Shown here piece by piece: positions 1-64,000 of a stretch of 64,000 nt of DNA (positions are counted from its first letter, which is position 1; every line of letters starts with the position of its first letter). This stretch comes from Flavobacterium cheniae (GTDB taxonomy: Bacteria; Bacteroidota; Bacteroidia; Flavobacteriales; Flavobacteriaceae), in contig NZ_SNZC01000001.1 of NCBI RefSeq assembly GCF_004363695.1, positions 556,431 through 620,430 on the forward strand. The letters are read 5' to 3'. The notes below the pieces were generated by a model. The model saw nothing but the letters and a program-made list of their open reading frames with translations. It made no database searches and had not been told where the DNA came from. The position numbers and the translations under genes were made by a program.

Positions 1-1422
1 GGAGCAACTGGTTCAGCTACGGTAATTTTTACTGCTACTGATAACTGTGGAAATTCTTCTACTACTTCAGCAACCTTTACTATCATTGACGATACAGATC
101 CAACTATCACAACTCAAGCTTCAAATTTAGAAGTACAATGTGATGGAAGTGGAAATACCGCTCAACTAAACGCTTGGTTAGCTTCAAACGGTGGCGCTGT
201 GGCATCAGATGTTTGTTCGAATGTGACTTGGACCAATAACTTCGCATCAGTTTCTGATACTTGTGGTGCAACTGGTTCGGCTACAGTGACTTTTACCGCA
301 ACTGATAACTGTGGAAATTCTTCTACTACTTCAGCAACCTTTACTATCATTGACGATACAGATCCAACTATCACAACTCAAGCTTCAAATTTAGAAGTAC
401 AATGTGATGGAAGTGGAAATACCGCTCAACTAAACGCTTGGTTAGCTTCAAACGGTGGCGCTGTGGCATCAGATGTTTGTTCGAATGTGACTTGGACCAA
501 TAACTTCGCATCAGTTTCTGATACTTGTGGTGCAACTGGTTCGGCTACTGTGACTTTTACTGCTACTGATGCTTGTGGAAACGCTTCTACTACTTCAGCA
601 ACCTTTACAATCATTGACGATACAGATCCTGTTATTTCTATTCAAGCAAATGATTTAACTGTTGAATGCGATGGTAGTGGAAATGCTAGAGAATTAAGTA
701 TTTGGCTATCATCAAATGGTGGTGCATCGGCTAGTGATACTTGTTCAAACGTAACTTGGACAAACAATTTTGAATCATTATCTGATACTTGTGGATTCAC
801 AGGATCTGCTTCTGTAATATTTACAGCTACTGATGATTGTGGTAATAGTTCTTCTTCAACTGCAACATTTACTATTATTGATTCTACTAATCCTTTAATT
901 TCTATTCAAGCAACTGATTTAATAGTTGAATGTGATGGAAATGGAAATACCAGACAATTAGAGAATTGGTTGACTTCAAACGGAGGTGCTGTTGCTTCGG
1001 ATGTTTGTTCGAACGTAACTTGGACAAATAACTTTGCTTCGGTTTCTGATACTTGTGGAGCAACTGGTTCGGCTACAGTGACTTTTACTGCAACTGATAA
1101 CTGTGGAAATTCTTCTACTACTTCAGCAACCTTTACAATTATTGACGATTCGGATCCAACTATCACAACTCAAGCTGCTAATTTAGAAGTACAATGTGAT
1201 GGTTCTGGAAATACTGCCCAACTAAACGCTTGGTTAGCTTCCAATGGTGGTGCTGTGGCTTCGGATGTTTGTTCGAATGTAACTTGGACAAATAACTTCG
1301 CTTCAGTTTCTGATACTTGTGGAGCAACTGGTTCGGCTACAGTGACTTTTACTGCTACTGATGACTGTGGAAACGCTTCTACTACTTCAGCAACTTTTAC
1401 TATCATTGACGATACGGATCCA
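1..1422 (+). repeat. 264-bp in-frame tandem repeat array (88-aa units)
   Basis: Unit starts fall at 197, 461, 725, 989 and 1253, exactly 264 bp apart, with a partial unit before 197 and a partial last unit. Bases 37-284 and 301-548 are identical (248 bp), while the units at 725 and 989 are more diverged. The array continues beyond the window edge. The exact identity points to recent duplication or gene conversion; it is also a place where an assembly could collapse. Confidence 0.93.
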
Positions 1423-2466
1423 ATCTTTACAAGTGAATTACCACAAGATATTAGTGTTTCTTGTGATGCAATTCCAAATCCTGTAAATATGTTGGGTTCT
1501 GATAATTGTGGAGAAGTAACTATAACTGTTTTAGATACAATAGACAGAGAAGAATCGCAATGTGAAGGAGAATATATCATCAACAGAACTTGGACCATAA
1601 CTGATAGTTGTAATAACAGCTCAAGTTATACACAAACTATAACTGTTTTTGACAACACTCCTCCTATTTTAACTACACCTTTAAATTCTCAAATAAGTGC
1701 TTTATGTTCTGAAATACCAGAAGTCCCACAATTAGTTTTTACCGATAATTGTTCTGGAATTCAAGATGTAGTTTTCAACGAAACTTCTACTATCATATCA
1801 ATTTATTCCTATGTAATTGTACGTGAATGGGTTGTTTCTGATAATTGTGGAAATGAAGCTAATTTTACTCAAACAATTAACGTAAGTGTTGAAGAACCGT
1901 TTGATGCAATTCCTTTCGCAATTTGTATTGAAGAAAATCCAATAGATTTATTTACTATATTAGACGATTCAATTCCTACAACTGGAACATGGATAGAAGT
2001 TACTAGTTCTGGTGGATTAACAGGCAGTATTTTTAATCCTTCAAATGTAACTTTAGGTTATTACACCTTAAGATACATAGTGGAATTAGAAGATAATGCT
2101 TGTCCAATGATTTATGAAATTTACTTAAACGTAAATGACGATTGTGTGGTGTTACCAGCTTGTGATATTACAGTTTACAATGCAGTTTCACCAAATGATG
2201 ATAGCTCGAATGATTTCTTTTTCATTGACGGACTTGAATGTTATCCAAATAATACAGTAGAAATTTATAACAGATGGGGAATTTTAGTTTATGACGAAAC
2301 AGGTTATGATAATAATCTTAAATCGTTCAAAGGAATATCTGAAGGTAAAAACACCATTAACAAAAGTGAACTTTTACCAGATGGAACTTATTTTTATATT
2401 CTGAAATATACAGATGAAGAAAATAAAAATCATGACCGATCAGGATATTTATACCTAAACCGTTAA
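1..2466 (+). CDS. T9SS-secreted HYR-like repeat adhesin, 3' part (5' end outside window)
   Basis: The reading frame is open from the first base, so the gene starts upstream; 821 residues are visible. It begins inside a tandem array of 88-residue units (each with a C-D-G-S-G-N motif, a T-W-T-N-N-F motif and an A-T-D-x-C-G-N motif) that runs to about residue 474. Two more diverged Cys-containing Ig-like domains follow, then a C-terminal domain from about residue 720 with Y-N-A-V-S-P-N, E-I-Y-N-R-W-G and L-P-D-G-T-Y-F-Y motifs. That domain matches the gliding-motility-associated (T9SS type B) sorting domain. The protein is therefore probably exported through the outer membrane by the type IX system and displayed as a large adhesin, as SprB is in gliding flavobacteria. 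The SprF-like gene follows after 28 bp and is probably its dedicated partner. Ligand unknown. Confidence 0.9.
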   Translation, partial: GATGSATVIFTATDNCGNSSTTSATFTIIDDTDPTITTQASNLEVQCDGSGNTAQLNAWLASNGGAVASDVCSNVTWTNNFASVSDTCGATGSATVTFTATDNCGNSSTTSATFTIIDDTDPTITTQASNLEVQCDGSGNTAQLNAWLASNGGAVASDVCSNVTWTNNFASVSDTCGATGSATVTFTATDACGNASTTSATFTIIDDTDPVISIQANDLTVECDGSGNARELSIWLSSNGGASASDTCSNVTWTNNFESLSDTCGFTGSASVIFTATDDCGNSSSSTATFTIIDSTNPLISIQATDLIVECDGNGNTRQLENWLTSNGGAVASDVCSNVTWTNNFASVSDTCGATGSATVTFTATDNCGNSSTTSATFTIIDDSDPTITTQAANLEVQCDGSGNTAQLNAWLASNGGAVASDVCSNVTWTNNFASVSDTCGATGSATVTFTATDDCGNASTTSATFTIIDDTDPIFTSELPQDISVSCDAIPNPVNMLGSDNCGEVTITVLDTIDREESQCEGEYIINRTWTITDSCNNSSSYTQTITVFDNTPPILTTPLNSQISALCSEIPEVPQLVFTDNCSGIQDVVFNETSTIISIYSYVIVREWVVSDNCGNEANFTQTINVSVEEPFDAIPFAICIEENPIDLFTILDDSIPTTGTWIEVTSSGGLTGSIFNPSNVTLGYYTLRYIVELEDNACPMIYEIYLNVNDDCVVLPACDITVYNAVSPNDDSSNDFFFIDGLECYPNNTVEIYNRWGILVYDETGYDNNLKSFKGISEGKNTINKSELLPDGTYFYILKYTDEENKNHDRSGYLYLNR

Positions 2467-2494
2467 TTACTAAAGTAACTTAAATACGAACAAG

Positions 2495-3400
2495 ATGAAA
2501 ACGATTCTAACTATAATTTGTGCATTCATTTTACAAAGTATGTATTCTCAACAGGATTCTCAATATACTCAATATATGTACAATACACCTCTAGTTAACC
2601 CTGCTTATGCGGGTTCTAGGGAAACTATAACGGCTTTTTTACTTCACAGAAATCAGTGGGTTGGATTAGAAGGTGCACCAGTAACTAACAATTTTTCTAT
2701 AAATATGCCAGTTGGAGATTCAAACTTTGGTGTAGGATTAAATTTTGTTAACGATGAAATTGGTCCAGTATCTGAAAATGAAATTTCAGCCGACTTAGCT
2801 TATTTTATTCAAGTTTCTGAAAATTATAAATTGTCATTAGGTTTAAAAGGAACTGCTAATTTATTTCAATTAGACGTGAATAAATTAAGAATTTTTGATC
2901 CATCCGACCCACAATTTCAGAATGTAGATACTGAATTTTCACCAAATGTTGGAGCTGGATTATACCTATTTTCAGATAAAACCTATTTTGGATTATCGAT
3001 ACCTAATTTTTTCGAATCGTATCGATATAATGATAACAATGTTGAAATTACGAAAGAAAAAATGCACTTTTATTTTATTGCAGGTCATGTATTTACAATT
3101 AGTCCAAACATCGATTTTAAACCTGCAGTTTTAAGTAAAATTGTTGAAGGAGCTCCTTTACAAGCTGATGTTACTGCTAACTTTCTGTTCTTTGATAAAC
3201 TAACTTTAGGAGCTGCATACAGATGGGATGCTTCTGTAAGTGCTTTAGCAGGATTTCAAATTTCAGATTCATGGTTCATTGGATATGGTTATGATTTAGA
3301 AACCACTAAGTTGTCTAATTACAATTCAGGTTCTCACGAGATATTCCTACGATATGAGTTTTTCAACAGAAGTAGAGTTTCAGCACCTAGATTCTTTTAA
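2495..3400 (+). CDS. PorP/SprF family type IX secretion outer-membrane protein (copy 1)
   Basis: A 301-residue protein with an N-terminal signal peptide (cleavage expected near residues 18-20) and the family hallmark near the mature N-terminus: Q-D-S-Q-Y-T-Q-Y-M-Y-N followed by N-P-A-Y-A-G-S-R. The rest alternates beta strands ending in L-R-Y-E-F-F, as expected of an outer-membrane barrel. In Flavobacterium johnsoniae SprF is needed to secrete the SprB adhesin, and PorP/SprF proteins are now seen as partners of type B C-terminal-domain substrates. Its place between a type B adhesin and a PorE-like gene fits this. The second copy at 9732-10667 is very similar (about three quarters identical by eye). 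Confidence 0.9.
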   Translation: MKTILTIICAFILQSMYSQQDSQYTQYMYNTPLVNPAYAGSRETITAFLLHRNQWVGLEGAPVTNNFSINMPVGDSNFGVGLNFVNDEIGPVSENEISADLAYFIQVSENYKLSLGLKGTANLFQLDVNKLRIFDPSDPQFQNVDTEFSPNVGAGLYLFSDKTYFGLSIPNFFESYRYNDNNVEITKEKMHFYFIAGHVFTISPNIDFKPAVLSKIVEGAPLQADVTANFLFFDKLTLGAAYRWDASVSALAGFQISDSWFIGYGYDLETTKLSNYNSGSHEIFLRYEFFNRSRVSAPRFF

Positions 3401-3411
3401 ATTTTCCGATT

Positions 3412-5319
3412 ATGAAAACATTATATACACTAGTATTCGTCTTAAGTATCACAATTGGTGCTTTTGGACAAGGGTCTAAGCTAAACAAAGCGGACAAAAA
3501 ATACGACAAATATTCCTATATAGACGCAATCGAAATTTATGAGAAAGTGGCCGAAAAAGGATATAAATCGGTTGAATTATTCGAAAAATTAGGAAATGCT
3601 TACTACTTTAATGGTGAATTAGATAAAGCTTCAAAATGGTATGGCGAACTTTTTGCACTAAATCAAGAAGTAGATTCTGAGTATTATTTTAGATATGCGC
3701 AAGCCTTAAAAGCCGAAGGAAATTACGAAAAATCAAATCAGTACATGGAATTATTTGCTCAAAAAACAGATGATTCTAGAGCAAAGTTATATCAACAAAA
3801 TAAAGACTACTTAACTGATATTGATGCCGTTTCTGGAAAATACACCATGGATAAAACCGATGTAAATTCAGAATTCTTTGACTACGGGCCAACATTTTTT
3901 GGAAAACAAATTGTATTTACTTCTTCAAGAAGCGAAGGCAATCAGTATACAAAAATTCACGATTGGACTAAACAAAATTTTACTGATTTATTCGTTGCTT
4001 CAATGGATAATGATGGAAAATTAGGAAGTGTAGAAAACTTTTCTAAAACCGTGAATACCAAATTTAACGAGTCCTCTCCTGTTTTCACTAAAGATGGAAA
4101 AACCATGTATTTTACCCGAAACAATTACAACGACGGTAAAAAACGTAAAAGTGATGACAAAGTTATCATGGAAAAAATTTACAAAGCAGAATTAGTCAAT
4201 GGCGAATGGACAAATGTAAAAGAAGTTCCTTTTTCAAACGACAATTACAAAACAGCACATCCAACGTTGAGTCCAGATGAAAAAACCATGTATTTTGCTT
4301 CGGATATGCCAGGAAGTTTTGGATTTTCTGATTTGTACAAAGTATCTATCGATTCTAATGGTAAATTTGGAACACCTGAAAATTTAGGTCCTAATATCAA
4401 TACAGAAGGAAGAGAAACGTTCCCTTTTGTTGATGCTGATAACAATTTGTTCTTCGCATCAGATGGACATCCAGGACTTGGTGGTTTAGATATTTTTGAA
4501 GCAAAATCAGCTAACAATTCTTTTGAAAAACCTTTAAATGTTGGAAAACCATTAAATAGTCCAATGGATGATTTTGGCTATGTCACCAACAAAGATGGTT
4601 TAGGATTTTTCTCATCCAATAGAGATGGCGGAAGCGGTTATGATGACATCTATACGTTTACCGTTTGTACACATACATTATCAGGTTTAATTACCGATGT
4701 TGATACAAAAGAAATTCTACCAAATGCTAAAGTGATATTGTTTGATGATAAAATGAATCAAATTAGTGAAACTACTGCTTCAGAAAAAGGCGCCTATTCC
4801 TTTAAAATTGAATGTAATAAAAAATATTACGTAAGAGCATCAAAAGAAGAATATGAAACGAATGAAAAACCCTTTGGCCCCGTAACCAAAACTGGTGAAT
4901 CTAAATTAGACATTGAATTAAAACGAAATATATTCCCAGTTGAAGTAGGAACCGATTTAGGTAAAATACTTGGTGTAAGCATTATTTATTTCGATTTAGA
5001 TAAATGGAACATAAGACCTGATGCTGCAGAAGATTTAGAAAAAATTATTGCCGTTATGAACCAATATCCAAATATGATAATAGATATTCGTTCACATACC
5101 GATAGTAGACAAACGCACAAATACAACGAATTGTTGTCAGACAGAAGAGCAAAATCTACTTTAGAATTTATGGTTAAAAACGGTATCAACCGAAACAGAT
5201 TAACAGCAAAAGGATATGGAGAAACACAATTGGTAAACAATTGTTCTGACGAAGTTCCATGTAGCGAAGCAGATCATCAAAAAAATAGACGAAGCGAATT
5301 TATCGTACTAAAAATGTAA
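3412..5319 (+). CDS. PorE-like TPR / beta-propeller / OmpA peptidoglycan-binding protein (copy 1)
   Basis: 635 residues. A signal peptide (to about residue 19) is followed by TPR-like helices (about 23-130), a WD40-like PD40 beta-propeller with repeated S-P-D-E-K-T-M-Y-F-A-S-D type blades (about 150-410), a carboxypeptidase-regulatory-like fold (about 420-500) and a C-terminal OmpA domain (about 515-635) with the peptidoglycan-binding S-H-T-D and N-R-R-S-E-F signatures. This order matches PorE of Porphyromonas gingivalis, which ties the type IX machinery to peptidoglycan. It starts 11 bp after the SprF-like gene and is followed by a strong terminator, so adhesin, SprF and PorE-like genes probably form one operon. 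Whether this copy serves the core machine or only its neighbouring adhesin cannot be told from sequence. Confidence 0.88.
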   Translation: MKTLYTLVFVLSITIGAFGQGSKLNKADKKYDKYSYIDAIEIYEKVAEKGYKSVELFEKLGNAYYFNGELDKASKWYGELFALNQEVDSEYYFRYAQALKAEGNYEKSNQYMELFAQKTDDSRAKLYQQNKDYLTDIDAVSGKYTMDKTDVNSEFFDYGPTFFGKQIVFTSSRSEGNQYTKIHDWTKQNFTDLFVASMDNDGKLGSVENFSKTVNTKFNESSPVFTKDGKTMYFTRNNYNDGKKRKSDDKVIMEKIYKAELVNGEWTNVKEVPFSNDNYKTAHPTLSPDEKTMYFASDMPGSFGFSDLYKVSIDSNGKFGTPENLGPNINTEGRETFPFVDADNNLFFASDGHPGLGGLDIFEAKSANNSFEKPLNVGKPLNSPMDDFGYVTNKDGLGFFSSNRDGGSGYDDIYTFTVCTHTLSGLITDVDTKEILPNAKVILFDDKMNQISETTASEKGAYSFKIECNKKYYVRASKEEYETNEKPFGPVTKTGESKLDIELKRNIFPVEVGTDLGKILGVSIIYFDLDKWNIRPDAAEDLEKIIAVMNQYPNMIIDIRSHTDSRQTHKYNELLSDRRAKSTLEFMVKNGINRNRLTAKGYGETQLVNNCSDEVPCSEADHQKNRRSEFIVLKM

Positions 5320-5347
5320 CCTACACACATATCTATATCATTTTAGG

Positions 5348-5380
5348 AAAAGCAGTTATTATTTTAATAACTGCTTTTTT
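5348..5380 (+). terminator. Rho-independent terminator after cassette 1
   Basis: Perfect 13-bp stem (AAAAGCAGTTATT with its complement), ATTTT loop and trailing T run, 28 bp after the PorE-like stop codon. It separates the two cassettes. Confidence 0.85.
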
Positions 5381-5480
5381 ATGTTTTAAATATTTCATTT
5401 CAAAACTTCGGATAACTGATATTTATCATTTTTAATTAATTGATAGTGAAGTAACTTTATGTATCCCTAAATATGAAGTT

Positions 5481-8400
5481 ATGAAAACTAAATTAAGATT
5501 TTTGATTTTATTAGCATTCGTTGGCTTTAATACTATTTATAGTCAATTTAGTGCTATTAGACCCGATTTAAGATTATGTGGATCTCCACCAAATTATTAT
5601 TTAGATTACTACAATTGTACTTCTAATAATTATACTTTGGTTGATGTCTTTTTAAGTCTTACAGATGTTAATGGTGTACCATTAAATAATACTACTTGTA
5701 CAATTGGAACACCACAAGATTTATATGTGATGCTCGATTATACCTCAAATTCAGCAAGTGCTGTGCATCATGCTCGTATGTTTGCCGATTTAAATATTGA
5801 AGGCCAAGGTACTGTTCCTTTGAATGTTGATTTCAGAACAGTACAACCTGGAGCCGGGCAGATAGCTCTTTATGGGCCATTTACATGGGTTTGTGGTCAA
5901 GAAATTACATTAAGTAGAATATTAATTGTTTGGAGAACAAACGGTGATGATACCGAATTAGTTCCATATGATTGTTCTTCTTACAATAAAACACAATGTG
6001 ATTTACCTGACAACATTGCTGTAACAGCACCATTAGCTGTTGAATTTGATTATACAGCTTGTACTGTTGGTAACTTTACTACTGTTAGCTTCAATTCATC
6101 AACATCAGGTGGTACTCCACCCTATACTTTTGCATGGGATTTTGACAATAATGGAAATACTGATTCTATATTAGAAAACCCAACATTTGTTTACAATAAC
6201 AGTATGAGTTATTCTGCTGAACTAACTGTTACGGATAATTTAGGATTATCAAATTCATATTTGGTACCAATTGTATATCCAACTGAAATTCAAATTACAA
6301 CATCATTAACTACTGTCGGATGCTCTACTTCTAACGATGGAGCAATTGATATAACTGTTTCAGGAGGAACTCCACCTTATAGCTATTTGTGGAATAATGG
6401 AGCAATAACTCAAGATATTTCTAATCTTTTACCTGGAAATTATAATGTTCAAGTAACCGATTCTTTTGGTTGTATTAAAAATGAATTTTTTACAATATTA
6501 AATGGAGATACAACTCCTCCTGTAGTTACAATAACTCCAGATGTAACTTTAGAAGGTTGCTCAACGGCAATAATTGATGTAACCGATTTACCTTATTCAA
6601 GTATTGCTTCAACAATTGATTTAGCAACTTTCCAAAGCGTAGGCGGAACTATCACAGATGCTTCTAGCATTAGTAGTATTTCTTATCAAGATACCCAAAC
6701 AGGAACTTGTCCGATTATTGTAACCAGAACTTATACAGTTTTAGATGCGTGTAATAACTCAACTTCAATAAGTAAAACCATTACAATCGATGATACAATT
6801 CCTCCAACATTTGTAGAAAGTTTACCTGCAAATGTAACTGTAGAATGTAACGTTGTTCCAACAGCAGTAACTTTAACTGCAACGGATATTTGTGGAACTC
6901 CAACAGTAACTTACGTAGAAGTTAGAACAAATGGAACTTGTACTTACGATTATACTTTAACTAGAACTTGGACTGCAACTGATGCATGTGGAAACACAAC
7001 TTCTCATAATCAAATAATAACCGTTCAAGATAATTCTAATCCTACATTCGTAGAAAGTTTACCTGCAAATGTAACTGTAGAATGTAACGTTGTTCCTACT
7101 CCTGTTACCTTAACTGCAACGGATATTTGTGGAACTGCAACAGTAACTTACGCAGAAGTTAGAACAAACGGAACTTGTATTTACGAATATACATTAACTA
7201 GAACTTGGACTGCAACTGATGCTTGTGGAAACACTACAACTCACAATCAAGTAATAACCGTTCAAGATAATTCTAATCCAACATTCGTAGAAAGTTTACC
7301 TGCAAATGTAACTGTAGAATGTAACGCTGTTCCAACAGCTATAACTTTAACTGCAACCGACATTTGTGGAACTGCAACAGTAACATACACTGAAGTTAGA
7401 ACAAACGGAACTTGTACTTACGATTATACATTAACCAGAACTTGGACTGCAACTGATGCTTGTGGAAACACTACAACTCACAATCAAGTAATAACCGTTC
7501 AAGATAATTCTAATCCTACATTCGTAGAAAGTTTACCTGCAAATGTAACTGTAGAATGTAACGCTGTTCCAACAGCTATAACTTTAACTGCAACCGACAT
7601 TTGTGGAACTGCAACAGTAACATACACTGAAGTTAGAACAAACGGAACTTGTACTTACGATTATACATTAACCAGAACTTGGACTGCAACTGATGCTTGT
7701 GGAAACACTACAACTCACAATCAAGTAATAACCGTTCAAGATAATTCTAATCCTACATTCGTAGAAAGTTTACCTACAAATGTAACTGTAGAATGTAACG
7801 CTGTTCCAACAGCTGTAACTTTAACTGCAACGGATATTTGTGGAACTGCAACAGTAAGTTACGCAGAAGTTAGAACAAACGGAACTTGTACTTACGAATA
7901 TACATTAACCAGAACTTGGACTGCAACTGATGCTTGTGGAAACACTACAACTCACAATCAAGTAATAACCGTTCAAGACAATTCTAATCCAACATTTGTA
8001 GAAAGTTTACCTGCTAACGTAACTGTAGAATGTAACGCTGTTCCAACTCCAGCTACTTTAACTGCAACCGACATTTGTGGAACTGCAACAGTAACATACA
8101 CTGAAGTTAGAACAAACGGAACTTGTACTTACGATTATATATTAACCAGAACTTGGACTGCAACTGATGCTTGTGGAAATATAACTTCTCACAATCAAGT
8201 AATAACCGTTCAAGATAACTCTAATCCAACATTTGTAGAAAGTTTACCTGCAAATGTAACTGTAGAATGTAACGCTGTTCCAACAGCTATAACTTTAACT
8301 GCAACCGATGTTTGTGGAACTGCAACTGTTACTTACAATGAAGTTAGAACAAACGGAACTTGTACTTACGAATATACTTTAACTAGAACTTGGACTGCAA

Positions 8401-9725
8401 CTGATGAATGTGGAAATACAACTTCTCACAATCAAGTAATAACCGTTCAAGATACTTCTAATCCTATATTCGTAGAAAGTTTACCTGCAAATGTAAATGT
8501 AGAATGTAACGCTGTTCCAGCAGCTGCAACTTTAACTGCAACCGACATTTGTGGAACTGCAACTGTTACTTACACTGAAGTTAGAACAAACGGAACTTGT
8601 ACTTACGATTATACATTAACCAGAACTTGGACTGCAACAGATGCATGTGGAAACACTACAACTCACAATCAAGTAATAACCGTTCAAGATAATTCTAATC
8701 CAACATTCGTAGAAAGTTTACCTGCAAATGTAACTGTAGAATGTAACGTTGTTCCAACAGCTGCAACTTTAACTGCAACCGACATTTGTGGAACTGCAAC
8801 AGTAACTTACAATGAAGTTAGAACAAACGGAACTTGTACTTACGAATATACTTTAACTAGAACTTGGACTGCAACTGATGAATGTGGAAACACAACAACT
8901 CACAATCAAGTAATAACCGTTCAAGACAATTCTAATCCTACATTCGTAGAAAGTTTACCTGCTGATGAAATAATTGAATGTAATGCAACGGTTCCAAGTG
9001 CTGCTACACTTACTGCTACAGACGTTTGTGGAATTGTAAATGTAACTTTCACTCAGCAAGAAATAAACGGAAGCTGTGATAATGAAAGTCAAATCATAAG
9101 AACTTGGACTGCAACTGATGCTTGTGGAAATGTAACCACTCATATACAAACTATTACTATTCAAGACACAACTCCTCCGGTCTTTACAGGAATTATTCCA
9201 AGTCAAGTTGTTTATGCATATTGTGATGGAATTCCAGCCGTTGAAACTGTAACAGCTTCTGATAATTGTGGTGCAACTACAATCAGTTTTAATGAAATTA
9301 GAATAGATGGAGATTGTATCAACAAATATGATTTAAACAGAACTTGGACTGCTGAAGACGATTGCGGAAATATAGCAACATTTACTCAAGTAGTTCATGT
9401 GGCTTGTGATATTAAAATTTACAATGCTGTTTCTCCTAATAACGATGGAATGAACGACATTTTCTACATCGAAGGTATTGATTGTTATCCAAACAACTCT
9501 GTAGAAATATACAATCGTTGGGGAATTAAAGTTTACACCATTAAAGGATATGATAATGTGAACAAAGTATTCAATGGTTATTCAAACGAGCACAATTCTG
9601 TTTCTGGAAACGACCTATTACCTGCTGGAACTTATTTCTATATTTTAAAATATGAGTACGATTTGTATGGTACTGAAAAACAAAATATTGAAAAATCTGG
9701 TTATTTATATATTCAAAGTAAATAG
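5481..9725 (+). CDS. Giant T9SS type B repeat adhesin with PKD, SprB-like and HYR-like repeats
   Basis: 1414 residues. The signal peptide is residues 1-21. A unique region follows, then a PKD-like domain (about 193-266), one SprB-type repeat (about 269-340, with G-G-T-P-P-Y-S-Y-L-W-N-N-G and D-I-S-N-L-L-P-G-N-Y), and from about residue 443 ten units of a 79-residue Cys-containing HYR-like repeat (F-V-E-S-L-P-A-N-V-T-V-E-C-N; R-T-W-T-A-T-D-A-C-G-N) plus a diverged final unit. The last 107 residues are a gliding-motility-associated C-terminal sorting domain, closely matching that of the upstream adhesin. It is probably a surface adhesin moved by or anchored to the gliding/T9SS apparatus. It is the first gene of cassette 2, with SprF-like and PorE-like genes 6 bp and then 10 bp downstream. 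Ligand unknown. Confidence 0.92.
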   Translation: MKTKLRFLILLAFVGFNTIYSQFSAIRPDLRLCGSPPNYYLDYYNCTSNNYTLVDVFLSLTDVNGVPLNNTTCTIGTPQDLYVMLDYTSNSASAVHHARMFADLNIEGQGTVPLNVDFRTVQPGAGQIALYGPFTWVCGQEITLSRILIVWRTNGDDTELVPYDCSSYNKTQCDLPDNIAVTAPLAVEFDYTACTVGNFTTVSFNSSTSGGTPPYTFAWDFDNNGNTDSILENPTFVYNNSMSYSAELTVTDNLGLSNSYLVPIVYPTEIQITTSLTTVGCSTSNDGAIDITVSGGTPPYSYLWNNGAITQDISNLLPGNYNVQVTDSFGCIKNEFFTILNGDTTPPVVTITPDVTLEGCSTAIIDVTDLPYSSIASTIDLATFQSVGGTITDASSISSISYQDTQTGTCPIIVTRTYTVLDACNNSTSISKTITIDDTIPPTFVESLPANVTVECNVVPTAVTLTATDICGTPTVTYVEVRTNGTCTYDYTLTRTWTATDACGNTTSHNQIITVQDNSNPTFVESLPANVTVECNVVPTPVTLTATDICGTATVTYAEVRTNGTCIYEYTLTRTWTATDACGNTTTHNQVITVQDNSNPTFVESLPANVTVECNAVPTAITLTATDICGTATVTYTEVRTNGTCTYDYTLTRTWTATDACGNTTTHNQVITVQDNSNPTFVESLPANVTVECNAVPTAITLTATDICGTATVTYTEVRTNGTCTYDYTLTRTWTATDACGNTTTHNQVITVQDNSNPTFVESLPTNVTVECNAVPTAVTLTATDICGTATVSYAEVRTNGTCTYEYTLTRTWTATDACGNTTTHNQVITVQDNSNPTFVESLPANVTVECNAVPTPATLTATDICGTATVTYTEVRTNGTCTYDYILTRTWTATDACGNITSHNQVITVQDNSNPTFVESLPANVTVECNAVPTAITLTATDVCGTATVTYNEVRTNGTCTYEYTLTRTWTATDECGNTTSHNQVITVQDTSNPIFVESLPANVNVECNAVPAAATLTATDICGTATVTYTEVRTNGTCTYDYTLTRTWTATDACGNTTTHNQVITVQDNSNPTFVESLPANVTVECNVVPTAATLTATDICGTATVTYNEVRTNGTCTYEYTLTRTWTATDECGNTTTHNQVITVQDNSNPTFVESLPADEIIECNATVPSAATLTATDVCGIVNVTFTQQEINGSCDNESQIIRTWTATDACGNVTTHIQTITIQDTTPPVFTGIIPSQVVYAYCDGIPAVETVTASDNCGATTISFNEIRIDGDCINKYDLNRTWTAEDDCGNIATFTQVVHVACDIKIYNAVSPNNDGMNDIFYIEGIDCYPNNSVEIYNRWGIKVYTIKGYDNVNKVFNGYSNEHNSVSGNDLLPAGTYFYILKYEYDLYGTEKQNIEKSGYLYIQSK
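6807..9180 (+). repeat. 237-bp in-frame tandem repeat array (79-aa HYR-like units)
   Basis: The start motif encoding T-F-V-E-S-L-P recurs at 6807, 7044, 7281, 7518, 7755, 7992, 8229, 8466, 8703 and 8940: nine consecutive steps of exactly 237 bp. A tenth, diverged unit is 240 bp because it has one extra codon. Units 7281-7517 and 7518-7754 are identical base for base, showing very recent duplication or conversion. Confidence 0.95.
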
Positions 9726-9731
9726 AACATT

Positions 9732-10667
9732 ATGAAACGTTATATAACATCAAAAATAACTTCTTTAATGCTGTTAGTTTTAACTACGCTTGGAGTTATA
9801 AACGAGAGTGCTGCTCAGCAAGATTCTCAATATACCATGTATATGTACAATACCGCTAATGTAAATCCGGCTTATGCGGGTTCCAGAGAAACAATTACTG
9901 CTTTTCTGTTACATAGAAATCAATGGGTTGGATTAGATGGCGCTCCAGTAACCAATAACTTTGCAATCAATGCTCCATTAGGAGATTCAAATTTTGGTTG
10001 GGGAATATCATTTGTTAACGATCAATTAGGGCCAACATCTGAAAACGAAATATCAGCAGATTTAGCTTATTTCATTCAAATTTCTGATAATTTCAAATTG
10101 TCATTAGGCTTAAAAGGAACAGCTAACCTATTCAAATTGGATATTAATAAATTGGATATTTATAATCCTCTAGATCCTGAATTTCAAAATATGGATACTG
10201 AATTTTCTCCAAACATTGGTGCTGGATTGTACTTGTTCTCTGAACAAACCTATCTAGGAGTTTCTGTTCCTAATGTCTTTGAAACCTATCATTACAATGA
10301 TAATAATACACAAATCAACAAAGAAAAAATGCACTTTTATGTTATTGGTGGTCACGTTTTTGAATTTAGCGATAACCTCAAATTCAAACCTGCATTTTTA
10401 ACAAAAGCGGTTGAAGGTGCTCCAATTCAAATCGACTTAACTGGAAATTTCCTAATTCATGAGAAACTAACCCTTGGTGCTTCTTATCGTTGGGATGCTT
10501 CAATAAGTGCCTTAGCCGGATTCCAAATTTCTGATTCTTGGTTCATTGGATATGGTTACGATATGGAAACAACCGAACTTGCCAATTACAATTCAGGTTC
10601 ACATGAAATTTTCTTACGATACGAATTCTTTAATAACAATCGAATCTCTGACCCTAGATTCTTCTAA
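9732..10667 (+). CDS. PorP/SprF family type IX secretion outer-membrane protein (copy 2)
   Basis: 311 residues with a slightly longer signal peptide than copy 1 (cleavage expected after the A-A-Q near residue 29). The mature protein begins with the family motif Q-D-S-Q-Y-T-M-Y-M-Y-N and N-P-A-Y-A-G-S-R, and most of the barrel, including the final F-L-R-Y-E-F-F-N block, is shared with copy 1. It starts 6 bp after the adhesin stop codon and ends 10 bp before the second PorE-like gene. By analogy with SprF it should help export the adjacent 1414-residue adhesin. Which copy serves which adhesin is inferred from position only. Confidence 0.9.
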   Translation: MKRYITSKITSLMLLVLTTLGVINESAAQQDSQYTMYMYNTANVNPAYAGSRETITAFLLHRNQWVGLDGAPVTNNFAINAPLGDSNFGWGISFVNDQLGPTSENEISADLAYFIQISDNFKLSLGLKGTANLFKLDINKLDIYNPLDPEFQNMDTEFSPNIGAGLYLFSEQTYLGVSVPNVFETYHYNDNNTQINKEKMHFYVIGGHVFEFSDNLKFKPAFLTKAVEGAPIQIDLTGNFLIHEKLTLGASYRWDASISALAGFQISDSWFIGYGYDMETTELANYNSGSHEIFLRYEFFNNNRISDPRFF

Positions 10668-10677
10668 AAAATTGATT

Positions 10678-12585
10678 ATGAAAACGATATATATAATATT
10701 ATCAATAATAGGTTTCTCATTTTCAGTTTGGTCTCAAAATGCTCAAATTGCGGAAGCCGATAAAAAGTACAACAAGTATTCATATGTTGATGCTATTGAG
10801 ATTTATGAAAAAGTAGCCGAAAAAGGATATGAATCTCCCGAGTTGTTCCAAAAACTAGGAAATGCCTATTATTTCAATAGTAATTTACTAACTGCTGCTA
10901 AATGGTATGGAAAACTATTTGAATTGAATCCAGAACAAGAACCTGAATATTATTTTAGATATGCACAAGCACTAAAAGCTTCTGAAGAATATGAAAAATC
11001 AGATGCTTACATGGCTAAATTCTATGAGAAAAGTCCAGACTCTAGAGCTAAATTATATGCAGAAAACAAAGACTATCTAAAAGATATTGAAATTCATTCA
11101 GGGAAATTCACCGTTACTCCTACTGATATTAATTCTGAATTTTCAGATTTTGGAACAGCCTTTTTTGGAGACAAAATCGTGTATTCATCCTCTCGAAAAG
11201 AAGGTGCGCTATACAAAAAAATCAATCCTTGGACCGAACAAAATTATAGAGATTTATATGTTGTAGAAAAAGACAATGCTTACAAATTAAGTAGTCCAGT
11301 CAACTTTTCGAATGTGATTAATACAAAATACAACGAGTCAACTCCTGTATTTTCAAAAGATGGCAAAACCATATATTTTACCAGAAATAATTTTAATTCT
11401 GGAAGAAAAGGAAAAGCAGATGATAAAAGTACTTTAATCAAAATTTACAAAGCTAGTTTGATTGATGGCAATTGGACCAATGTAAAAGAACTTCCTTTCT
11501 GCAGTGATGATTATAGTACGGCTCATCCAGCATTAAGTTTTGATGAAAAAACCTTGTACTTCGTATCTGATATGCCAGGAGGTTTTGGAAGTTCTGACTT
11601 GTACAAAGTGAATATTGACGGTAATGGAAATTTTGGAAAACCAGAAAATTTAGGCAAAACAATTAATACCGAAAGTAAAGAAACGTTTCCTTTCCTAGAC
11701 GACGACAACAATTTATACTTTGCCTCTGATGGTTATCCTGGATTAGGTGGTTTGGATATTTACAAAGCAAAAATAACAGCTACAGGGTATGAAAAACCTA
11801 TGAACATGGGAAAACCAATCAATAGTCCGCTTGATGATTTTTGTATCATTATGGATAAAGAACATAAAGGGTATTTATCATCAAATCGTATAGGAAGCGT
11901 GGGTTATGACGATATTTACAGTTTTACCAAATGTAATTACATCGTAGAAGGTTTTATTACCGATGTAAAAACTGGCGAAATCTTAATAGATGCAACCGTT
12001 GAAATCTTTGATGAAAACCGTAAAAAAGTAACTGAAACCAAATCTAATGCTTTAGGAAAATACAGTTTGGCCATTGAATGTAGAGAAAACTATACGATTA
12101 GAGCTTCTAAAAAAGATTATGAATCTGCAGAGAAAATGTTTGTTTCTGAAAATGTAGATAACCTTTCAATAGTGAATTTAGCATTAGACCGAAACGTATT
12201 CTTAGTAGAAACTGGAACCGATTTAGCTAAAGTATTTGATATCAGTTTGATTTATTTTGATTTAGACAAATGGAATATCCGACCTGATGCTGCTAAAGAT
12301 TTAGAAAAAATCATAGCCGTGATGAAACAAAATCCAGATATGAAAGTGGATATTCGTTCTCATACCGATAGCCGACAAACTCATAAATATAACGAAACAT
12401 TATCTAACCGAAGAGCTAAAGCCACCATGGATTTCATGATTAAAAATGGAATTGATAAATCAAGATTAACAGCTAAAGGTTATGGTGAAACCGAATTAGT
12501 AAACGAATGTAAAGACAACGTTCCTTGTTCTGAAGCCCAACACCAAAAAAACAGAAGAAGTGAATTTATAATTTTAAAAATGTAA
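10678..12585 (+). CDS. PorE-like TPR / beta-propeller / OmpA peptidoglycan-binding protein (copy 2)
   Basis: 635 residues, exactly the length of copy 1, with the same order of signal peptide, TPR helices, PD40 propeller, carboxypeptidase-regulatory-like fold and OmpA domain (S-H-T-D and N-R-R-S-E-F motifs near the C-terminus). The start at 10678 is chosen because it gives a clean signal peptide (M-K-T-I-Y-I-I-L-S-I-I-G); an in-frame extension upstream would overlap the SprF-like gene and has no signal. A hairpin follows the stop codon. It is the product of a cassette duplication with 3412-5319, and both copies look intact. Confidence 0.88.
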   Translation: MKTIYIILSIIGFSFSVWSQNAQIAEADKKYNKYSYVDAIEIYEKVAEKGYESPELFQKLGNAYYFNSNLLTAAKWYGKLFELNPEQEPEYYFRYAQALKASEEYEKSDAYMAKFYEKSPDSRAKLYAENKDYLKDIEIHSGKFTVTPTDINSEFSDFGTAFFGDKIVYSSSRKEGALYKKINPWTEQNYRDLYVVEKDNAYKLSSPVNFSNVINTKYNESTPVFSKDGKTIYFTRNNFNSGRKGKADDKSTLIKIYKASLIDGNWTNVKELPFCSDDYSTAHPALSFDEKTLYFVSDMPGGFGSSDLYKVNIDGNGNFGKPENLGKTINTESKETFPFLDDDNNLYFASDGYPGLGGLDIYKAKITATGYEKPMNMGKPINSPLDDFCIIMDKEHKGYLSSNRIGSVGYDDIYSFTKCNYIVEGFITDVKTGEILIDATVEIFDENRKKVTETKSNALGKYSLAIECRENYTIRASKKDYESAEKMFVSENVDNLSIVNLALDRNVFLVETGTDLAKVFDISLIYFDLDKWNIRPDAAKDLEKIIAVMKQNPDMKVDIRSHTDSRQTHKYNETLSNRRAKATMDFMIKNGIDKSRLTAKGYGETELVNECKDNVPCSEAQHQKNRRSEFIILKM

Positions 12586-12606
12586 TCTCAATGTTTTCAT
12601 GACGAC

Positions 12607-12645
12607 GAAAAAGCAGTTGTTGATATTTTTCTCAGCTGCTTTTTC
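12607..12645 (+). terminator. Probable terminator after cassette 2
   Basis: A 10-bp stem (GAAAAAGCAG with CTGCTTTTTC) around a T-rich loop, 22 bp after the second PorE-like stop codon. The outer stem resembles that of the terminator after cassette 1 (AAAAGCAG core). Confidence 0.6.
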
Positions 12646-12722
12646 AATTTTATATGTAATAAAAGTTTTATATATTTGATTGTTACAAATAAGTCTTAGC
12701 TATTTTTTCGAATTAGAGTCAT

Positions 12723-13331
12723 ATGAGAAACGCAATTATTTTGGTGCTTTTAATTTTAATTCTTTCCACTGGTCAAATAATGGAATTAAATTTTCCTTTA
12801 TCATTAAATATTTTTTTAGTTATTTTAATTTTTACTTTAATAATTTTTTGGGAGTTTTCTGTTTTAAATAAAAATTTTATATCTGACTTTAAAATTCGTA
12901 ATTGTAGTAGAAAATTAAAATTTGGAAGTTTTATCAATGCACTTTTTTGGACTAGTATAATGCTCTATGACAGTAAACTGAAAAGCTTTTTTTTTATAAT
13001 TCTAATTATGTGGTTGTATCCATTAATTGATATAATAATAGTGTATGTCTACAGAAAAAAGCAACCATATACTATTTTTATAAATGATAATAATTTGATT
13101 TTGAACTTGCCTTGGAAAAAAGAAAGAGATTTGTCTGAATTGACAGAGATTACATTTGATAGATTTTCTAAAGATCTAGAACTTAGTTTTAAAACAAAAA
13201 GTGATATTACAGTACAAACAAAAGAGTACAATAAGCAAGAAATTGATAAATTTATTGAAATCATAATAAGCAAAACTAAATATAATATTTCTATTCCTAA
13301 AAATTACATCTTAAGTAAAGAAAACAGTTAG
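12723..13331 (+). CDS. Hypothetical membrane protein with soluble C-terminal domain
   Basis: 202 residues. Hydrophobic segments at about residues 3-20, 28-46, 67-80 and 85-108 are probably membrane-spanning. The C-terminal 80 residues are soluble and strand-rich (I-F-I-N-D-N-N-L-I-L-N-L-P-W-K-K followed by alternating strands and a last helix), which suggests a small PH-like fold. I do not recognise the family. The gene stands alone between two hairpins and its very A+T-rich codons contrast with the neighbouring cassette. Confidence 0.6.
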   Translation: MRNAIILVLLILILSTGQIMELNFPLSLNIFLVILIFTLIIFWEFSVLNKNFISDFKIRNCSRKLKFGSFINALFWTSIMLYDSKLKSFFFIILIMWLYPLIDIIIVYVYRKKQPYTIFINDNNLILNLPWKKERDLSELTEITFDRFSKDLELSFKTKSDITVQTKEYNKQEIDKFIEIIISKTKYNISIPKNYILSKENS

Positions 13332-13374
13332 TTAACTATAGCGTGCAACAATTATACTTTAATTTAAACAAACA

Positions 13375-13410
13375 AAAAAGCAGCTATTCTTTTCAAAATA
13401 GCTGCTTTTT
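13375..13410. terminator. Bidirectional terminator between convergent genes
   Basis: Perfect 14-bp stem (AAAAAGCAGCTATT with its complement) with A run on one side and T run on the other, between the converging membrane-protein and CAP-domain genes. It can stop transcription from both sides. Confidence 0.85.
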
Positions 13411-13430
13411 CTATAAACAAACATGAAATT

Positions 13431-13922
13431 TTATTTTTTAATGAACATATTAGTGTAGTATTTTCTACCTTGATCGTCCATTTTAATTGCAGCTCCAAAA
13501 TGTGTGTAATCACCTTCTAAGTTCGCTTTGTGTCCTGTGCTGTTTGCCCAGGCTGTTACTGTTGCTTGTGCAGTAGAATAAGCAAAAGCCACATTCTCTC
13601 CTACTCGGTAAGCTCCTAACACTTCTTGTAAATTTGATTTTCTTTCATCAAAACCTGCATGTGTTACTGTTTGGTTAGCCAACATGTAAGCATTGTGCTC
13701 TGCTGATTTGTATGAAATGTGTTCTATAATTTGTAACGGATTTAAACCTACTGAAACTCGGTAAGCGTTAACTTCGTCTAATAATTCCAATTCAATTGCG
13801 CTATGAGTATAGCTTTTAGCTGTTTCGATTGGTTCGTTTGCACTTTCGCTATCAGACGAACAAGAAGTTAAAGATGATAAACCAATTGTTAGGGCAAAAA
13901 GAGTAATCATTAATTTTTTCAT
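13431..13922 (-). CDS. CAP (SCP/PR1-like) domain lipoprotein
   Basis: 163 residues from the start at 13922, chosen because it yields a lipoprotein signal (M-K-K-L-M-I-T-L-F-A-L-T-I-G, lipobox L-T-S-C near residue 21); a longer in-frame reading has no signal and would run over the promoter. The mature part is a CAP domain: N-A-Y-R-x-x-x-G-L-N-P-L, a central S-A-E-H-N and H-A-G-F motif, G-E-N-V-A and W-x-x-S-x-G-H. CAP proteins are extracytoplasmic and of varied function; the substrate here is unknown. It is monocistronic, with a consensus promoter upstream. Confidence 0.88.
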   Translation of the reverse strand: MKKLMITLFALTIGLSSLTSCSSDSESANEPIETAKSYTHSAIELELLDEVNAYRVSVGLNPLQIIEHISYKSAEHNAYMLANQTVTHAGFDERKSNLQEVLGAYRVGENVAFAYSTAQATVTAWANSTGHKANLEGDYTHFGAAIKMDDQGRKYYTNMFIKK

Positions 13923-13992
13923 GAGTAGAGAGTTTTTAGTTGTTGTTGTGTTAATAAACACTAAAAATCGATTAAGTGATTGATTAACAAGA

Positions 13993-14023
13993 CAAATGTA
14001 CAAAAACATCGGTAACGTGCAAA
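13993..14023 (-). promoter_or_regulatory. Consensus Bacteroidota promoter of the CAP-domain gene
   Basis: On the minus strand a TTTG -33 box (14020-14023) lies 19 bp before a perfect TAnnTTTG -7 box (TACATTTG, 13993-14000), about 70 bp upstream of the start codon. Confidence 0.7.
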
Positions 14024-14104
14024 AAAAATCGATGAAATGCATCAAAATTTAACGTTTTAAACATTTGGATATCAATTACTTACAACTTTACTTACAGAAA
14101 TAAA

Positions 14105-14134
14105 AAAATCCCAAGTTGTGAAACTTAGGATTTT
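14105..14134 (-). terminator. Terminator of pdxH
   Basis: 13-bp stem with one mismatch (AAAATCCCAAGTT against AACTTAGGATTTT), GTGA loop, and a T run on the minus strand, 27 bp after the pdxH stop codon. Confidence 0.75.
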
Positions 14135-14160
14135 ATATAAAAAAAGTAAAATATTGATTA

Positions 14161-14805
14161 TCAAGGTGATAATCGTTCTATTTTCCACTCATAATTGTCA
14201 GCTAATTGATAGCGAATTCTATCATGTAAACGATTAGGTCTTCCTTGCCAAAACTCCACTTCTACAGGTCGCACTAAAAAGCCACCCCAATGTGCCGGAC
14301 GCAAAATTTCTTTTCCTTCCCACTCTTTTTCTAATTGTTTTAAGTTGTCTTCTAAAAACTCACGATTCGGAATTACTTCACTTTGTGGCGAAACAATTGC
14401 TCCTAGTTTACTTCCATCAGGACGCGATGCAAAATAATTATCGGAAATATTCTCAGCCGTTTTTTCAGCAATTCCTTTTATAATAATCTGACGTTCCACT
14501 GTTGGCCAAAAGAAAGACAAACACACATTCGGATTATTTAAAATAGCTTTTCCTTTTTCCGAATTGTAATTGGTATAAAAAATAAAACCTTCTTCATTAA
14601 ATTTTTTAAGCAACACCACACGCGCTTTCGGAAAACCATCTAAACCAATTGTGGTAACGGTCATGGCGTTTACTTCCTCTGCAGCGTTTAAATCTTCCGC
14701 TTCATAAAACCATTTATGAAATAAGTTAATTGGATCTTCAGGAATTTGGTTTTCCAGTAATTCGCTCTTTTCGTATGATTTTCTATAATTGCTTAAATCT
14801 TTCAT
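14161..14805 (-). CDS. pdxH: Pyridoxamine 5'-phosphate oxidase
   Basis: 214 residues, the normal length. PdxH is an FMN-dependent cytosolic enzyme that oxidises pyridoxine or pyridoxamine 5'-phosphate to pyridoxal 5'-phosphate, the last step of vitamin B6 synthesis and salvage. Family features are the N-terminal F-H-K-W segment, A-M-T-V-T-T-I-G-x-D-G-x-P-x-A-R-V-V-L-L-K (FMN and substrate contacts), F-Y-T-N-Y-x-S-x-K-G, F-F-W-P-x-x-x-R-Q-I, and the C-terminal P-A-H-W-G-G-F and E-F-W-Q-G-R-P-N-R-L-H-D-R signature. It is transcribed alone, divergent from the sigma-factor operon. Confidence 0.97.
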   Translation of the reverse strand: MKDLSNYRKSYEKSELLENQIPEDPINLFHKWFYEAEDLNAAEEVNAMTVTTIGLDGFPKARVVLLKKFNEEGFIFYTNYNSEKGKAILNNPNVCLSFFWPTVERQIIIKGIAEKTAENISDNYFASRPDGSKLGAIVSPQSEVIPNREFLEDNLKQLEKEWEGKEILRPAHWGGFLVRPVEVEFWQGRPNRLHDRIRYQLADNYEWKIERLSP

Positions 14806-14927
14806 ATTATTAACTATCGTAGTTTCTACAAAGCAAAGTTACAAAGGGAAACTTGTTTTTTTACTAAAACAAAAATTAAAATTAAACCTTTTTGAATATC
14901 TTTAGTCTTATAAACAAATATCGCATT

Positions 14928-15470
14928 TTGCAAGACGAAAAAGCTTTCATATCCGAATTATTAAACCCGAAAACGCAAAATGAAGCGTTTCGAAAGCTCC
15001 TGCAATTGTATCAAAAACCATTGTATTATCATATTAGAAACATGGTTTTGAATCATGATGATGCCGATGATGTGTTGCAAAACACGTTTATAAAAGTATT
15101 TGGTAACCTTAAAAATTTTAAAGGTGATAGTAAATTGTATTCTTGGATGTACCGAATTGCTACTAACGAAGCTATAACTTTCATGCAACAAAGAGCAAAA
15201 AAACAAGGCATATCAAACGAAGAAGCGCAACAAAAAGCCATTAATAAATTAGAAAGTGATGTTTTTTTTGATGGAGATGACATCCAATTAAAATTACAAA
15301 AAGCAATTGCAAAATTACCTGATAAACAACAAATGGTATTTAAAATGAGATATTTTGAAGAAATCAAATACGAAGAAATGTCCGAAATTTTAAATACTTC
15401 GGTTGGTGCTTTAAAAGCAAGTTACCACATAGCCGCTAAAAAAATAGAAGAATTTTTACATACCAATTAA
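14928..15470 (+). CDS. ECF-type RNA polymerase sigma factor
   Basis: About 180 residues. Region 2 is clear: F-R-K-L-L-Q-L-Y, H-D-D-A-D-D-V-L-Q-N-T-F-I-K-V-F and L-Y-S-W-M-Y-R-I-A-T-N-E-A. Region 4 has L-P-D-K-Q-Q-M-V-F-K-M-R-Y-F-E-E and a helix-turn-helix ending S-V-G-A-L-K-A-S-Y-H. No ATG begins the frame; TTG codons at 14892 and 14928 are both possible. I prefer 14928, since the peptide from there begins at the conserved part and the sequence before it is A+T rich and could hold the promoter. It heads a three-gene operon with a membrane anti-sigma-like protein and a periplasmic sensor-like protein, so it probably controls an envelope-stress response. Confidence 0.9.
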   Translation: MQDEKAFISELLNPKTQNEAFRKLLQLYQKPLYYHIRNMVLNHDDADDVLQNTFIKVFGNLKNFKGDSKLYSWMYRIATNEAITFMQQRAKKQGISNEEAQQKAINKLESDVFFDGDDIQLKLQKAIAKLPDKQQMVFKMRYFEEIKYEEMSEILNTSVGALKASYHIAAKKIEEFLHTN

Positions 15471-15500
15471 ACCTTTACACAAAATTTTTGTCCAATAGAT

Positions 15501-15923
15501 ATGAAACCTTTTGACTTAGAAAATAAAAACGAAATAAAATCGGGATTTAAAGTTCCAGAAAATTACTTTGAGCAATTCGAAGCTAAAATGATGGCACAAA
15601 TTCCAGTAGAAAAAGAAACGAAAGTGGTTTCCTTATTCTACAGAAAACAAGTTTGGATAAGTGCTATTGCTGCCGTATTTTTACTTGCGATTGCAATTCC
15701 TGTTTATTTCAATATGGCAAGTGAAAGTAATTTAGACGCTTCAACTATTGAAAATTATTTAGCACAACAGCAAAATGTTGGTATAACAGAATTATCAAAA
15801 CACTTAACCGATGACGATATTATAGCATTAGAGAAAAATTTATCTCTAAACGAATCAAATCCTGATGCTGTTGAAGATTATCTTTCCGAATCGGAAAACT
15901 TAGATTATTATATTAACGAATAA
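15501..15923 (+). CDS. Probable membrane anti-sigma factor of the ECF operon
   Basis: 140 residues: a cytosolic N-terminal segment (F-K-V-P-E-N-Y-F-E-Q-F-E, common to such flavobacterial proteins), one transmembrane helix at about residues 52-71 (V-W-I-S-A-I-A-A-V-F-L-L-A-I-A-I-P-V) and an acidic outside part. The single-pass layout and position 30 bp after the sigma gene suggest an anti-sigma factor that holds the sigma factor at the membrane. No characterised anti-sigma domain is evident by eye, so the role is inferred from context. Confidence 0.75.
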   Translation: MKPFDLENKNEIKSGFKVPENYFEQFEAKMMAQIPVEKETKVVSLFYRKQVWISAIAAVFLLAIAIPVYFNMASESNLDASTIENYLAQQQNVGITELSKHLTDDDIIALEKNLSLNESNPDAVEDYLSESENLDYYINE

Positions 15924-15934
15924 ATTTACCCATT

Positions 15935-16384
15935 ATGAAAACGAAAATCTTATTTCCAATTATATTTCTTTTAGTTGCTTCATTATCTTTCTCTCAAGGT
16001 TTTAAAGAAAAAAGAGAAAAAGTTAAAGCACTAAAAGTAGCTTACATTACTGAGCAATTAGAATTGACTACAGATGAAGCTCAAAAATTTTGGCCTATTT
16101 ATAATGCATTTGACGATAAGCAAGGAGAATTACGTCATGAAAAAATGAAAAGTATTTTAGACCGATTTAAACCTGGAAATGTTGAAAAATTAAGTGAAAA
16201 AGATGCTTCTAATTCATTAATACAAATGGAAAAAATTGAAGAAGATTTATTCAATTTAAAGAAGAAATTCATCAAAGATTTACAAGGTGTAATTAGTGCT
16301 AAGAAAATCATCAAACTTAAAAAAGCCGAAGAAGATTTTAATAGAGAATTATTAAAACAAATGCGCGAAAAAAGAAGAGGATAG
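15935..16384 (+). CDS. Periplasmic Spy/CpxP-like sensor protein of the ECF operon
   Basis: 149 residues with a signal peptide ending near S-F-S-Q-G (residue 21). The mature part is all helical and highly charged, with an L-E-L-T-T-D-E-A-Q-K-F-W-P-I-Y-N segment that resembles the LTxxQ motif of CpxP/Spy proteins, and K/E-rich coiled-coil-like helices. Such proteins often follow ECF sigma genes in flavobacteria and are annotated as sensors of ECF sigma factors. It begins 11 bp after the anti-sigma-like gene and ends at a terminator. It probably senses envelope state; direct evidence is lacking. Confidence 0.78.
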   Translation: MKTKILFPIIFLLVASLSFSQGFKEKREKVKALKVAYITEQLELTTDEAQKFWPIYNAFDDKQGELRHEKMKSILDRFKPGNVEKLSEKDASNSLIQMEKIEEDLFNLKKKFIKDLQGVISAKKIIKLKKAEEDFNRELLKQMREKRRG

Positions 16385-16396
16385 TTATAAATTTTT

Positions 16397-16428
16397 AAAA
16401 AGCGTTCAGCAACAGTTGAACGCTTTTT
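16397..16428. terminator. Bidirectional terminator between convergent genes
   Basis: 12-bp stem (AAAAAGCGTTCA with TGAACGCTTTTT) flanked by A and T runs, between the ECF operon and the convergent BNR-repeat gene. Confidence 0.85.
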
Positions 16429-17451
16429 TTATTCCATTTGAAATCGAACCAACTTATTTCTTCCAGTTGCATAAAACACTTTTTCTGATTCAAATCTAAA
16501 AGTGAAAAAATCTTTGTCATCAGAGAATTTTGTCCAACTTTTACCAAAATTAGCCGAATAAAACATTCCTGTTCCACCAACAGAAATTAGCTGCTTTCCT
16601 TTGCTATTTGGAACAAATTGTACACACGAAGCGTATCCAAAAGCTTCATTTTCAGAGATTAATTTCCAAGTTTTTCCACCATTTTTAGTAATGGCTTTGT
16701 TGGCCCAATTTTGGTCTTGCTTCATGTAATTTCCGCCTGCAATTATTCCGATTTTTTCATTGTAAAAGTCCGCGGTAAAAATTCCGGTCATTTCCTCACC
16801 TTGAACAATTGGCGTTTCATAAACTTTCCAAGTTGCACCAAAATCTTTAGAAACAAAAACACGAGATTTCTTTCCACCCGAAACCATGAAAATCGATTTC
16901 CCTTTTATAGTTAAATTAGTATTACTAGTTGCAAAAGCGGCTTCACCTTCTGAAACTATTGGTAAAACATCGCAATTTACTTTTTGCCACGTTTTGCCTC
17001 CATCATTAGTTTTTATGAATGTTAAACAATTTTCAATTGGATCACCCATGGCAAATCCCTTTAATTCATCAACAAATTGCATACTGTCGTAAAACACTTT
17101 TTCGTGTTCTTCTTTATAAACTACAGTTTCTTCTAACGTTTTCTTATCAATACGAATTAACATCGCCGGATTTCCAACTGCTAAAATAAAAATGGCTTCT
17201 TTGGTTCCTGCAATGCTTCTAAATTCAGTATTTCTAGCAACTGATTGGACATCTTTTAGAATTGTAGTATCTTTTTTCTTATCGTAAAATCCGTAACGTC
17301 CTTTATCCATTCCCATCCACACTTTTTCATCGTCAACAAAAATGGCCCTGCAACTCAATTTAGTTTCTAGAATAACTTCCGATTTAAATTTTCCGCTTTG
17401 AGCTAATGTTGAAATACTCGTAAAAAACAGAAATGCAATTATTATCTTCAT
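16429..17451 (-). CDS. Secreted YCF48/BNR-like beta-propeller protein
   Basis: 340 residues with a signal peptide (cleavage expected near residue 17). It carries repeated Asp-box/BNR-type blades: T-N-D-G-G-K-T-W, S-K-D-F-G-A-T-W, T-K-N-G-G-K-T-W and S-A-N-F-G-K-S-W, which indicate a beta-propeller related to the YCF48/Hcf136 and sialidase-fold families. Databases often label such proteins oxidoreductases, but no cofactor-binding motif is visible. It is monocistronic and its function is unknown. Confidence 0.8.
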   Translation of the reverse strand: MKIIIAFLFFTSISTLAQSGKFKSEVILETKLSCRAIFVDDEKVWMGMDKGRYGFYDKKKDTTILKDVQSVARNTEFRSIAGTKEAIFILAVGNPAMLIRIDKKTLEETVVYKEEHEKVFYDSMQFVDELKGFAMGDPIENCLTFIKTNDGGKTWQKVNCDVLPIVSEGEAAFATSNTNLTIKGKSIFMVSGGKKSRVFVSKDFGATWKVYETPIVQGEEMTGIFTADFYNEKIGIIAGGNYMKQDQNWANKAITKNGGKTWKLISENEAFGYASCVQFVPNSKGKQLISVGGTGMFYSANFGKSWTKFSDDKDFFTFRFESEKVFYATGRNKLVRFQME

Positions 17452-17551
17452 TTGATGGGTTTTATTTTCAAATATAATGGAAATGTTTTAAAGCAAAAAT
17501 ATATTTTATAAATCACTAATTATCAATACCTTAAATCGTTACGAAAAACTT

Positions 17552-17567
17552 TGGCACAGTAATTGAA
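17552..17567 (+). promoter_or_regulatory. Candidate sigma-54 (-24/-12) promoter
   Basis: TGGCAC (17552-17557), five bases, then TTGAA (17563-17567). The GG and the G of the second box are 12 bp apart, as in -24/-12 promoters (consensus TGGCAC-N5-TTGCW). The expected start is about 30 bp upstream of the ATG at 17608. The second box has GA instead of GC, so the call is tentative. Confidence 0.5.
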
Positions 17568-17607
17568 TTATGAAAAGTAAAAATAAGAACCCTTAAACGA
17601 AAATATT

Positions 17608-18771
17608 ATGAAAACTAAATTGATACATCTGAGCTTACTGGCTTCATTGACGATAGGTTCACTTTTTGCTCAAGAAAAAACTACGGTTACAGCAAAAAAT
17701 TCGGATATCAGCGACAACTTAGATTTAAGAGCGGTTGCAACGGTTTTTGGAGACGCTTCTAATTTAGAAGACTTTGAAAGACGTTTAAATGATCCTAAAA
17801 CACAAATTTCAAACTTAGATTTGAATAACGATAACTATGTCGATTATTTAAGAGTTATTGAAACAGTTGAAGGCAATGTACATTTAGTAGTAGTTCAAGC
17901 GGTTTTAGAAAAAGATGTTTTTCAAGATGTAGCTACTATTGAAGTTGAACGCGATAGTAATAACCGAGTTCAAGTTCAGGTTGTTGGTGATGTTTACATG
18001 TATGGAACAAATTATATCTACGAACCCGTTTATGTACACACTCCTATAATTTATAATACATTTTGGGTAGGAAACTATCGTCCGTATTATTCATCTTGGT
18101 ATTGGGGTTATTATCCTAGTTATTATAGCTACTGGAATCCGTTCCCAATTTTTAGATACAGAAATCACATTCATGTTCATATCAATTTTGGTCACAGTTA
18201 TCATTATGTTTCACACAGAAGATGTGCTTCGGTTTATAACAATTATTATGGAAGAAGAGGAAATGGTTACGAAAGAATGCATCCAAATCGTTCATTCGCA
18301 CATAGAAATTCAGGATATTCAAACCGACATGAATTAGATTCAAGAAGAAATATCAACACGCCACGAAATAGAAGTGAAATGACTTCAAACTCACCAAGAG
18401 GAAATCGTGAAACAAGAGAATTTAACGGAACTACGCCAAGAACTAGAACAGAAACAAGTACTCCAAGAAATAACGGAACAAGAGGAAATTCTGGCACACG
18501 AGTAACAACTGAAAACAGAGGAAATTCGCCTAGAGTTACTACTGAAAACAGAGATAGAAATCAAGGTATAAGATCAAATGGTGGCAGAGAATATTCAGAA
18601 AATAGAAGCAATACTCCAAGAGAAAGAGGTACTGTAACTAGTAGTGGCAACAGAGGAAATTCTGAAACAAGAGGAAGTTCTTCAAGAGGAAACTCTCAAT
18701 CTAGAAGTAGCGCTCCTCGAGGCGATTCAAACTCTAGAGAGTCAGGTTCAAGAGCTGGTGGAAGAGGATAA
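17608..18771 (+). CDS. Secreted protein with basic low-complexity Arg/Ser/Asn/Gly tail
   Basis: 387 residues. A signal peptide (to about residue 21) is followed by a folded domain (about 30-150) with D-L-N-N-D-N-Y-V-D, which resembles a calcium-binding EF-hand/dockerin loop, and a strand-rich stretch (V-H-L-V-V-V-Q-A-V, V-Q-V-Q-V-V-G-D-V-Y). Next is an aromatic patch packed with Tyr and Trp (about 155-185), a His/Tyr segment, and a long disordered tail of R-G-N-S/R-N-S-G type repeats to the C-terminus. It may bind polyanions or matrix through the basic tail, but this is inference. No family recognised. A sigma-54-like promoter lies upstream and a terminator downstream. Confidence 0.75.
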   Translation: MKTKLIHLSLLASLTIGSLFAQEKTTVTAKNSDISDNLDLRAVATVFGDASNLEDFERRLNDPKTQISNLDLNNDNYVDYLRVIETVEGNVHLVVVQAVLEKDVFQDVATIEVERDSNNRVQVQVVGDVYMYGTNYIYEPVYVHTPIIYNTFWVGNYRPYYSSWYWGYYPSYYSYWNPFPIFRYRNHIHVHINFGHSYHYVSHRRCASVYNNYYGRRGNGYERMHPNRSFAHRNSGYSNRHELDSRRNINTPRNRSEMTSNSPRGNRETREFNGTTPRTRTETSTPRNNGTRGNSGTRVTTENRGNSPRVTTENRDRNQGIRSNGGREYSENRSNTPRERGTVTSSGNRGNSETRGSSSRGNSQSRSSAPRGDSNSRESGSRAGGRG

Positions 18772-18776
18772 ATATT

Positions 18777-18806
18777 AAAGCTGTCAAATTTGACAGCTTT
18801 TTTTAT
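18777..18806 (+). terminator. Terminator after the low-complexity protein gene
   Basis: A perfect 24-bp palindrome with half-site AAAGCTGTCAAA followed by a T run, starting 5 bp after the stop codon. Confidence 0.8.
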
Positions 18807-18844
18807 TTTTATTCGTATCTTTGCAGGCTGATTTAAAATAAATA

Positions 18845-20062
18845 ATGAGATTACACAGAAATTTAGTATTCACTACGATAGATTCGCTTATGGCGATTTT
18901 TAATGAAGGTGAATATGCCGATAAAGTTGTTGCTAGAGCTTTAAAAAAAGACAAGCGTTGGGGAAGTCATGATAGAAAATTCGTAGCCGAAACAATTTAT
19001 GAAATTGTAAGATGGAAACGTTTATACGTAGAAATAGCAGAGGTTAAAGAACCTTTTGATAGAGATAATATTTGGAGAATATTTGCAGTTTGGGCTGTAT
19101 TAAGAGGTTATACCCTACCCGATTGGAAATATTTTGAAGAAACTCCTGTTAGAAGAATTAAAGGAAAATTTGACGAATTAACAAAAACCAGAAAATTCAA
19201 AGAATCTATTCCAGATTGGATGGATGAATTGGGTGTTAAGGAATTAGGCGAAGAAATTTGGACAAAAGAACTAGCAGCTCAAAACGAGCAAGCTAAAGTA
19301 ATCTTAAGAGTAAATCGTCTTAAAACGACAAAAGAAAAATTAAGAGCTATCTTAATGGATTTGAATATTGAAACCGAGTTTCATAAAGATTATCCAGATG
19401 CTTTAATTTTAACGGAAAGAGCAAATGTATTTTTAACAGACGCTTTTAAAGACGGATTGTTTGAAGTGCAAGATGCTTCTTCTCAATTAGTGGCTTATTT
19501 CTTGGATGTAAAACCAGGAATGCGAGTTGTAGATACTTGTGCTGGTGCTGGCGGAAAAACCTTGCATTTGGCTTCTTTAATGGAAAATAAAGGACAATTA
19601 ATTGCTATGGATTTATACGAAAGTAAATTAAAGCAATTAAAAATTAGAGCTAAACGTAATGGCGCTTTCAATATTGAACCTAGAGTAATTGAAAGTACTA
19701 AAACAATAAAAAAATTACATGAAAAAGCAGATAGAGTTTTAATAGATGCGCCATGTAGTGGATTAGGTGTTTTAAAAAGAAACCCTGATAGCAAGTGGAA
19801 ATTACAACCCGAATTTATTGAGAACATCAAAAAAATTCAGGCTGAAGTATTAGAAAATTATTCAAAAATTGTAAAACCAGGCGGAAAGTTAGTGTATGCT
19901 ACATGTTCGGTTTTACCATCTGAAAATCAAGAACAAATTAAGCATTTCTTAAGCACCGAAATTGGAAAAGAGTTTACTTTTGTTAAAGACCAAAAAGTCT
20001 TAGCAAGCGAAAGCGGTTTCGACGGATTTTACATGGCATTATTAGAAAGAAAAAACAAATAG
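18845..20062 (+). CDS. RsmB/NOP family rRNA (cytosine-C5) methyltransferase
   Basis: 405 residues. The N-terminal third is an RNA-binding NusB-like/ferredoxin-like region; the catalytic SAM domain has D-T-C-A-G-A-G-G-K-T (SAM-binding motif I, about residue 233), D-A-P-C-S-G-L-G-V-L (motif IV, with the P-C-S cysteine) and A-T-C-S-V-L-P-S-E-N-Q (motif VI, with the T-C-S catalytic cysteine). These two cysteines define the RsmB/Nop2 type m5C RNA methyltransferases. The likely target is 16S rRNA, but RsmB and RsmF specificity cannot be separated by eye. The endonuclease gene follows 3 bp after its stop codon. Confidence 0.93.
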   Translation: MRLHRNLVFTTIDSLMAIFNEGEYADKVVARALKKDKRWGSHDRKFVAETIYEIVRWKRLYVEIAEVKEPFDRDNIWRIFAVWAVLRGYTLPDWKYFEETPVRRIKGKFDELTKTRKFKESIPDWMDELGVKELGEEIWTKELAAQNEQAKVILRVNRLKTTKEKLRAILMDLNIETEFHKDYPDALILTERANVFLTDAFKDGLFEVQDASSQLVAYFLDVKPGMRVVDTCAGAGGKTLHLASLMENKGQLIAMDLYESKLKQLKIRAKRNGAFNIEPRVIESTKTIKKLHEKADRVLIDAPCSGLGVLKRNPDSKWKLQPEFIENIKKIQAEVLENYSKIVKPGGKLVYATCSVLPSENQEQIKHFLSTEIGKEFTFVKDQKVLASESGFDGFYMALLERKNK

Positions 20063-20065
20063 TTT

Positions 20066-21202
20066 ATGAAAAAGAACTTTACTTTATTAGCGTTTTTATT
20101 GTGTTCAGTTATAGGATTGGCACAAATTCCTGCAGGTTATTATAGTACTGCAACAGGAAGTGGTTACACTTTAAAAACTCAGTTGAGTACAATAATTTCA
20201 ACAGGTCATACTGATCAAGGTTATGGTGCACTGTGGACATTATTTACACAATCTGCATTTAGAGATAATTACTATGAAAACAATGGTAGTTTATTAGATA
20301 TGTATTCAGAAAATCCAACAGGAGCAGATGCTTACGAATACACTTCAACTTCTCAACAATGTGGTAGCTATTCTGGAGAAGGTAATTGTTATAACAGAGA
20401 GCACTTGATACCACAATCGTATTTTGATCATTTTGATATTAATCCAATGAAGAATGATCCCTTTCACGTTGTCCCTTCAGATGGATCAGTGAATGGAGCA
20501 CGTAACAACTTGCCTTTTGGAGTTGTTAATTCTGCTAATTATATTTCTCAAAATGGATCAAAAAGAGGAAGCAATTTAATTAATGTTTTTTCAAGTTATA
20601 ATGGAACTGTTTTTGAGCCTTTAAACGAGTTCAAGGGAGATATTGCAAGATGTTTTTTTTATTATGCAACTAGATATGAAAATTTAATGGATGATTTTTA
20701 TACAGGCGCAAATGCAGGTACTTGTGAAGCAAAAAACATGTTTGATGGTTCTACAAATAAAGTTTTTTCTGATGCATTTATATTATTATTAATTAAATGG
20801 CACAAAGAAGATCCAGTTTCTGCTAAAGAAATTGCACAAAACAATGCGATTTATACTTTTCAAGGAAATAGAAACCCTTTTATTGACAATCCTAGTTATG
20901 TTTGTAACATTTGGATAACTCAATGTAATACTGTTGACACTCTTTCTTCTGATAGCTTTACATTTGAAAACGGAATCTCAATTTATCCGAATCCAGCTGT
21001 TAATAATGAAGTAACAATTTCATCTGAAACGGAATTAAAATCGATTGTTTTATACAACATCAACGGACAAATTATTCAAGAAATTAAAAACCCTACGAGA
21101 GTTGATAATTCTTACAAAGTAAATAATTTATCAAGTGGGTTTTATTTAGTTCAAATGGCTTCTGAAAATGCAATCGCAATTAAGAAACTTATTGTAAACT
21201 AA
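20066..21202 (+). CDS. Secreted endonuclease I with T9SS type A sorting domain
   Basis: 378 residues. Signal peptide (to about residue 19), then an endonuclease I domain (EndA/NucM-like beta-beta-alpha-metal nuclease) with N-R-E-H-L-I-P-Q-S-Y-F (catalytic His), N-D-P-F-H-V-V-P-S-D and V-N-G-A-R-N-N-L-P-F-G. The last 75 residues form a type A T9SS sorting domain (I-S-I-Y-P-N-P-A-V-N, V-L-Y-N-I-N-G-Q, L-S-S-G-F-Y-L-V-Q). It should be secreted by the type IX system and degrade extracellular DNA or RNA, for nutrition or matrix turnover. Only 3 bp separate it from the methyltransferase gene, so the two are probably co-transcribed despite unrelated roles. Confidence 0.93.
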   Translation: MKKNFTLLAFLLCSVIGLAQIPAGYYSTATGSGYTLKTQLSTIISTGHTDQGYGALWTLFTQSAFRDNYYENNGSLLDMYSENPTGADAYEYTSTSQQCGSYSGEGNCYNREHLIPQSYFDHFDINPMKNDPFHVVPSDGSVNGARNNLPFGVVNSANYISQNGSKRGSNLINVFSSYNGTVFEPLNEFKGDIARCFFYYATRYENLMDDFYTGANAGTCEAKNMFDGSTNKVFSDAFILLLIKWHKEDPVSAKEIAQNNAIYTFQGNRNPFIDNPSYVCNIWITQCNTVDTLSSDSFTFENGISIYPNPAVNNEVTISSETELKSIVLYNINGQIIQEIKNPTRVDNSYKVNNLSSGFYLVQMASENAIAIKKLIVN

Positions 21203-21225
21203 GATTCAAAATATATAATAAATAG

Positions 21226-21254
21226 AAAAGTCTCATCAGTTGATGGGACTTTTT
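21226..21254 (+). terminator. Terminator of the endonuclease gene
   Basis: 13-bp stem with one G-T pair (AAAAGTCTCATCA against TGATGGGACTTTT), GT loop and T run. Confidence 0.8.
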
Positions 21255-21263
21255 TATACAATA

Positions 21264-21299
21264 AAAAGAGTGCTAAAGTACAAACCTTAACACTCTTTT
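21264..21299 (-). terminator. Terminator of the cco accessory gene cluster
   Basis: Stem AAAAGAGTG with CACTCTTTT plus a weaker inner stem, 20 bp past the end of the SafE-like gene on the minus strand. Confidence 0.65.
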
Positions 21300-21319
21300 C
21301 CCCTATTAACAAAAAATAT

Positions 21320-22024
21320 TTAATGACAATTGGCTTCGGGCTGCACAAATAAACTCATATTACTTGGCGATAAATATGGGATATCTAACCCTAAACCTCT
21401 TATGATAAATAACATTCCAATAATAACCGCTACTAACGGTATTGCTTTTTGAATAGTTCCTCTAAATGAAAATGAAATCAATCCAGAAGCATAAACTACT
21501 GCTACCATCATAGGAATTGTTCCTAGTCCAAAAAGTAACATATACCCTATTCCTAAAGTTACATTTTGCATAGCAATTGCACCAAACAGCGCTACATAGA
21601 CCATTCCACAAGGTAAAAAACCATTTAATAATCCAATAGTAAATAACGATTTATAGCTTTTGTTTTTAAATTGTTGGCCTAAACTCGATTTTACTTTTGT
21701 AATAACTCTATAAACTGGTTTTGAAAAATTGTATTTAGCAAATACTTTCTCAGGAATTACCGCTACCATAATCATTAAAACCCCAACGATTATTGATAAT
21801 TGCTGTTGCATTCCTGCTAAATAAAAGCTTCTTCCTAATAAACCAAAAATAAGACCTAAAATTCCGTAAGCTGATAATTTTCCAATATGATAAGTGATAA
21901 TTTGTGTTATTTTTTTGGCTTCATTATTTCTATCAACGGGTAACATCATAGCTATTGGACCACACATTCCTATGCAGTGAAAACTACTAATTAACCCAAA
22001 TATGAAAGCCGAATATAACATCAA
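21320..22024 (-). CDS. Sulfite exporter TauE/SafE family membrane protein (cbb3 locus)
   Basis: 234 residues with about six hydrophobic helices. The N-terminus has F-H-C-I-G-M-C-G-P-I-A-M, a Cys-containing motif typical of the SafE/UreH-like proteins found beside cbb3 oxidase genes, where a role in metal (copper) supply for the oxidase has been proposed. A second motif, N-G-F-L-P-C-G-M-V-Y, lies at about residue 135. It is the last gene of the accessory cluster, 40 bp after the FixH-like gene. The transported substrate is not certain. Confidence 0.85.
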   Translation of the reverse strand: MMLYSAFIFGLISSFHCIGMCGPIAMMLPVDRNNEAKKITQIITYHIGKLSAYGILGLIFGLLGRSFYLAGMQQQLSIIVGVLMIMVAVIPEKVFAKYNFSKPVYRVITKVKSSLGQQFKNKSYKSLFTIGLLNGFLPCGMVYVALFGAIAMQNVTLGIGYMLLFGLGTIPMMVAVVYASGLISFSFRGTIQKAIPLVAVIIGMLFIIRGLGLDIPYLSPSNMSLFVQPEANCH

Positions 22025-22064
22025 TTACAAATTCAATTACAAATTCAAAAATCAACAATGCAAT

Positions 22065-22514
22065 TTAATCAATTCTAAACGAATTTTTATTCAAATATTT
22101 TACACCATCGTATTCCCAATCGATAGAAATGTCCCAAAGACCGCCAGCCAAATTACTTTTAGGTATGAGCAAATGTGGACTAGATAAAGAAATCGGAATT
22201 TCAAAATCTAATTTCTGACTTGACGGTCTATAAAAGGACACTTTTCCATTTATTTTTGAATAATCAAAATCTGCCGGAAACTGAATTTTAACGCCTTCCG
22301 CAGTATTTTCGATAGTAACTTTATTTGTTAATGCATTTGCATTTTCTTGTTTTTCAATATCTCCTTGAACTAAGGCTTCTTTTTTATAATAATCTTCTAC
22401 CACAAGTTCATGATCATATTTATCATTGGATTGTACTTTGTACACATACGACAAAATAAATGTCATAAAAAGTGCAAAAGCAATAACGATTCCTGTTCCC
22501 CAATTAAATTTCAT
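22065..22514 (-). CDS. FixH/CcoH family cbb3 oxidase assembly protein
   Basis: 149 residues: one N-terminal transmembrane helix (about 6-26, G-I-V-I-A-F-A-L-F-M-T-F-I-L) and a periplasmic beta-sandwich domain ending in W-D-I-S-I-D-W-E-Y-D-G-V-K-Y. This layout and its position directly after ccoG match FixH/CcoH, which is needed for cbb3 oxidase assembly or stability. Only 12 bp separate it from ccoG. Confidence 0.87.
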   Translation of the reverse strand: MKFNWGTGIVIAFALFMTFILSYVYKVQSNDKYDHELVVEDYYKKEALVQGDIEKQENANALTNKVTIENTAEGVKIQFPADFDYSKINGKVSFYRPSSQKLDFEIPISLSSPHLLIPKSNLAGGLWDISIDWEYDGVKYLNKNSFRID

Positions 22515-22526
22515 ACTATTATTTTT

Positions 22527-23945
22527 TTAATTAAAATTTCTCGGTCCTTGGAAATTGGTTGATGTTTCTTCAATCAATTTATCTCCATTATATAATTCTA
22601 ATTTTAAGTGTACTTTTTCGTCTTTTAGTAAGTTTTCTGGAATATCAATATATAATGTTCCACTTGCTAAACCTTGTTTTGGCACTTTAATTACTGGACT
22701 TCCAATTAATTTTATTTCTCCTTTATAATTTACAATCTTAACGGTTACATTATCAAAAGATTGTTCTGTTTTATTGACAACTTTATAGGTGTAGAAATTT
22801 CGGATTTTTTCTCCATTGTGTTGGAATAATTGTCCCGACATAGGTAAGAAATTAGCTTCTACATCATTTCGTAAGAATAGCATTCCTATTAAAACTCCAA
22901 TTAATAAAGTTAAAACTCCAATATAACCTTTCATTCGAGTCGTTAATTTGAACTTCTCTTTCTTCACAATTTCATCTTCACTTGCATAGCGAATTAATCC
23001 TTTTGGCAATCCTACTTTATCCATGATGATGTCACATTCATCAATACAAGCCGTACAATTGATACACTCTAATTGCGTTCCGTTTCTAATATCGATTCCT
23101 GTTGGACAAACTACTACACATTGGTTACAATCAATACAATCACCATAACCTGCTGCGGTTCTATCTTCACCGTTTCTCCATTTTTTTCTTCCGTTTGTAC
23201 TTTCTCCCCTAACGTGATCGTAGGCAACATTTATGGATTTGTTATCCAATAAAACACCTTGCATTCTTCCGTAAGGACAAGCAATAATACAAACTTGTTC
23301 TCTAAACCAAGCGAATACAAAATAGAAAACTCCAGTAAAAATTAATAATGCAATAAGTGTACTTAAATTATTTGCTGGACCTTCGGTAACCATTTTGATT
23401 AACTCGTCGCTGCTAATTAAATACGCTAAGAAAACATTGGCAATGAAGAATGAAAAAATAAAAAAGATAATCCATTTTGTAACTCTTTTTCTTATTTTTT
23501 CAGCATCCCACTTTTGTTTTGATAATCGTATTTGTGCACCTCTATCGCCATCAATCCAATACTCGATACGTCTGAAAACCATTTCCATAAAAATAGTTTG
23601 CGGACAAAACCAACCACAAAAAATACGTCCGAAAGCCACGGTAAATAAGGTTAACCCTACTACTCCAACAATCATTGAAATTACAAACAAATGAAAGTCT
23701 TGAGGCCAAAATGCAAATCCGAAAATACTAAAACGTCTTTCTAATACATTGAACATTAAAAATTGATTCCCATTAACTTTTATAAATGGTGACGCAATTA
23801 AAAACACCAAAAGAAAATAACTTAATAGTTTTCTTTTTTCATAAAATGGTCCAGAAGGCTTTTTAGGATGGATAAAATTTCTTTTGCCTTCGGCATTAAT
23901 GGTAGATATGGTATCTCTAAAACTTTCGTCTGGTAAATTTGACAT
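22527..23945 (-). CDS. ccoG: Cytochrome c oxidase accessory protein CcoG
   Basis: 472 residues, a membrane-bound polyferredoxin. Transmembrane helices lie at about 38-56, 86-108, 155-175 and 190-212, with another at about 340-358. Two [4Fe-4S] motifs stand close together, C-I-D-C-N-Q-C-V-V-V-C-P and C-I-N-C-T-A-C-I-D-E-C, and a further W-F-C-P-Q-T motif is near residue 110. The C-terminal domain is an Ig-like fold. CcoG (RdxA/FixG) reduces copper during assembly of the cbb3 CuB centre. It is separated from ccoP by a terminator-like hairpin, so its expression may be lower or independent. Confidence 0.96.
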   Translation of the reverse strand: MSNLPDESFRDTISTINAEGKRNFIHPKKPSGPFYEKRKLLSYFLLVFLIASPFIKVNGNQFLMFNVLERRFSIFGFAFWPQDFHLFVISMIVGVVGLTLFTVAFGRIFCGWFCPQTIFMEMVFRRIEYWIDGDRGAQIRLSKQKWDAEKIRKRVTKWIIFFIFSFFIANVFLAYLISSDELIKMVTEGPANNLSTLIALLIFTGVFYFVFAWFREQVCIIACPYGRMQGVLLDNKSINVAYDHVRGESTNGRKKWRNGEDRTAAGYGDCIDCNQCVVVCPTGIDIRNGTQLECINCTACIDECDIIMDKVGLPKGLIRYASEDEIVKKEKFKLTTRMKGYIGVLTLLIGVLIGMLFLRNDVEANFLPMSGQLFQHNGEKIRNFYTYKVVNKTEQSFDNVTVKIVNYKGEIKLIGSPVIKVPKQGLASGTLYIDIPENLLKDEKVHLKLELYNGDKLIEETSTNFQGPRNFN

Positions 23946-23965
23946 AATACTTTTATTTTTAGTTT

Positions 23966-24000
23966 AAAAAAGGTTTTGAGAAATTCCCAAAACCTTTTTT
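23966..24000 (-). terminator. Terminator or attenuator between ccoP and ccoG
   Basis: Perfect 13-bp stem (AAAAAAGGTTTTG with its complement) and T run on the minus strand, between the ccoP stop codon and the ccoG start 21 bp downstream. Too little space remains for a normal full promoter after it, so partial read-through is likely. Confidence 0.75.
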
Positions 24001-24010
24001 TACTAGCTTA

Positions 24011-24955
24011 TTATTTTTTTGCAGGTTCTGCAACTTTTGTTGAATCTACAACAGCTTCCGCTGCTGGTTTAGCTTCTGCAGTTTCTTTCCAAACTTCTCC
24101 TTCTGCTGCTTTTGCACCAGCAGGTTTAGTTCCTTGTAATGTTAAAATATAACTTGATACACTTTGAATATCTGTAGAAGATAAATTTCCTTTCCAAGCT
24201 ACCATTGAAGGGTTGTTTTTACTTCCTTCAGAAATTAACTTGAAGATATTTTTAATTCCTCCACCATTAATCCAATGCTCATCTGTTAAGTTTGGTCCCA
24301 CTAAACCTCCACCATCTGCTTTGTGACAAGCAGCACAAGCGTTTGTGAAAATTTCTTTTCCTTTAGCTAAGCTGGTGGCATCAGTTACAGCAACAACGGT
24401 TTCGTAACTTACTTCATCTGCAGCGCTTTTTGGTAGTTTAGATTTCTCTAATTCTGCTAACGCTACTTCATTTTTAAATTCTTGTTCTTGATCGTATTCG
24501 TTCATCACGTGGAAACGAACCATATAAACCAATGCAAAAATAATTGTACCATAGAATAAATATACCCACCATGGTGGTAACACATTGTCTAACTCTTTGA
24601 TACCATCGTAATCATGATCTAACATAATGTCTTCCTCTCTTTCCATTTCTTTAGAACGAGTCAATTTGCTTACTATGTTTTGATACCATTTACTTTCTGT
24701 AAAAGAAACTGATTGAGCATTTGCTAATTGTTGCTTTTGTTCGTCTGTTAGTAAATGATAGGTAACTTTATCAACAGCATCGATTACGATTTCGATTGCT
24801 ATTAACAAAAATAGGAATACGCCTAAAAACAAAGCTACCATAGGAAACTTTATGAATGCTGGCCTGTCTCCTGAATCGATAAAATATTCCAATGCTGCAA
24901 AAACGAATGCAAACAGTAATGGAACTCTTACGTATGATGGAATTAATTTTTTCAT
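24011..24955 (-). CDS. ccoP: cbb3-type cytochrome c oxidase subunit III (CcoP), mono-haem form
   Basis: 314 residues from the start at 24955; an in-frame extension to 25012 would cross a hairpin and adds no conserved sequence. There are hydrophobic helices at about 8-28, 32-55 and, after a linker, the CcoP N-terminal domain helix P-P-W-W-V-Y-L-F-Y-G-T-I-I-F-A (about 130-150). One cytochrome c domain follows with haem-binding C-A-A-C-H (about residue 210) and an M-V-A-W-K-G Met ligand region. Canonical proteobacterial CcoP has two haem c sites; only one CxxCH is present here. The Ala/Lys-rich tail is low complexity. It transfers electrons to the CcoNO core. Confidence 0.95.
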   Translation of the reverse strand: MKKLIPSYVRVPLLFAFVFAALEYFIDSGDRPAFIKFPMVALFLGVFLFLLIAIEIVIDAVDKVTYHLLTDEQKQQLANAQSVSFTESKWYQNIVSKLTRSKEMEREEDIMLDHDYDGIKELDNVLPPWWVYLFYGTIIFALVYMVRFHVMNEYDQEQEFKNEVALAELEKSKLPKSAADEVSYETVVAVTDATSLAKGKEIFTNACAACHKADGGGLVGPNLTDEHWINGGGIKNIFKLISEGSKNNPSMVAWKGNLSSTDIQSVSSYILTLQGTKPAGAKAAEGEVWKETAEAKPAAEAVVDSTKVAEPAKK

Positions 24956-24987
24956 ATTAAGAAAGTTTAAATTTTTAAAAGAATCTG

Positions 24988-25019
24988 AACAACTATGAAT
25001 ATAAAGCTTCATAGTTGTT
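24988..25019 (-). repeat. 12-bp perfect inverted repeat in the ccoQ-ccoP gap
   Basis: Arms AACAACTATGAA and TTCATAGTTGTT surround an 8-base loop. No T run follows in the transcribed direction, so it looks more like an mRNA processing or stabilising hairpin than a terminator. It sits between ccoQ and ccoP. Confidence 0.7.
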
Positions 25020-25046
25020 GCAGCTTCTGATTAACTATAATTATGA

Positions 25047-25217
25047 CTATTCGTCGTTTAATGGCATTTCGCTAATTTCTTTGATTTTTTCTTTACTGTA
25101 TGTAAATGCCCAAACGGTGAACAATACAAACGCTGTAAAAAATATTGTCAATGAAATGATTGGATAAATTTCTACTCCCGTTATGGTTTCTAAATTATGT
25201 TTGATAAACTTTAGCAT
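25047..25217 (-). CDS. ccoQ: Small cbb3 oxidase subunit CcoQ
   Basis: 56 residues: M-L-K-F-I-K-H-N-L-E-T-I-T-G-V-E-I-Y-P, then one transmembrane helix (about 18-40, I-I-S-L-T-I-F-F-T-A-F-V-L-F-T-V-W), then a charged tail ending L-N-D-E. Size, single helix and position between ccoNO and ccoP match CcoQ, which stabilises the assembled oxidase. It starts 5 bp after the ccoNO stop codon. Easy to miss because of its length. Confidence 0.85.
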   Translation of the reverse strand: MLKFIKHNLETITGVEIYPIISLTIFFTAFVLFTVWAFTYSKEKIKEISEMPLNDE

Positions 25218-25222
25218 AACTA

Positions 25223-27394
25223 TTATTTTTTAACTTGAGTATCTGTACCTAATCTTTGTAAATAAGCAATAAGTGCTACAATTTCTCTATCTTTTAATGG
25301 AGACGCTGTTTCATTTCCGAATGATTTCTTAATATCAGGATTTGCTAATAAATTAGTTTCAATTTTAGTAGCTTGTTCATCCATATGTTTAAGTGCATTG
25401 TTAATTTCAGCTTCTGAATAAGGAACACCTAATGTAACCATGGCTTTCATTTTATCTTGAGTAGATGATTTATCCAACTCATTTTTAATTAACCATTGGT
25501 ATCTTGGCATAATCGATTTCTCATTTAAACCTTGAGGATCATACATGTGGTTAAAATGCCATACGTCATCTCTACCTCCATTAAAAGGTTTTCCTTTAAC
25601 ACCTTCACGAGCTAAATCTGGTCCAGTACGTTTAGAACCCCATAAGAATGGATGGTCGTAAACGAATTCTCCTGCTTTAGAATAATCTCCATAACGTTCC
25701 ACTTCTGAACGGAACGGACGAACCATTTGAGAGTGACATCCCACACAACCTTCACGGATATATAAATCTCTACCTTCTAATTCAAGAGGTGTGTATGGTT
25801 TTACTGCTGATATTGTTGGAATATTTGATTTTACTAAAATCGTTGGTAAAATTTGGATTAAACCACCAATTAAAATAGCAACTGTAGTCAATAACATGAA
25901 TTGAACTGGTTTTCTTTCTAACCAAGAGTGTAATTTTTCACCTTTTAAACGGTTTGGAGAAATTACAGCTAAAGCTGGAGCTTCTACTAATTCGTTTTCT
26001 ACTGGAGAACCTTGTCTAACGGTTCTAATAATATTGTAAACCAATACGATAACTCCTGTAAGATATAAAGTTCCACCCACAGCACGCATCCAATACATTG
26101 GCATTAGTTCGGTTACTGTTTCAAGGAAGTTTCCGTATTGTAAAGCACCACCGTCTGGTTTAAATTGTTTCCACATAGAAGCTTGAGTAAATCCAGCAAC
26201 ATACATTGGAAGCGAATATAAAATAATACCTAAAGTACCAATCCAGAAATGGAAATTCGCTAATTTCTCAGAGAATAATTTCGTTTTTGTCATTCTTGGG
26301 ATTAACCAATAGATCATACCAAATGATAAGAAACCATTCCAAGCTAAAGCTCCAACGTGAACGTGAGCAATAATCCAATCCGTAAAGTGAGCAATAGCGT
26401 TAACGTTTTTTAATGATAACATTGGACCTTCAAAAGTTGCCATACCATAACCTGTAATAGCTACAACGAAGAATTTCAATACTGCATCTGTACGTACTTT
26501 ATCCCAAACACCTCTTAATGTTAATAATCCATTAATCATACCTCCCCAAGATGGAGCAATCAACATTACAGAGAAAACAACTCCTAAGTTTTGAGCCCAA
26601 TCAGGTAAAGCAGTATATAATAAATGGTGAGGTCCAGCCCAAATGTAAATAAAGATTAACGACCAAAAGTGAATAATTGATAATCTATATGAGTACACTG
26701 GACGATTTGCTACTTTTGGAACAAAGTAATACATCATACCTAAGAAAGGAGTAGTTAAGAAAAATGCTACCGCATTGTGTCCATACCACCATTGTACTAA
26801 AGCATCTTGAACACCAGCATAAACCGAATATGATTTCATTGCTGAAACTGGTAATTCTAAACTGTTAAAGATGTGAAGAACTGCAACCGTAACAAACGTA
26901 GCGATATAAAACCAAATAGCTACATAAATATGACGTTCTCTTCTTTTAATAATGGTTCCAATCATATTGATACCAAAAACTACCCAAATAAGAGCAATTG
27001 CAATATCAATTGGCCATTCTAATTCAGCGTATTCTTTTGATGTAGTAAAACCTAATGGTAATGAAATTGCTGCAGCAACAATAATTAATTGCCATCCCCA
27101 AAAGTGAATTTTACTTAAAAGGTCGCTAAACATTCTTGCCTTTAATAAACGTTGCATCGAGTAATAAATACCGGCAAACATTGCATTACCAACGAAGGCA
27201 AAAATTACCGCATTGGTGTGTAAAGGTCTTAAGCGTCCAAAACTTAAAAACGAAACGCCGCTCGTTAAGTTTGGAAACAAAAATAGGAAAGCTAAAATAA
27301 GCCCTACTAACATCCCCACTACTCCGAAAACGATACTAGCGTAGATGAAATTCCTTACAATTTTGTTGTCGTAATAAAATTGTTGCTTCTCCAT
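25223..27394 (-). CDS. ccoNO: Fused cbb3 oxidase subunits I and II (CcoN-CcoO)
   Basis: 723 residues. Residues 1 to about 470 are the 12-helix CcoN haem-copper subunit: R-P-L-H-T-N-A (low-spin haem His), W-Y-G-H-N-A-V-A-F and G-P-H-H-L-L-Y-T (CuB ligands), and W-I-I-A-H-V-H-V-G-A (haem ligands). After a linker and a further helix (about 500-520) comes the CcoO cytochrome c domain with E-G-C-V-G-C-H-S-Q-M-V-R-P and G-P-D-L-A-R-E-G, and the I-M-P-R-Y-Q-W Met ligand. The N-O fusion is usual in Bacteroidota and makes one polypeptide of the core. It reduces oxygen at low concentration and pumps protons. The ccoS gene lies 4 bp upstream. Confidence 0.97.
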   Translation of the reverse strand: MEKQQFYYDNKIVRNFIYASIVFGVVGMLVGLILAFLFLFPNLTSGVSFLSFGRLRPLHTNAVIFAFVGNAMFAGIYYSMQRLLKARMFSDLLSKIHFWGWQLIIVAAAISLPLGFTTSKEYAELEWPIDIAIALIWVVFGINMIGTIIKRRERHIYVAIWFYIATFVTVAVLHIFNSLELPVSAMKSYSVYAGVQDALVQWWYGHNAVAFFLTTPFLGMMYYFVPKVANRPVYSYRLSIIHFWSLIFIYIWAGPHHLLYTALPDWAQNLGVVFSVMLIAPSWGGMINGLLTLRGVWDKVRTDAVLKFFVVAITGYGMATFEGPMLSLKNVNAIAHFTDWIIAHVHVGALAWNGFLSFGMIYWLIPRMTKTKLFSEKLANFHFWIGTLGIILYSLPMYVAGFTQASMWKQFKPDGGALQYGNFLETVTELMPMYWMRAVGGTLYLTGVIVLVYNIIRTVRQGSPVENELVEAPALAVISPNRLKGEKLHSWLERKPVQFMLLTTVAILIGGLIQILPTILVKSNIPTISAVKPYTPLELEGRDLYIREGCVGCHSQMVRPFRSEVERYGDYSKAGEFVYDHPFLWGSKRTGPDLAREGVKGKPFNGGRDDVWHFNHMYDPQGLNEKSIMPRYQWLIKNELDKSSTQDKMKAMVTLGVPYSEAEINNALKHMDEQATKIETNLLANPDIKKSFGNETASPLKDREIVALIAYLQRLGTDTQVKK

Positions 27395-27398
27395 AAAA

Positions 27399-27593
27399 TT
27401 AGATTGATTTTTGTTTTTCTGTTTGTATTATTTTGTTAGGATTCTCTTTTACAATTTCATCGTCAAATAACATTCTGACTGATGGCGTGTAGTCATCATC
27501 ATATTGGCCACTTTTAACTGCTTTTATAAAAGCAATCAAAAAAGCTATAGCAACTACTATACTGATCGTGATTAATAAATAAATGACACTCAT
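27399..27593 (-). CDS. ccoS: cbb3-type oxidase assembly protein CcoS
   Basis: 64 residues: N-terminal transmembrane helix (about 3-25), then G-Q-Y-D-D-D-Y-T-P-S-V-R-M-L-F-D-D, the conserved CcoS segment. CcoS is needed to insert cofactors into cbb3 oxidase. It is the first gene of the ccoS-NO-Q-P transcript, preceded by a -7 box and a candidate Fnr-type site. Confidence 0.92.
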   Translation of the reverse strand: MSVIYLLITISIVVAIAFLIAFIKAVKSGQYDDDYTPSVRMLFDDEIVKENPNKIIQTEKQKSI

Positions 27594-27610
27594 ACCTTAA
27601 ATTGTGTTAA

Positions 27611-27639
27611 CAAAGTTACTTGTACTCCTTTTTATAAAA
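27611..27639 (-). promoter_or_regulatory. Promoter of the ccoS-NO-Q-P operon
   Basis: On the minus strand a perfect TAnnTTTG -7 box (TAACTTTG, 27611-27618) is preceded after 17 bp by only a weak -33 box (TTTT), which overlaps the edge of the dyad at 27639-27656. A poor -33 box next to a regulator site suggests an activator-dependent promoter. Confidence 0.65.
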
Positions 27640-27656
27640 CATGACTTTTATCATGT
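27639..27656. promoter_or_regulatory. Candidate Fnr/Crp-family binding site upstream of ccoS
   Basis: Perfect dyad ACATGA-N6-TCATGT. The geometry (TGA-N6-TCA) is that of Crp/Fnr-family sites. If transcription starts 5-6 bases past the -7 box, the centre lies near -41.5, the classical class II activator position. Confidence 0.6.
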
Positions 27657-27675
27657 ATTAAAATTTTCTTAAATA

Positions 27676-30063
27676 TTACTTCTTACTAGCGTACCAATTT
27701 GTCATAATTGTTACAAAACTTACAATAGTTATGGTGCTCAATGGCATGATGATAGCTGCAACAATTGGATCTAATTTACCTGTAATTGCATAACTCAATC
27801 CTACTACATTATATAATAAGGACAAACCAAAACTCATATAAATGGTCTTCATAGCGTTTTTAGAATAGCGCATATAAAAAGCAATCTTATCAAATTGTGA
27901 TGCGTCTAAAATTCCATCACAAGCTGGCGAAAAAACATTTACGTTTTCTGATATAGACAATCCTAAATTACTTTGAGCTAAAGCTCCAGCATCGTTTAAG
28001 CCATCGCCGACCATCATGACGTTTTTACCTTCATTTTGTAATTGTTCGATGTATTGAAGTTTTTGCTCTGGTTTTTGATTGAAAACTAAAGTGGTTTTTG
28101 CTGGCAACATTTTTTCTAATATACTACGTTCGCCATCATTATCGCCTGATAAAACCACTAAATTATAATGCTTCGCTAAATCATCAAATAATTGCTCTAA
28201 ACCTTTTCTGTACTGATTATTGAATACGTAACTTCCTTTATAAATACCATTGATTTCAACATGCACTTTGGTTTTCTTATGCGTGTTTTCGGTCATGGTT
28301 TTTAGGAATTGAGAGGAACCTAATTTTACTGTATTGCCATCGATTTCCGCAAAAATTCCTTTTCCGATAATTTCTTCGAAGCTTGAAGTTTCGATTTTGT
28401 CTTGGTTGGGAATAAATTCATACAATCTTCTACTTAAGGGATGATTCGAACCTCGTAAAACGTTTTTCAATAATTTTAATTCGGTTGGATTTAATTCGGT
28501 TCCTTCGTATGTAATTGCGGTTTTTTTATTGGTCGTAATCGTTCCTGTTTTATCGAAAACAATGGTATCTACTTTAGCTAATTGTTCGACTACCAAAGCG
28601 TTCTTTAAATATAACTTTCGATTGCCTAATATTCGTAACACATTTCCCAATGTAAACGGAGCCGTTAATGCCAACGCACACGGACAAGCCACAATTAAAA
28701 TCGCAGTAAAGACATTAAAAGCTGTGGTAACATCAATAAAAACCCAATAAATAAAGGAAACAACTGACAAAGCCAGTAAAGCCGGCGTAAAATAACGACT
28801 AATTCTATCCGTAATGTTTTTGTGTTGTTGTTCTACTCGTTTTTGGAAGACATCGTTGCTCCATAATTGAGTCAAGTAACTATTTGAAACCGAAAATAAA
28901 ACTTCCATTTCAATGACTTTTCCCATTTGTTTTCCTCCTGCGAAGACTTTATCTCCTGATTTTTTCTCAATCGGAACAGCTTCACCAGTAACAAAACTAT
29001 AATCAATAGAAGCTTTTTCGGAAATTAAAATCCCATCAACCGGAATTAATTCTTGATTTCGAATCAATAATCTGTCGCCTTTTTCAATATCATAGACTTG
29101 AACTGATTCTTCTTCTCCATTTGGTAATATTTTTGTGATGGCAATTGGAAAATACGATTTATAATCTCGCTCAAACGAAAGGAAATCGTATGTTTTCTTT
29201 TGGAATAACTTTCCTAATAACATGAAGAAAATCAATCCTGCCATACTATCGAAAAAGCCTTGACCGTAATCGAAAATAATATCGACCGTACTTCTTACGA
29301 ACATGACTACAATTCCTAAAGCAATTGGAATATCAATGTTCAACAAACCTGATTTCATGCTTTTCCAAGCGGAAACATAATAACCAGAAGCCGAATAAAT
29401 AAACGTAGGAAGCGATAATCCGAAAATCAACCAACGGAAAAATCCTCGGTATTGATCAATCCAATATTCTTCTACTTCAAAATATTCGGGAAACGAAAGC
29501 AGCATGATATTTCCGAAACAGAAAAACGCTACTCCTATTTTATAGATTAAACTTCGGTCAATTTTTTTCTTTCCTTCATCAAAATTTTCTAAACTGATGT
29601 AAGGTTCATAACCAATTGAACTCAATAAGTAAACGATATCTTTTAAAGAAGTTTCTTCGGGATTAAACGTAACACGGACTTTCTTTTCGCCAAAGTTAAC
29701 TTGAGAAGTACTTATTCCTGGTTGAAGTCTTTGTAGATTTTCCAGAATCCAAATACACGAACTACAGTGTATATGAGGAATGTAGAGTGAAACAATATGT
29801 GTTGTACGCTCTTGGAATTCCAATAGTTTTGAAACAATTTCTTCATTGTCTAAAAAGTCATATTTGCCCTGAATGTCTTGTGGAGTGGCGCCGGGTGCTG
29901 CCTGAAAGTCGTAATAACACGTTAAATCATTTTGACTAAAAATTTCGTACACGGTTTTACAACCATTGCAACAGAACTTCTTGTTGTCAAATAGAATCTC
30001 GTCTTTTTTTATAATTTCATTACCACAATGGAAACAATTTTCTGTGTCCATATATTTGCTCAT
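27676..30063 (-). CDS. ccoI: Copper-translocating P-type ATPase (CcoI-like) with N-terminal zinc-ribbon
   Basis: About 795 residues. The N-terminus has paired cysteines (C-F-H-C-G and F-C-C-N-G-C), then an HMA domain with H-C-S-S-C (about residue 100), transmembrane helices, C-P-C-A-L-A (ion-binding CPC motif), the phosphorylation motif D-K-T-G-T-I-T and M-V-G-D-G-L-N-D-A. This is the FixI/CcoI type of Cu-ATPase, which exports copper needed to load CuB of cbb3 oxidase, and its placement beside ccoS supports that. The start at 30063 (M-S-K-Y-M-D) is chosen over a longer reading; 30051 is also possible. It is transcribed toward ccoS and divergent from the Crp/Fnr gene. Confidence 0.93.
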   Translation of the reverse strand: MSKYMDTENCFHCGNEIIKKDEILFDNKKFCCNGCKTVYEIFSQNDLTCYYDFQAAPGATPQDIQGKYDFLDNEEIVSKLLEFQERTTHIVSLYIPHIHCSSCIWILENLQRLQPGISTSQVNFGEKKVRVTFNPEETSLKDIVYLLSSIGYEPYISLENFDEGKKKIDRSLIYKIGVAFFCFGNIMLLSFPEYFEVEEYWIDQYRGFFRWLIFGLSLPTFIYSASGYYVSAWKSMKSGLLNIDIPIALGIVVMFVRSTVDIIFDYGQGFFDSMAGLIFFMLLGKLFQKKTYDFLSFERDYKSYFPIAITKILPNGEEESVQVYDIEKGDRLLIRNQELIPVDGILISEKASIDYSFVTGEAVPIEKKSGDKVFAGGKQMGKVIEMEVLFSVSNSYLTQLWSNDVFQKRVEQQHKNITDRISRYFTPALLALSVVSFIYWVFIDVTTAFNVFTAILIVACPCALALTAPFTLGNVLRILGNRKLYLKNALVVEQLAKVDTIVFDKTGTITTNKKTAITYEGTELNPTELKLLKNVLRGSNHPLSRRLYEFIPNQDKIETSSFEEIIGKGIFAEIDGNTVKLGSSQFLKTMTENTHKKTKVHVEINGIYKGSYVFNNQYRKGLEQLFDDLAKHYNLVVLSGDNDGERSILEKMLPAKTTLVFNQKPEQKLQYIEQLQNEGKNVMMVGDGLNDAGALAQSNLGLSISENVNVFSPACDGILDASQFDKIAFYMRYSKNAMKTIYMSFGLSLLYNVVGLSYAITGKLDPIVAAIIMPLSTITIVSFVTIMTNWYASKK

Positions 30064-30104
30064 TTTACCTAAGCACAAATTTCTTACTTCGTGGCAAAAC
30101 AAAA

Positions 30105-30120
30105 TATGATAATTGTCATA
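30105..30120. promoter_or_regulatory. Candidate Fnr/Crp-family binding site between ccoI and the regulator gene
   Basis: Imperfect dyad TATGATAATTGTCATA (14 of 16 bases symmetrical) with the same ATGA-N6-TCAT core as the site upstream of ccoS. It lies in the divergent gap and just upstream of the regulator's -7 box, so it could mediate autoregulation and control of ccoI. Confidence 0.55.
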
Positions 30121-30127
30121 CTTTGTT

Positions 30128-30135
30128 TATATTTG
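30128..30135 (+). promoter_or_regulatory. -7 box of the Crp/Fnr regulator gene
   Basis: TATATTTG fits TAnnTTTG, 25 bp before the ATG. No good -33 box is present at the usual distance; the dyad at 30105-30120 occupies that region. Confidence 0.5.
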
Positions 30136-30160
30136 TATCAAACTCTAAACATTCCTTAAA

Positions 30161-30838
30161 ATGAGTAAATGCGAACAATGTATTGTGAGGCAATTTAGTT
30201 CATTAAAAGCCTTAAATAAAGAAGAATTGCTACGCATGGCCGATTGCAAAACATCTTATACCATAAAAAAAGGCGAACCTATTTTTGAAGAAGGTGAAGT
30301 AACCAATGGTATTTATTGTATAAAAGACGGAATTTGTAAATTATCTAAGTTAAGTGATAACGGAAAAGACCAAATTGTAAAACTAGTAAAACCAGGAGAA
30401 TTGCTAGGACAACGCTCAATGATTAGCGACGAACCTGCCAATTTAAGTGCCGTGGCGCTTGAAGACATGGAAGTTTGTTTTATTCCAAGAAGTGAAGTCA
30501 TGCAGTTTTTTAATCAAAATAATCAGTTTTCGATGAATGTGATGCGTACCATTTGCGACGATTTAAAAGGAGCCGATGATCACATGGTGAATATGGCGCA
30601 AAAAACCGTTCGCCAACGTTTAGGTGAAACTTTGATTTACTTAGAGGACACTTTTGGCAAAAACGAAGATGGCTCATTACACATTCAACTATCCAGAGAA
30701 GAATTAGCCGGAATGATTGGCACCGCAACTGAAAGTTGTATTCGATTGTTATCTGAGTTAAATAAATCAGGTTATATTGAGTTAACGGGTAAGAAGATTA
30801 CACTGTTAGATAAAAATAAATTAAAACGATTAACATAA
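30161..30838 (+). CDS. Crp/Fnr family transcriptional regulator
   Basis: 225 residues: cyclic-nucleotide-binding-type beta barrel (about 20-125), dimerisation helix and C-terminal winged helix-turn-helix with L-S-R-E-E-L-A-G-M-I-G-T-A-T-E-S-C-I-R-L-L-S. Cysteines at positions 4, 7, 29, 53, 59 and 106 are notable: the N-terminal C-x2-C with a further Cys recalls the [4Fe-4S] site of FNR, though spacing differs from E. coli. It is divergent from the copper ATPase of the cbb3 locus and is probably the oxygen- or redox-responsive activator of that locus. A terminator follows. Confidence 0.9.
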   Translation: MSKCEQCIVRQFSSLKALNKEELLRMADCKTSYTIKKGEPIFEEGEVTNGIYCIKDGICKLSKLSDNGKDQIVKLVKPGELLGQRSMISDEPANLSAVALEDMEVCFIPRSEVMQFFNQNNQFSMNVMRTICDDLKGADDHMVNMAQKTVRQRLGETLIYLEDTFGKNEDGSLHIQLSREELAGMIGTATESCIRLLSELNKSGYIELTGKKITLLDKNKLKRLT

Positions 30839-30841
30839 GAG

Positions 30842-30866
30842 AATCCGCTGAAGAGCGGATTTTTTG
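30842..30866 (+). terminator. Terminator of the Crp/Fnr gene
   Basis: 8-bp stem AATCCGCT with AGCGGATT, GAAG loop, T run, directly after the stop codon. Confidence 0.85.
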
Positions 30867-30955
30867 TTGGGAATTAATATCCTAATTTTATAAAAACCTT
30901 AAATACAACTTTGAAAATAATTTATTACTTTTGAGAATACCAAAATGAATCAGCT

Positions 30956-31192
30956 ATGGATATGACAGCCCAAATAAAAAAGAATTTAATTTCAAGAATT
31001 AAAGATTCTAAAGATTTGAATTTTCTTAAAGCGCTTCAAACTATATTTGATTCGTCTGAACAAGATTTATACCAATTATCTTCTGAGAAGCAATCAGCTA
31101 TTGAAAAAGGGAGAAAGGAAATTAAAGAAGGTAATTTTCATAAAAATGATGAAGTAATTTCAGAAATGCGAGAATGGTTAAAAAAGAAATAA
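30956..31192 (+). CDS. Type II toxin-antitoxin system antitoxin
   Basis: 78 residues, helical and charged. The C-terminal part (S-A-I-E-K-G-R-K-E-I-K-E-G-N-F then E-V-I-S-E-M-R-E-W-L) resembles the toxin-binding tails of RelB/ParD-type antitoxins found before ParE/RelE toxins in Bacteroidota. It overlaps the toxin gene by 19 bp, typical of such pairs. A TAnnTTTG -7 box (TACTTTTG) lies at 30926-30933. The protein should neutralise the toxin and repress the operon. Confidence 0.78.
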   Translation: MDMTAQIKKNLISRIKDSKDLNFLKALQTIFDSSEQDLYQLSSEKQSAIEKGRKEIKEGNFHKNDEVISEMREWLKKK

Positions 31193-31473
31193 TTTGGTCA
31201 GAATTAGCCAAACTTCAATTCAAAGCCATTTTAGAATATTATGTTGAAAGAAATGGTAACGAAAATTACAGTTTAAAACTGGTTGATGAAGTTGAAGATG
31301 TATTAAATACACTTTCAAAGTCTGAACTTATTGGAAGATTGACTTCAAACAAATGCAGTCGTGTTATTCCAATGAAAGTATATCTTATTTTTTATGAGAT
31401 AAATGAAAACAAAATAGAGATTGTTTCTTTTTGGGATAATCGACAAGATGTAGAACGTAGAAAAATTAAATAA
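31174..31473 (+). CDS. RelE/ParE superfamily toxin
   Basis: 99 residues with the RelE/ParE fold pattern: I-I-W-S-E-L-A-K-L-Q-F-K-A-I-L-E-Y-Y start helices, then strands R-V-I-P-M-K-V-Y-L-I-F-Y-E-I and I-E-I-V-S-F-W-D-N-R-Q-D. The F-W-D-N-R-Q-D ending is common in the ParE-like branch. RelE members cleave mRNA on the ribosome and ParE members poison gyrase; sequence alone does not decide here. Translation is coupled to the antitoxin by the overlap. Confidence 0.82.
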   Translation: MVKKEIIWSELAKLQFKAILEYYVERNGNENYSLKLVDEVEDVLNTLSKSELIGRLTSNKCSRVIPMKVYLIFYEINENKIEIVSFWDNRQDVERRKIK

Positions 31474-31562
31474 CTCTACTTAGGTGGATTTCTTGTTGAA
31501 TGAAGTTTTAAGAAATTAGTATTCAATAAAACTAAAAGATTACCAAAATAAATCTAGAAATT

Positions 31563-31874
31563 ATGCCAAATAAAAATGAGAAAGAAAGGCGCAAAATAAT
31601 TGTTAAAGAATTAAGATTAAAAGCAAAAAATGAATTTGAAAATAAACTTCCAATTAGTAGAGATTATTTTCTAAATCTATTTAATTATTTAGATGAAGAA
31701 CTTTCAGAAAATGAATGTGATCATAATTTAGAATTTACCATTAATTTTCTTAATTCTCAAAACATAAAAAATATAAACAAAGTAACAGATTGGCTTAAAG
31801 ACAATGGAGGTTACTGTGATTGTGAAGTTATTGCAAACGTGGAGGAAATGTTTGATGAAGATGCAATTTTATAA
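31563..31874 (+). CDS. DUF2695 domain protein
   Basis: 103 residues. The pattern C-D-H-N-L-E-F-T-I-N-F-L followed by W-L-K-D-N-G-G-Y-C-D-C-E-V-I-A-N-V marks the DUF2695 family; the Cys/His set could bind a metal, but this is not established. Function unknown. It lies 89 bp after the toxin gene and before a terminator, so it may be co-transcribed with the toxin-antitoxin pair. Confidence 0.78.
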   Translation: MPNKNEKERRKIIVKELRLKAKNEFENKLPISRDYFLNLFNYLDEELSENECDHNLEFTINFLNSQNIKNINKVTDWLKDNGGYCDCEVIANVEEMFDEDAIL

Positions 31875-31923
31875 TTTTTTTTATATCGATAGAACATAAT
31901 TCCACCACCCCACAAACTAAAAA

Positions 31924-31951
31924 AAAATCCGCTCATCAGCGGATTTCTTTA
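31924..31951. terminator. Bidirectional terminator between DUF2695 and rhodanese genes
   Basis: 9-bp stem AAATCCGCT with AGCGGATTT, CATC loop, A and T runs on the two sides. The stem core is the same as in the terminator at 30842-30866. Confidence 0.8.
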
Positions 31952-31952
31952 T

Positions 31953-32261
31953 TTATTCTGTTGGTCCCTCCCAATTAGAAAAACCACCTACTAAATTAAA
32001 GGTATTTTCAAAACCTAATTGTTCCATGGCGTTACAAGCGTTGGCACTACGTACACCAGCCGCACAATACACATAATAGTTTTTCGATTTATCTAATTCC
32101 TCTACTCTATAAATAAAACCTTGTCCTTTATATATATCGATATTTATAGCACCTGGAATAAAACCATCGTTAAATTCATCTTCGGTACGAACATCTACTA
32201 TTACGCCGTTTGCATCTTGCAAAAACTGGCTCCACCACGTATTTTGATCTAAGTTTGTCAT
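31953..32261 (-). CDS. Rhodanese-like domain protein
   Basis: 102 residues, a single rhodanese domain: V-D-V-R-T-E-D-E-F-N-D-G-F-I-P-G-A-I-N-I near residue 20 and the active-site loop C-A-A-G-V-R-S-A-N-A with the catalytic Cys at about residue 67. Such small cytosolic proteins carry persulfide sulfur; the physiological acceptor is unknown. It is monocistronic and divergent from the MarR operon. Confidence 0.9.
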   Translation of the reverse strand: MTNLDQNTWWSQFLQDANGVIVDVRTEDEFNDGFIPGAINIDIYKGQGFIYRVEELDKSKNYYVYCAAGVRSANACNAMEQLGFENTFNLVGGFSNWEGPTE

Positions 32262-32328
32262 CTTTATTTTTTTTCAAAAGTACTATCAAAAAATGCATTT
32301 TTAAAATTTTAACAAAAATTTATTAAAC

Positions 32329-32344
32329 ATTTGTACATACAAAT
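32329..32344. promoter_or_regulatory. MarR operator O1
   Basis: ATTTGTA-CA-TACAAAT: two perfect 7-bp arms around two central bases. It covers the -33 box (TTTG, 32330-32333) of the MarR operon promoter. An identical copy lies exactly 30 bp downstream. Confidence 0.7.
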
Positions 32345-32358
32345 AAAATATTTACTAC

Positions 32359-32374
32359 ATTTGTACATACAAAT
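32359..32374. promoter_or_regulatory. MarR operator O2 overlapping the -7 box
   Basis: The second copy of the same 16-bp dyad. The -7 box TACATTTG (32356-32363) runs into its left arm; the spacer from the -33 box in O1 is 22 bp. Binding to both sites would block the promoter, so autorepression is likely. Confidence 0.72.
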
Positions 32375-32387
32375 TTTACAACATCAA

Positions 32388-32840
32388 ATGAGAATAGAAG
32401 AAATCATAAAACCAAATACTCCAATGGCAATGGAAAAGAAAACATTACTTAACGTGATGTATACTCAAAATGTCATTTCGGAAAAGTTTAATGAGATATT
32501 AAAGCCATTTGACCTTTCCCCAGAACAATTTAATGTATTGCGCATTTTACGTGGTCAAAAAGGAAAGCCTGCTAATATGTGTATGATACAAGAACGCATG
32601 ATTGCGAAAACCAGTAACACAACACGTTTAGTAGACAAATTGTTATTAAAAGAATTAGTGCTTAGAGAAATTTGCCCCATCAATCGCCGTAAAATGGAAA
32701 TTACCATTACCGAGAAAGGGTTGCAACTTTTACTACAATTGGATCCATCAGTAGAAGCTCATGAGCGCTCTTTTTCTAAAAATTTGACGGTTGAAGAATT
32801 AGAATTGTTAAACGAATTGCTAGAAAAATTTAGAAATTAA
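32388..32840 (+). CDS. MarR family transcriptional regulator
   Basis: 150 residues from the ATG at 32388; an earlier in-frame start would lie inside the operators. The winged helix is clear: L-S-P-E-Q-F-N-V-L-R-I-L-R-G, A-K-T-S-N-T-T-R-L-V-D-K-L-L (recognition helix) and the wing C-P-I-N-R-R-K-M-E-I-T-I-T-E-K-G. It lies 16 bp before a nitroreductase gene and then a YceI gene, so it probably represses this three-gene operon and responds to a small electrophile or phenolic compound. The inducer is unknown. Confidence 0.92.
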   Translation: MRIEEIIKPNTPMAMEKKTLLNVMYTQNVISEKFNEILKPFDLSPEQFNVLRILRGQKGKPANMCMIQERMIAKTSNTTRLVDKLLLKELVLREICPINRRKMEITITEKGLQLLLQLDPSVEAHERSFSKNLTVEELELLNELLEKFRN

Positions 32841-32856
32841 AAACCCAACATTTACT

Positions 32857-33489
32857 ATGAGTCACTTTATAGAAAACCAAAAATGGCGTTACGCCACCAA
32901 AAAATTTGACGCTGCTAAAAAAATATCAGCAGCAGATTTAGAAACCTTAAAAGAAGCAATCCAATTAAGTACTTCTTCTTACGGATTACAGTTATACAAA
33001 GTATTCATTATTGAAAATCCAGAAGTTAGAGCCAAGTTACAACCAGTTTCTTGGGGACAATCTCAAATTGTAGATGCATCTCACCTATTAGTATTTGCTA
33101 ACATTGTAGATGTACAAGAAAATCACATTGATGCATATGTTCAAAACATTGCAACTACAAGAGGATTATCAGTTGAGGATTTAAAAGGATATTCAGACTT
33201 TATGAAATCTAAGATTGTTTCGTTACCAGTAGACCAAAAAGCGGTTTGGACATCAAAACAAACCTATTTAGCATTAGCCAACTTAATGAATGCTGCTGCC
33301 GAATTAAAAATTGATGTTACACCAATGGAAGGTTTTGAACCAGAAAAATACAATGAAATTTTAGGTTTCAATGCATTAGGATTAAACGCTTCATTAGTAG
33401 CAGCTGTTGGATATCGTCATGAAGAAGATGCAACACAACACTATGCAAAAGTGAGAAAACCAAAACAAGAATTATTTACTACCATTTAA
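32857..33489 (+). CDS. NAD(P)H-dependent nitroreductase family oxidoreductase
   Basis: 210 residues. Features of the FMN-dependent nitroreductase fold are R-Y-A-T-K-K-F-D near the N-terminus, S-T-S-S-Y-G-L-Q-L-Y-K-V-F (FMN contact), and the late P-M-E-G-F-E-P-E-K-Y-N-E-I-L-G-F and V-A-A-V-G-Y-R motifs. These enzymes reduce quinones or nitroaromatics with NAD(P)H; NfsB-like. Co-transcription with a MarR regulator fits a detoxification role. Confidence 0.9.
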   Translation: MSHFIENQKWRYATKKFDAAKKISAADLETLKEAIQLSTSSYGLQLYKVFIIENPEVRAKLQPVSWGQSQIVDASHLLVFANIVDVQENHIDAYVQNIATTRGLSVEDLKGYSDFMKSKIVSLPVDQKAVWTSKQTYLALANLMNAAAELKIDVTPMEGFEPEKYNEILGFNALGLNASLVAAVGYRHEEDATQHYAKVRKPKQELFTTI

Positions 33490-33522
33490 TTATAACCTTT
33501 AACATTAAAACAATTTTAAAAC

Positions 33523-34089
33523 ATGAAAAATTTCAAATCAATCGCTTTAGCTCTTGTAGCATTAGTAACTTTTACAGCTACAGCACAAAAATCAAAAAAA
33601 GTAGACGCTTCAAAAAGTACTATCAACTGGGTTGGTAAAAAAGTAACAGGTGCTCACGAAGGTACAATCACTTTAAAAGAAGGTGCTTTAATTTTCAAAG
33701 GAAAAAAATTAGTAGGTGGAAACTTTACAGTTGACATGACTACAATTAATACAACTGATTTATCAGGAAAAGGAAAAACAAACTTAGATGGTCACTTAAA
33801 ATCAGATGATTTCTTTGGTGTTGAGAATTTCCCAACAGCAACTTTAGTTATCAAATCTCTTGGTGAAAAAGGAAACGGTGTTTACGCTGTAACTGCTGAT
33901 TTAACAATCAAAGGAAAAACAGAATCTATTAAATTTGACTTAACTGTAGGGAAAAATACAGCTGAAACTTCTTTAAAAATCGATAGAACAAAATACGGTA
34001 TCCAATATGGTTCTGGAAGCTTCTTTGATAACTTAGGAGACAAAACTATCAGTGACGAATTCGAATTAAAAGTAAAATTAGTATTCTAA
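33523..34089 (+). CDS. YceI family periplasmic lipid-binding protein
   Basis: 188 residues with signal peptide (to about residue 21) and the YceI beta-barrel: S-T-I-N-W-V-G-K-K-V-T-G-A-H-E-G-T-I, L-V-G-G-N-F-T-V-D-M, H-L-K-S-D-D-F-F-G-V-E-N-F-P-T-A-T and the ending F-E-L-K-V-K-L-V. YceI proteins bind polyisoprenoid or amide lipids in the periplasm. It is the third gene of the MarR operon, 33 bp after the nitroreductase; a quinone-related function would suit this pairing but is inferred. Confidence 0.92.
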   Translation: MKNFKSIALALVALVTFTATAQKSKKVDASKSTINWVGKKVTGAHEGTITLKEGALIFKGKKLVGGNFTVDMTTINTTDLSGKGKTNLDGHLKSDDFFGVENFPTATLVIKSLGEKGNGVYAVTADLTIKGKTESIKFDLTVGKNTAETSLKIDRTKYGIQYGSGSFFDNLGDKTISDEFELKVKLVF

Positions 34090-34118
34090 TTGAACTGGGA
34101 AACTTTGCTATGAAAAAC

Positions 34119-34149
34119 AAAAAGCCTTGAAGAAATTCAGGGCTTTTTT
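34119..34149. terminator. Bidirectional terminator after yceI-like gene
   Basis: 13-bp stem (AAAAAGCCTTGAA against TTCAGGGCTTTTT, one T-G pair) with T run. It faces the convergent membrane protein gene. Confidence 0.8.
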
Positions 34150-34159
34150 GTGTTTATGT

Positions 34160-34699
34160 CTAGTCAAGGAATTTCACATTAAACATACCTGTTTTATATA
34201 CTACTTTTAAAGTATCTCCATTTTTTAATTCATAAAGAGAAGGATGTTTTTTTACAATTCTTAATGAATCAATTTTATCCAATTGATCGGGAGAAGTTAT
34301 AAACTCTTCTCTATTTTCATAAATATGAAATATTTTGTTGGTATTATCACTCACAACATGGTAAGTTTTTATTTGGCTTTCTAAATTGAATTTTGAATTT
34401 AAAAACAAAAGAAAATTATCTGTTATACTTTTGAATAAAAATCCAAATAACGCAGCCATAAGTAGAATAGAAAATACATAAACCTTATTAATAATCTTTT
34501 TTCTGAATCCATAAACAAGAAAAAAGACAATAACAACAAAAGGTATTAGAAGTGAAAATTTCCACGATATATCTTTGAAATTACGAATATCATTATCAAA
34601 ATATATTTCCCTTATATAGGGTCTCAATAAAAATATATCTGTACATAAGATTGCAATAAAGACTGAATAAGCAAATATTCTATATTTTGAAATTTTCAT
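34160..34699 (-). CDS. Hypothetical membrane protein
   Basis: 179 residues. Three hydrophobic segments (about 7-27, 46-65 and 74-100) are followed by a soluble C-terminal part of about 75 residues with T-Y-H-V-V-S-D-N-T-N-K-I-F-H-I-Y-E-N and a strand-rich end. No family recognised. It stands alone between a terminator and the tRNA-His gene. Confidence 0.6.
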   Translation of the reverse strand: MKISKYRIFAYSVFIAILCTDIFLLRPYIREIYFDNDIRNFKDISWKFSLLIPFVVIVFFLVYGFRKKIINKVYVFSILLMAALFGFLFKSITDNFLLFLNSKFNLESQIKTYHVVSDNTNKIFHIYENREEFITSPDQLDKIDSLRIVKKHPSLYELKNGDTLKVVYKTGMFNVKFLD

Positions 34700-34775
34700 T
34701 TTAGCATTTATATTCCTTCAAAAATAATAAATCGTTTTAAATAAAAATACTGTAAACCGTAAAAAGAAAATAAAA

Positions 34776-34801
34776 AAAGCCCTGAATTACTTCAGGGCTT
34801 T
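34776..34801 (-). terminator. Terminator of tRNA-His
   Basis: Perfect 11-bp stem (AAAGCCCTGAA with TTCAGGGCTTT), TTAC loop and T run on the minus strand, 11 bp past the tRNA 3' end. Its stem resembles that of the terminator at 34119-34149. Confidence 0.8.
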
Positions 34802-34812
34802 CCAATGTTAAG

Positions 34813-34887
<75 letters not shown>

Positions 34888-34961
34888 ATTTGTTTTGCGA
34901 GTGCAAATATAGGGGTTTACTTCTATCTTGCAAAGATTTTTTTTACTTTTTTACGACTATT

Positions 34962-35678
34962 TTATTTCAAATCGCCTAAGCTATTGACTGCCAAATATCT
35001 TTCGGTTGTAAAACCTTCTGCATATTCTACTCCAACGAGTCTTCCAAGGTCTTGAGCACGATATTTTACACTATCTAAAAAGTTTTTTGAAGTAATTGGT
35101 GAAACCGGTTCTTTTGAATTTGGATCATAAAATTGCGAACCATAAGCCAACACCGATTCCATTTTTTTACCGATAAATTCCGAAATATCTACCACAAAAT
35201 CAGGTTCGATGTTTTGCCATTGGATGTAATGATACACCACTTTTGGTCGCCACGCTTCTTGCGCTTCTCCATTCAATTCCGTTTTAATTTGTCGCAAACC
35301 TGATAAAAAACAAGCATCACTAACTAATTTACTTCCTTTTCCGTGGTCGATGTGTCTGTCAGTAATCGCATTGCATAACACGATTTCAGGTTGGTATTTG
35401 CGAATCATTTCTATTACTTTAATTTGATGCGCTTCATCGTTTACAAAAAAGCCATCTCGCATATCCAAATTTCTTCGCACCGTTACCCCTAAAATTTCAG
35501 AAGCCTTAGCTGATTCCTCATTACGAATAGCCACAGAACCACGCGTACCAAGTTCACCACGAGTTAAATCGATAATCCCGACTTTCTTTCCAAGGCTAAC
35601 TTCTTTGGCAATCGTACCACTACAACCTAATTCTACATCGTCTGGATGAGCTCCAAAAGCTAATATGTCTAATTTCAT
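34962..35678 (-). CDS. bshB1: Bacillithiol biosynthesis deacetylase BshB1
   Basis: 238 residues from the start at 35678 (M-K-L-D-I-L-A-F-G); a longer reading adds ten unconserved residues. PIG-L/LmbE fold with zinc ligands A-H-P-D-D-V-E-L-G-C-S-G-T and R-H-I-D-H-G-K-G-S-K-L-V. It closely follows the BshB1 pattern (D-L-T-R-G-E-L-G-T-R-G, D-M-R-D-G-F-F). The enzyme deacetylates GlcNAc-malate to GlcN-malate in bacillithiol synthesis, the low-molecular-weight thiol of many Bacteroidota and Firmicutes. Confidence 0.94.
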   Translation of the reverse strand: MKLDILAFGAHPDDVELGCSGTIAKEVSLGKKVGIIDLTRGELGTRGSVAIRNEESAKASEILGVTVRRNLDMRDGFFVNDEAHQIKVIEMIRKYQPEIVLCNAITDRHIDHGKGSKLVSDACFLSGLRQIKTELNGEAQEAWRPKVVYHYIQWQNIEPDFVVDISEFIGKKMESVLAYGSQFYDPNSKEPVSPITSKNFLDSVKYRAQDLGRLVGVEYAEGFTTERYLAVNSLGDLK

Positions 35679-35700
35679 TTTTAAACTTTTATATTTTTTT

Positions 35701-35830
35701 AAACACATAGAATCATAGATTTTCTTTGTGTTTATTTTAGTCGTTTCACTCTACATAGTATACATAGCATCACTATGATAACTATTTAAAATACAATGCC
35801 TTTCAATATTTTCTATGTGCCTATGTGTTT
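35701..35830. repeat. Short element with inverted termini between bshB1 and menF-like gene
   Basis: AAACACATAG (35701-35710) and its exact complement CTATGTGTTT (35821-35830) bound about 130 bp of A+T-rich sequence with further CATAG/CTATG words inside; the similarity of the arms continues inwards in broken form. It resembles a small non-autonomous mobile or REP-like palindrome. No coding capacity. It occupies the gap upstream of bshB1, so the bshB1 promoter must lie within it. Confidence 0.45.
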
Positions 35831-35835
35831 CAATT

Positions 35836-36864
35836 TCATTTTGAAACTAAAACATTCCGCATCGTCATCGATTTATTTTCGGTTTCAATGAATTCTTTTT
35901 CAGGATTACTGTCTTTTGTAATGCCACAACCTACGTAAATGTTCACAACATCATTTTCCACTTCTAAACAGCGTAAATTTACGAATAAATCGGTTTGATT
36001 GTCTTTATTGTATTCGCCTAAAAATCCAGCGTAAAATTTTCTATTGTAACCTTCATTTTTTAGAATAAAATCAATAGCATTTTCTTTGGGTAAACCACAA
36101 ACTGCTGGAGTTGGATGTAACGTTTTTATTAAATCATTCGCCTGAAAATCAGCTGTTAATTCTCCCGAAATAGAAGATTTTAAGTGAGCTAAATTTCCAG
36201 CTTTAACTGTTTTAGCATCAGAAATAATAAGTTTAGTTACTTTATCTTTTACTTTAGCTACAATATAATCCGTTACAAATTGCTGTTCTTCAATTTCTTT
36301 GGTTGCCCAAATTACATTTTCCGAATACAATTGAGTACCAGCCAAAGCTACTGTTTCAAAGTGATTTTGATTGATTTTTACCAATTGCTCCGGCGTTGCT
36401 CCCATCCATAAACCAATATTTGGATGAAAAAACAAATAACGAAAAGCCGTTGCATAAGATGAAATCAAGTTCTGAAAGGTTTCTACAATTGAGATTTGTT
36501 CCTTCAGAATGATTTTACGAGACAAAACCACTTTCTGAAATTCATCCTTTTGAATTGCTGAAACTCCTTTGGAAACTAAATCTTCAAAAGCTTCTTTTTG
36601 ATTCGTTTGAGTAGTGAAATTTTCAGATAATTTTTGCTCTAATTTTTCAATATTTCCTTGCGAAAACGAATTGCCTTCAAACGGAATTACTACTTGTTTT
36701 CCTTCATGAAAAGGCATAAAAACAAATCCGGCTTGATTAGAAAATTCAATCATTTCATCGTTTTGTTGCACGAGTAAATTCCAAACTATTTCATTTGGTT
36801 TTACATAACAAACAAATGGTTTTTGTTGTGATAAAAAAAATTGTATTTCTTCGAAAACTTGCAT
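35836..36864 (-). CDS. Isochorismate synthase (chorismate-binding enzyme)
   Basis: 342 residues, the short form. The chorismate-binding domain covers about residues 95-340 with F-Q-K-V-V-L-S-R-K-I-I-L, G-A-T-P-E-Q-L-V-K-I, T-L-H-P-T-P-A-V-C-G-L-P-K-E-N-A, F-Y-A-G-F-L-G-E-Y and N-L-R-C-L-E-V. It should convert chorismate to isochorismate, the entry to menaquinone (or siderophore) synthesis. It overlaps the thioesterase gene by one base, and this pairing favours menaquinone (MenF) over siderophore. No other men genes are in the window. Confidence 0.88.
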   Translation of the reverse strand: MQVFEEIQFFLSQQKPFVCYVKPNEIVWNLLVQQNDEMIEFSNQAGFVFMPFHEGKQVVIPFEGNSFSQGNIEKLEQKLSENFTTQTNQKEAFEDLVSKGVSAIQKDEFQKVVLSRKIILKEQISIVETFQNLISSYATAFRYLFFHPNIGLWMGATPEQLVKINQNHFETVALAGTQLYSENVIWATKEIEEQQFVTDYIVAKVKDKVTKLIISDAKTVKAGNLAHLKSSISGELTADFQANDLIKTLHPTPAVCGLPKENAIDFILKNEGYNRKFYAGFLGEYNKDNQTDLFVNLRCLEVENDVVNIYVGCGITKDSNPEKEFIETENKSMTMRNVLVSK

Positions 36865-37289
36865 TATTGTCTTCTTGAAAGTACCATATTCGTCAATTTA
36901 CAAAGCGAAATCAATTTTCCTTCTTCGTCTACAATTCTAATTTCCCACAAATGAATACTTGCACCTTTATGAATGATTTTTGCTGTTGCCGTAACCATTC
37001 CTTCGCGTTTACTTTTTAAATGATTTGCCGAAATTTCGATACCACGAACTTCTTGCTTTTCTGGATTTACAAACATTAATGAAGCGGCACTTCCCACACT
37101 TTCAGCTAACGCAACTGTTGCACCTCCATGTAATAATCCCATAGGTTGATGCACTCTCGGATTAACAGGCATTGTAGCGGTTAGGAAATCTTCACCTGCA
37201 TCGGTGTAGACAATATCTAAGGTATTCATTAAAGTATTTTTGCTCCAATCATTACACAATTGCAACATTTTTTCTCTATCAAACATCAT
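36864..37289 (-). CDS. PaaI-type hotdog thioesterase, probable DHNA-CoA hydrolase
   Basis: 141 residues from the start at 37289 (M-M-F-D-R-E-K). Hotdog fold with L-H-G-G-A-T-V-A-L-A-E-S-V-G-S-A-A-S (catalytic region) and H-L-K-S-K-R-E-G-M-V-T-A-T-A. Coupled to isochorismate synthase, it is a good candidate for MenI, which hydrolyses 1,4-dihydroxy-2-naphthoyl-CoA in menaquinone synthesis. The general family also includes phenylacetate and other acyl-CoA thioesterases, so the specific role is inferred. Confidence 0.85.
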   Translation of the reverse strand: MMFDREKMLQLCNDWSKNTLMNTLDIVYTDAGEDFLTATMPVNPRVHQPMGLLHGGATVALAESVGSAASLMFVNPEKQEVRGIEISANHLKSKREGMVTATAKIIHKGASIHLWEIRIVDEEGKLISLCKLTNMVLSRRQ

Positions 37290-37423
37290 AACTTTATTTT
37301 TTGTAAAATTAAGCATTCCGAAGAGAATAATTCAACTGATTTAACGTTTTAGTAAGTAATTTAAGCACATTTAGTTTTTATAGATTTAAAATTAATAATT
37401 ACATTTACCAAAATTAACTATAC

Positions 37424-38983
37424 ATGCGTCGTTTATTACTTTTATTACTGATAGGATTTGCTGTTTCATTAACTTCATGTCGAAACGATTTTGATTTTGA
37501 ATCAAGAACTGGTGGTTTGGAATTTTCTAAAGACACCGTTTATTTAGATACTGTTTTTACTGACATTGGTTCAAGTACTTATACATTAAAAGTGTACAAC
37601 CGAAGTGATAAAAACATTTCAATTCCATCACTTAGATTAAAAGAAGGAACAGCATCAAAATACCGTTTAATGGTAGATGGAATGGCAGGTCAAGTATTTG
37701 AAAATGTAGAAATCTTAGCAAAAGATAGTATGTACATTTTTGTTTCTGTTACAGCAGAAGTAGCCGATGCGAATCCTACTGATTTTTTATATACCGATAA
37801 AATTTTATTTGGTGAAGAATCAAATCCAAATCACCAAAAAGTGGAATTGGTTACTCTAATTCAAGATGCTTATTTTATTTATCCTGGAAGAGTTCAAAAT
37901 CCAGATGAATCCTATACTTATGATGAACTAAACTTAGGAGTTGATGGTGACGGAAATCCTATTACGATTCGTGGTCGATTTTTGGAAGAAACGAATCCAA
38001 TCAATGGAAACGAATTGCATTGGACGAATACCAAACCTTATGTCATTTATGGTTATGCGGCCGTTCCTTCAAACAAAACACTTGTTGTAGATGCTGGAGC
38101 AAGAATTCACTTTCATGCAGAATCAGGATTAATTGTTGCTAATAATGCTTCGATTCATGTGAATGGAACAAATTCAACAACGGCTGCCTTAGAAAACGAA
38201 GTCATCTTTGAAGGTGATCGTTTAGAACCTGATTTTGCTGAAGTCCCTGGACAATGGGGAACGATTTGGCTAACACAAGGTAGTACAAACAATCAAATTA
38301 AAAATTTAACGATAAAAAATGCTACTGTTGGGCTTTTAGTTACTGGAAACGATGGTACTCCTACTCCTACTTTAGATATTGAAAATACTCAAATTTATAA
38401 TTGTGCTAATGTTGGGCTTTTAGCTCGAACTGGAAACATTGAAGGAAGAAACATGGTTATTAATAATTGTGGTCAAGCTTCGTTTGCAGGAAGTTTTGGA
38501 GGAAGTTATGAATTTACACATTGTACGTTTGCTAATTATTGGCCAAGTCCAACACATACAGCAGTTTTATTAGATGATTTTGATGGAAATGCGATTTATG
38601 CACTTACCAAAGCGAATTTCAAAAATTGTATTATTCATTCTTCAAGTAATCTAGCTATTAACCTGAAAAAAGAAGGAACAACTTTTGTCTACAATTTTGA
38701 CCATTGCTTAATCAAATTTGCCGATTTTAGTAATCAATTTACGAATAATCCTTTGTATGCCTTTTCTAATGCTACGCTTTATGATACTTGTTTAATTGCT
38801 ACGAATTCTACAATTAATAATCCGGATTTTAAAGATGCTAGAAATAATGAATTAATTATTGGTGAAGATTCTGCAGCAAGAGGAAATGCTGACAACACCT
38901 ACTCTAGTTTTAATGATATTTTGAATAATCCAAGAACTAATCCATCCGATATGGGTGCTTATAATTGGACCACTTTTGACTAA
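37424..38983 (+). CDS. Lipoprotein with right-handed beta-helix region
   Basis: 519 residues. The N-terminus is a lipoprotein signal (M-R-R-L-L-L-L-L-L-I-G-F, lipobox L-T-S-C near residue 19). The first 160 residues form a beta-sandwich-like part; from about residue 215 to 480 there are parallel beta-helix type repeats (N-Q-I-K-N-L-T-I-K-N-A-T-V-G-L, N-C-G-Q-A-S-F-A, F-K-N-C-I-I-H-S). The C-terminus D-M-G-A-Y-N-W resembles the end of many beta-helix surface proteins. It is likely surface exposed; ligand unknown. The DUF1579 gene follows 19 bp later. Confidence 0.82.
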   Translation: MRRLLLLLLIGFAVSLTSCRNDFDFESRTGGLEFSKDTVYLDTVFTDIGSSTYTLKVYNRSDKNISIPSLRLKEGTASKYRLMVDGMAGQVFENVEILAKDSMYIFVSVTAEVADANPTDFLYTDKILFGEESNPNHQKVELVTLIQDAYFIYPGRVQNPDESYTYDELNLGVDGDGNPITIRGRFLEETNPINGNELHWTNTKPYVIYGYAAVPSNKTLVVDAGARIHFHAESGLIVANNASIHVNGTNSTTAALENEVIFEGDRLEPDFAEVPGQWGTIWLTQGSTNNQIKNLTIKNATVGLLVTGNDGTPTPTLDIENTQIYNCANVGLLARTGNIEGRNMVINNCGQASFAGSFGGSYEFTHCTFANYWPSPTHTAVLLDDFDGNAIYALTKANFKNCIIHSSSNLAINLKKEGTTFVYNFDHCLIKFADFSNQFTNNPLYAFSNATLYDTCLIATNSTINNPDFKDARNNELIIGEDSAARGNADNTYSSFNDILNNPRTNPSDMGAYNWTTFD

Positions 38984-39002
38984 CCAATTAAATTATACAA
39001 TT

Positions 39003-39635
39003 ATGAAAAATCTCTCTTTATCTCTTTTAATTATTGGTTTAACATTCGTTTCTTTTAAAAAAGAAGAAGCGCAACAACCAGCCGAAACAACAACTAAAGA
39101 AGAAGTTACTACCGAAACTAAACCCGATTCTGCTACAGTTGCTAAAGCTTGGGCGGATTATGCTACACCATCAAAGGCACATGAAATGTTGGCTAAAGAT
39201 AGTGGAACTTGGGATGCCGAATTAACATTCTGGTCACCCGATAATCCACAAGAAATGAAATCTACTGCTATCGTAACCTACAAAATGATTATGGGTGGTA
39301 AATACCAAGAAGGAACTTATTCTGGAGATATGTTTGGAATGCCATTTGAAGGAAAAGGAACAGTTGCTTTTGATAATGCAACTCAAGAATTTGTATCAAC
39401 TTGGATTGACAATATGGGAACTGGAATGATGGTTACTCGTGGAAAATATGATGAAGCTACAAAAACATCTACTTTTCATGGCGAAATGGTAGACCCAGTA
39501 ATTAAAAAGGCTAAAAAAGTAAAAGAAGTTATTACCTATATTGACGATAACAACCAAAAAATGGAAATGTTTGATATTTTGGAAGATGGCAAAGAATTCA
39601 AATCGATGCAAGTAGTTTCGAAACGCAAAATATAG
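39003..39635 (+). CDS. DUF1579 domain protein, probably exported
   Basis: 210 residues from the start at 39003, which gives a signal-like N-terminus (M-K-N-L-S-L-S-L-L-I-I-G-L). After a Glu/Thr-rich linker comes the DUF1579 domain: L-A-K-D-S-G-T-W-D-A-E-L-T-F-W, G-G-K-Y-Q-E-G-T-Y-S-G-D-M-F-G-M-P-F-E-G and S-T-W-I-D-N-M-G-T-G. Function unknown. It probably shares a transcript with the beta-helix lipoprotein and ends at a terminator. Confidence 0.85.
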   Translation: MKNLSLSLLIIGLTFVSFKKEEAQQPAETTTKEEVTTETKPDSATVAKAWADYATPSKAHEMLAKDSGTWDAELTFWSPDNPQEMKSTAIVTYKMIMGGKYQEGTYSGDMFGMPFEGKGTVAFDNATQEFVSTWIDNMGTGMMVTRGKYDEATKTSTFHGEMVDPVIKKAKKVKEVITYIDDNNQKMEMFDILEDGKEFKSMQVVSKRKI

Positions 39636-39653
39636 TTTTCAACAAATAAATAC

Positions 39654-39684
39654 AAAGCTGTTCAAAAAAGAACAGCTTTTTTTG
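39654..39684 (+). terminator. Terminator after DUF1579 gene
   Basis: Perfect 10-bp stem (AAAGCTGTTC with GAACAGCTTT), A-rich loop and T run. Confidence 0.85.
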
Positions 39685-39704
39685 TTTTTATGCAGTCTTA
39701 AAAC

Positions 39705-39735
39705 TTTGAACTTCTAACTTTTTAGAATAAATTTG
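39705..39735 (+). promoter_or_regulatory. Consensus promoter of purL
   Basis: TTTG (39705-39708), 19-bp spacer, TAAATTTG (39728-39735): a full match to the Bacteroidota TTTG/TAnnTTTG promoter, 62 bp upstream of the purL ATG. Confidence 0.75.
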
Positions 39736-39797
39736 CACTTTCAACAACAACACAAACATACAGATAAGGTAAACTTGTCTTTAAAAACAAAACTACA

Positions 39798-42700
39798 ATG
39801 ATTCATTTCTTCGGAAACCAATCCAACACCGTATTTGCGGTTCAAACGCAAAACGAATTATCGACTGAAGACATCAACAAATTAAATTGGCTTTTTGGCA
39901 ACGCACATAAAATAGAAAAATCCGTATTGTCGGATTTTTTTGTTGGACCACGTGCCGCAATGGTTACGCCTTGGAGTACAAACGCTGTAGAAATTACCCA
40001 AAACATGGGGATTTCGGGTATCATTCGTATCGAGGAATTTGAAAAAGTAGCTGCCGATTTTAACGATTTCGACCCAATGCTTTCGCAAAAGTATTCGGAA
40101 TTAAATCAAGAAATTTATACGATTAATATCCAACCTGAACCTATTTTGGATATTGAAGATATTGACGCTTACAATAAATCAGAAGGTTTAGCTTTGAGTC
40201 CAGAAGAAGTAGAATATCTAGATAATCTTTCAAGTAAATTAGGAAGAAAGTTAACCGATTCAGAAATTTTTGCTTTCTCACAAGCGAATTCAGAACACTG
40301 TCGTCACAAAATTTTTAACGGAACATTTGTGATTGATGGCGAAGAAAAACCAACATCTTTATTCAAATTAATCAAGAAAACATCCGAAACAAATCCAAAC
40401 GATATTGTTTCGGCATATAAAGATAACGTAGCTTTTGTAAAAGGTCCGAAAGTAACGCAATTTGCTCCAAAAAGTGCAGACAAGCCAGACTTCTACCAAG
40501 AAAAGGAATTTGATTCAGTACTTTCTTTAAAAGCAGAAACACACAACTTCCCTACAACAGTTGAGCCTTTCAACGGAGCTGCAACAGGTTCAGGAGGAGA
40601 AATTCGTGACCGTTTGGCTGGAGGACAAGGTTCTTTACCATTAGCAGGAACTGCAGTTTACATGACTTCTTATTCTCGTTTAGCAGAAGAACGTCCTTGG
40701 GAAAATGGAATGTACGAAAGACCTTGGTTGTACCAAACACCAATGGATATTTTAATTAAAGCTTCAAACGGAGCATCTGATTTTGGAAATAAATTTGGAC
40801 AACCTTTAATTACAGGTTCTATTTTAACTTTCGAACATGAAGAAAACAATCGTAAAATTGGTTACGATAAAGTAATCATGCAAGCGGGTGGAATTGGTTA
40901 CGGAAAATTAGATCAAGCGATTAAAAAGAAACCTACGGCTGGCGATAAAATCGTTATTTTAGGTGGAGAAAATTATAGAATTGGAATGGGTGGTGCTGCA
41001 GTTTCTTCTGCAGATACTGGTGCTTTTGGTTCAGGAATTGAATTAAATGCCATCCAACGTTCTAATCCAGAAATGCAAAAACGTGCTGCCAACGCCATTC
41101 GTGGTTTGGTAGAAAGTGATAACAATCCGATTGTTTCCATTCACGATCATGGTGCGGGTGGACATTTGAACTGTCTTTCTGAATTAGTAGAAGAAACTGG
41201 AGGATTAATCGATTTAGATAAATTACCGGTTGGTGACCCAACGCTTTCGGCTAAAGAAATCATCGGAAACGAATCGCAAGAAAGAATGGGATTAGTTATT
41301 GGTGAAAAAGACATCGAAACATTACAAAGAATTGCTGACAGAGAGCGTTCTCCAATGTATCAAGTTGGTGACGTAACTAACGACCATAGATTTACTTTCG
41401 AATCAAAATCTACAGGGTTAAAACCAATGGATTATGCGTTGGAAGATTTCTTCGGAAGTTCGCCAAAAACGATTATGACGGATAAAACCGTTGCAACAAA
41501 TTACTCAGATTTAGCATATAATAAAGAAAATATAGGAAGCTACTTAAGTCAAGTTTTACAATTAGAAGCGGTAGCTTGTAAAGATTGGTTAACTAATAAA
41601 GTAGACCGTTGTGTAGGCGGACGCGTTGCAAAACAGCAATGTGTTGGTCCATTACAATTACCACTGAACAATGTTGGTGTAATGGCATTGGATTTCAAAG
41701 GAAAAGAGGGAATTGCTACATCGATTGGACACTCACCTATTTCAGCTTTAGTAAATCCAGTTGCGGGTTCACGAACTGCGATTGGTGAAGCTTTATCAAA
41801 TTTAGTTTGGGCTCCGTTAAAAGAAGGAATGAAATCGGTTTCATTATCAGCTAACTGGATGTGGGCTTGTAAAAATGAAGGAGAAGATGCTCGTTTATAT
41901 GAAGCAGTAAAAGGTTGTTCGGATTTTGCTATTGAATTGGGAATCAATATTCCAACAGGAAAAGATTCGCTTTCGATGAAACAAAAATACCCGAATGATG
42001 AAGTAATTGCACCAGGTACAGTTATTATTTCAGCTGCTGGAAATTGTTCGAACATTACAAAAGTAGTTGAGCCTGTTTTACAAAGAAATGGCGGAAACAT
42101 TTACTATATCAACTTATCTCAAGATTCGTTTAAATTAGGTGGAAGTTCATTTGCTCAGGTATTGAATAAAATTGGAAATGATGTTCCAACGATTCAAAAC
42201 TCGGAATTCTTCAAAAAAGCGTTCAACGTTTTACAAGATTTAATTAAAGATAGAAAAATTAAAGCTGGACACGATATTGGAAGTGGTGGTTTAATCACAA
42301 CTTTATTAGAAATGTGTTTTGCAGATGATAAATTAGGTGCGCTAATCGACTTGACTTCTTTAGGAGAAAAAGATACGGTTAAAGCCTTATTTAATGAAAA
42401 TATCGGAGTTGTTTTCCAAGCAAATGCTGAAGTGGAAGCAACTTTTGCCCAACATAATATTGAGATTTTTAAAATTGGTTCGGCTATCGATGGCGATGCG
42501 TTTACCGTTATTAATGGTGAAGATAGTTTAACATTTAGTGTTTCAACTTTAAGAGATACTTGGTTTAAAACATCATTCCTATTAGATTCAAAACAATCTA
42601 AAAATGGAATGGCACAAGAACGTTTTGACAATTACAAAAATCAAAAATTACAATTTACTTTCCCATCGCATTTTAATGGTAAATTACCTTTAATTGATGG

Positions 42701-43463
42701 GTCAAAACCAAGACCAAAAGCAGCAATCATTCGTGAAAAAGGAAGTAATTCAGAACGCGAAATGGCAAATGCTATGTTCTTAGCTGGATTTGATGTAAAA
42801 GATGTTCACATGACCGATTTAATTTCGGGAAGAGAAACATTGGAAGATATTCAATTCATTGGAGCTGTTGGAGGATTTTCAAATTCTGATGTTTTAGGTT
42901 CAGCTAAAGGTTGGGCTGGAGCGTTTTTATACAACGAAAAAGCAAATACGGCTTTGAAAAACTTCTACAAACGCGAAGACACACTTTCAGTTGGAATTTG
43001 TAATGGTTGTCAATTATTAATGGAATTAGAATTGATAAATCCAGAGCACGAAGTTCATGGAAAAATGCATCACAACACTTCGAACAAACACGAAAGTGGT
43101 TTTACTTCGGTAACAGTTCAAAAGAATAATTCAGTGATGTTATCTACTTTAGAAGGAACGACTTTAGGAGTTTGGATTTCACATGGAGAAGGAAAATTCA
43201 AGTTACCTTATTCAGAAGAGAAATATAACATTGTAGCTAAATATGGGTACGAAAGTTATCCGGCGAATCCAAATGGTTCTGATTTCAATACGGCTATGAT
43301 GTGCGATGTTACAGGAAGACATTTGGTAATGATGCCACACATTGAGCGTTCAACTTTCCCTTGGAACTGGGCACATTATCCAGAAAGAGGTCAAAAAGAC
43401 GAAGTTTCACCTTGGTTAGAAGCTTTTGTGAATGCTAGAAAATGGATAGAAAACAAAAAATAA
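39798..43463 (+). CDS. purL: Phosphoribosylformylglycinamidine synthase (single-chain PurL)
   Basis: 1221 residues: the long form with FGAM synthase and glutaminase in one chain, as in E. coli. It has N-terminal PurS-like and linker domains, two AIRS-type halves (S-E-H-C-R-H-K-I-F, A-E-T-H-N-F-P-T-T-V-E-P-F-N-G-A-A-T-G, and later G-H-D-I-G-S-G-G-L), and a class I glutaminase at the C-terminus with G-I-C-N-G-C-Q-L-L-M (nucleophile Cys, about residue 1072) and M-P-H-I-E-R-S (His-Glu). It makes FGAM from FGAR, glutamine and ATP in purine synthesis. It is monocistronic, with promoter and terminator both visible. Confidence 0.98.
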   Translation: MIHFFGNQSNTVFAVQTQNELSTEDINKLNWLFGNAHKIEKSVLSDFFVGPRAAMVTPWSTNAVEITQNMGISGIIRIEEFEKVAADFNDFDPMLSQKYSELNQEIYTINIQPEPILDIEDIDAYNKSEGLALSPEEVEYLDNLSSKLGRKLTDSEIFAFSQANSEHCRHKIFNGTFVIDGEEKPTSLFKLIKKTSETNPNDIVSAYKDNVAFVKGPKVTQFAPKSADKPDFYQEKEFDSVLSLKAETHNFPTTVEPFNGAATGSGGEIRDRLAGGQGSLPLAGTAVYMTSYSRLAEERPWENGMYERPWLYQTPMDILIKASNGASDFGNKFGQPLITGSILTFEHEENNRKIGYDKVIMQAGGIGYGKLDQAIKKKPTAGDKIVILGGENYRIGMGGAAVSSADTGAFGSGIELNAIQRSNPEMQKRAANAIRGLVESDNNPIVSIHDHGAGGHLNCLSELVEETGGLIDLDKLPVGDPTLSAKEIIGNESQERMGLVIGEKDIETLQRIADRERSPMYQVGDVTNDHRFTFESKSTGLKPMDYALEDFFGSSPKTIMTDKTVATNYSDLAYNKENIGSYLSQVLQLEAVACKDWLTNKVDRCVGGRVAKQQCVGPLQLPLNNVGVMALDFKGKEGIATSIGHSPISALVNPVAGSRTAIGEALSNLVWAPLKEGMKSVSLSANWMWACKNEGEDARLYEAVKGCSDFAIELGINIPTGKDSLSMKQKYPNDEVIAPGTVIISAAGNCSNITKVVEPVLQRNGGNIYYINLSQDSFKLGGSSFAQVLNKIGNDVPTIQNSEFFKKAFNVLQDLIKDRKIKAGHDIGSGGLITTLLEMCFADDKLGALIDLTSLGEKDTVKALFNENIGVVFQANAEVEATFAQHNIEIFKIGSAIDGDAFTVINGEDSLTFSVSTLRDTWFKTSFLLDSKQSKNGMAQERFDNYKNQKLQFTFPSHFNGKLPLIDGSKPRPKAAIIREKGSNSEREMANAMFLAGFDVKDVHMTDLISGRETLEDIQFIGAVGGFSNSDVLGSAKGWAGAFLYNEKANTALKNFYKREDTLSVGICNGCQLLMELELINPEHEVHGKMHHNTSNKHESGFTSVTVQKNNSVMLSTLEGTTLGVWISHGEGKFKLPYSEEKYNIVAKYGYESYPANPNGSDFNTAMMCDVTGRHLVMMPHIERSTFPWNWAHYPERGQKDEVSPWLEAFVNARKWIENKK

Positions 43464-43469
43464 TAACAG

Positions 43470-43500
43470 AAAAGCTCTCATACACTGAGAGCTTTTTTTA
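43470..43500 (+). terminator. Terminator of purL
   Basis: Perfect 11-bp stem (AAAAGCTCTCA with TGAGAGCTTTT) and T run. Confidence 0.85.
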
Positions 43501-43506
43501 TACAAA

Positions 43507-43528
43507 AAAACTGCCCGAAGGCAGTTTT
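43507..43528 (-). terminator. Terminator of the minus-strand lipoprotein genes
   Basis: Perfect 9-bp stem AAAACTGCC with GGCAGTTTT, CGAA loop; T run on the minus strand, 20 bp past the 43548 stop codon. Confidence 0.8.
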
Positions 43529-43547
43529 CCAAAATTAACCCCAAAAA

Positions 43548-43973
43548 CTAAAACTTATCTGTTTCTAAAACAACATAATTACTTGGATATTGTGTACTTG
43601 CATCATCTTCAGCTGTGATGAAAATTCGTTTTGGTTTTGATGAAGAAACACTTTCAAACTTTACATGAAGTCTTGAAGTTCCTACAATTTGACCAATATT
43701 TAACGGAATTTGATTTTGCTCTGAAGATAACCAAACCACATAATGTTTCTTAGGCGGTTGCAATCTTTCAGGTTCTGCTAGGTACGAAACCTCTAACTTA
43801 ATGTTATAATTGTCATTTTTATCTTTTTTAACCGAAACATCACCTCTTGCTGCTGGAACCACATTTGAATTTTCAAATTCAATTTTTTTTGAACAAGATG
43901 AAAATGTTTGAGATAATACAAAACAGGATACAAAAAAAAATACTATTTTAATTGTTGTATTATTTGTTTTCAT
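43548..43973 (-). CDS. Hypothetical lipoprotein
   Basis: 141 residues. The signal sequence ends in a lipobox (F-S-S-C near residue 27). The mature part is strand-rich: N-Y-N-I-K-L-E-V-S-Y-L-A-E-P-E-R-L-Q-P-P-K-K-H-Y-V-V-W-L-S-S, L-H-V-K-F-E-S-V-S, R-I-F-I-T-A-E-D-D-A. This recalls an anti-sigma-type or cell-surface Ig-like domain, but I do not recognise the family. It follows the coiled-coil lipoprotein gene by 5 bp and is probably co-transcribed. Confidence 0.72.
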   Translation of the reverse strand: MKTNNTTIKIVFFFVSCFVLSQTFSSCSKKIEFENSNVVPAARGDVSVKKDKNDNYNIKLEVSYLAEPERLQPPKKHYVVWLSSEQNQIPLNIGQIVGTSRLHVKFESVSSSKPKRIFITAEDDASTQYPSNYVVLETDKF

Positions 43974-43978
43974 ACTCT

Positions 43979-44434
43979 TTATTTTTTCTTGTTTCGGTCT
44001 GCCATTTCAGAAATAGATTTCCCTAAATCATCTAATTCATTATTGAAATCTACTTTAAACAATTCCCATTTTTGAGCAGGACCTTGTTCATAATTTTCAA
44101 TTTTCAGTCTTAAATCGGTATTTCTTTTTTCTAATTTATTGATTTCAACTTCATCAATATCTCTTTCTACTTTTCCTTTCGAAGTGATTTTTAATTTTAA
44201 ATCATCAATTACTTTCTGATTTTCAACTAATTTCAATTGAATACTCTCTTTAAAAGTATTGAAATCGCTAATCGAATCGTATTCTGCTTGATTCAAATCA
44301 GCTTCCGCATCAATTAAATCTTGAGTAGCTTCTTTTACGTCTTCCTCTTTAGCAGTTGGCGAATTATTGCAACTCGTCATAAAAAGTCCGATTATACTTG
44401 TCGTAAGAATCGTTTTTAAAATATATGTTTTCAT
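43979..44434 (-). CDS. Coiled-coil lipoprotein
   Basis: 151 residues with a lipobox (F-M-T-S-C near residue 22). The rest is helical and heptad-like (A-E-A-D-L-N-Q-A-E-Y, L-K-L-V-E-N-Q-K-V-I-D-D-L-K-L-K-I, E-I-N-K-L-E-K-R-N-T-D-L-R-L-K-I-E-N-Y) and rich in Glu and Lys. It is probably an extended periplasmic protein anchored to a membrane. No specific function assigned. It is located in the envelope/stress island upstream of another lipoprotein. Confidence 0.72.
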   Translation of the reverse strand: MKTYILKTILTTSIIGLFMTSCNNSPTAKEEDVKEATQDLIDAEADLNQAEYDSISDFNTFKESIQLKLVENQKVIDDLKLKITSKGKVERDIDEVEINKLEKRNTDLRLKIENYEQGPAQKWELFKVDFNNELDDLGKSISEMADRNKKK

Positions 44435-44478
44435 TTTATTTTGATGTTTTATAAAACCATGATTTCTTTTTTCATCTA

Positions 44479-44500
44479 TGCTAAAATTTTCATTTTAGCA
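44479..44500. repeat. 9-bp perfect hairpin in the lipoprotein leader
   Basis: TGCTAAAAT and ATTTTAGCA around a TTTC loop, between the micro-ORF and the coiled-coil lipoprotein gene. It lacks a downstream T run on the minus strand, so it is a weak terminator at best. Confidence 0.4.
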
Positions 44501-44578
44501 ATCATAAATGGTATCGTCTTTATTACTTAAGCTCGCTTCTGCAAACTCGTTCAAATGATGATTTAAAAATGAAACCAT
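44495..44578 (-). CDS. Possible 27-residue micro-ORF
   Basis: An ATG at 44578 opens M-V-S-F-L-N-H-H-L-N-E-F-A-E-A-S-L-S-N-K then D-D-T-I-Y-D-C and stops at 44495. It lies alone in the 155-bp gap between the YtxH and lipoprotein genes; the amphipathic composition looks protein-like. It could be a real small protein, the remnant of a larger gene, or chance. No support beyond the open frame. Confidence 0.25.
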   Translation of the reverse strand: MVSFLNHHLNEFAEASLSNKDDTIYDC

Positions 44579-44589
44579 GGTCTATATTA

Positions 44590-44904
44590 TTATTTCTTAT
44601 TCATTTGATGATCTGAACCACTGTGAAGCAATTCATTTGCTTTGTCTTTAAAAGAAGTTCCCGCTTTACTGATTTTGTCTTCTAAAAGATGTTCAAAACT
44701 CATTGCTTTATCTTTTAAATACTGACCGTCTTCGCTAATTTCTTGTTTAAACTTACTAGCAGTATTTTTTACACTATTGGCAATATTTTTTCTTGTCTTT
44801 TTCCCTTTATGAGGTGCAAACAATACGCCAACTGTGGCTCCAATAAGTGCTCCAACTAACAAACTACCAACAACTAATTTCCCTTTATTATTTAAATTTT
44901 CCAT
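44590..44904 (-). CDS. YtxH domain protein
   Basis: 104 residues. A glycine-rich hydrophobic N-terminal helix (K-L-V-V-G-S-L-L-V-G-A-L-I-G-A-T-V-G-V-L-F-A-P-H-K-G-K-K-T-R) identifies the YtxH family; the rest is a long amphipathic helix (N-S-V-K-N-T-A-S-K-F-K-Q-E-I). YtxH proteins are general-stress associated in Bacillus, with unknown mechanism. It begins 19 bp after the beta-barrel gene and is probably co-transcribed with it. Confidence 0.88.
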   Translation of the reverse strand: MENLNNKGKLVVGSLLVGALIGATVGVLFAPHKGKKTRKNIANSVKNTASKFKQEISEDGQYLKDKAMSFEHLLEDKISKAGTSFKDKANELLHSGSDHQMNKK

Positions 44905-44923
44905 TTGTATTATATTTTAAAAA

Positions 44924-45565
44924 TTAAAATCTGTAACCTACTGTAGCTTGATACCACATGTTTTTGTAACGTGGTGTTGTTGAAGTTCCGTCACCGTTGT
45001 TATTTTTTAAATCCCAACCACCTCTAACACCAAAGACTAGATTTTTAATATTCAAATCAACTCCACCAATTAGAGAAAAAGTGTTTTTACGGATGTTGTC
45101 ATTTGAAAATTCTTCCTCTTGTGTTGAACTCAATGATCCGCCTGTAAATTCATCTTTTTGCTTTAACAAATACGAATATTGTGGTCCGAATAAAAGCGTA
45201 ACGTATTCAACTGGTTTAATGGCTAAAAACAAAGGAATATCAATATAATCTGTTGTTCTTGTAGTTTCATAATCTGTTCCTAAAAACGTTCCTGAAGATT
45301 TAAATCCTTTTTGAGAAAATAAAACTTCGGGTTGTACTCCAATAAATTTTCCTAATGGAATGGATACAAAAACACCACCTGCTAAACCAAGTTTTCCATC
45401 TGCAACAAAATCTTCGCCTTCAGAATCATACACATTGGAATAGTTTACTCCTGCTTTTACTCCAAAAAACAATTTATCTCGATTATCTGTTGTTGTTGAC
45501 TCTTGAGCCATAGAATTGGTAACCGAAAGCGTAACTAATGCGATCATTATGATTGCTTTTTTCAT
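44924..45565 (-). CDS. Outer-membrane beta-barrel (porin/PorT family) protein
   Basis: 213 residues with signal peptide (to about residue 20). The body has alternating strands with typical outer-membrane barrel patterns: F-F-G-V-K-A-G-V-N-Y-S-N, I-G-V-Q-P-E-V-L-F-S-Q-K-G-F, Y-I-D-I-P-L-F-L-A-I-K-P and a terminal aromatic Y-Q-A-T-V-G-Y-R-F. These match the outer membrane protein beta-barrel (PorT-like) family common in Bacteroidota. Role unknown. It lies in a stress-associated operon with YtxH, downstream of the shared three-block promoter. Confidence 0.88.
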   Translation of the reverse strand: MKKAIIMIALVTLSVTNSMAQESTTTDNRDKLFFGVKAGVNYSNVYDSEGEDFVADGKLGLAGGVFVSIPLGKFIGVQPEVLFSQKGFKSSGTFLGTDYETTRTTDYIDIPLFLAIKPVEYVTLLFGPQYSYLLKQKDEFTGGSLSSTQEEEFSNDNIRKNTFSLIGGVDLNIKNLVFGVRGGWDLKNNNGDGTSTTPRYKNMWYQATVGYRF

Positions 45566-45637
45566 TTTTTTTAATTTAAGTTATATGCGTATTATTACTA
45601 GATTTAGTAAAGATTTATTTCCTTACTATCTATAGAA

Positions 45638-45700
45638 CAAAGGTGCAATACAATAAAGCATGATGTGTTACACATTATATTTATAAGTTACATGATTCAC
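45638..45700 (-). promoter_or_regulatory. Three-block promoter S1 (beta-barrel/YtxH operon)
   Basis: On the minus strand: block A GTGAATCATGTAA, block B TGTAACACAT starting at offset 29, and block C ACCTTTG ending at offset 63. The same three blocks at the same spacing occur upstream of the CsbD-like and cupin genes. Block A overlaps the stop codon of the glycosyltransferase gene at 45697. Confidence 0.65.
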
Positions 45701-48081
45701 TTATTTTGAAAAACTTCTTCATAAAATTCCATTTCCTTTATCGAATTTGAGGTTTTTTCCATGGCTAACCTTGAAAGTAAATAACTAATGGTAGATTCTG
45801 CTCCTTGATTTAGATTCACATGATGTTGTTCTAAGCCATCATAACAACCACCTGTTTTAGGATTGTAGATGATTTGATGCAAATGATTTTTTCCTAAAAA
45901 CCAATCAAAAGCAATTTTCATTTTGTTTTTATAGGATTCATCTTCATACACTTGATAAAAAGTTTGCAATGCTAATATCGTATACGCTACATCGATAGGC
46001 TGTTCTCCATATTGATTGACCGTTTTTCCTTTGTGGTACCAACCTTGATTTGAAATCACTTTAATTTGGTCATCTTTGAAAGTAAGAGAAAGTAAAAAGT
46101 CAAACGATGTTTTTGCAATGTTTTTGTACAATTCGCTTCCAGTGCTTAAACCTGCGTATAACAAGGCTTCAGGTAGAATACTATTGGCATAAGTAAGATA
46201 ATCTTCAAACCATTTCCATTTTTTATCTGAAATTCCACGGTATTTTGAAACTAAATTATCCGCTAACGAAGTAATTAAATGATTAATCCTTGGGCTTTCT
46301 TTTTCCAAATTATAAAAATACAATCCTTTTATGGCGAAAGAAATTGCTCTTGGAGAATGAAATTTTAAAATATTTTTCAATGATTTTTCAATGGCAAATT
46401 TTGCTTTTCTAATCATGTTTTTATCTAATATTTCATTAAATGAAATAAATTCGCCCAGTGCCCAAATGGCTCTACCGTTAGCATCTTCTAAATTTTCATT
46501 AGAATTATTTGCAGTAAAATTGCCTTCTTTATCTACATAATTTAAAAAGCTTCCATCTTCTTGTTGGCAAAATAGAATGAACTTTAAATAGGTTTTTATT
46601 AATTCTAAATCTTCTTCTGAATTGGTTAATTGATAATGTTTCGTCACCGCAATTAATGCTCTTGCATTATCATCTAATGTATAACCCGATTCGATACTTG
46701 GTTTTGAAATAGCCGAAAACTGAATTAATCCATTTATAGTCGTCATTCTCTTGATATGGTTTAATGAAATTTTCGGCATTTCATACTGCAACACAATTTT
46801 ATGTTTTTTACTATTGCTTTTTACTAATTCGATGTGTGCTATGGCTGAATTTTGCCAAGAAGTTGGGCTAATTTTATGCAACGCATTCAAGCGCATTTCT
46901 CTCAATAATTTTGGATTATAAAGTAATTCAATGGTTTTTTCAGCAAGTTGATTGGCATCTTGAAAATCATAATTGAATCCGGCTCCGTCTAAAAATTCTT
47001 TAGCATGCGGAATTGGTGTTGCAATTACTGGACAGCCACAAGCCATAGCATACGCTAATGTGCCACTAACCGCTTGATTTGGATCTTTTGAAGTGAAGAG
47101 ATATATTTTTGTGCGTTGTAAATAATCCATTAATTCGTCTAAAGACAAATACTTATTTATAAATCGAACATTATTTTCTAAATGCAAGTTTTGCACTTTT
47201 TCGTAAAGAAAATTGCGGTATTTTTCACCTTCTTTTTTTACTACTTCAGGATGTGTTTTCCCAATGATTAGATAAATTACATTTGGAAATTTTTCTATAA
47301 TTTGAGGTAAAGCGTCTAATGCTGTTTCTATACTTTTTCCTTCATTCAGTAAACCAAAAGTAGTGAGCACTACTCTATCGCTAAATTGATTTTTTGTTTT
47401 ATGTTGCAAATTATCAAACGAAGCTACCAAATGAGTTCCATGAGAAATTACTGAAATTTTTCGTTCAGCAATACCATAATTTGTCATCAGAATGGTTTTC
47501 GAAATATCAGTCATCACAACTAAAGAATCAGAATAATCGGCAATTTTACGAACTACTTCTTTTAACTTATCATCTGGATTTGGTAAAACGGTATGAAATG
47601 TTGTAGTAATAGGTCGTTTTAAATGCTTCATGAATTTTAGTAAAAAATTACCATAAACTCCTCCAAAAAGACCAAATTCGTGTTGTAAAAATACCATTGC
47701 AATGTTTTTATCCGCATTGATTTTTATTGCTAACTCTGAAAAATTTGATTCAGCATCCGAATTTAATTTGTATTTAACTTCTTCTGGATAATTGTAATTT
47801 TCACCTGTTGTTTCTAGGGCGCAAACTTTTAATGAAAAAGTAGTTCCAAATTTTTCTTGCACAGCATTTTTTAAATCTTGTGTATAGGTCGCTATTCCAC
47901 ATTCTCTTGGTGGATAAGAAGTTATAAAAACGATTTCAGGAAGCTGTTTTTCTACTACTGGAATTAGTTCGTATTTAGAATTCGTAATGAATTTCATTAA
48001 ATGACTTTCATTCAAATTATTTTTGGCTTCATTATAAACGAGTAATGAATTATTAAAAATTGGAAAAAAATTAGCTCTCAT
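45697..48081 (-). CDS. Family 4 glycosyltransferase fused to a C-terminal alpha/alpha-barrel domain
   Basis: 794 residues. The GT-B glycosyltransferase occupies about residues 45-430: S-Y-P-P-R-E-C-G-I-A-T-Y-T (acceptor-side motif), V-F-L-Q-H-E-F-G-L-F-G-G, G-L-L-N-E-G-K-S-I-E-T-A, and G-T-L-A-Y-A-M-A-C-G-C-P-V-I-A-T-P-I-P-H-A-K-E (sugar-nucleotide binding). From about residue 440 there is a helical (alpha/alpha-6 type) domain with L-D-D-N-A-R-A-L-I-A and Q-Q-E-D-G-S-F-L-N-Y-V, like glycoside-hydrolase or trehalase-like barrels. Sugar and acceptor unknown. Its start overlaps the GH130 gene by 11 bp, so the pair is translationally coupled. Confidence 0.87.
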   Translation of the reverse strand: MRANFFPIFNNSLLVYNEAKNNLNESHLMKFITNSKYELIPVVEKQLPEIVFITSYPPRECGIATYTQDLKNAVQEKFGTTFSLKVCALETTGENYNYPEEVKYKLNSDAESNFSELAIKINADKNIAMVFLQHEFGLFGGVYGNFLLKFMKHLKRPITTTFHTVLPNPDDKLKEVVRKIADYSDSLVVMTDISKTILMTNYGIAERKISVISHGTHLVASFDNLQHKTKNQFSDRVVLTTFGLLNEGKSIETALDALPQIIEKFPNVIYLIIGKTHPEVVKKEGEKYRNFLYEKVQNLHLENNVRFINKYLSLDELMDYLQRTKIYLFTSKDPNQAVSGTLAYAMACGCPVIATPIPHAKEFLDGAGFNYDFQDANQLAEKTIELLYNPKLLREMRLNALHKISPTSWQNSAIAHIELVKSNSKKHKIVLQYEMPKISLNHIKRMTTINGLIQFSAISKPSIESGYTLDDNARALIAVTKHYQLTNSEEDLELIKTYLKFILFCQQEDGSFLNYVDKEGNFTANNSNENLEDANGRAIWALGEFISFNEILDKNMIRKAKFAIEKSLKNILKFHSPRAISFAIKGLYFYNLEKESPRINHLITSLADNLVSKYRGISDKKWKWFEDYLTYANSILPEALLYAGLSTGSELYKNIAKTSFDFLLSLTFKDDQIKVISNQGWYHKGKTVNQYGEQPIDVAYTILALQTFYQVYEDESYKNKMKIAFDWFLGKNHLHQIIYNPKTGGCYDGLEQHHVNLNQGAESTISYLLSRLAMEKTSNSIKEMEFYEEVFQNK

Positions 48082-49105
48082 GTTGTGTTGGATTTTGTAA
48101 AAGTTCTTTTAATAATGCTTTTATACTCATAGATGCGCAAGCAATACATTTGTCAGCGGCACCATAATAGATATAAAGCGTATCTTCAAATATTGCAGTT
48201 CCTGTGGGAAACACCACATTGGAAACCACACCGTTTTTTTCATAATCGAGTTCTGGTACAAATAAAGGATCAACTAATCTTGCAAGTACTTTTGTAGGAT
48301 TATCGATGTCTAATAAAGCAGCGGCGGCAGAATAAATATAGCCTTCTGAAGTATCAAAAACGCCATGATAAATAAGTAGCCAACCTAATTCGGTTTCTAT
48401 TGGAGGACAACCACCACCTATAAAACCTGATTCGTGGTTAGTTCCTTTTGGATCAAGAATAATATGTTCATTAAAATGTAGAAAGTATTCGCTCCAAAAT
48501 TCTTTAGTTAATTCCTCTAAATTATTGATTAAAACCAATTGAATTCCAGGACGAATTCGATGTAAAAAGGCAAGTTTTCCGTTTATTTTTCTTGGAAAAA
48601 ACATTACATCTTTATCCCAAAGAAAAATTTCTTCATCATGCTTAAAATGACGCACATGACGAAAATATTTAGCGTTTACCAAATTATTACATTCGGCTAA
48701 CCTTTTAAATTCATCAAATGTGAATTTTGGAACAATAATTCCGTGTCTTTCAAAAGTTAGCAGATCAGTTGATGTTACTAAGGCTCCTAAGGCATTGATT
48801 CCGTTATAAGCGGTATATGTTATGTAATAAACTCCATCGATTTTTACAATTCTGGCATCTTCAACACCTTTTGATTCTTCATCCAAAAAAGGTATAATTA
48901 GTGGTGTATTATTTCTTTGAATCAGTTTTATTGGACCTTCAAATTTGGCATATCCAATAGTTGAATAGTTACCACTTCTTACTGCTCGATATAGCATATG
49001 AACAGTATTTCCTTCTTGCATAATGGCAGGATTTAAAACACTATCATTTTCAAACGAGAGTTTTGTTTTTTTTAGAAGGATTCCTTCTTTTTTGATTTGT
49101 ATCAT
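48071..49105 (-). CDS. Glycoside hydrolase family 130 protein (mannoside phosphorylase-like)
   Basis: 344 residues forming a five-bladed propeller: V-E-D-A-R-I-V-K-I-D-G-V-Y-Y-I-T-Y-T-A-Y (Asp/Arg active-site blade), H-E-S-G-F-I-G-G-G-C-P-P-I-E-T-E-L-G-W-L-L-I-Y-H-G and D-T-L-Y-I-Y-Y-G-A-A-D. This is the GH130 pattern, whose members phosphorolyse or hydrolyse beta-mannosides. Coupled to a GT4 glycosyltransferase it could build or recycle a mannose-containing glycan rather than digest food mannan; that is inference. Confidence 0.88.
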   Translation of the reverse strand: MIQIKKEGILLKKTKLSFENDSVLNPAIMQEGNTVHMLYRAVRSGNYSTIGYAKFEGPIKLIQRNNTPLIIPFLDEESKGVEDARIVKIDGVYYITYTAYNGINALGALVTSTDLLTFERHGIIVPKFTFDEFKRLAECNNLVNAKYFRHVRHFKHDEEIFLWDKDVMFFPRKINGKLAFLHRIRPGIQLVLINNLEELTKEFWSEYFLHFNEHIILDPKGTNHESGFIGGGCPPIETELGWLLIYHGVFDTSEGYIYSAAAALLDIDNPTKVLARLVDPLFVPELDYEKNGVVSNVVFPTGTAIFEDTLYIYYGAADKCIACASMSIKALLKELLQNPTQHES

Positions 49106-49124
49106 TTTGAGTCGTAGTTAGATG

Positions 49125-49160
49125 AAAAAAAAGCGTAGATGATAATTCACCTACGCCTTT
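49125..49160 (-). terminator. Terminator after the CsbD-like gene
   Basis: 6-bp stem GCGTAG with CTACGC, 12-base loop, and a run of eight T on the minus strand. It separates the CsbD-like gene from the GH130/GT4 pair. Confidence 0.6.
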
Positions 49161-49227
49161 TATTGGCTATTATGTGTATTCATAGCATTTTTAAGATGCT
49201 AAGTTGCCCACAAAAGAAAGTCAATTA

Positions 49228-49449
49228 TTATGTTGTAGGTTGCCCTTTTTTGATAATATTAATTACTTCCTCTCGTTTTTTGTGCAAGCGTGCCTCTACT
49301 CGTTCAAGTAAATCATCTTCTCTACCACTTTCGAATTTTAAATCAGAATCAGTTAATTGGGGAAATTTGTCTTTTAAATTATCTGCTTGTCTTTTCCAAT
49401 CGCCAGAAATTTTAAAAACTTCTGTTCCTTTGTTTGCTTTTGATTCCAT
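49228..49449 (-). CDS. CsbD-like stress protein
   Basis: 73 residues. The core W-K-R-Q-A-D-N-L-K-D-K-F-P-Q-L-T-D-S-D-L-K-F-E-S-G-R-E-D-D-L follows the CsbD pattern (W-x3-K-G-x-W-x-x-L-T-x-x-D-L-x-x-x-x-G), with a helical tail ending R-E-E-V-I-N-I-I-K-K-G. CsbD proteins are induced by general stress; mechanism unknown. It is transcribed alone, from the three-block promoter S2, 34 bp upstream. Confidence 0.85.
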   Translation of the reverse strand: MESKANKGTEVFKISGDWKRQADNLKDKFPQLTDSDLKFESGREDDLLERVEARLHKKREEVINIIKKGQPTT

Positions 49450-49483
49450 TTTAATTGTGTTTAAATGTTATAATCTTATAAAA

Positions 49484-49547
49484 CAAAGGTTATTCATTTG
49501 AAACTAAAATGTATTACAGCATTAAAAAGAAAACTTGCATAAATCAC
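49484..49547 (-). promoter_or_regulatory. Three-block promoter S2 (CsbD-like gene)
   Basis: On the minus strand: block A GTGATTTATGCAA, block B TGTAATACAT at offset 30, block C ACCTTTG ending at offset 64, 34 bp before the ATG. Confidence 0.68.
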
Positions 49548-49566
49548 ACATTTTCATGTATTTAAA

Positions 49567-50139
49567 CTAAACATCTTCTAAATTTTCTCTTAGTTTAGAT
49601 TTTCTTTTCTTTTTTAATTGTTTAAAATAGGATGGAGATAATCCTGTAACTTTTTTAAATTGACCAGATAAATGTGCAACACTACTGTAGTTTAATAAAT
49701 AAGCTATTTCAGATAAATTCAATTCATCATATAAAAGCAATTCTTTAACACGTTCAATTTTATGATTAATAATAAATTGTTGAATCGTAATTCCTTTTAC
49801 TTCTGAAAATATGTTAGATAAATAAGTGTAATCTTGATGTAGTTTTTCGCTGATGTAATCTGAATAATTTACTTTTGGAAATTCATCTGTATAATGAACC
49901 ATTTCGATAATTACATCTTTAATTTTTTCAATAAGAATAGCTTTTTTGTCGTCTAATAATTCAAGACCCGACATGGCCAAATTTGATTTCAGTAAATCAA
50001 ATTGTTCAGGAGTTATATCTTCTAAAATTTCAACAACTCCCAAATCAACGATAACGTGATGCAACCCTATTTTCTTTAGTTCTTCTTTAACCATCATTTT
50101 GCAACGAAGACTAACCATATATTTAATATAGAGTATCAT
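49567..50139 (-). CDS. AraC family regulator with HMA-like N-terminal domain
   Basis: 190 residues. The C-terminal half is an AraC double helix-turn-helix: I-Q-Q-F-I-I-N-H-K-I-E-R-V-K-E-L-L-L, L-S-E-I-A-Y-L-L-N-Y-S-S-V-A-H-L-S-G-Q-F-K and T-G-L-S-P-S-Y-F-K. The first 80 residues follow a beta-alpha-beta-beta-alpha-beta pattern (L-Y-I-K-Y-M-V-S-L-R-C-K-M-M-V-K) like a heavy-metal-associated domain in which the first Cys of the C-x2-C pair is replaced, leaving S-x2-C. The ligand is unknown. It lies 44 bp after the cupin gene in one operon and is the likely regulator of the shared three-block promoters. Confidence 0.87.
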   Translation of the reverse strand: MILYIKYMVSLRCKMMVKEELKKIGLHHVIVDLGVVEILEDITPEQFDLLKSNLAMSGLELLDDKKAILIEKIKDVIIEMVHYTDEFPKVNYSDYISEKLHQDYTYLSNIFSEVKGITIQQFIINHKIERVKELLLYDELNLSEIAYLLNYSSVAHLSGQFKKVTGLSPSYFKQLKKKRKSKLRENLEDV

Positions 50140-50183
50140 TTTGTTTTGGTTTTTATGAGCAAATTAGTTTTTGCTCTGCTTAT

Positions 50184-50537
50184 TTAATCTTCATAACCAC
50201 TTTTAATTACGGTTGATATCATTTTAAATTGTTCATTAGCATTAAAGTGGTGTGTGGAATGTGCAGGAATAACCATACCATCTCCTAGTTTTAATTTGAA
50301 TTTTTTCTTATCAACAGTAATTTCTGCTACACCATCAATAATTTGAATATACGTATCAAATGGCGATCTTTTTTCGTCTAACTCTTCTCCTGCATCAAAG
50401 GAAGAAGCCGTAACATTTCCAGTTACTTTTTTTATAATTGTTTTACTTACCACTGCATTTGGTATGTATTCAATTAGTTCAACAACAATGTGAATTTTTC
50501 CTTTTTCAACTTCAACAACTTCGCTTGGCTTTTTCAT
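50184..50537 (-). CDS. Cupin domain protein
   Basis: 117 residues, a single cupin barrel: S-P-F-D-T-Y-I-Q-I-I-D-G-V-A-E-I-T-V, L-K-L-G-D-G-M-V-I-P-A-H-S-T-H-H-F-N-A-N. The conserved metal-binding His/Glu set is only partly present in the first motif. It could be a small-molecule sensor or enzyme. It is the first gene of a two-gene operon with the AraC regulator, with three-block promoter S3 upstream. Confidence 0.88.
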   Translation of the reverse strand: MKKPSEVVEVEKGKIHIVVELIEYIPNAVVSKTIIKKVTGNVTASSFDAGEELDEKRSPFDTYIQIIDGVAEITVDKKKFKLKLGDGMVIPAHSTHHFNANEQFKMISTVIKSGYED

Positions 50538-50587
50538 TTTTTTGGCTGAATTGCTTTATAACTTTAAACTCAAATTACAACTCTATT

Positions 50588-50650
50588 CAAAGGTGGTTAA
50601 ATATTTGGCATAATCATTACAAAATCTTATTTATTATTTACATAAATCAC
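50588..50650 (-). promoter_or_regulatory. Three-block promoter S3 (cupin-araC operon)
   Basis: On the minus strand: block A GTGATTTATGTAA, block B TGTAATGATT at offset 30, block C ACCTTTG ending at offset 63, 50 bp before the cupin ATG. Confidence 0.65.
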
Positions 50651-50737
50651 ATTTTATACTGAAAAACAGTAATGGTTTAGCTTATTCAAACCACTTTATT
50701 CTCTATAATTTTACTAATATTGCAAAAAATAAAAACT

Positions 50738-51592
50738 ATGTGGTTTGTCATTTTAAGTGTAATTTGTAGTGTTTCAGTTGGGATATTTTTAAAAGTAGCC
50801 AAACGATTTCAATTGAATGTATTTCAAATCATCACTTTTAATTATTTTTCGGCTTTACTACTCACCTATTTTACTTACCAACCTAATTTAGCTATTGAAC
50901 AAAAATCGGTTCCGTATTCGCTTTTTATAAGTTTAGCATTTTTATTGCCTATTGTATTTTTTATTCAAGCAAAATCTATCAAACTTACTGGAATAGTAAA
51001 AACGGATATTGCGCAACGACTTTCTTTATTTATTCCGCTAATTGCATCTTACTATCTTTTTAATGAAATTTTCAGTTCGCTCAAAATAATTGGGTTTGTT
51101 GTGGGATTTTCAGCCATCTTTTTTACATTAAATAAAAAATCAGAAAGTAAATCAAATAATTGGGTTTATCCTCTATTAGTTTTATTGGGATTTGGAATTA
51201 TTGATATTTTATTTAAAAAAGTAGCTGTTTTTAAAGCGTTTAGTTTTACCACTTCTTTATTTTTAATTTTCTGTGGTGCTTTTATAGTTTCAATTTTATT
51301 TTTAATTGGAAAAATAATTGTCCAAAAAGAAAAACTCGAAATGAAAAATGTACTTTGGGGATTGGCATTAGGAATTTTAAATTTCGGAAACATTCTCTTC
51401 TATCTAAAAGCGCATAAAGCTTTAGCAGAAAATCCTTCAACTGTTTTTGCTGGTATGAATATGGGAGTTATCATTCTAGGAAGTTTAGCTGGAATACTTC
51501 TGTTTAAAGAAAAAATGACCAAATGGAACTACTTCGGAATCATTTTGGCAATTATTTCAATAATTATCATCACACTTTCACAATTAAAGTAA
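50738..51592 (+). CDS. DMT-superfamily (EamA-like) transporter
   Basis: 284 residues from the ATG at 50738, with about ten hydrophobic helices in two five-helix halves: M-W-F-V-I-L-S-V-I-C-S-V-S-V-G-I-F and later A-G-M-N-M-G-V-I-I-L-G-S-L-A-G-I-L-L-F-K-E-K. The second half has the typical L-F-K-E-K-x-T-x-x-N-x-x-G motif of EamA/DMT transporters. Substrate unknown. It is divergent from the cupin operon. Confidence 0.85.
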   Translation: MWFVILSVICSVSVGIFLKVAKRFQLNVFQIITFNYFSALLLTYFTYQPNLAIEQKSVPYSLFISLAFLLPIVFFIQAKSIKLTGIVKTDIAQRLSLFIPLIASYYLFNEIFSSLKIIGFVVGFSAIFFTLNKKSESKSNNWVYPLLVLLGFGIIDILFKKVAVFKAFSFTTSLFLIFCGAFIVSILFLIGKIIVQKEKLEMKNVLWGLALGILNFGNILFYLKAHKALAENPSTVFAGMNMGVIILGSLAGILLFKEKMTKWNYFGIILAIISIIIITLSQLK

Positions 51593-51594
51593 AA

Positions 51595-51616
51595 ATTAGT
51601 AGGCAAGCATAGTATT
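51595..51616. promoter_or_regulatory. Candidate MarR operator upstream of the acyl-CoA synthetase gene
   Basis: The right arm GCATAGTATT (51607-51616) is identical to the right arm of the palindrome at 53555-53576; the left arm ATTAGTAGGC matches at 7 of 10 positions. It borders a TATTTTTG -7 box (51618-51625), about 90 bp before the ATG. Confidence 0.55.
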
Positions 51617-51716
51617 TTATTTTTGTTAAAATTCTAATTACAAGATTATCAATAATTTAAAAAATTGTATAATTAATTTAATTTTTATAATTTGCATAAA
51701 ATAATAATTGCGAATT

Positions 51717-53486
51717 ATGAACAATATCACACGCTTATTTGACTTTCCTTACTTTCAATTAGAAAAGTATAATTTAAAAGATGCTTTAGTTACAAAATAT
51801 GACGGTCAGTGGATCAAAACTTCCACTCAGGAATATTTAGATAAAGCCAACGCCCTTTCTAGAGGTTTACTTCGATTAGGCGTAAATAAAAATGATAAAA
51901 TTGCTATCATTTCATCTAACAATAGAACCGAATGGCACATTACAGATATTGGAGTTTTACAAACAGGAGCACAAACAGTTCCCATGTATCCAACAATTTC
52001 AGCCGAAGATTATGAATATATCTTAAATCACTCTGAATCAAAATATGTTTTTGTTTCTGATGACGAAGTGTATGAAAAGTTAAAAAGCATCAAAGCTAAT
52101 GTTCCTACATTAAAAGAAGTGTATTCTTTTAATGATATTTCAGGATGCAAAAGTTGGAAAGAAATCTTAGAATTAGGTGCTGATAAAGAAAATCAAGATG
52201 TTGTAGAAGATAGAAAAAATAATGTCTCAACTACCGATTTAGCAACTATCATCTATACATCGGGAACTACAGGAAGACCAAAAGGAGTTATGTTAACACA
52301 TCAAAATATTGTTTCAGATGTATTAATGAGTGCGCCAAGAGTTCCATTAAGAGCTGGAGATACTAGAGCTTTAAGTTTCTTACCGATTTGTCATATTTTC
52401 GAAAGAATGTTGACGTATTTATACCAATATTATGGTATCTCTATTTACTTCGCTGAAAGTATTGAGAAGATTTCTGATAACTTAAAAGAGGTAAAACCAC
52501 ATGTTATGTCGGTTGTTCCTCGTTTATTAGAAAAAGTTTACGATAAAATTTATGCTAAAGGAGCAGATTTAACAGGAATCAAAAAAGCACTTTTCTTTTG
52601 GGCTTTAGATTTAGGTATGGACTATAAACCTTATAAACAAAACGGAGCTTTCTACGAATTCAAATTAAAAATTGCACGTAAATTAATTTTCTCTAAATGG
52701 CAAGAAGGTTTAGGTGGTGAATTAGAATTATTAGTTTCAGGAAGTGCTGCGTTACAAAGTAGATTAACAAAAGTTTTTTGTGCTGCTAATATTCCAGTTA
52801 TGGAAGGTTATGGTTTAACAGAAACTTCTCCTGTGATCTCAGTAAACGATATGAGAAACGGTGGTTTCAGAGTAGGATCTGTTGGAAAAGTATTAGACGG
52901 AGTTGAAGTTAAAATTGCAGAAGACGGTGAAATCTTATGTAAAGGTCCAAACGTTATGATGGGATATTACAAAGACGAAACACAAACTGCTGAGGTTTTA
53001 AAAGATGGCTACTTCCATACAGGTGATATCGGTGAAATTGATTCAGATGGTTTCCTAAAAATTACCGATCGTAAAAAAGAAATGTTCAAAACTTCAGGTG
53101 GAAAATACGTAGCACCTCAAATTTTAGAGAATACTTTCAAGCAATCTCGTTTCATTGAGCAAATCATGGTTATTGGTGATGGCGAAAAAATGCCAGCAGC
53201 TTTCATTCAACCTAATTTTGAATTTGTTAGAGAATGGGCAACAAGACATAATCTTAATTTCAATACCAATGAAGAATTATGTGCTAATAAAATGGTAGTC
53301 GACAGAATTCAGGAAGAAATTGATCAATGCAATGAGAAATTTGGAAATTGGGAAAAAGTAAAACGTTTTGAACTTACTCCAGATGTTTGGTCAATCGTTG
53401 ATGGGCACCTTACTCCAACCATGAAATTAAAACGTAAAATCATTAAAGAAAAATACAACAATTTATATCAAAAAATTTACGGATAG
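51717..53486 (+). CDS. Long-chain acyl-CoA synthetase (AMP-forming, FadD-like)
   Basis: 589 residues from the ATG at 51717. AMP-binding enzyme with the P-loop-like motif I-I-Y-T-S-G-T-T-G-R-P-K-G-V-M-L, the L-S-F-L-P-I-C-H-I-F-E-R motif, G-Y-G-L-T-E-T-S-P-V (AMP-binding) and G-D-I-G-E-I-D-S-D-G-F-L-K-I-T-D-R-K-K-E. It activates fatty acids to acyl-CoA for beta-oxidation. It is a separate unit from the downstream fad operon, with a terminator between, but both share an operator sequence. Confidence 0.95.
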   Translation: MNNITRLFDFPYFQLEKYNLKDALVTKYDGQWIKTSTQEYLDKANALSRGLLRLGVNKNDKIAIISSNNRTEWHITDIGVLQTGAQTVPMYPTISAEDYEYILNHSESKYVFVSDDEVYEKLKSIKANVPTLKEVYSFNDISGCKSWKEILELGADKENQDVVEDRKNNVSTTDLATIIYTSGTTGRPKGVMLTHQNIVSDVLMSAPRVPLRAGDTRALSFLPICHIFERMLTYLYQYYGISIYFAESIEKISDNLKEVKPHVMSVVPRLLEKVYDKIYAKGADLTGIKKALFFWALDLGMDYKPYKQNGAFYEFKLKIARKLIFSKWQEGLGGELELLVSGSAALQSRLTKVFCAANIPVMEGYGLTETSPVISVNDMRNGGFRVGSVGKVLDGVEVKIAEDGEILCKGPNVMMGYYKDETQTAEVLKDGYFHTGDIGEIDSDGFLKITDRKKEMFKTSGGKYVAPQILENTFKQSRFIEQIMVIGDGEKMPAAFIQPNFEFVREWATRHNLNFNTNEELCANKMVVDRIQEEIDQCNEKFGNWEKVKRFELTPDVWSIVDGHLTPTMKLKRKIIKEKYNNLYQKIYG

Positions 53487-53493
53487 AAACGCT

Positions 53494-53516
53494 AAAACCC
53501 ACATTTCGTGGGTTTT
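53494..53516 (+). terminator. Terminator of the acyl-CoA synthetase gene
   Basis: Perfect 9-bp stem AAAACCCAC with GTGGGTTTT, ATTTC loop. The trailing T run is short and interrupted, so termination may be partial. Confidence 0.65.
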
Positions 53517-53554
53517 GCTATTTTAAAATGTTAAATTTTGTAAAAAATGTTAAA

Positions 53555-53576
53555 AATACTATGCACGCATAGTATT
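53555..53576. promoter_or_regulatory. MarR-type operator of the fad operon
   Basis: A perfect palindrome with 10-bp arms, AATACTATGC and GCATAGTATT, around two central bases (AC). It is followed 6 bp later by a TAnnTTTG -7 box (TATATTTG, 53583-53590) and by the MarR gene, so it is the expected site of autorepression. Confidence 0.75.
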
Positions 53577-53612
53577 TTTTTTTATATTTGAAAAAGTTTA
53601 GATAGTAATTCT

Positions 53613-54053
53613 ATGAAAGATAAAACAATAGACTATATACTTAGAGCAACTTGGCAAGCAGTTGCCAGGATGTACAACGAAGAAGCAGCAAAATACAGTG
53701 CTACAATGGCTACTGGATTTGCTCTTTTAAGTATTGATAGAGAAAATGGTTCACCATCAACAACTCTAGGTCCAAAAATGGGTATGGAAGCCACAAGCTT
53801 AACCAGAACTCTAAAATCGATGGAAGAACGAGGATTAATTACTCGTAAAAAAAATCCAACTGATGGTCGTGGCGTAATTATTCAATTAACTAAAGAAGGA
53901 AAAGAAAAAAGAGAACTTTCAAAAGAAACCGTACTTCGTTTTAATGAAACCGTAAAGCAACATATTAGTGAAGAAAAATTACAACACTTTATGGAAGTTG
54001 CCGAAATCATAAACGAATTAATTGCAGACAAAAAAATCTATAACGACAAATAA
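53613..54053 (+). CDS. MarR family regulator of beta-oxidation
   Basis: 146 residues with the MarR winged helix: A-T-M-A-T-G-F-A-L-L-S-I-D, G-M-E-A-T-S-L-T-R-T-L-K-S-M-E-E-R-G-L-I (recognition helix) and the wing K-N-P-T-D-G-R-G-V-I-I-Q-L-T-K-E-G. It is the first gene of the fadN-fadA-fadE operon, 18 bp upstream of fadN, and most likely represses it in the absence of acyl-CoA. The inducer is inferred from context. Confidence 0.92.
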   Translation: MKDKTIDYILRATWQAVARMYNEEAAKYSATMATGFALLSIDRENGSPSTTLGPKMGMEATSLTRTLKSMEERGLITRKKNPTDGRGVIIQLTKEGKEKRELSKETVLRFNETVKQHISEEKLQHFMEVAEIINELIADKKIYNDK

Positions 54054-54071
54054 AACAACAAACCTATAAAC

Positions 54072-56462
54072 ATGAAACGTAATATTAAAAAAGTTGCTGT
54101 TATTGGTTCCGGAATTATGGGAAGTGGTATCGCTTGCCATTTTGCTAATATTGGTGTAGAAGTCTTATTATTAGACATCGCTCCAAACGAACTAACCGAA
54201 GCAGAACAGAAAAAAGGATTGACTTTAGAGAGCAAAGCCGTTAGAAACCGATTAGTTAATGATCATTTAGCTAACGCATTAAAATCGAAGCCTTCTCCTA
54301 TTTATCATCCAAGTTTTGCTTCAAGAATCACTACTGGAAACACCACAGATGATATGTCAAAAATTGCAACTGCAGATTGGATTATCGAAGTTGTAGTAGA
54401 ACGTTTAGACATCAAAAAAATTGTTTTTGAACAAGTTGACAAATATAGAAAACCAGGAACTTTAGTTACTTCAAATACGTCTGGTATTCCAATTCAGTTC
54501 ATGAGCGAAGGAAGAAGCGACGATTTTCAACAACATTTCTGTGGAACGCACTTTTTCAATCCAGCACGTTACTTAAAATTATTTGAAATCATTCCTGGTC
54601 CAAAAACCTCTAATGAAGTTTTAGATTTCTTGAATGGTTATGGTGAAAAATTCTTAGGAAAAACTTCAGTTGTTGCTAAAGATACTCCAGCTTTTATTGG
54701 AAATAGAATTGGAATCTTCGGAATCCAAAGTTTATTCCACCAAGTAAAAGAAATGGGATTAACGGTTGAAGAAGTTGATAAATTAACTGGACCAGTCATT
54801 GGTCGACCAAAATCAGCTACTTTTAGAACGGTTGATGTTGTAGGTTTAGATACTTTGGTTCATGTGGCTAACGGAATTTATGAAAATTGTCCAAACGACG
54901 AAGCGCATGAATTATTCAAACTTCCAGAATTTGTTAACAAAATGATGGAAAACAAATGGTTAGGAAGCAAAACGGGACAAGGTTTCTACAAAAAAGAAGG
55001 AAAAGACATTCTAACTTTAGATTTAGATACATTAGAATACAGAGCGAATAAAAAAGCATCTTTCGCAACTTTAGAATTAACTAAAACGATTGAAAAACCA
55101 ATCGATAGATTCAAAGTTTTAGTTACTGGAAAAGACAAAGCAGGCGATTTCTACAGAAAAAACTTTGCTTCGATGTTCCAATATTGTTCAAACAGAATTC
55201 CTGAAATCACAGACGCTTTCTACAAAATCGACGATGCTATGAAAGCTGGTTTCGGTTGGGAAAACGGCCCATTCGAAATTTGGGATGCCATCGGAATTGA
55301 AAAAGGAATCGAATTAATGAAAGCGGAAGGTTACCAACCTGCTTCTTGGGTTACAGATATGTTAGCTTCAGGAAACACTTCTTTCTATTCGATTAAAGAT
55401 GGAGCAACACACTTCTACTCTATCACAAACAAAAAGGTAGAAAAAATTCCAGGTCAAGATGCCTTCATTATCTTAAATAACATTCGCGAAAGCAAAAAAA
55501 TATGGAACAACAGCGATTCAATCATTACCGATTTAGGTGATGGAATCATCAACTTAGAATTTACCTCTAAAATGAATTCTATTGGCGCTGGTGTTTTACA
55601 AGGAATCAATAAAGCTATTGACATTGCTGAAAAAGATTACAATGGTTTAGTAATTGGAAATCAAGGCGCAAATTTCTCTGTTGGAGCTAATTTAGGAATG
55701 ATTTTCATGATGGCTGTGGAACAAGAATATGACGAATTAAACATGGCTATCAAAATGTTCCAAGACACGATGATGCGTTGTCGTTATTCAGCAATTCCAG
55801 TTATTGCAGCTCCTCACGGAATGACTCTTGGTGGTGGTTGCGAATTAACCATGCACGCTGATAGAGCTGTTGCCGCAGCAGAAACGTACATCGGATTAGT
55901 AGAATTTGGTGTTGGAGTAATTCCTGGCGGTGGTGGTTCTAAAGAAATGGCTTTGAGAGCTTCTGATTTATTCCGTAAAAATGATGTAGAATTAAACGTT
56001 TTACAAGAATATTTCTTAACTGTTGGTATGGCAAAAGTAGCTACTTCAGCTTACGAAGGTTTTGATACGGGAGTTTTACAAAAAGGAAGAGATATTGTTG
56101 TCGTGAACAAAGACCGCCAAATCGCAACAGCTAAACAAGTGGCTTTACAAATGGCAGAACAAGGTTATACACAACCTGTAAGAAGAAAAGATATTAAAGT
56201 ATTAGGAAAACAAGCATTGGGAATGTTCTTAGTTGGAACTGACCAAATGGAAGCTGGTAAATACATTTCTGAACACGATAAGAAAATTGCAAACAAACTA
56301 GCTTATGTAATGGCTGGTGGTGATTTATCAGAAGCAACTTTAGTTTCTGAACAATATTTATTGGATTTAGAAAGAGAAGCATTTTTATCATTAACTGGAG
56401 AAAGAAAATCTTTAGAAAGAATTCAGTACATGTTAACCAAAGGGAAACCGTTAAGAAACTAA
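54072..56462 (+). CDS. fadN: 3-hydroxyacyl-CoA dehydrogenase / enoyl-CoA hydratase (FadN-type)
   Basis: 796 residues. The dehydrogenase comes first: Rossmann V-A-V-I-G-S-G-I-M-G-S-G-I-A-C-H, N-T-S-G-I-P, and C-G-T-H-F-F-N-P-A-R-Y-L-K-L-F-E-I-I-P (3HCDH). The hydratase/isomerase domain is C-terminal (about 490-700) with P-H-G-M-T-L-G-G-G-C-E-L-T-M-H and V-E-F-G-V-G-V-I-P-G-G-G-G-S. This order is the reverse of E. coli FadB and matches Bacillus FadN. It catalyses the hydration and dehydrogenation steps of beta-oxidation. The thiolase gene starts 3 bp after its stop codon. Confidence 0.96.
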   Translation: MKRNIKKVAVIGSGIMGSGIACHFANIGVEVLLLDIAPNELTEAEQKKGLTLESKAVRNRLVNDHLANALKSKPSPIYHPSFASRITTGNTTDDMSKIATADWIIEVVVERLDIKKIVFEQVDKYRKPGTLVTSNTSGIPIQFMSEGRSDDFQQHFCGTHFFNPARYLKLFEIIPGPKTSNEVLDFLNGYGEKFLGKTSVVAKDTPAFIGNRIGIFGIQSLFHQVKEMGLTVEEVDKLTGPVIGRPKSATFRTVDVVGLDTLVHVANGIYENCPNDEAHELFKLPEFVNKMMENKWLGSKTGQGFYKKEGKDILTLDLDTLEYRANKKASFATLELTKTIEKPIDRFKVLVTGKDKAGDFYRKNFASMFQYCSNRIPEITDAFYKIDDAMKAGFGWENGPFEIWDAIGIEKGIELMKAEGYQPASWVTDMLASGNTSFYSIKDGATHFYSITNKKVEKIPGQDAFIILNNIRESKKIWNNSDSIITDLGDGIINLEFTSKMNSIGAGVLQGINKAIDIAEKDYNGLVIGNQGANFSVGANLGMIFMMAVEQEYDELNMAIKMFQDTMMRCRYSAIPVIAAPHGMTLGGGCELTMHADRAVAAAETYIGLVEFGVGVIPGGGGSKEMALRASDLFRKNDVELNVLQEYFLTVGMAKVATSAYEGFDTGVLQKGRDIVVVNKDRQIATAKQVALQMAEQGYTQPVRRKDIKVLGKQALGMFLVGTDQMEAGKYISEHDKKIANKLAYVMAGGDLSEATLVSEQYLLDLEREAFLSLTGERKSLERIQYMLTKGKPLRN

Positions 56463-56465
56463 AAG

Positions 56466-57650
56466 ATGAAAACAGCATATATAGTAAAAGCATATAGAAC
56501 AGCAGTAGGAAAAGCACCAAAAGGAGTTTTTCGCTTTAAAAGACCTGACGAATTAGCAGCAGAAACCATCGAACACATGATGAAAGAGCTTCCTAATTTT
56601 GATAAAACTCGTATTGATGATGTTATGGTAGGAAATGCCATGCCTGAAGCAGAACAAGGTTTAAACGTTGGTAGATTAATTTCATTAATGGGATTAAAAG
56701 TAGAAGATGTTCCAGGTGTTACAGTAAATAGATATTGTGCATCAGGTATTGAAACTATCGGAATGGCAACGGCAAAAATTCAGTCAGGAATGGCAGATTG
56801 TATCATTGCTGGTGGTGCCGAAAGTATGAGTTATATTCCAATGGGAGGCTACAAACCAACACCAGATTATAAAGCTGCAGCTGCAGGTCACGAAGATTAT
56901 TATTGGGGAATGGGATTAACTGCTGAGGCGGTTGCAAAACAATTCAACGTTTCTCGTGAAGATCAAGATGAGTTTGCATATCAATCACATATGAAGGCTT
57001 TAAAAGCACAAGCAGAAGGTAAATTTGATGCTCAAATAGTTCCTATTACAGTAGAAGAAACTTTTATCAATGAAAATGGTAAAAAAGAAACGCGTTCTTA
57101 TGTTGTTAACAAAGACGAAGGACCAAGAGCAGGAACTTCTGTTGCGGCATTAGCAGGTTTAAGACCCGTATTTGCTGCTGACGGAAGTGTAACAGCAGGA
57201 AACTCATCTCAAATGAGTGATGGAGCAGCTTTCGTATTAGTTATGAGCGAAGAAATGGTAAAAGAATTAAATCTTGAACCTATTGCTCGATTAGTAAACT
57301 TTGCTTCAGCAGGTGTAGAACCAAGAATCATGGGAATCGGTCCGGTGAAAGCAATTCCAAAAGCATTAAAACAAGCAGGTTTAAAACAATCTGATATTGA
57401 TTTAATTGAATTAAACGAAGCGTTTGCTTCTCAATCGTTAGCGGTTGTTAGAGAATTAGGTTTAAATCCTGATATCGTAAACGTAAATGGTGGAGCTATC
57501 GCTTTAGGCCACCCACTAGGTTGTACTGGTGCAAAACTTTCTGTTCAATTGTTTGACGAAATGCGATTAAGAGGAAGTAAATATGGAATCGTTTCTATGT
57601 GTGTGGGAACAGGACAAGGAACAGCAGGAATTTTTGAATTTTTAAAATAA
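56466..57650 (+). CDS. fadA: Acetyl-CoA C-acyltransferase (3-ketoacyl-CoA thiolase)
   Basis: 394 residues. The thiolase signatures are present: [11 protein letters not shown] (nucleophile Cys91), [16 protein letters not shown] (His) and [12 protein letters not shown] (second Cys). It cleaves 3-ketoacyl-CoA in the last step of each beta-oxidation round. It is placed between fadN and the acyl-CoA dehydrogenase. Confidence 0.97.
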
Positions 57651-57671
57651 AACTATAAAACTTAATAAGTT

Positions 57672-59462
57672 ATGTCAGATATCATCAGAGGAGGACAATT
57701 CCTTGTAAAAGAAACAAAATGCGAAGACATCTTCACTCCAGAAGACTTCAATGAAGAACAAGTTATGATGCGTGATTCGGTTATCGAATTCGTAGACAAA
57801 GAAATTTGGCCAAACAAAGAACGCTTCGAAAAGAAAGATTACGCTTTAACCGAAGACATCATGCGCAAAGCGGGTGAATTAGGTTACTTAAGTGTTGCTG
57901 TTCCTGCGGCTTATGGCGGAATGGAAATGGGATTCGTAAACACCGTTTTAGTTTGTGATTATATTTCGGGAGCAACTGGTTCGTTTTCAACCGCTTTTGG
58001 AGCACATACTGGAATTGGAACTATGCCAATTACTTTATACGGAACTGAAGAACAAAAACAAAAATATGTACCAAAATTAGCTTCTGGCGAATGGTTTGGT
58101 GCGTATTGTTTAACAGAACCTGGAGCTGGTTCAGATGCAAATTCAGGAAAAACAAAAGCGGTTCTTTCAGAAGATGGAACACATTATAAAATCACAGGAG
58201 GAAAAATGTGGATTTCTAACGCTGGTTTTTGTAACGTAATGATTGTTTTCGCTCGTATCGAAGACGATAAAAATATTACAGGTTTCATTGTTGAAAATGA
58301 TCCTTCAAACGGAATTTCAATGGGTGATGAAGAGCACAAATTAGGAATTCGCTCCTCTTCTACTCGTCAGGTTTTCTTTAACGAAACAAAAGTTCCTGTT
58401 GAGAATATGTTGGCAGGTCGTGGTGAAGGTTTTAAAATTGCTATGAATGCTTTAAATGTTGGGCGTATTAAATTAGCTGCTGCTTGTTTAGAAGCACAAC
58501 GTAGAACCATTACTGGAGCAGTTAATTATGCTAACGAAAGAGTTCAGTTTAAAACACCTATTTCAAGTTTTGGAGCAATTCAAGCTAAAATTGCTGAAAT
58601 GGCTACAAATGCTTATGCTGGAGAAAGTGCTACTTACAGAGCTGCATCTGATATCGAAAACAGAATCAATATTAGAGTTAGTGAAGGAAATTCGCACCAA
58701 GAAGCAGAATTAAAAGGTGTAGAAGAATTTGCAATCGAATGTTCTATCTTAAAAGTAGCGGTTTCTGAAGATGTTCAAGCTTGTACAGATGAAGGAATTC
58801 AAATTTTTGGTGGAATGGGATTCTCAGAAGATGCACCAATGGAAAGTGCTTGGAGAGATGCTCGTATCGCAAGAATTTACGAAGGAACTAACGAAATCAA
58901 CAGAATGTTATCAGTTGGAATGTTAGTGAAAAAAGCAATGAAAGGTCATGTGGATTTATTAGGTCCAGCAATGGCTGTAGCTGAAGAATTAATGGGAATT
59001 CCATCTTTCGATATTCCTGATTATTCAGAATTATTTGCTGAAGAAAAAGAAATGATTGCCAAATTGAAAAAAGTATTCTTAATGGTTGCTGGTGCTGCAG
59101 TTCAAAAATATGGAGCAGAATTAGAATCACACCAACAATTATTAATGGCAGCTTCTGATATCTTAATCGAAATCTATATGGCTGAAAGTACAATTCTTAG
59201 AACTGAAAAATTAGCCAAAAAAGAAGGTGAAGACAAAGTTCAAGAGCAAATTGCTATGGCAAAATTATACTTATATCATGCAGTAGATATCGTAAACCAA
59301 AAAGGAAAAGAAGGAATCGTTTCTTTTGCTGAAGGCGACGAACAACGTATGATGTTAATGGGATTAAAACGTTTTACAAAATATACGAACATGCCGAATG
59401 TAATTGGTCTTCGTGAAAAAATTGCTGCAAAAATTATTAGCGAAAATAAATACGCTTTTTAA
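57672..59462 (+). CDS. fadE: Acyl-CoA dehydrogenase (FadE-type, long form)
   Basis: 596 residues. Acyl-CoA dehydrogenase core: Y-C-L-T-E-P-G-A-G-S-D-A-N-S-G, K-M-W-I-S-N-A-G-F-C-N-V-M, G-R-I-K-L-A-A-A-C-L-E-A-Q-R and Q-I-F-G-G-M-G-F-S-E-D-A-P-M-E-S-A-W-R-D-A-R-I with the catalytic-base region E-G-T-N-E-I-N. An extra helical C-terminal domain of about 170 residues makes it the long form found in B. subtilis FadE. It performs the first oxidation step. Gene order fadN-fadA-fadE equals that in Bacillus. Confidence 0.96.
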   Translation: MSDIIRGGQFLVKETKCEDIFTPEDFNEEQVMMRDSVIEFVDKEIWPNKERFEKKDYALTEDIMRKAGELGYLSVAVPAAYGGMEMGFVNTVLVCDYISGATGSFSTAFGAHTGIGTMPITLYGTEEQKQKYVPKLASGEWFGAYCLTEPGAGSDANSGKTKAVLSEDGTHYKITGGKMWISNAGFCNVMIVFARIEDDKNITGFIVENDPSNGISMGDEEHKLGIRSSSTRQVFFNETKVPVENMLAGRGEGFKIAMNALNVGRIKLAAACLEAQRRTITGAVNYANERVQFKTPISSFGAIQAKIAEMATNAYAGESATYRAASDIENRINIRVSEGNSHQEAELKGVEEFAIECSILKVAVSEDVQACTDEGIQIFGGMGFSEDAPMESAWRDARIARIYEGTNEINRMLSVGMLVKKAMKGHVDLLGPAMAVAEELMGIPSFDIPDYSELFAEEKEMIAKLKKVFLMVAGAAVQKYGAELESHQQLLMAASDILIEIYMAESTILRTEKLAKKEGEDKVQEQIAMAKLYLYHAVDIVNQKGKEGIVSFAEGDEQRMMLMGLKRFTKYTNMPNVIGLREKIAAKIISENKYAF

Positions 59463-59491
59463 TACAGCAATTAATTGGTTTAGTTTGTTTA

Positions 59492-59524
59492 AAAAAACCA
59501 TCCGTTATTGCGGATGGTTTTTTA
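59492..59524. terminator. Bidirectional terminator between fadE and apt
   Basis: Perfect 13-bp stem (AAAAAACCATCCG with CGGATGGTTTTTT) and A and T runs on the two sides. Confidence 0.85.
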
Positions 59525-59526
59525 TT

Positions 59527-60039
59527 TTAATATGTCAAAGCAGCAAAAATCTCTTTATTCCCTAATTTTTCTCTTCCGTTTAAAAACGATAATTCCATTA
59601 AGAAGTTCATTTGTACGATTTCGCCACCTAATTGCTCCACTAACTCACAAACGGCTTTTGCAGTTCCTCCAGTAGCTAAAACATCATCGTGAATTAAAAC
59701 CTTATCCCCTTTTTGAATGGCGTCAATATGCATTTCTAATGTATCGGTACCATATTCTAATTCGTATGACGCACTAATTGTTTCAAAAGGTAACTTTTTA
59801 GGTTTACGAACAGGAACAAACCCTGCATTCAATTTTTGAGCCAATAAAATGCCAAAAAAGAAGCCACGACTCTCAACTCCTATTACCTTATTAATATTTT
59901 TATCAGCTAAAGTACTGGCTAACAATTCTAAGCAGGCAGAAGTTGCTTCAGGATTACTTAATAAAGGAGTAATATCTTTAAATCCAATTCCTGGCTTCGG
60001 AAAATCCTGAATATCACGTATATAGTTTTCTAAGTTCAT
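59527..60039 (-). CDS. apt: Adenine phosphoribosyltransferase
   Basis: 170 residues, the usual length. F-P-K-P-G-I-G-F-K-D-I-T-P-L-L at the N-terminus, G-V-E-S-R-G-F-F-F-G and the PRPP-binding loop V-L-I-H-D-D-V-L-A-T-G-G-T-A are diagnostic. It converts adenine and PRPP to AMP in purine salvage. It is transcribed alone toward the fad operon terminator. Confidence 0.97.
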   Translation of the reverse strand: MNLENYIRDIQDFPKPGIGFKDITPLLSNPEATSACLELLASTLADKNINKVIGVESRGFFFGILLAQKLNAGFVPVRKPKKLPFETISASYELEYGTDTLEMHIDAIQKGDKVLIHDDVLATGGTAKAVCELVEQLGGEIVQMNFLMELSFLNGREKLGNKEIFAALTY

Positions 60040-60065
60040 TTTTTATATATTTTTTCTTTAATTGG

Positions 60066-60096
60066 TTTGCAATTTACACATTTATCTCTATATTTG
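60066..60096 (+). promoter_or_regulatory. Promoter of tRNA-Arg
   Basis: TTTG (60066-60069), 19-bp spacer, TATATTTG (60089-60096): a full consensus match 12 bp before the tRNA. Confidence 0.75.
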
Positions 60097-60108
60097 CACC
60101 CGCATTAA

Positions 60109-60182
60109 GGCCTCGTGGCGCAACTGAATAGCGCATCTGATTACGGCTCAGAAGGTTACTGGTTTGAATCCAGTCGAGGTCA
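60109..60182 (+). tRNA. tRNA-Arg (ACG anticodon)
   Basis: Acceptor GGCCTCG pairs with CGAGGTC (one G-T), anticodon stem TCTGA/TCAGA with loop TTACGGC (anticodon ACG), and T arm ACTGG-TTTGAAT-CCAGT. A73 is present; CCA is not encoded. It marks the left side of an AT-rich island. Confidence 0.93.
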
Positions 60183-60186
60183 CTTT

Positions 60187-60228
60187 AAAATCCCCAATCC
60201 CTTATAAAATAAGGTTTTGGGGATTTTT
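60187..60228 (+). terminator. Terminator of tRNA-Arg
   Basis: 11-bp stem (AAAATCCCCAA with TTGGGGATTTT), long loop and T-rich tail directly after the tRNA. Confidence 0.75.
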
Positions 60229-60236
60229 ATTTTCTA

Positions 60237-60255
60237 TTTGTGCCTTTTTTGTGCC
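60237..60255. repeat. Direct repeat TTTGTGCC next to tRNA-Arg
   Basis: Two copies (60237-60244 and 60248-60255) with starts 11 bp apart, about one helical turn, between the tRNA terminator and the first island gene. They could be integrase or excisionase arm sites, but no integrase gene is visible. Confidence 0.35.
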
Positions 60256-60308
60256 AAAACCTAATATCTTTACTAAAATAGCTTTTTTTATATATAAAAA
60301 TTAAAAAA

Positions 60309-61064
60309 ATGAAGGATAATATTTTAGATGGAGTTTTACAATTATCTCTAGATATATTTAATACAAATTGGGATGAGACTCAATTAAAAATTTTAGATTG
60401 GGAAATTCAAGATTTAAAAAAAGAAATTCAGGAAGAAATTGAAGAAAATTTATTAGGCAAACATTTAATTTTTAAAGAAGATTCTGTTAGAATTTACTTA
60501 ACCAATCTTTCAAATTTACACGATAAAATATTATCTTTAAATATAAAAGATTTTGAATTCGCAGAAAATTGCGACAAAGCTCAAGAAAAAATTATTCATT
60601 TTTACCAAGAAATAGTCGACTTTATTTGTACAGAATGTCTAACGCATGGAATTGATTTAAAAAAAATAGTAGATAATAATCACTATACATTCAATAATAT
60701 TGATATATCAATTTTTGAAAATGAAATTGCTGAATCTAAACTTAAATCAAGGCTCTCTACTATGGATTCAGAGAAAATTTTGAAAGATCAATTTTCTAAC
60801 CCAGAATACTATGCTTTTTTCAATTATTTAGTAAATAACTTCGATAAAAAATACAGTGATCATAATAAATATAGTTGTATTTATAGATTAATGATAGAAG
60901 ATGAATTTATTTCAAACGATTTAAGACCTGAAAGATTTAAGCAAATTTTAGAAAAAAAACCTTTTGAAATTAAAATTACATTTTTCTTGAAAACAAAAAA
61001 TGATTTGAGTAAAAAAATTAAAATGCATTATTATGAATTAAAAAATATTTTTTTGAAAAAATAA
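60309..61064 (+). CDS. Hypothetical island protein
   Basis: 251 residues, helical and acidic at the N-terminus (W-D-E-T-Q-L-K-I-L-D-W-E-I-Q-D-L-K-K-E-I-Q-E-E-I-E-E-N-L), with a Lys-rich C-terminal end. No family recognised and no signal peptide or membrane segment is seen. A terminator follows, so it is transcribed separately from the replication genes downstream. Strong A+T bias suggests acquired DNA. Confidence 0.6.
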   Translation: MKDNILDGVLQLSLDIFNTNWDETQLKILDWEIQDLKKEIQEEIEENLLGKHLIFKEDSVRIYLTNLSNLHDKILSLNIKDFEFAENCDKAQEKIIHFYQEIVDFICTECLTHGIDLKKIVDNNHYTFNNIDISIFENEIAESKLKSRLSTMDSEKILKDQFSNPEYYAFFNYLVNNFDKKYSDHNKYSCIYRLMIEDEFISNDLRPERFKQILEKKPFEIKITFFLKTKNDLSKKIKMHYYELKNIFLKK

Positions 61065-61083
61065 AAACCATTTAGTAAAAATG

Positions 61084-61113
61084 AAAAACCATTGAGTAAA
61101 CTCAATGGTTTTT
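61084..61113 (+). terminator. Terminator in the island
   Basis: Perfect 13-bp stem (AAAAACCATTGAG with CTCAATGGTTTTT), TAAA loop and T run. Confidence 0.85.
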
Positions 61114-61170
61114 TTTTTATATAAAATTTCAAGTGCAATAAATTTGGCTCAACATTAAATCAGAAAATTT

Positions 61171-61365
61171 ATGAATAAAGAAATTATCCCTACAAAATAT
61201 CTTTCAAGATTGAATGCCTCTCAATACTTGGGGGTTTCTATTAAAACAATAGATCGTTTAATTCGAGATCATCGAATCAAAGCCTTTAAACTTGGTAAAA
61301 GAGTTCTAATACATTTAGATTCATTAACCGAGGAAAACATTAATTCTGTTAAGCCAAGATTCTGA
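61171..61365 (+). CDS. Excisionase-family helix-turn-helix protein
   Basis: 64 residues. L-N-A-S-Q-Y-L-G-V-S-I-K-T-I-D-R-L-I-R-D-H-R-I-K-A-F-K-L-G-K-R-V-L-I is the MerR-like winged helix of excisionase (HTH_17) proteins. Such proteins act in excision or as regulators of mobile elements. It is the first gene of a group that continues with replication-type proteins. Confidence 0.87.
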   Translation: MNKEIIPTKYLSRLNASQYLGVSIKTIDRLIRDHRIKAFKLGKRVLIHLDSLTEENINSVKPRF

Positions 61366-61429
61366 AAAAAATAGAATTTTACTTAGAAGCATATTAAAAA
61401 ACTTTCAAACAACTTAAAACTTTCTAATT

Positions 61430-61798
61430 ATGACAAAACAAATTCAAAAAAGAACTTGCTTGTACTCTGGTGAAGAGTTTATTCCAAAAAGAAACAATCA
61501 AGTATTTGCAAATAAATACAATAGAATCAGTTTTCACAATCAAATAAATAACAAACTGAGAAATGAACTTAAGCAAACCAATAATCAATTAATGGTTAAT
61601 TATAAAATTGGAATTGAACTTTTATCAAAAGAGAAAACAATTACTATTCATCGTGAATTTTTGAAAGGCAAAGGTTTTGACTTTAGATTTTTTACAAATC
61701 TTACTTCAAATAATGACATGAAAGGAACTGCTTATCAAGTATATGATATTTCATTTGAAAAAATTGATGAGAACAATTATTTAATTTCCAAATTATGA
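61430..61798 (+). CDS. Hypothetical island protein with N-terminal Cys motif
   Basis: 122 residues. R-T-C-L-Y-S-G-E-E-F-I-P-K-R-N-N-Q-V-F-A at the N-terminus resembles a small treble-clef-like segment with only one Cys, so metal binding is doubtful. The rest is mixed alpha/beta. No function assigned. Its stop overlaps the next start by 4 bp, so the genes are coupled. Confidence 0.6.
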   Translation: MTKQIQKRTCLYSGEEFIPKRNNQVFANKYNRISFHNQINNKLRNELKQTNNQLMVNYKIGIELLSKEKTITIHREFLKGKGFDFRFFTNLTSNNDMKGTAYQVYDISFEKIDENNYLISKL

Positions 61799-61995
61799 TT
61801 AATCCAGATACAGAAAATTTGATCTTGATTCCTAGTGATGATATTGTTCAATTAGAAATTGAAAATGTAATGAGAGTACGAAATGAAAACCAAATTTTAA
61901 AAACTTCAATACTTTTAATTATTGTATTAACTATAATCATTATTACTAACTATAATACTAAAATACAAGATGAAAGAAATAAAAAACATTTATGA
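61795..61995 (+). CDS. Hypothetical single-pass membrane protein
   Basis: 66 residues with a C-terminal transmembrane helix (I-L-L-I-I-V-L-T-I-I-I-I-T, about residues 40-54) and an acidic N-terminal part. It overlaps the preceding gene by 4 bp and the following gene by 26 bp. No family recognised. Confidence 0.5.
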   Translation: MINPDTENLILIPSDDIVQLEIENVMRVRNENQILKTSILLIIVLTIIIITNYNTKIQDERNKKHL

Positions 61996-62638
61996 CAATG
62001 GATTCGTAAAGCTTTCTAAACAAGTTTTAGAATGGCAATGGTATAATGATCCAAATGTAGCAAGATTGTATTTTCATATCCTTTTAAAAGCTAATTTCAA
62101 AGAAAACAATTGGAGAGGAATTGAAATAAAAATTGGAGAATTTGTAACATCTATCGATAAACTTCATGTAGAATTAAACATTTCGATTCAGACAATAAGA
62201 ACAGCGCTGAAAAAATTAGAAAGAACAGGTTACATTCAGTTAAAACCAACTAACCAATTTACCTTGATAAAACTATTAAACTCTGATGTTTATAATAGTC
62301 AATCAAACAATACTATTATACAATCTGACAAACAAAAAACAATCCATCAACACTCAAATAACAAACAATTAACAACAACTAATAAAGAAAAGAAAGAATT
62401 AGAAACATTAGAAAGAAAAGAAATTTTTAAAAAACAAATTTTCCAATTTCAAAATCAATTTTCTAATAAAAAACTTGAGAGTTTCTTTAATTATTGGAGC
62501 GAAGAATGTGAGCAAACTGGGCGGCTGAAATTTGAAGATGAAAAATTTTGGAATCTTGAAACCAGAATTTCAAATTGGAAAGTTTTTGTAAACGAAACAA
62601 CTAAAAAAGAATCTAATAATTTTTATTTAAATCGATAA
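61970..62638 (+). CDS. DnaD/replisome-organiser-like replication protein
   Basis: 222 residues. The N-terminus G-F-V-K-L-S-K-Q-V-L-E-W-Q-W-Y-N-D-P-N-V-A-R-L-Y-F-H-I-L-L-K-A-N and E-F-V-T-S-I-D-K-L-H-V-E-L-N-I-S-I-Q-T-I-R-T-A-L-K-K-L-E-R-T-G-Y-I form the winged helix seen in phage-type replisome organisers. A long Asn/Thr/Gln-rich linker and a helical C-terminal segment follow. It probably recruits the helicase loader encoded 3 bp downstream. DnaD-family assignment is by pattern. Confidence 0.82.
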   Translation: MKEIKNIYDNGFVKLSKQVLEWQWYNDPNVARLYFHILLKANFKENNWRGIEIKIGEFVTSIDKLHVELNISIQTIRTALKKLERTGYIQLKPTNQFTLIKLLNSDVYNSQSNNTIIQSDKQKTIHQHSNNKQLTTTNKEKKELETLERKEIFKKQIFQFQNQFSNKKLESFFNYWSEECEQTGRLKFEDEKFWNLETRISNWKVFVNETTKKESNNFYLNR

Positions 62639-62641
62639 ACT

Positions 62642-63337
62642 ATGAAATTAAACATTAATGAACTTGTCAATAATGCAAATGAAAGAAAAGCGTTATTAAA
62701 CCAAACAACAGATCCGAAAAAATTATTTTTATTATTTCAATCAAAATTTCAAGAAATTGAAAAAGAAAAATTTATTTGCACTGAAGAAAGTAAAGCTTTA
62801 GTCTACACTCTAATTTACTTCTTTCAAAAGAAAGATAATTTTAAAAATTCTTCATTACTTTTTCAACACCCTCTCTCTTCGACAAACTTAAACAAGGGTT
62901 TAGTAATTGTTGGAGGCTTTGGTTGTGGGAAGACTTCTATATTAAGGGTTTTTCAACAAATTATAAATGAAAGTAATCAAGTGAATTTAAAATTTACCAC
63001 AACAGTTGATTCAGTATCAAAATTTGAATCGATGGAAGACGAAAACATGCATGATTTTAAAGAACGTCTTTACAAAGGTCATCTAATTATTGATGATTTA
63101 CTTGCAGAGAAACCAGCTTCTAGATATGGAAAATCAGAACTATTTGAAGAAGTTTTGTTTCAAAGATTGGAAAACAAAAAGATGAATTCCATTATTACTA
63201 TGAATTACGACAGTGAGCATCAAAATGACATCGAATATGCCATAAATAAACTTTCTAGATATGGAGGAAGAGTATTTGATAGAATCTTAGGGAATTTCAA
63301 TTTTATAGAATTACATGCTAAGAGTTTTAGAATTTAA
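62642..63337 (+). CDS. DnaC/IstB-like AAA ATPase (helicase loader)
   Basis: 231 residues. Walker A G-G-F-G-C-G-K-T-S at about residue 97, Walker B H-L-I-I-D-D-L at about residue 148, and a sensor/arginine-finger region S-R-Y-G-G-R-V-F-D-R-I at about residue 207. This is the DnaC-type helicase-loader ATPase found in phages and islands. It works with the DnaD-like protein to load DnaB. A broken copy of its C-terminus lies about 130 bp downstream. Confidence 0.88.
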   Translation: MKLNINELVNNANERKALLNQTTDPKKLFLLFQSKFQEIEKEKFICTEESKALVYTLIYFFQKKDNFKNSSLLFQHPLSSTNLNKGLVIVGGFGCGKTSILRVFQQIINESNQVNLKFTTTVDSVSKFESMEDENMHDFKERLYKGHLIIDDLLAEKPASRYGKSELFEEVLFQRLENKKMNSIITMNYDSEHQNDIEYAINKLSRYGGRVFDRILGNFNFIELHAKSFRI

Positions 63338-63466
63338 CTAGTTGTTTTAAAAGTAAATATGAGGCCTCATTTGCTTTTAAAAAACATTAAATCTCATAAG
63401 AAAAGAGGACTAAGCCTCTTGATTTACTTCTTACCTTAAAATTCCTTATTATTAGAATTTTATTAA

Positions 63467-63547
63467 CGATATGGACAAAGAGTATTTGATCGCATATTAG
63501 GGAATTTTAATTTTATTATTCTAAAAGATAAAAGCTTTAGGAAGTAA
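63467..63547 (+). pseudogene. Remnant of a second DnaC-like ATPase C-terminus
   Basis: Read in frame it gives R-Y-G-Q-R-V-F-D-R-I-L-G-N-F-N-F then I-I-L-K-D-K-S-F-R-K and a stop. The intact gene ends R-Y-G-G-R-V-F-D-R-I-L-G-N-F-N-F then I-E-L-H-A-K-S-F-R-I. The frame is closed just upstream by a TAA, so only the last 26 codons remain. It is a diverged partial duplicate or the trace of a replaced allele. Confidence 0.75.
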
Positions 63548-63587
63548 TAATATTTTATAATAACCCAAAGTAACAAATCAATAAAAA

Positions 63588-64000
63588 TTATTTATTTAAC
63601 TTTAATGTCTTAAAAGTATTATTCAAAACATTAACATAAAGTAAACCTCCATCAAAATTAGATTCAATACCGAGTATAATTTTGACTACCTCATTTGACA
63701 TTAAACTACCAATCATTCCACATACTGGACTATTTATACCCTTTGATTCACAAGAATCTGCTTGTAAAAGTGTTTTAATATCAAACAAATCCTGATACTG
63801 AAATTTATTTTTATAATGTAGAAGTGTAATATATCCTTGCCAATCTGAAACTGCTCCATGGACTAAAGGAATTTCGTTGGCAAAACAATTTTTATCGATT
63901 ATTAGTCTTGTATTTAAATTATCAGTACAGTCACAAACAATGGAATAATTTTTTATTATTTCATCAAAATTACTACTCGTTAACTCTTCATCATAAGCAC
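63588..64000 (-). CDS. ThiF/MoeB/HesA family adenylyltransferase, C-terminal part (5' end outside window)
   Basis: 137 residues visible; the frame is open to the window edge. It contains V-C-D-C-T-D-N-L-N-T-R-L-I-I-D-K-N-C, I-P-L-V-H-G-A-V-S-D-W-Q-G-Y-I and C-G-M-I-G-S-L-M-S-N-E-V-V-K-I-I-L-G, the central and C-terminal motifs of E1-like enzymes that adenylate the C-terminus of a sulfur carrier. Substrate (ThiS, MoaD or other) cannot be told without the missing part. Its genomic context with the island is also unclear. Confidence 0.88.
   Translation of the reverse strand, partial: AYDEELTSSNFDEIIKNYSIVCDCTDNLNTRLIIDKNCFANEIPLVHGAVSDWQGYITLLHYKNKFQYQDLFDIKTLLQADSCESKGINSPVCGMIGSLMSNEVVKIILGIESNFDGGLLYVNVLNNTFKTLKLNK

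Follow-up and report, generated by a model that had tools for sequence, protein, structure and literature searches.

The nearest described relatives of the system considered here are Crp/Fnr-type regulators. The half-site read by CRP is GTGA, and the known DNR/NNR sites are of the TTGAC type, both differing from the ATGA half-site found here. In the Bacteroidota, the −33 box of sigma-A promoters has the consensus TTTG; promoters that depend on an activator usually have a weak −33 box. For E. coli FNR, the half-site is TTGAT (TTGATGTACATCAA in PMC4214427), and the cluster ligands are C20, C23, C29 and C122, as given in the available text of that paper. A homologue from a Flavobacteriales metagenome-assembled genome was grouped near MalR, with carbon sensing as the predicted function, in the accessible part of PMC8510549.

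The cco locus of Flavobacterium cheniae resembles the FF-41.5 promoters of E. coli and A. fischeri FNR in the fold of the likely regulator, in the TGA-N6-TCA core of its site and in the centre of this site at −41.5. It differs from E. coli FNR in having ATGA rather than TTGAT and a promoter of the Bacteroidota −7 type. With the DNR/NnrR-type regulators, which are Crp/Fnr proteins acting at nir, nor and nos promoters, the likeness is that a second Crp paralogue of this genome, at C1:410 kb, is situated in such a cluster. E. coli CRP and the MalR-type Crp proteins of Bacteroides share with the present system the Crp/Fnr fold and the N6 spacing, but not the ATGA half-site or the respiratory targets. 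No earlier report of the motif was found in a full-text literature search; since most subscription journals are outside its coverage, an earlier description is possible.

The window, that is, the whole analysed stretch of 64,000 nucleotides, contains on the minus strand ccoP (24011–25012) and the ccoNO fusion (25223–27394, COX1 and FixO), both assigned by domain matches, ccoS (27399–27593, a profile match to FixS, PF03597) and the gene of a ccoI-type P1B copper ATPase (27676–30063). The start of the latter is taken at the ATG at 30063–30061, the list of open reading frames having it at a TTG at 30102. On the plus strand, at 30161–30838, lies the gene of an FNR-like Crp/Fnr regulator of 225 aa, the proposed reader of the two dyads described below.

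The first dyad, ACATGACTTTTATCATGT (ACATGA-N6-TCATGT), occupies positions 27639–27656, with the core 14-mer at 27641–27654, between the end of ccoI (27676) and ccoS, and is the proposed activator site of ccoS-ccoNO-ccoP. It is perfect, as had been claimed in the preliminary description, with zero mismatches, and is the sole exact copy in the window. Along the minus strand, the core 14-mer (27654–27641) is followed by one base, the tetranucleotide TTTT, 17 bases, the box TAACTTTG (27618–27611) and the ATG of ccoS at 27593. The box matches TAnnTTTG, the −7 element of the Bacteroidota sigma-A promoters. At the place of the −33 box TTTG, there is TTTT (27639–27636, positions −33 to −30), retained in relatives, the first T of which also forms the final base of the 18-mer. 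The start-site map of F. psychrophilum puts TAnnTTTG at −12 to −5 (available text of PMC9723704); with this placement, transcription is predicted to start at 27606 on the minus strand, and the dyad centre, 27647.5, falls at −41.5, as in class II Crp/Fnr promoters, given this inferred +1. Thus the weak −33 box next to the dyad, the perfect −7 box downstream of it and the centre near −41.5, all proposed from inspection of the letters, are retained.

The 18-mer dyad is expected on average 0.017 times per window in Markov resamples of the window. Relaxed patterns behave differently: with at most two mismatches, the 18-mer pattern has four matches in the window against a shuffle mean of 4.11, and ATGA-N6-TCAT, with a chance expectation of about two per window, has a further match at 31711. 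Hence the case for the cco dyad is made by its exactness, its spacing to the −7 box and its conservation, and not by the loose dyad. The frequency of the loose pattern is the one point in favour of a chance palindrome, an explanation whose probability we regard as negligible, as it is contradicted by the rarity of the 18-mer and by conservation, 46 of 48 cco loci having a dyad in which one or both half-sites are ATGA.

Out of the loci of the 49 closest relatives (L047–L095), these 48 could be tested. Two ATGA half-sites are seen in 34 of them, one in 12 and none in two (L075 and L089); at the 12 loci with a single ATGA, the other half is CTGA in eleven and TTGA in one. The result that the preliminary description named as refuting it, a lack of enrichment of the motif upstream of cco in relatives, is therefore not what these counts show. 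In the alignment of 47 anchored cco promoters (46 relatives and the window), TANNTTTG is found exactly 22 nt after the 14-mer in 33 and TANNTTTA at the same gap in nine more, which upholds the proposed Crp/Fnr activator geometry; in the remaining five the box is altered or shifted. The frequencies of T in the four columns of TTTT at −33 to −30 are 0.98, 0.94, 0.87 and 0.91. The rows of this alignment were chosen for TGA-N6-TCA with at least one ATGA half, 230–335 nt before ccoN, and those columns are conserved by construction; the count excludes 31 loci (L096–L126) and L084, which has no upstream sequence. Judged by exactness, spacing and conservation, the cco dyad is a genuine site of the class II Crp/Fnr type, and it is conserved.

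The loci L096–L126, seen unfiltered, include some with ATGA or tandem dyads and several with none. The cco loci of Pedobacter, Mucilaginibacter and Sphingobacterium mostly have a GTGA half-site, from which a −7-like box is about 44 nt away, and also a TCA[TC] half-site 22 nt downstream. Promoters of this Sphingobacteriales type (L096, L105, L106, L112, L115, L118, L122, L124, L125, and also L117, titled Flavobacteriaceae) have a dyad with the GTGA half-site 44–45 nt before the −7-like box, the centre being at about −63.5, and most have in addition TCA[TC] 22 nt downstream. At L101, L107 and L120 there are two dyads 22 nt apart.

The position of the cco dyad, 19 nt past the ccoI stop and with TTTTA next on the minus strand, could also be that of an intrinsic terminator or an RNA hairpin at the ccoI end, in which case it would not be a protein site at all. 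However, the 6-bp stem has only two G-C pairs, and the dyad is absent from the list of terminator-like sites, produced by a scan that requires three such pairs. Moreover, in 12 of 46 relatives a non-ATGA first half stands opposite TCAT, so that the outer pair is broken, and the same dyad recurs at promoters of the genome itself with a gap of 21–23 from the −7 box. Because of the weak stem, the asymmetric variation of the arms and the recurrence at promoters, this explanation was rejected as highly improbable.

Genome-wide, ATGAYNNNNRTCAT has 30 occurrences against 20 for the reversed-pattern control. The dyad alone, being so near background, is weak and was rejected as evidence; the discriminating feature is its spacing to the −7 box. 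The dyad with TANNTTTG located 5–30 nt downstream has 11 matches in this genome (one in the control), six of them with the total length 44. Among the 26 dyads examined out of the 30, 13 have NNNNTTTG at a gap of 21–23 in at least one direction, while each of the 14 other three-gap bins contains from zero to three of the 26. Relaxing the outer base at the exact spacing (TGANNNNNNTCA) yields 10 matches against two control ones, the base after TCA being T in seven and G in three. Over ten genomes of the genus, that of the window included, the same pattern gives 85 matches (control 8), and the base after TCA, counted by eye, is T in 52, G in 17, A in 10 and C in six.

Eleven of the 13 dyads with the gap of 21–23 precede genes of respiration, denitrification, haem synthesis, Rrf2 regulators, a desaturase, the second Crp or an unnamed gene of the denitrification cluster. 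The predicted target promoters are those of ccoS; ccoI and the fnr-like gene; nirK; RIC with a norC-like gene; the unnamed gene of a 602-aa protein that belongs to the denitrification cluster; a cytochrome c gene preceding nosZ; the gene of the second Crp; two genes of Rrf2 regulators, of which one adjoins another norC/norB-like pair and the other lies beside nrdD and a radical-SAM gene; hemN, together with a thioredoxin; and a fatty-acid desaturase. The remaining two dyads belong to a DUF465 gene and to a short doubtful ORF on C6. The scores of nirK, RIC, nosZ, hemN and nrdD are above the NCBIfam cut-offs; the names norB, norC, norQ, norD and nadA/nadB were assigned by eye, and the norB-like protein has only a COX1 match. 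Both hemN and the anaerobic ribonucleotide reductase are known FNR targets, and the targets predicted here are similar.

The denitrification cluster (L027/L028, G000:C1, about 386–421 kb) comprises nirK, whose product carries a cytochrome c domain, as well as RIC, norC/norB/norQ/norD-like genes, a Sec-type nosZ, the gene of the second Crp and two of the Rrf2 type, and is followed by the anaerobic ribonucleotide reductase. It carries seven promoter-placed ATGA dyads and one more within the nosZ ORF. The 602-aa protein encoded behind one of the dyads (L027:18060–19868) has no match in NCBIfam or Pfam at E 0.001.

The suggestion that the half-site represents a distinct specificity is supported at the level of the family. 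In 149 family genomes, 823 ATGA dyads (control 96) are situated upstream of TANNTTTG, compared to 265 TTGA dyads (control 97). Among the matches listed, 107 of 150 ATGA and 29 of 150 TTGA dyads have the length 44, where a flat spread would give about six. In the genome of F. cheniae itself, there are no TTGA dyads with TANNTTTG versus the 11 ATGA ones, and TTGA was rejected as its half-site. Some family genomes have a group of TTGAYnTAGGTCAA-like dyads with this spacing of 44 bases, which suggests a further regulator of the Crp type. In the phylum sample, the exact 44-base arrangement is present in all 13 genomes of the window's order (60 sites), taken as Flavobacteriales from the flavobacterial assignment of the nearest named cco loci, and, outside the order, in eight of 105 genomes (11 sites, one in the control). 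The cco dyad very probably controls the cbb3 oxidase within an order-wide regulon.

The product of the fnr-like gene is a member of the Crp/Fnr superfamily: it consists of a cNMP-binding domain (PF00027, 79.3 bits) and a Crp helix-turn-helix domain (PF13545, 60 bits), and Crp/Fnr chains are matched over nearly the whole structural model. The mean pLDDT of the latter is 84.2 (from a 26-row alignment), residues 1–6 being below 50. The closest solved structure in the model search is 2gau of P. gingivalis (Z 27.5, rmsd 1.5, 214 aligned residues, 29% identity), and residues 3–225 of the model align with residues 19–243 of A. fischeri FNR, 5e44 (Z 23.2, rmsd 2.9, 220 aligned). All 64 distinct orthologues have the recognition-helix signature GTA[TV]E[ST]xIR, with G187, T188, A189, E191, I194 and R195 invariant.

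Four cysteines, C4, C7, C53 and C106, are also invariant in 64 of 64. By profile offset (3–224 to 19–242), C4, C7 and C106 correspond to C20, C23 and C122 of E. coli FNR, in which respect the two proteins are alike. They differ in that the place of C29, residue 13, is N in 44, S in 19 and T in one of the 64 orthologues and never Cys, while C53 is an additional invariant cysteine; position 29 in the numbering of the window protein is occupied by Cys in 48 of the 64. This suggests rearranged cluster ligands, with C53 as the obvious candidate for the fourth. Three features tested for FNR proper are lacking: the equivalent of C29, the TTGAT half-site (TTGA has no matches against 11 of ATGA in this genome, and 265 against 823 in the 149 family genomes) and a sufficient score with the NCBIfam Fnr model, 85 bits against the cut-off of 228. 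Hence the protein, although it would act in an FNR-like way, is not classed as FNR proper; its departures from the canonical FNR mean that the name needs qualifying. The sites, their spacing and conservation, the target genes and the conservation of the helix and of the cysteines were all computed.

Many families of regulators use palindromes of such size, and a dimeric regulator unrelated to Crp/Fnr might use this one, possibly as a repressor site. However, the TGA-N6-TCA core and the position at −41.5 are typical of Crp/Fnr proteins (for the FF-41.5 consensus, see the available text of PMC4214427), and it is a Crp/Fnr gene with a conserved helix that adjoins, which makes an unrelated regulator quite implausible.

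A second dyad, ATGATAATTGTCAT, missed in the preliminary description, is situated at 30106–30119 and is common to the divergent ccoI and fnr-like promoters. Towards ccoI, at a distance of 22 nt, there is a −7-like box GAAATTTG (30076–30083, minus strand), which places the dyad centre at −41.5; the box lacks a T of TAnnTTTG, the same as in most relatives. Towards fnr, a perfect −7 box TATATTTG (30128–30135, plus strand) begins 8 nt from the dyad, so that the centre is at −27.5 and the core promoter is overlapped. Of 36 relatives, all but L053, L055 and L103 have a TGA-N6-TCA dyad upstream of fnr (33 of 36). On the ccoI side, TTTG at a gap of exactly 22 is seen at 29 of 34 dyad-bearing loci, only one of the 29 having the complete TAnnTTTG, and TAnnTTTG at a gap of 8–10 on the fnr side is seen at 18 of 37 loci, the window included (both counted by eye). 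This arrangement suggests that one site serves both for ccoI activation from −41.5 and for fnr autorepression from −27.5, since a protein centred at −27.5 would presumably block the fnr promoter. At L059, L061, L064 and L068 the fnr-ward box is at a gap of 22 and not 8–10; hence the autorepression would not be universal.

As to the identity of the reader, the 89 family genomes with an orthologue of the FNR-like protein (at least 41% identity) have on average 7.1 sites and one of them has none, whereas the 60 genomes without an orthologue have on average 3.2 and 17 have none, a comparison uncorrected for genome size, kinship and the presence of cco. Four orthologue-bearing genomes have zero or one site. 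On the other hand, at least five sites are found in 15 of the 60 genomes without the orthologue, and a single regulator for every ATGA site of the family was therefore rejected. In 13 of these 15 there is a full-length fusion of a receiver domain with Crp, and all 16 fusion helices read from them have the form E[ST]xIR. Thus the family has candidate readers other than the FNR-like protein, and the receiver-Crp fusions of relatives, having the same helix, may read the same site. Fusions composed of the receiver, cNMP-binding and Crp helix-turn-helix domains, about 352 aa long, were observed at L167–L179 and L182–L184, and also at L053:2751–3809.

Within the genome of F. cheniae, the alternative is that the site is indeed of class II Crp/Fnr type but is read at cco chiefly by another Crp, for example the C1:410 kb paralogue in the denitrification cluster, which, having no CxxC, would respond to NO or some other signal rather than to oxygen. 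The helix of this paralogue, RVETVIR, has Ile at the same position (GLRVETVIR), an ATGA dyad precedes its own gene and six more are promoter-placed in the denitrification region of about 33 kb, and, as noted above, many sites are possible in genomes without the Fnr orthologue. However, the neighbour of ccoI is the FNR-like gene and not the paralogue, the dyad lies between the two in most relatives tested, and genomes that have the Fnr orthologue carry more sites. We consider the paralogue an unlikely main reader, although it may share the same sites.

Hence the preferred reading, which we hold to be likely, is that the cco dyad is the class II binding site of a homodimeric Crp/Fnr-type activator with a distinct half-site specificity, most likely the FNR-like protein encoded at 30161–30838. 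At low oxygen, this protein would bind ATGAY-N4-RTCAT centred at −41.5 and adjoining the poor −33 element TTTT, and would recruit RNA polymerase with the Bacteroidota sigma-A to the TAnnTTTG −7 box, leading to the production of ccoS, ccoNO and ccoP, that is, of the cbb3 oxidase. On the twin dyad at 30106–30119, it would activate ccoI from −41.5 and at the same time cover −34 to −21 of the fnr promoter, so that fnr would be repressed. Binding, activation, autorepression, the oxygen signal, the iron-sulphur cluster and the role of Ile194 are the parts that we infer. The preference for ATGA over TTGA comes perhaps from Ile194, which by profile offset occupies the place of Ser212 of E. coli FNR, a residue that we take to have a role in half-site recognition. 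The FNR-like reading is supported by data on F. psychrophilum, where under oxygen limitation the cbb3 oxidase is strongly up and the haem-biosynthesis enzymes are up too; neither Fnr nor Crp was found in the main text of that paper in its available form (PMC9723704).

A wider scheme is put forward more tentatively, as one that we would not yet favour over its negation. It holds that the low-oxygen and denitrification programme of the Flavobacteriales would be run by their own FNR analogue, an iron-sulphur sensor with C4, C7, C53 and C106 as ligands, C53 replacing Cys29, and with ATGA recognised via Ile194. A single dyad would serve to activate ccoI from −41.5 and to silence fnr from −27.5, and receiver-Crp fusions with the same helix signature would substitute for the regulator where it has been lost.

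For the biology of the order, the finding provides a low-oxygen regulon that spans the order and can be tested, in a phylum that has its own promoter type, and points to a likely regulator of denitrification genes, among them nosZ, which represents an N2O sink. It also offers a natural experiment in how the half-site preference of Crp/Fnr proteins shifts between ATGA, TTGA and GTGA, and perhaps in how the cluster ligands shift too.
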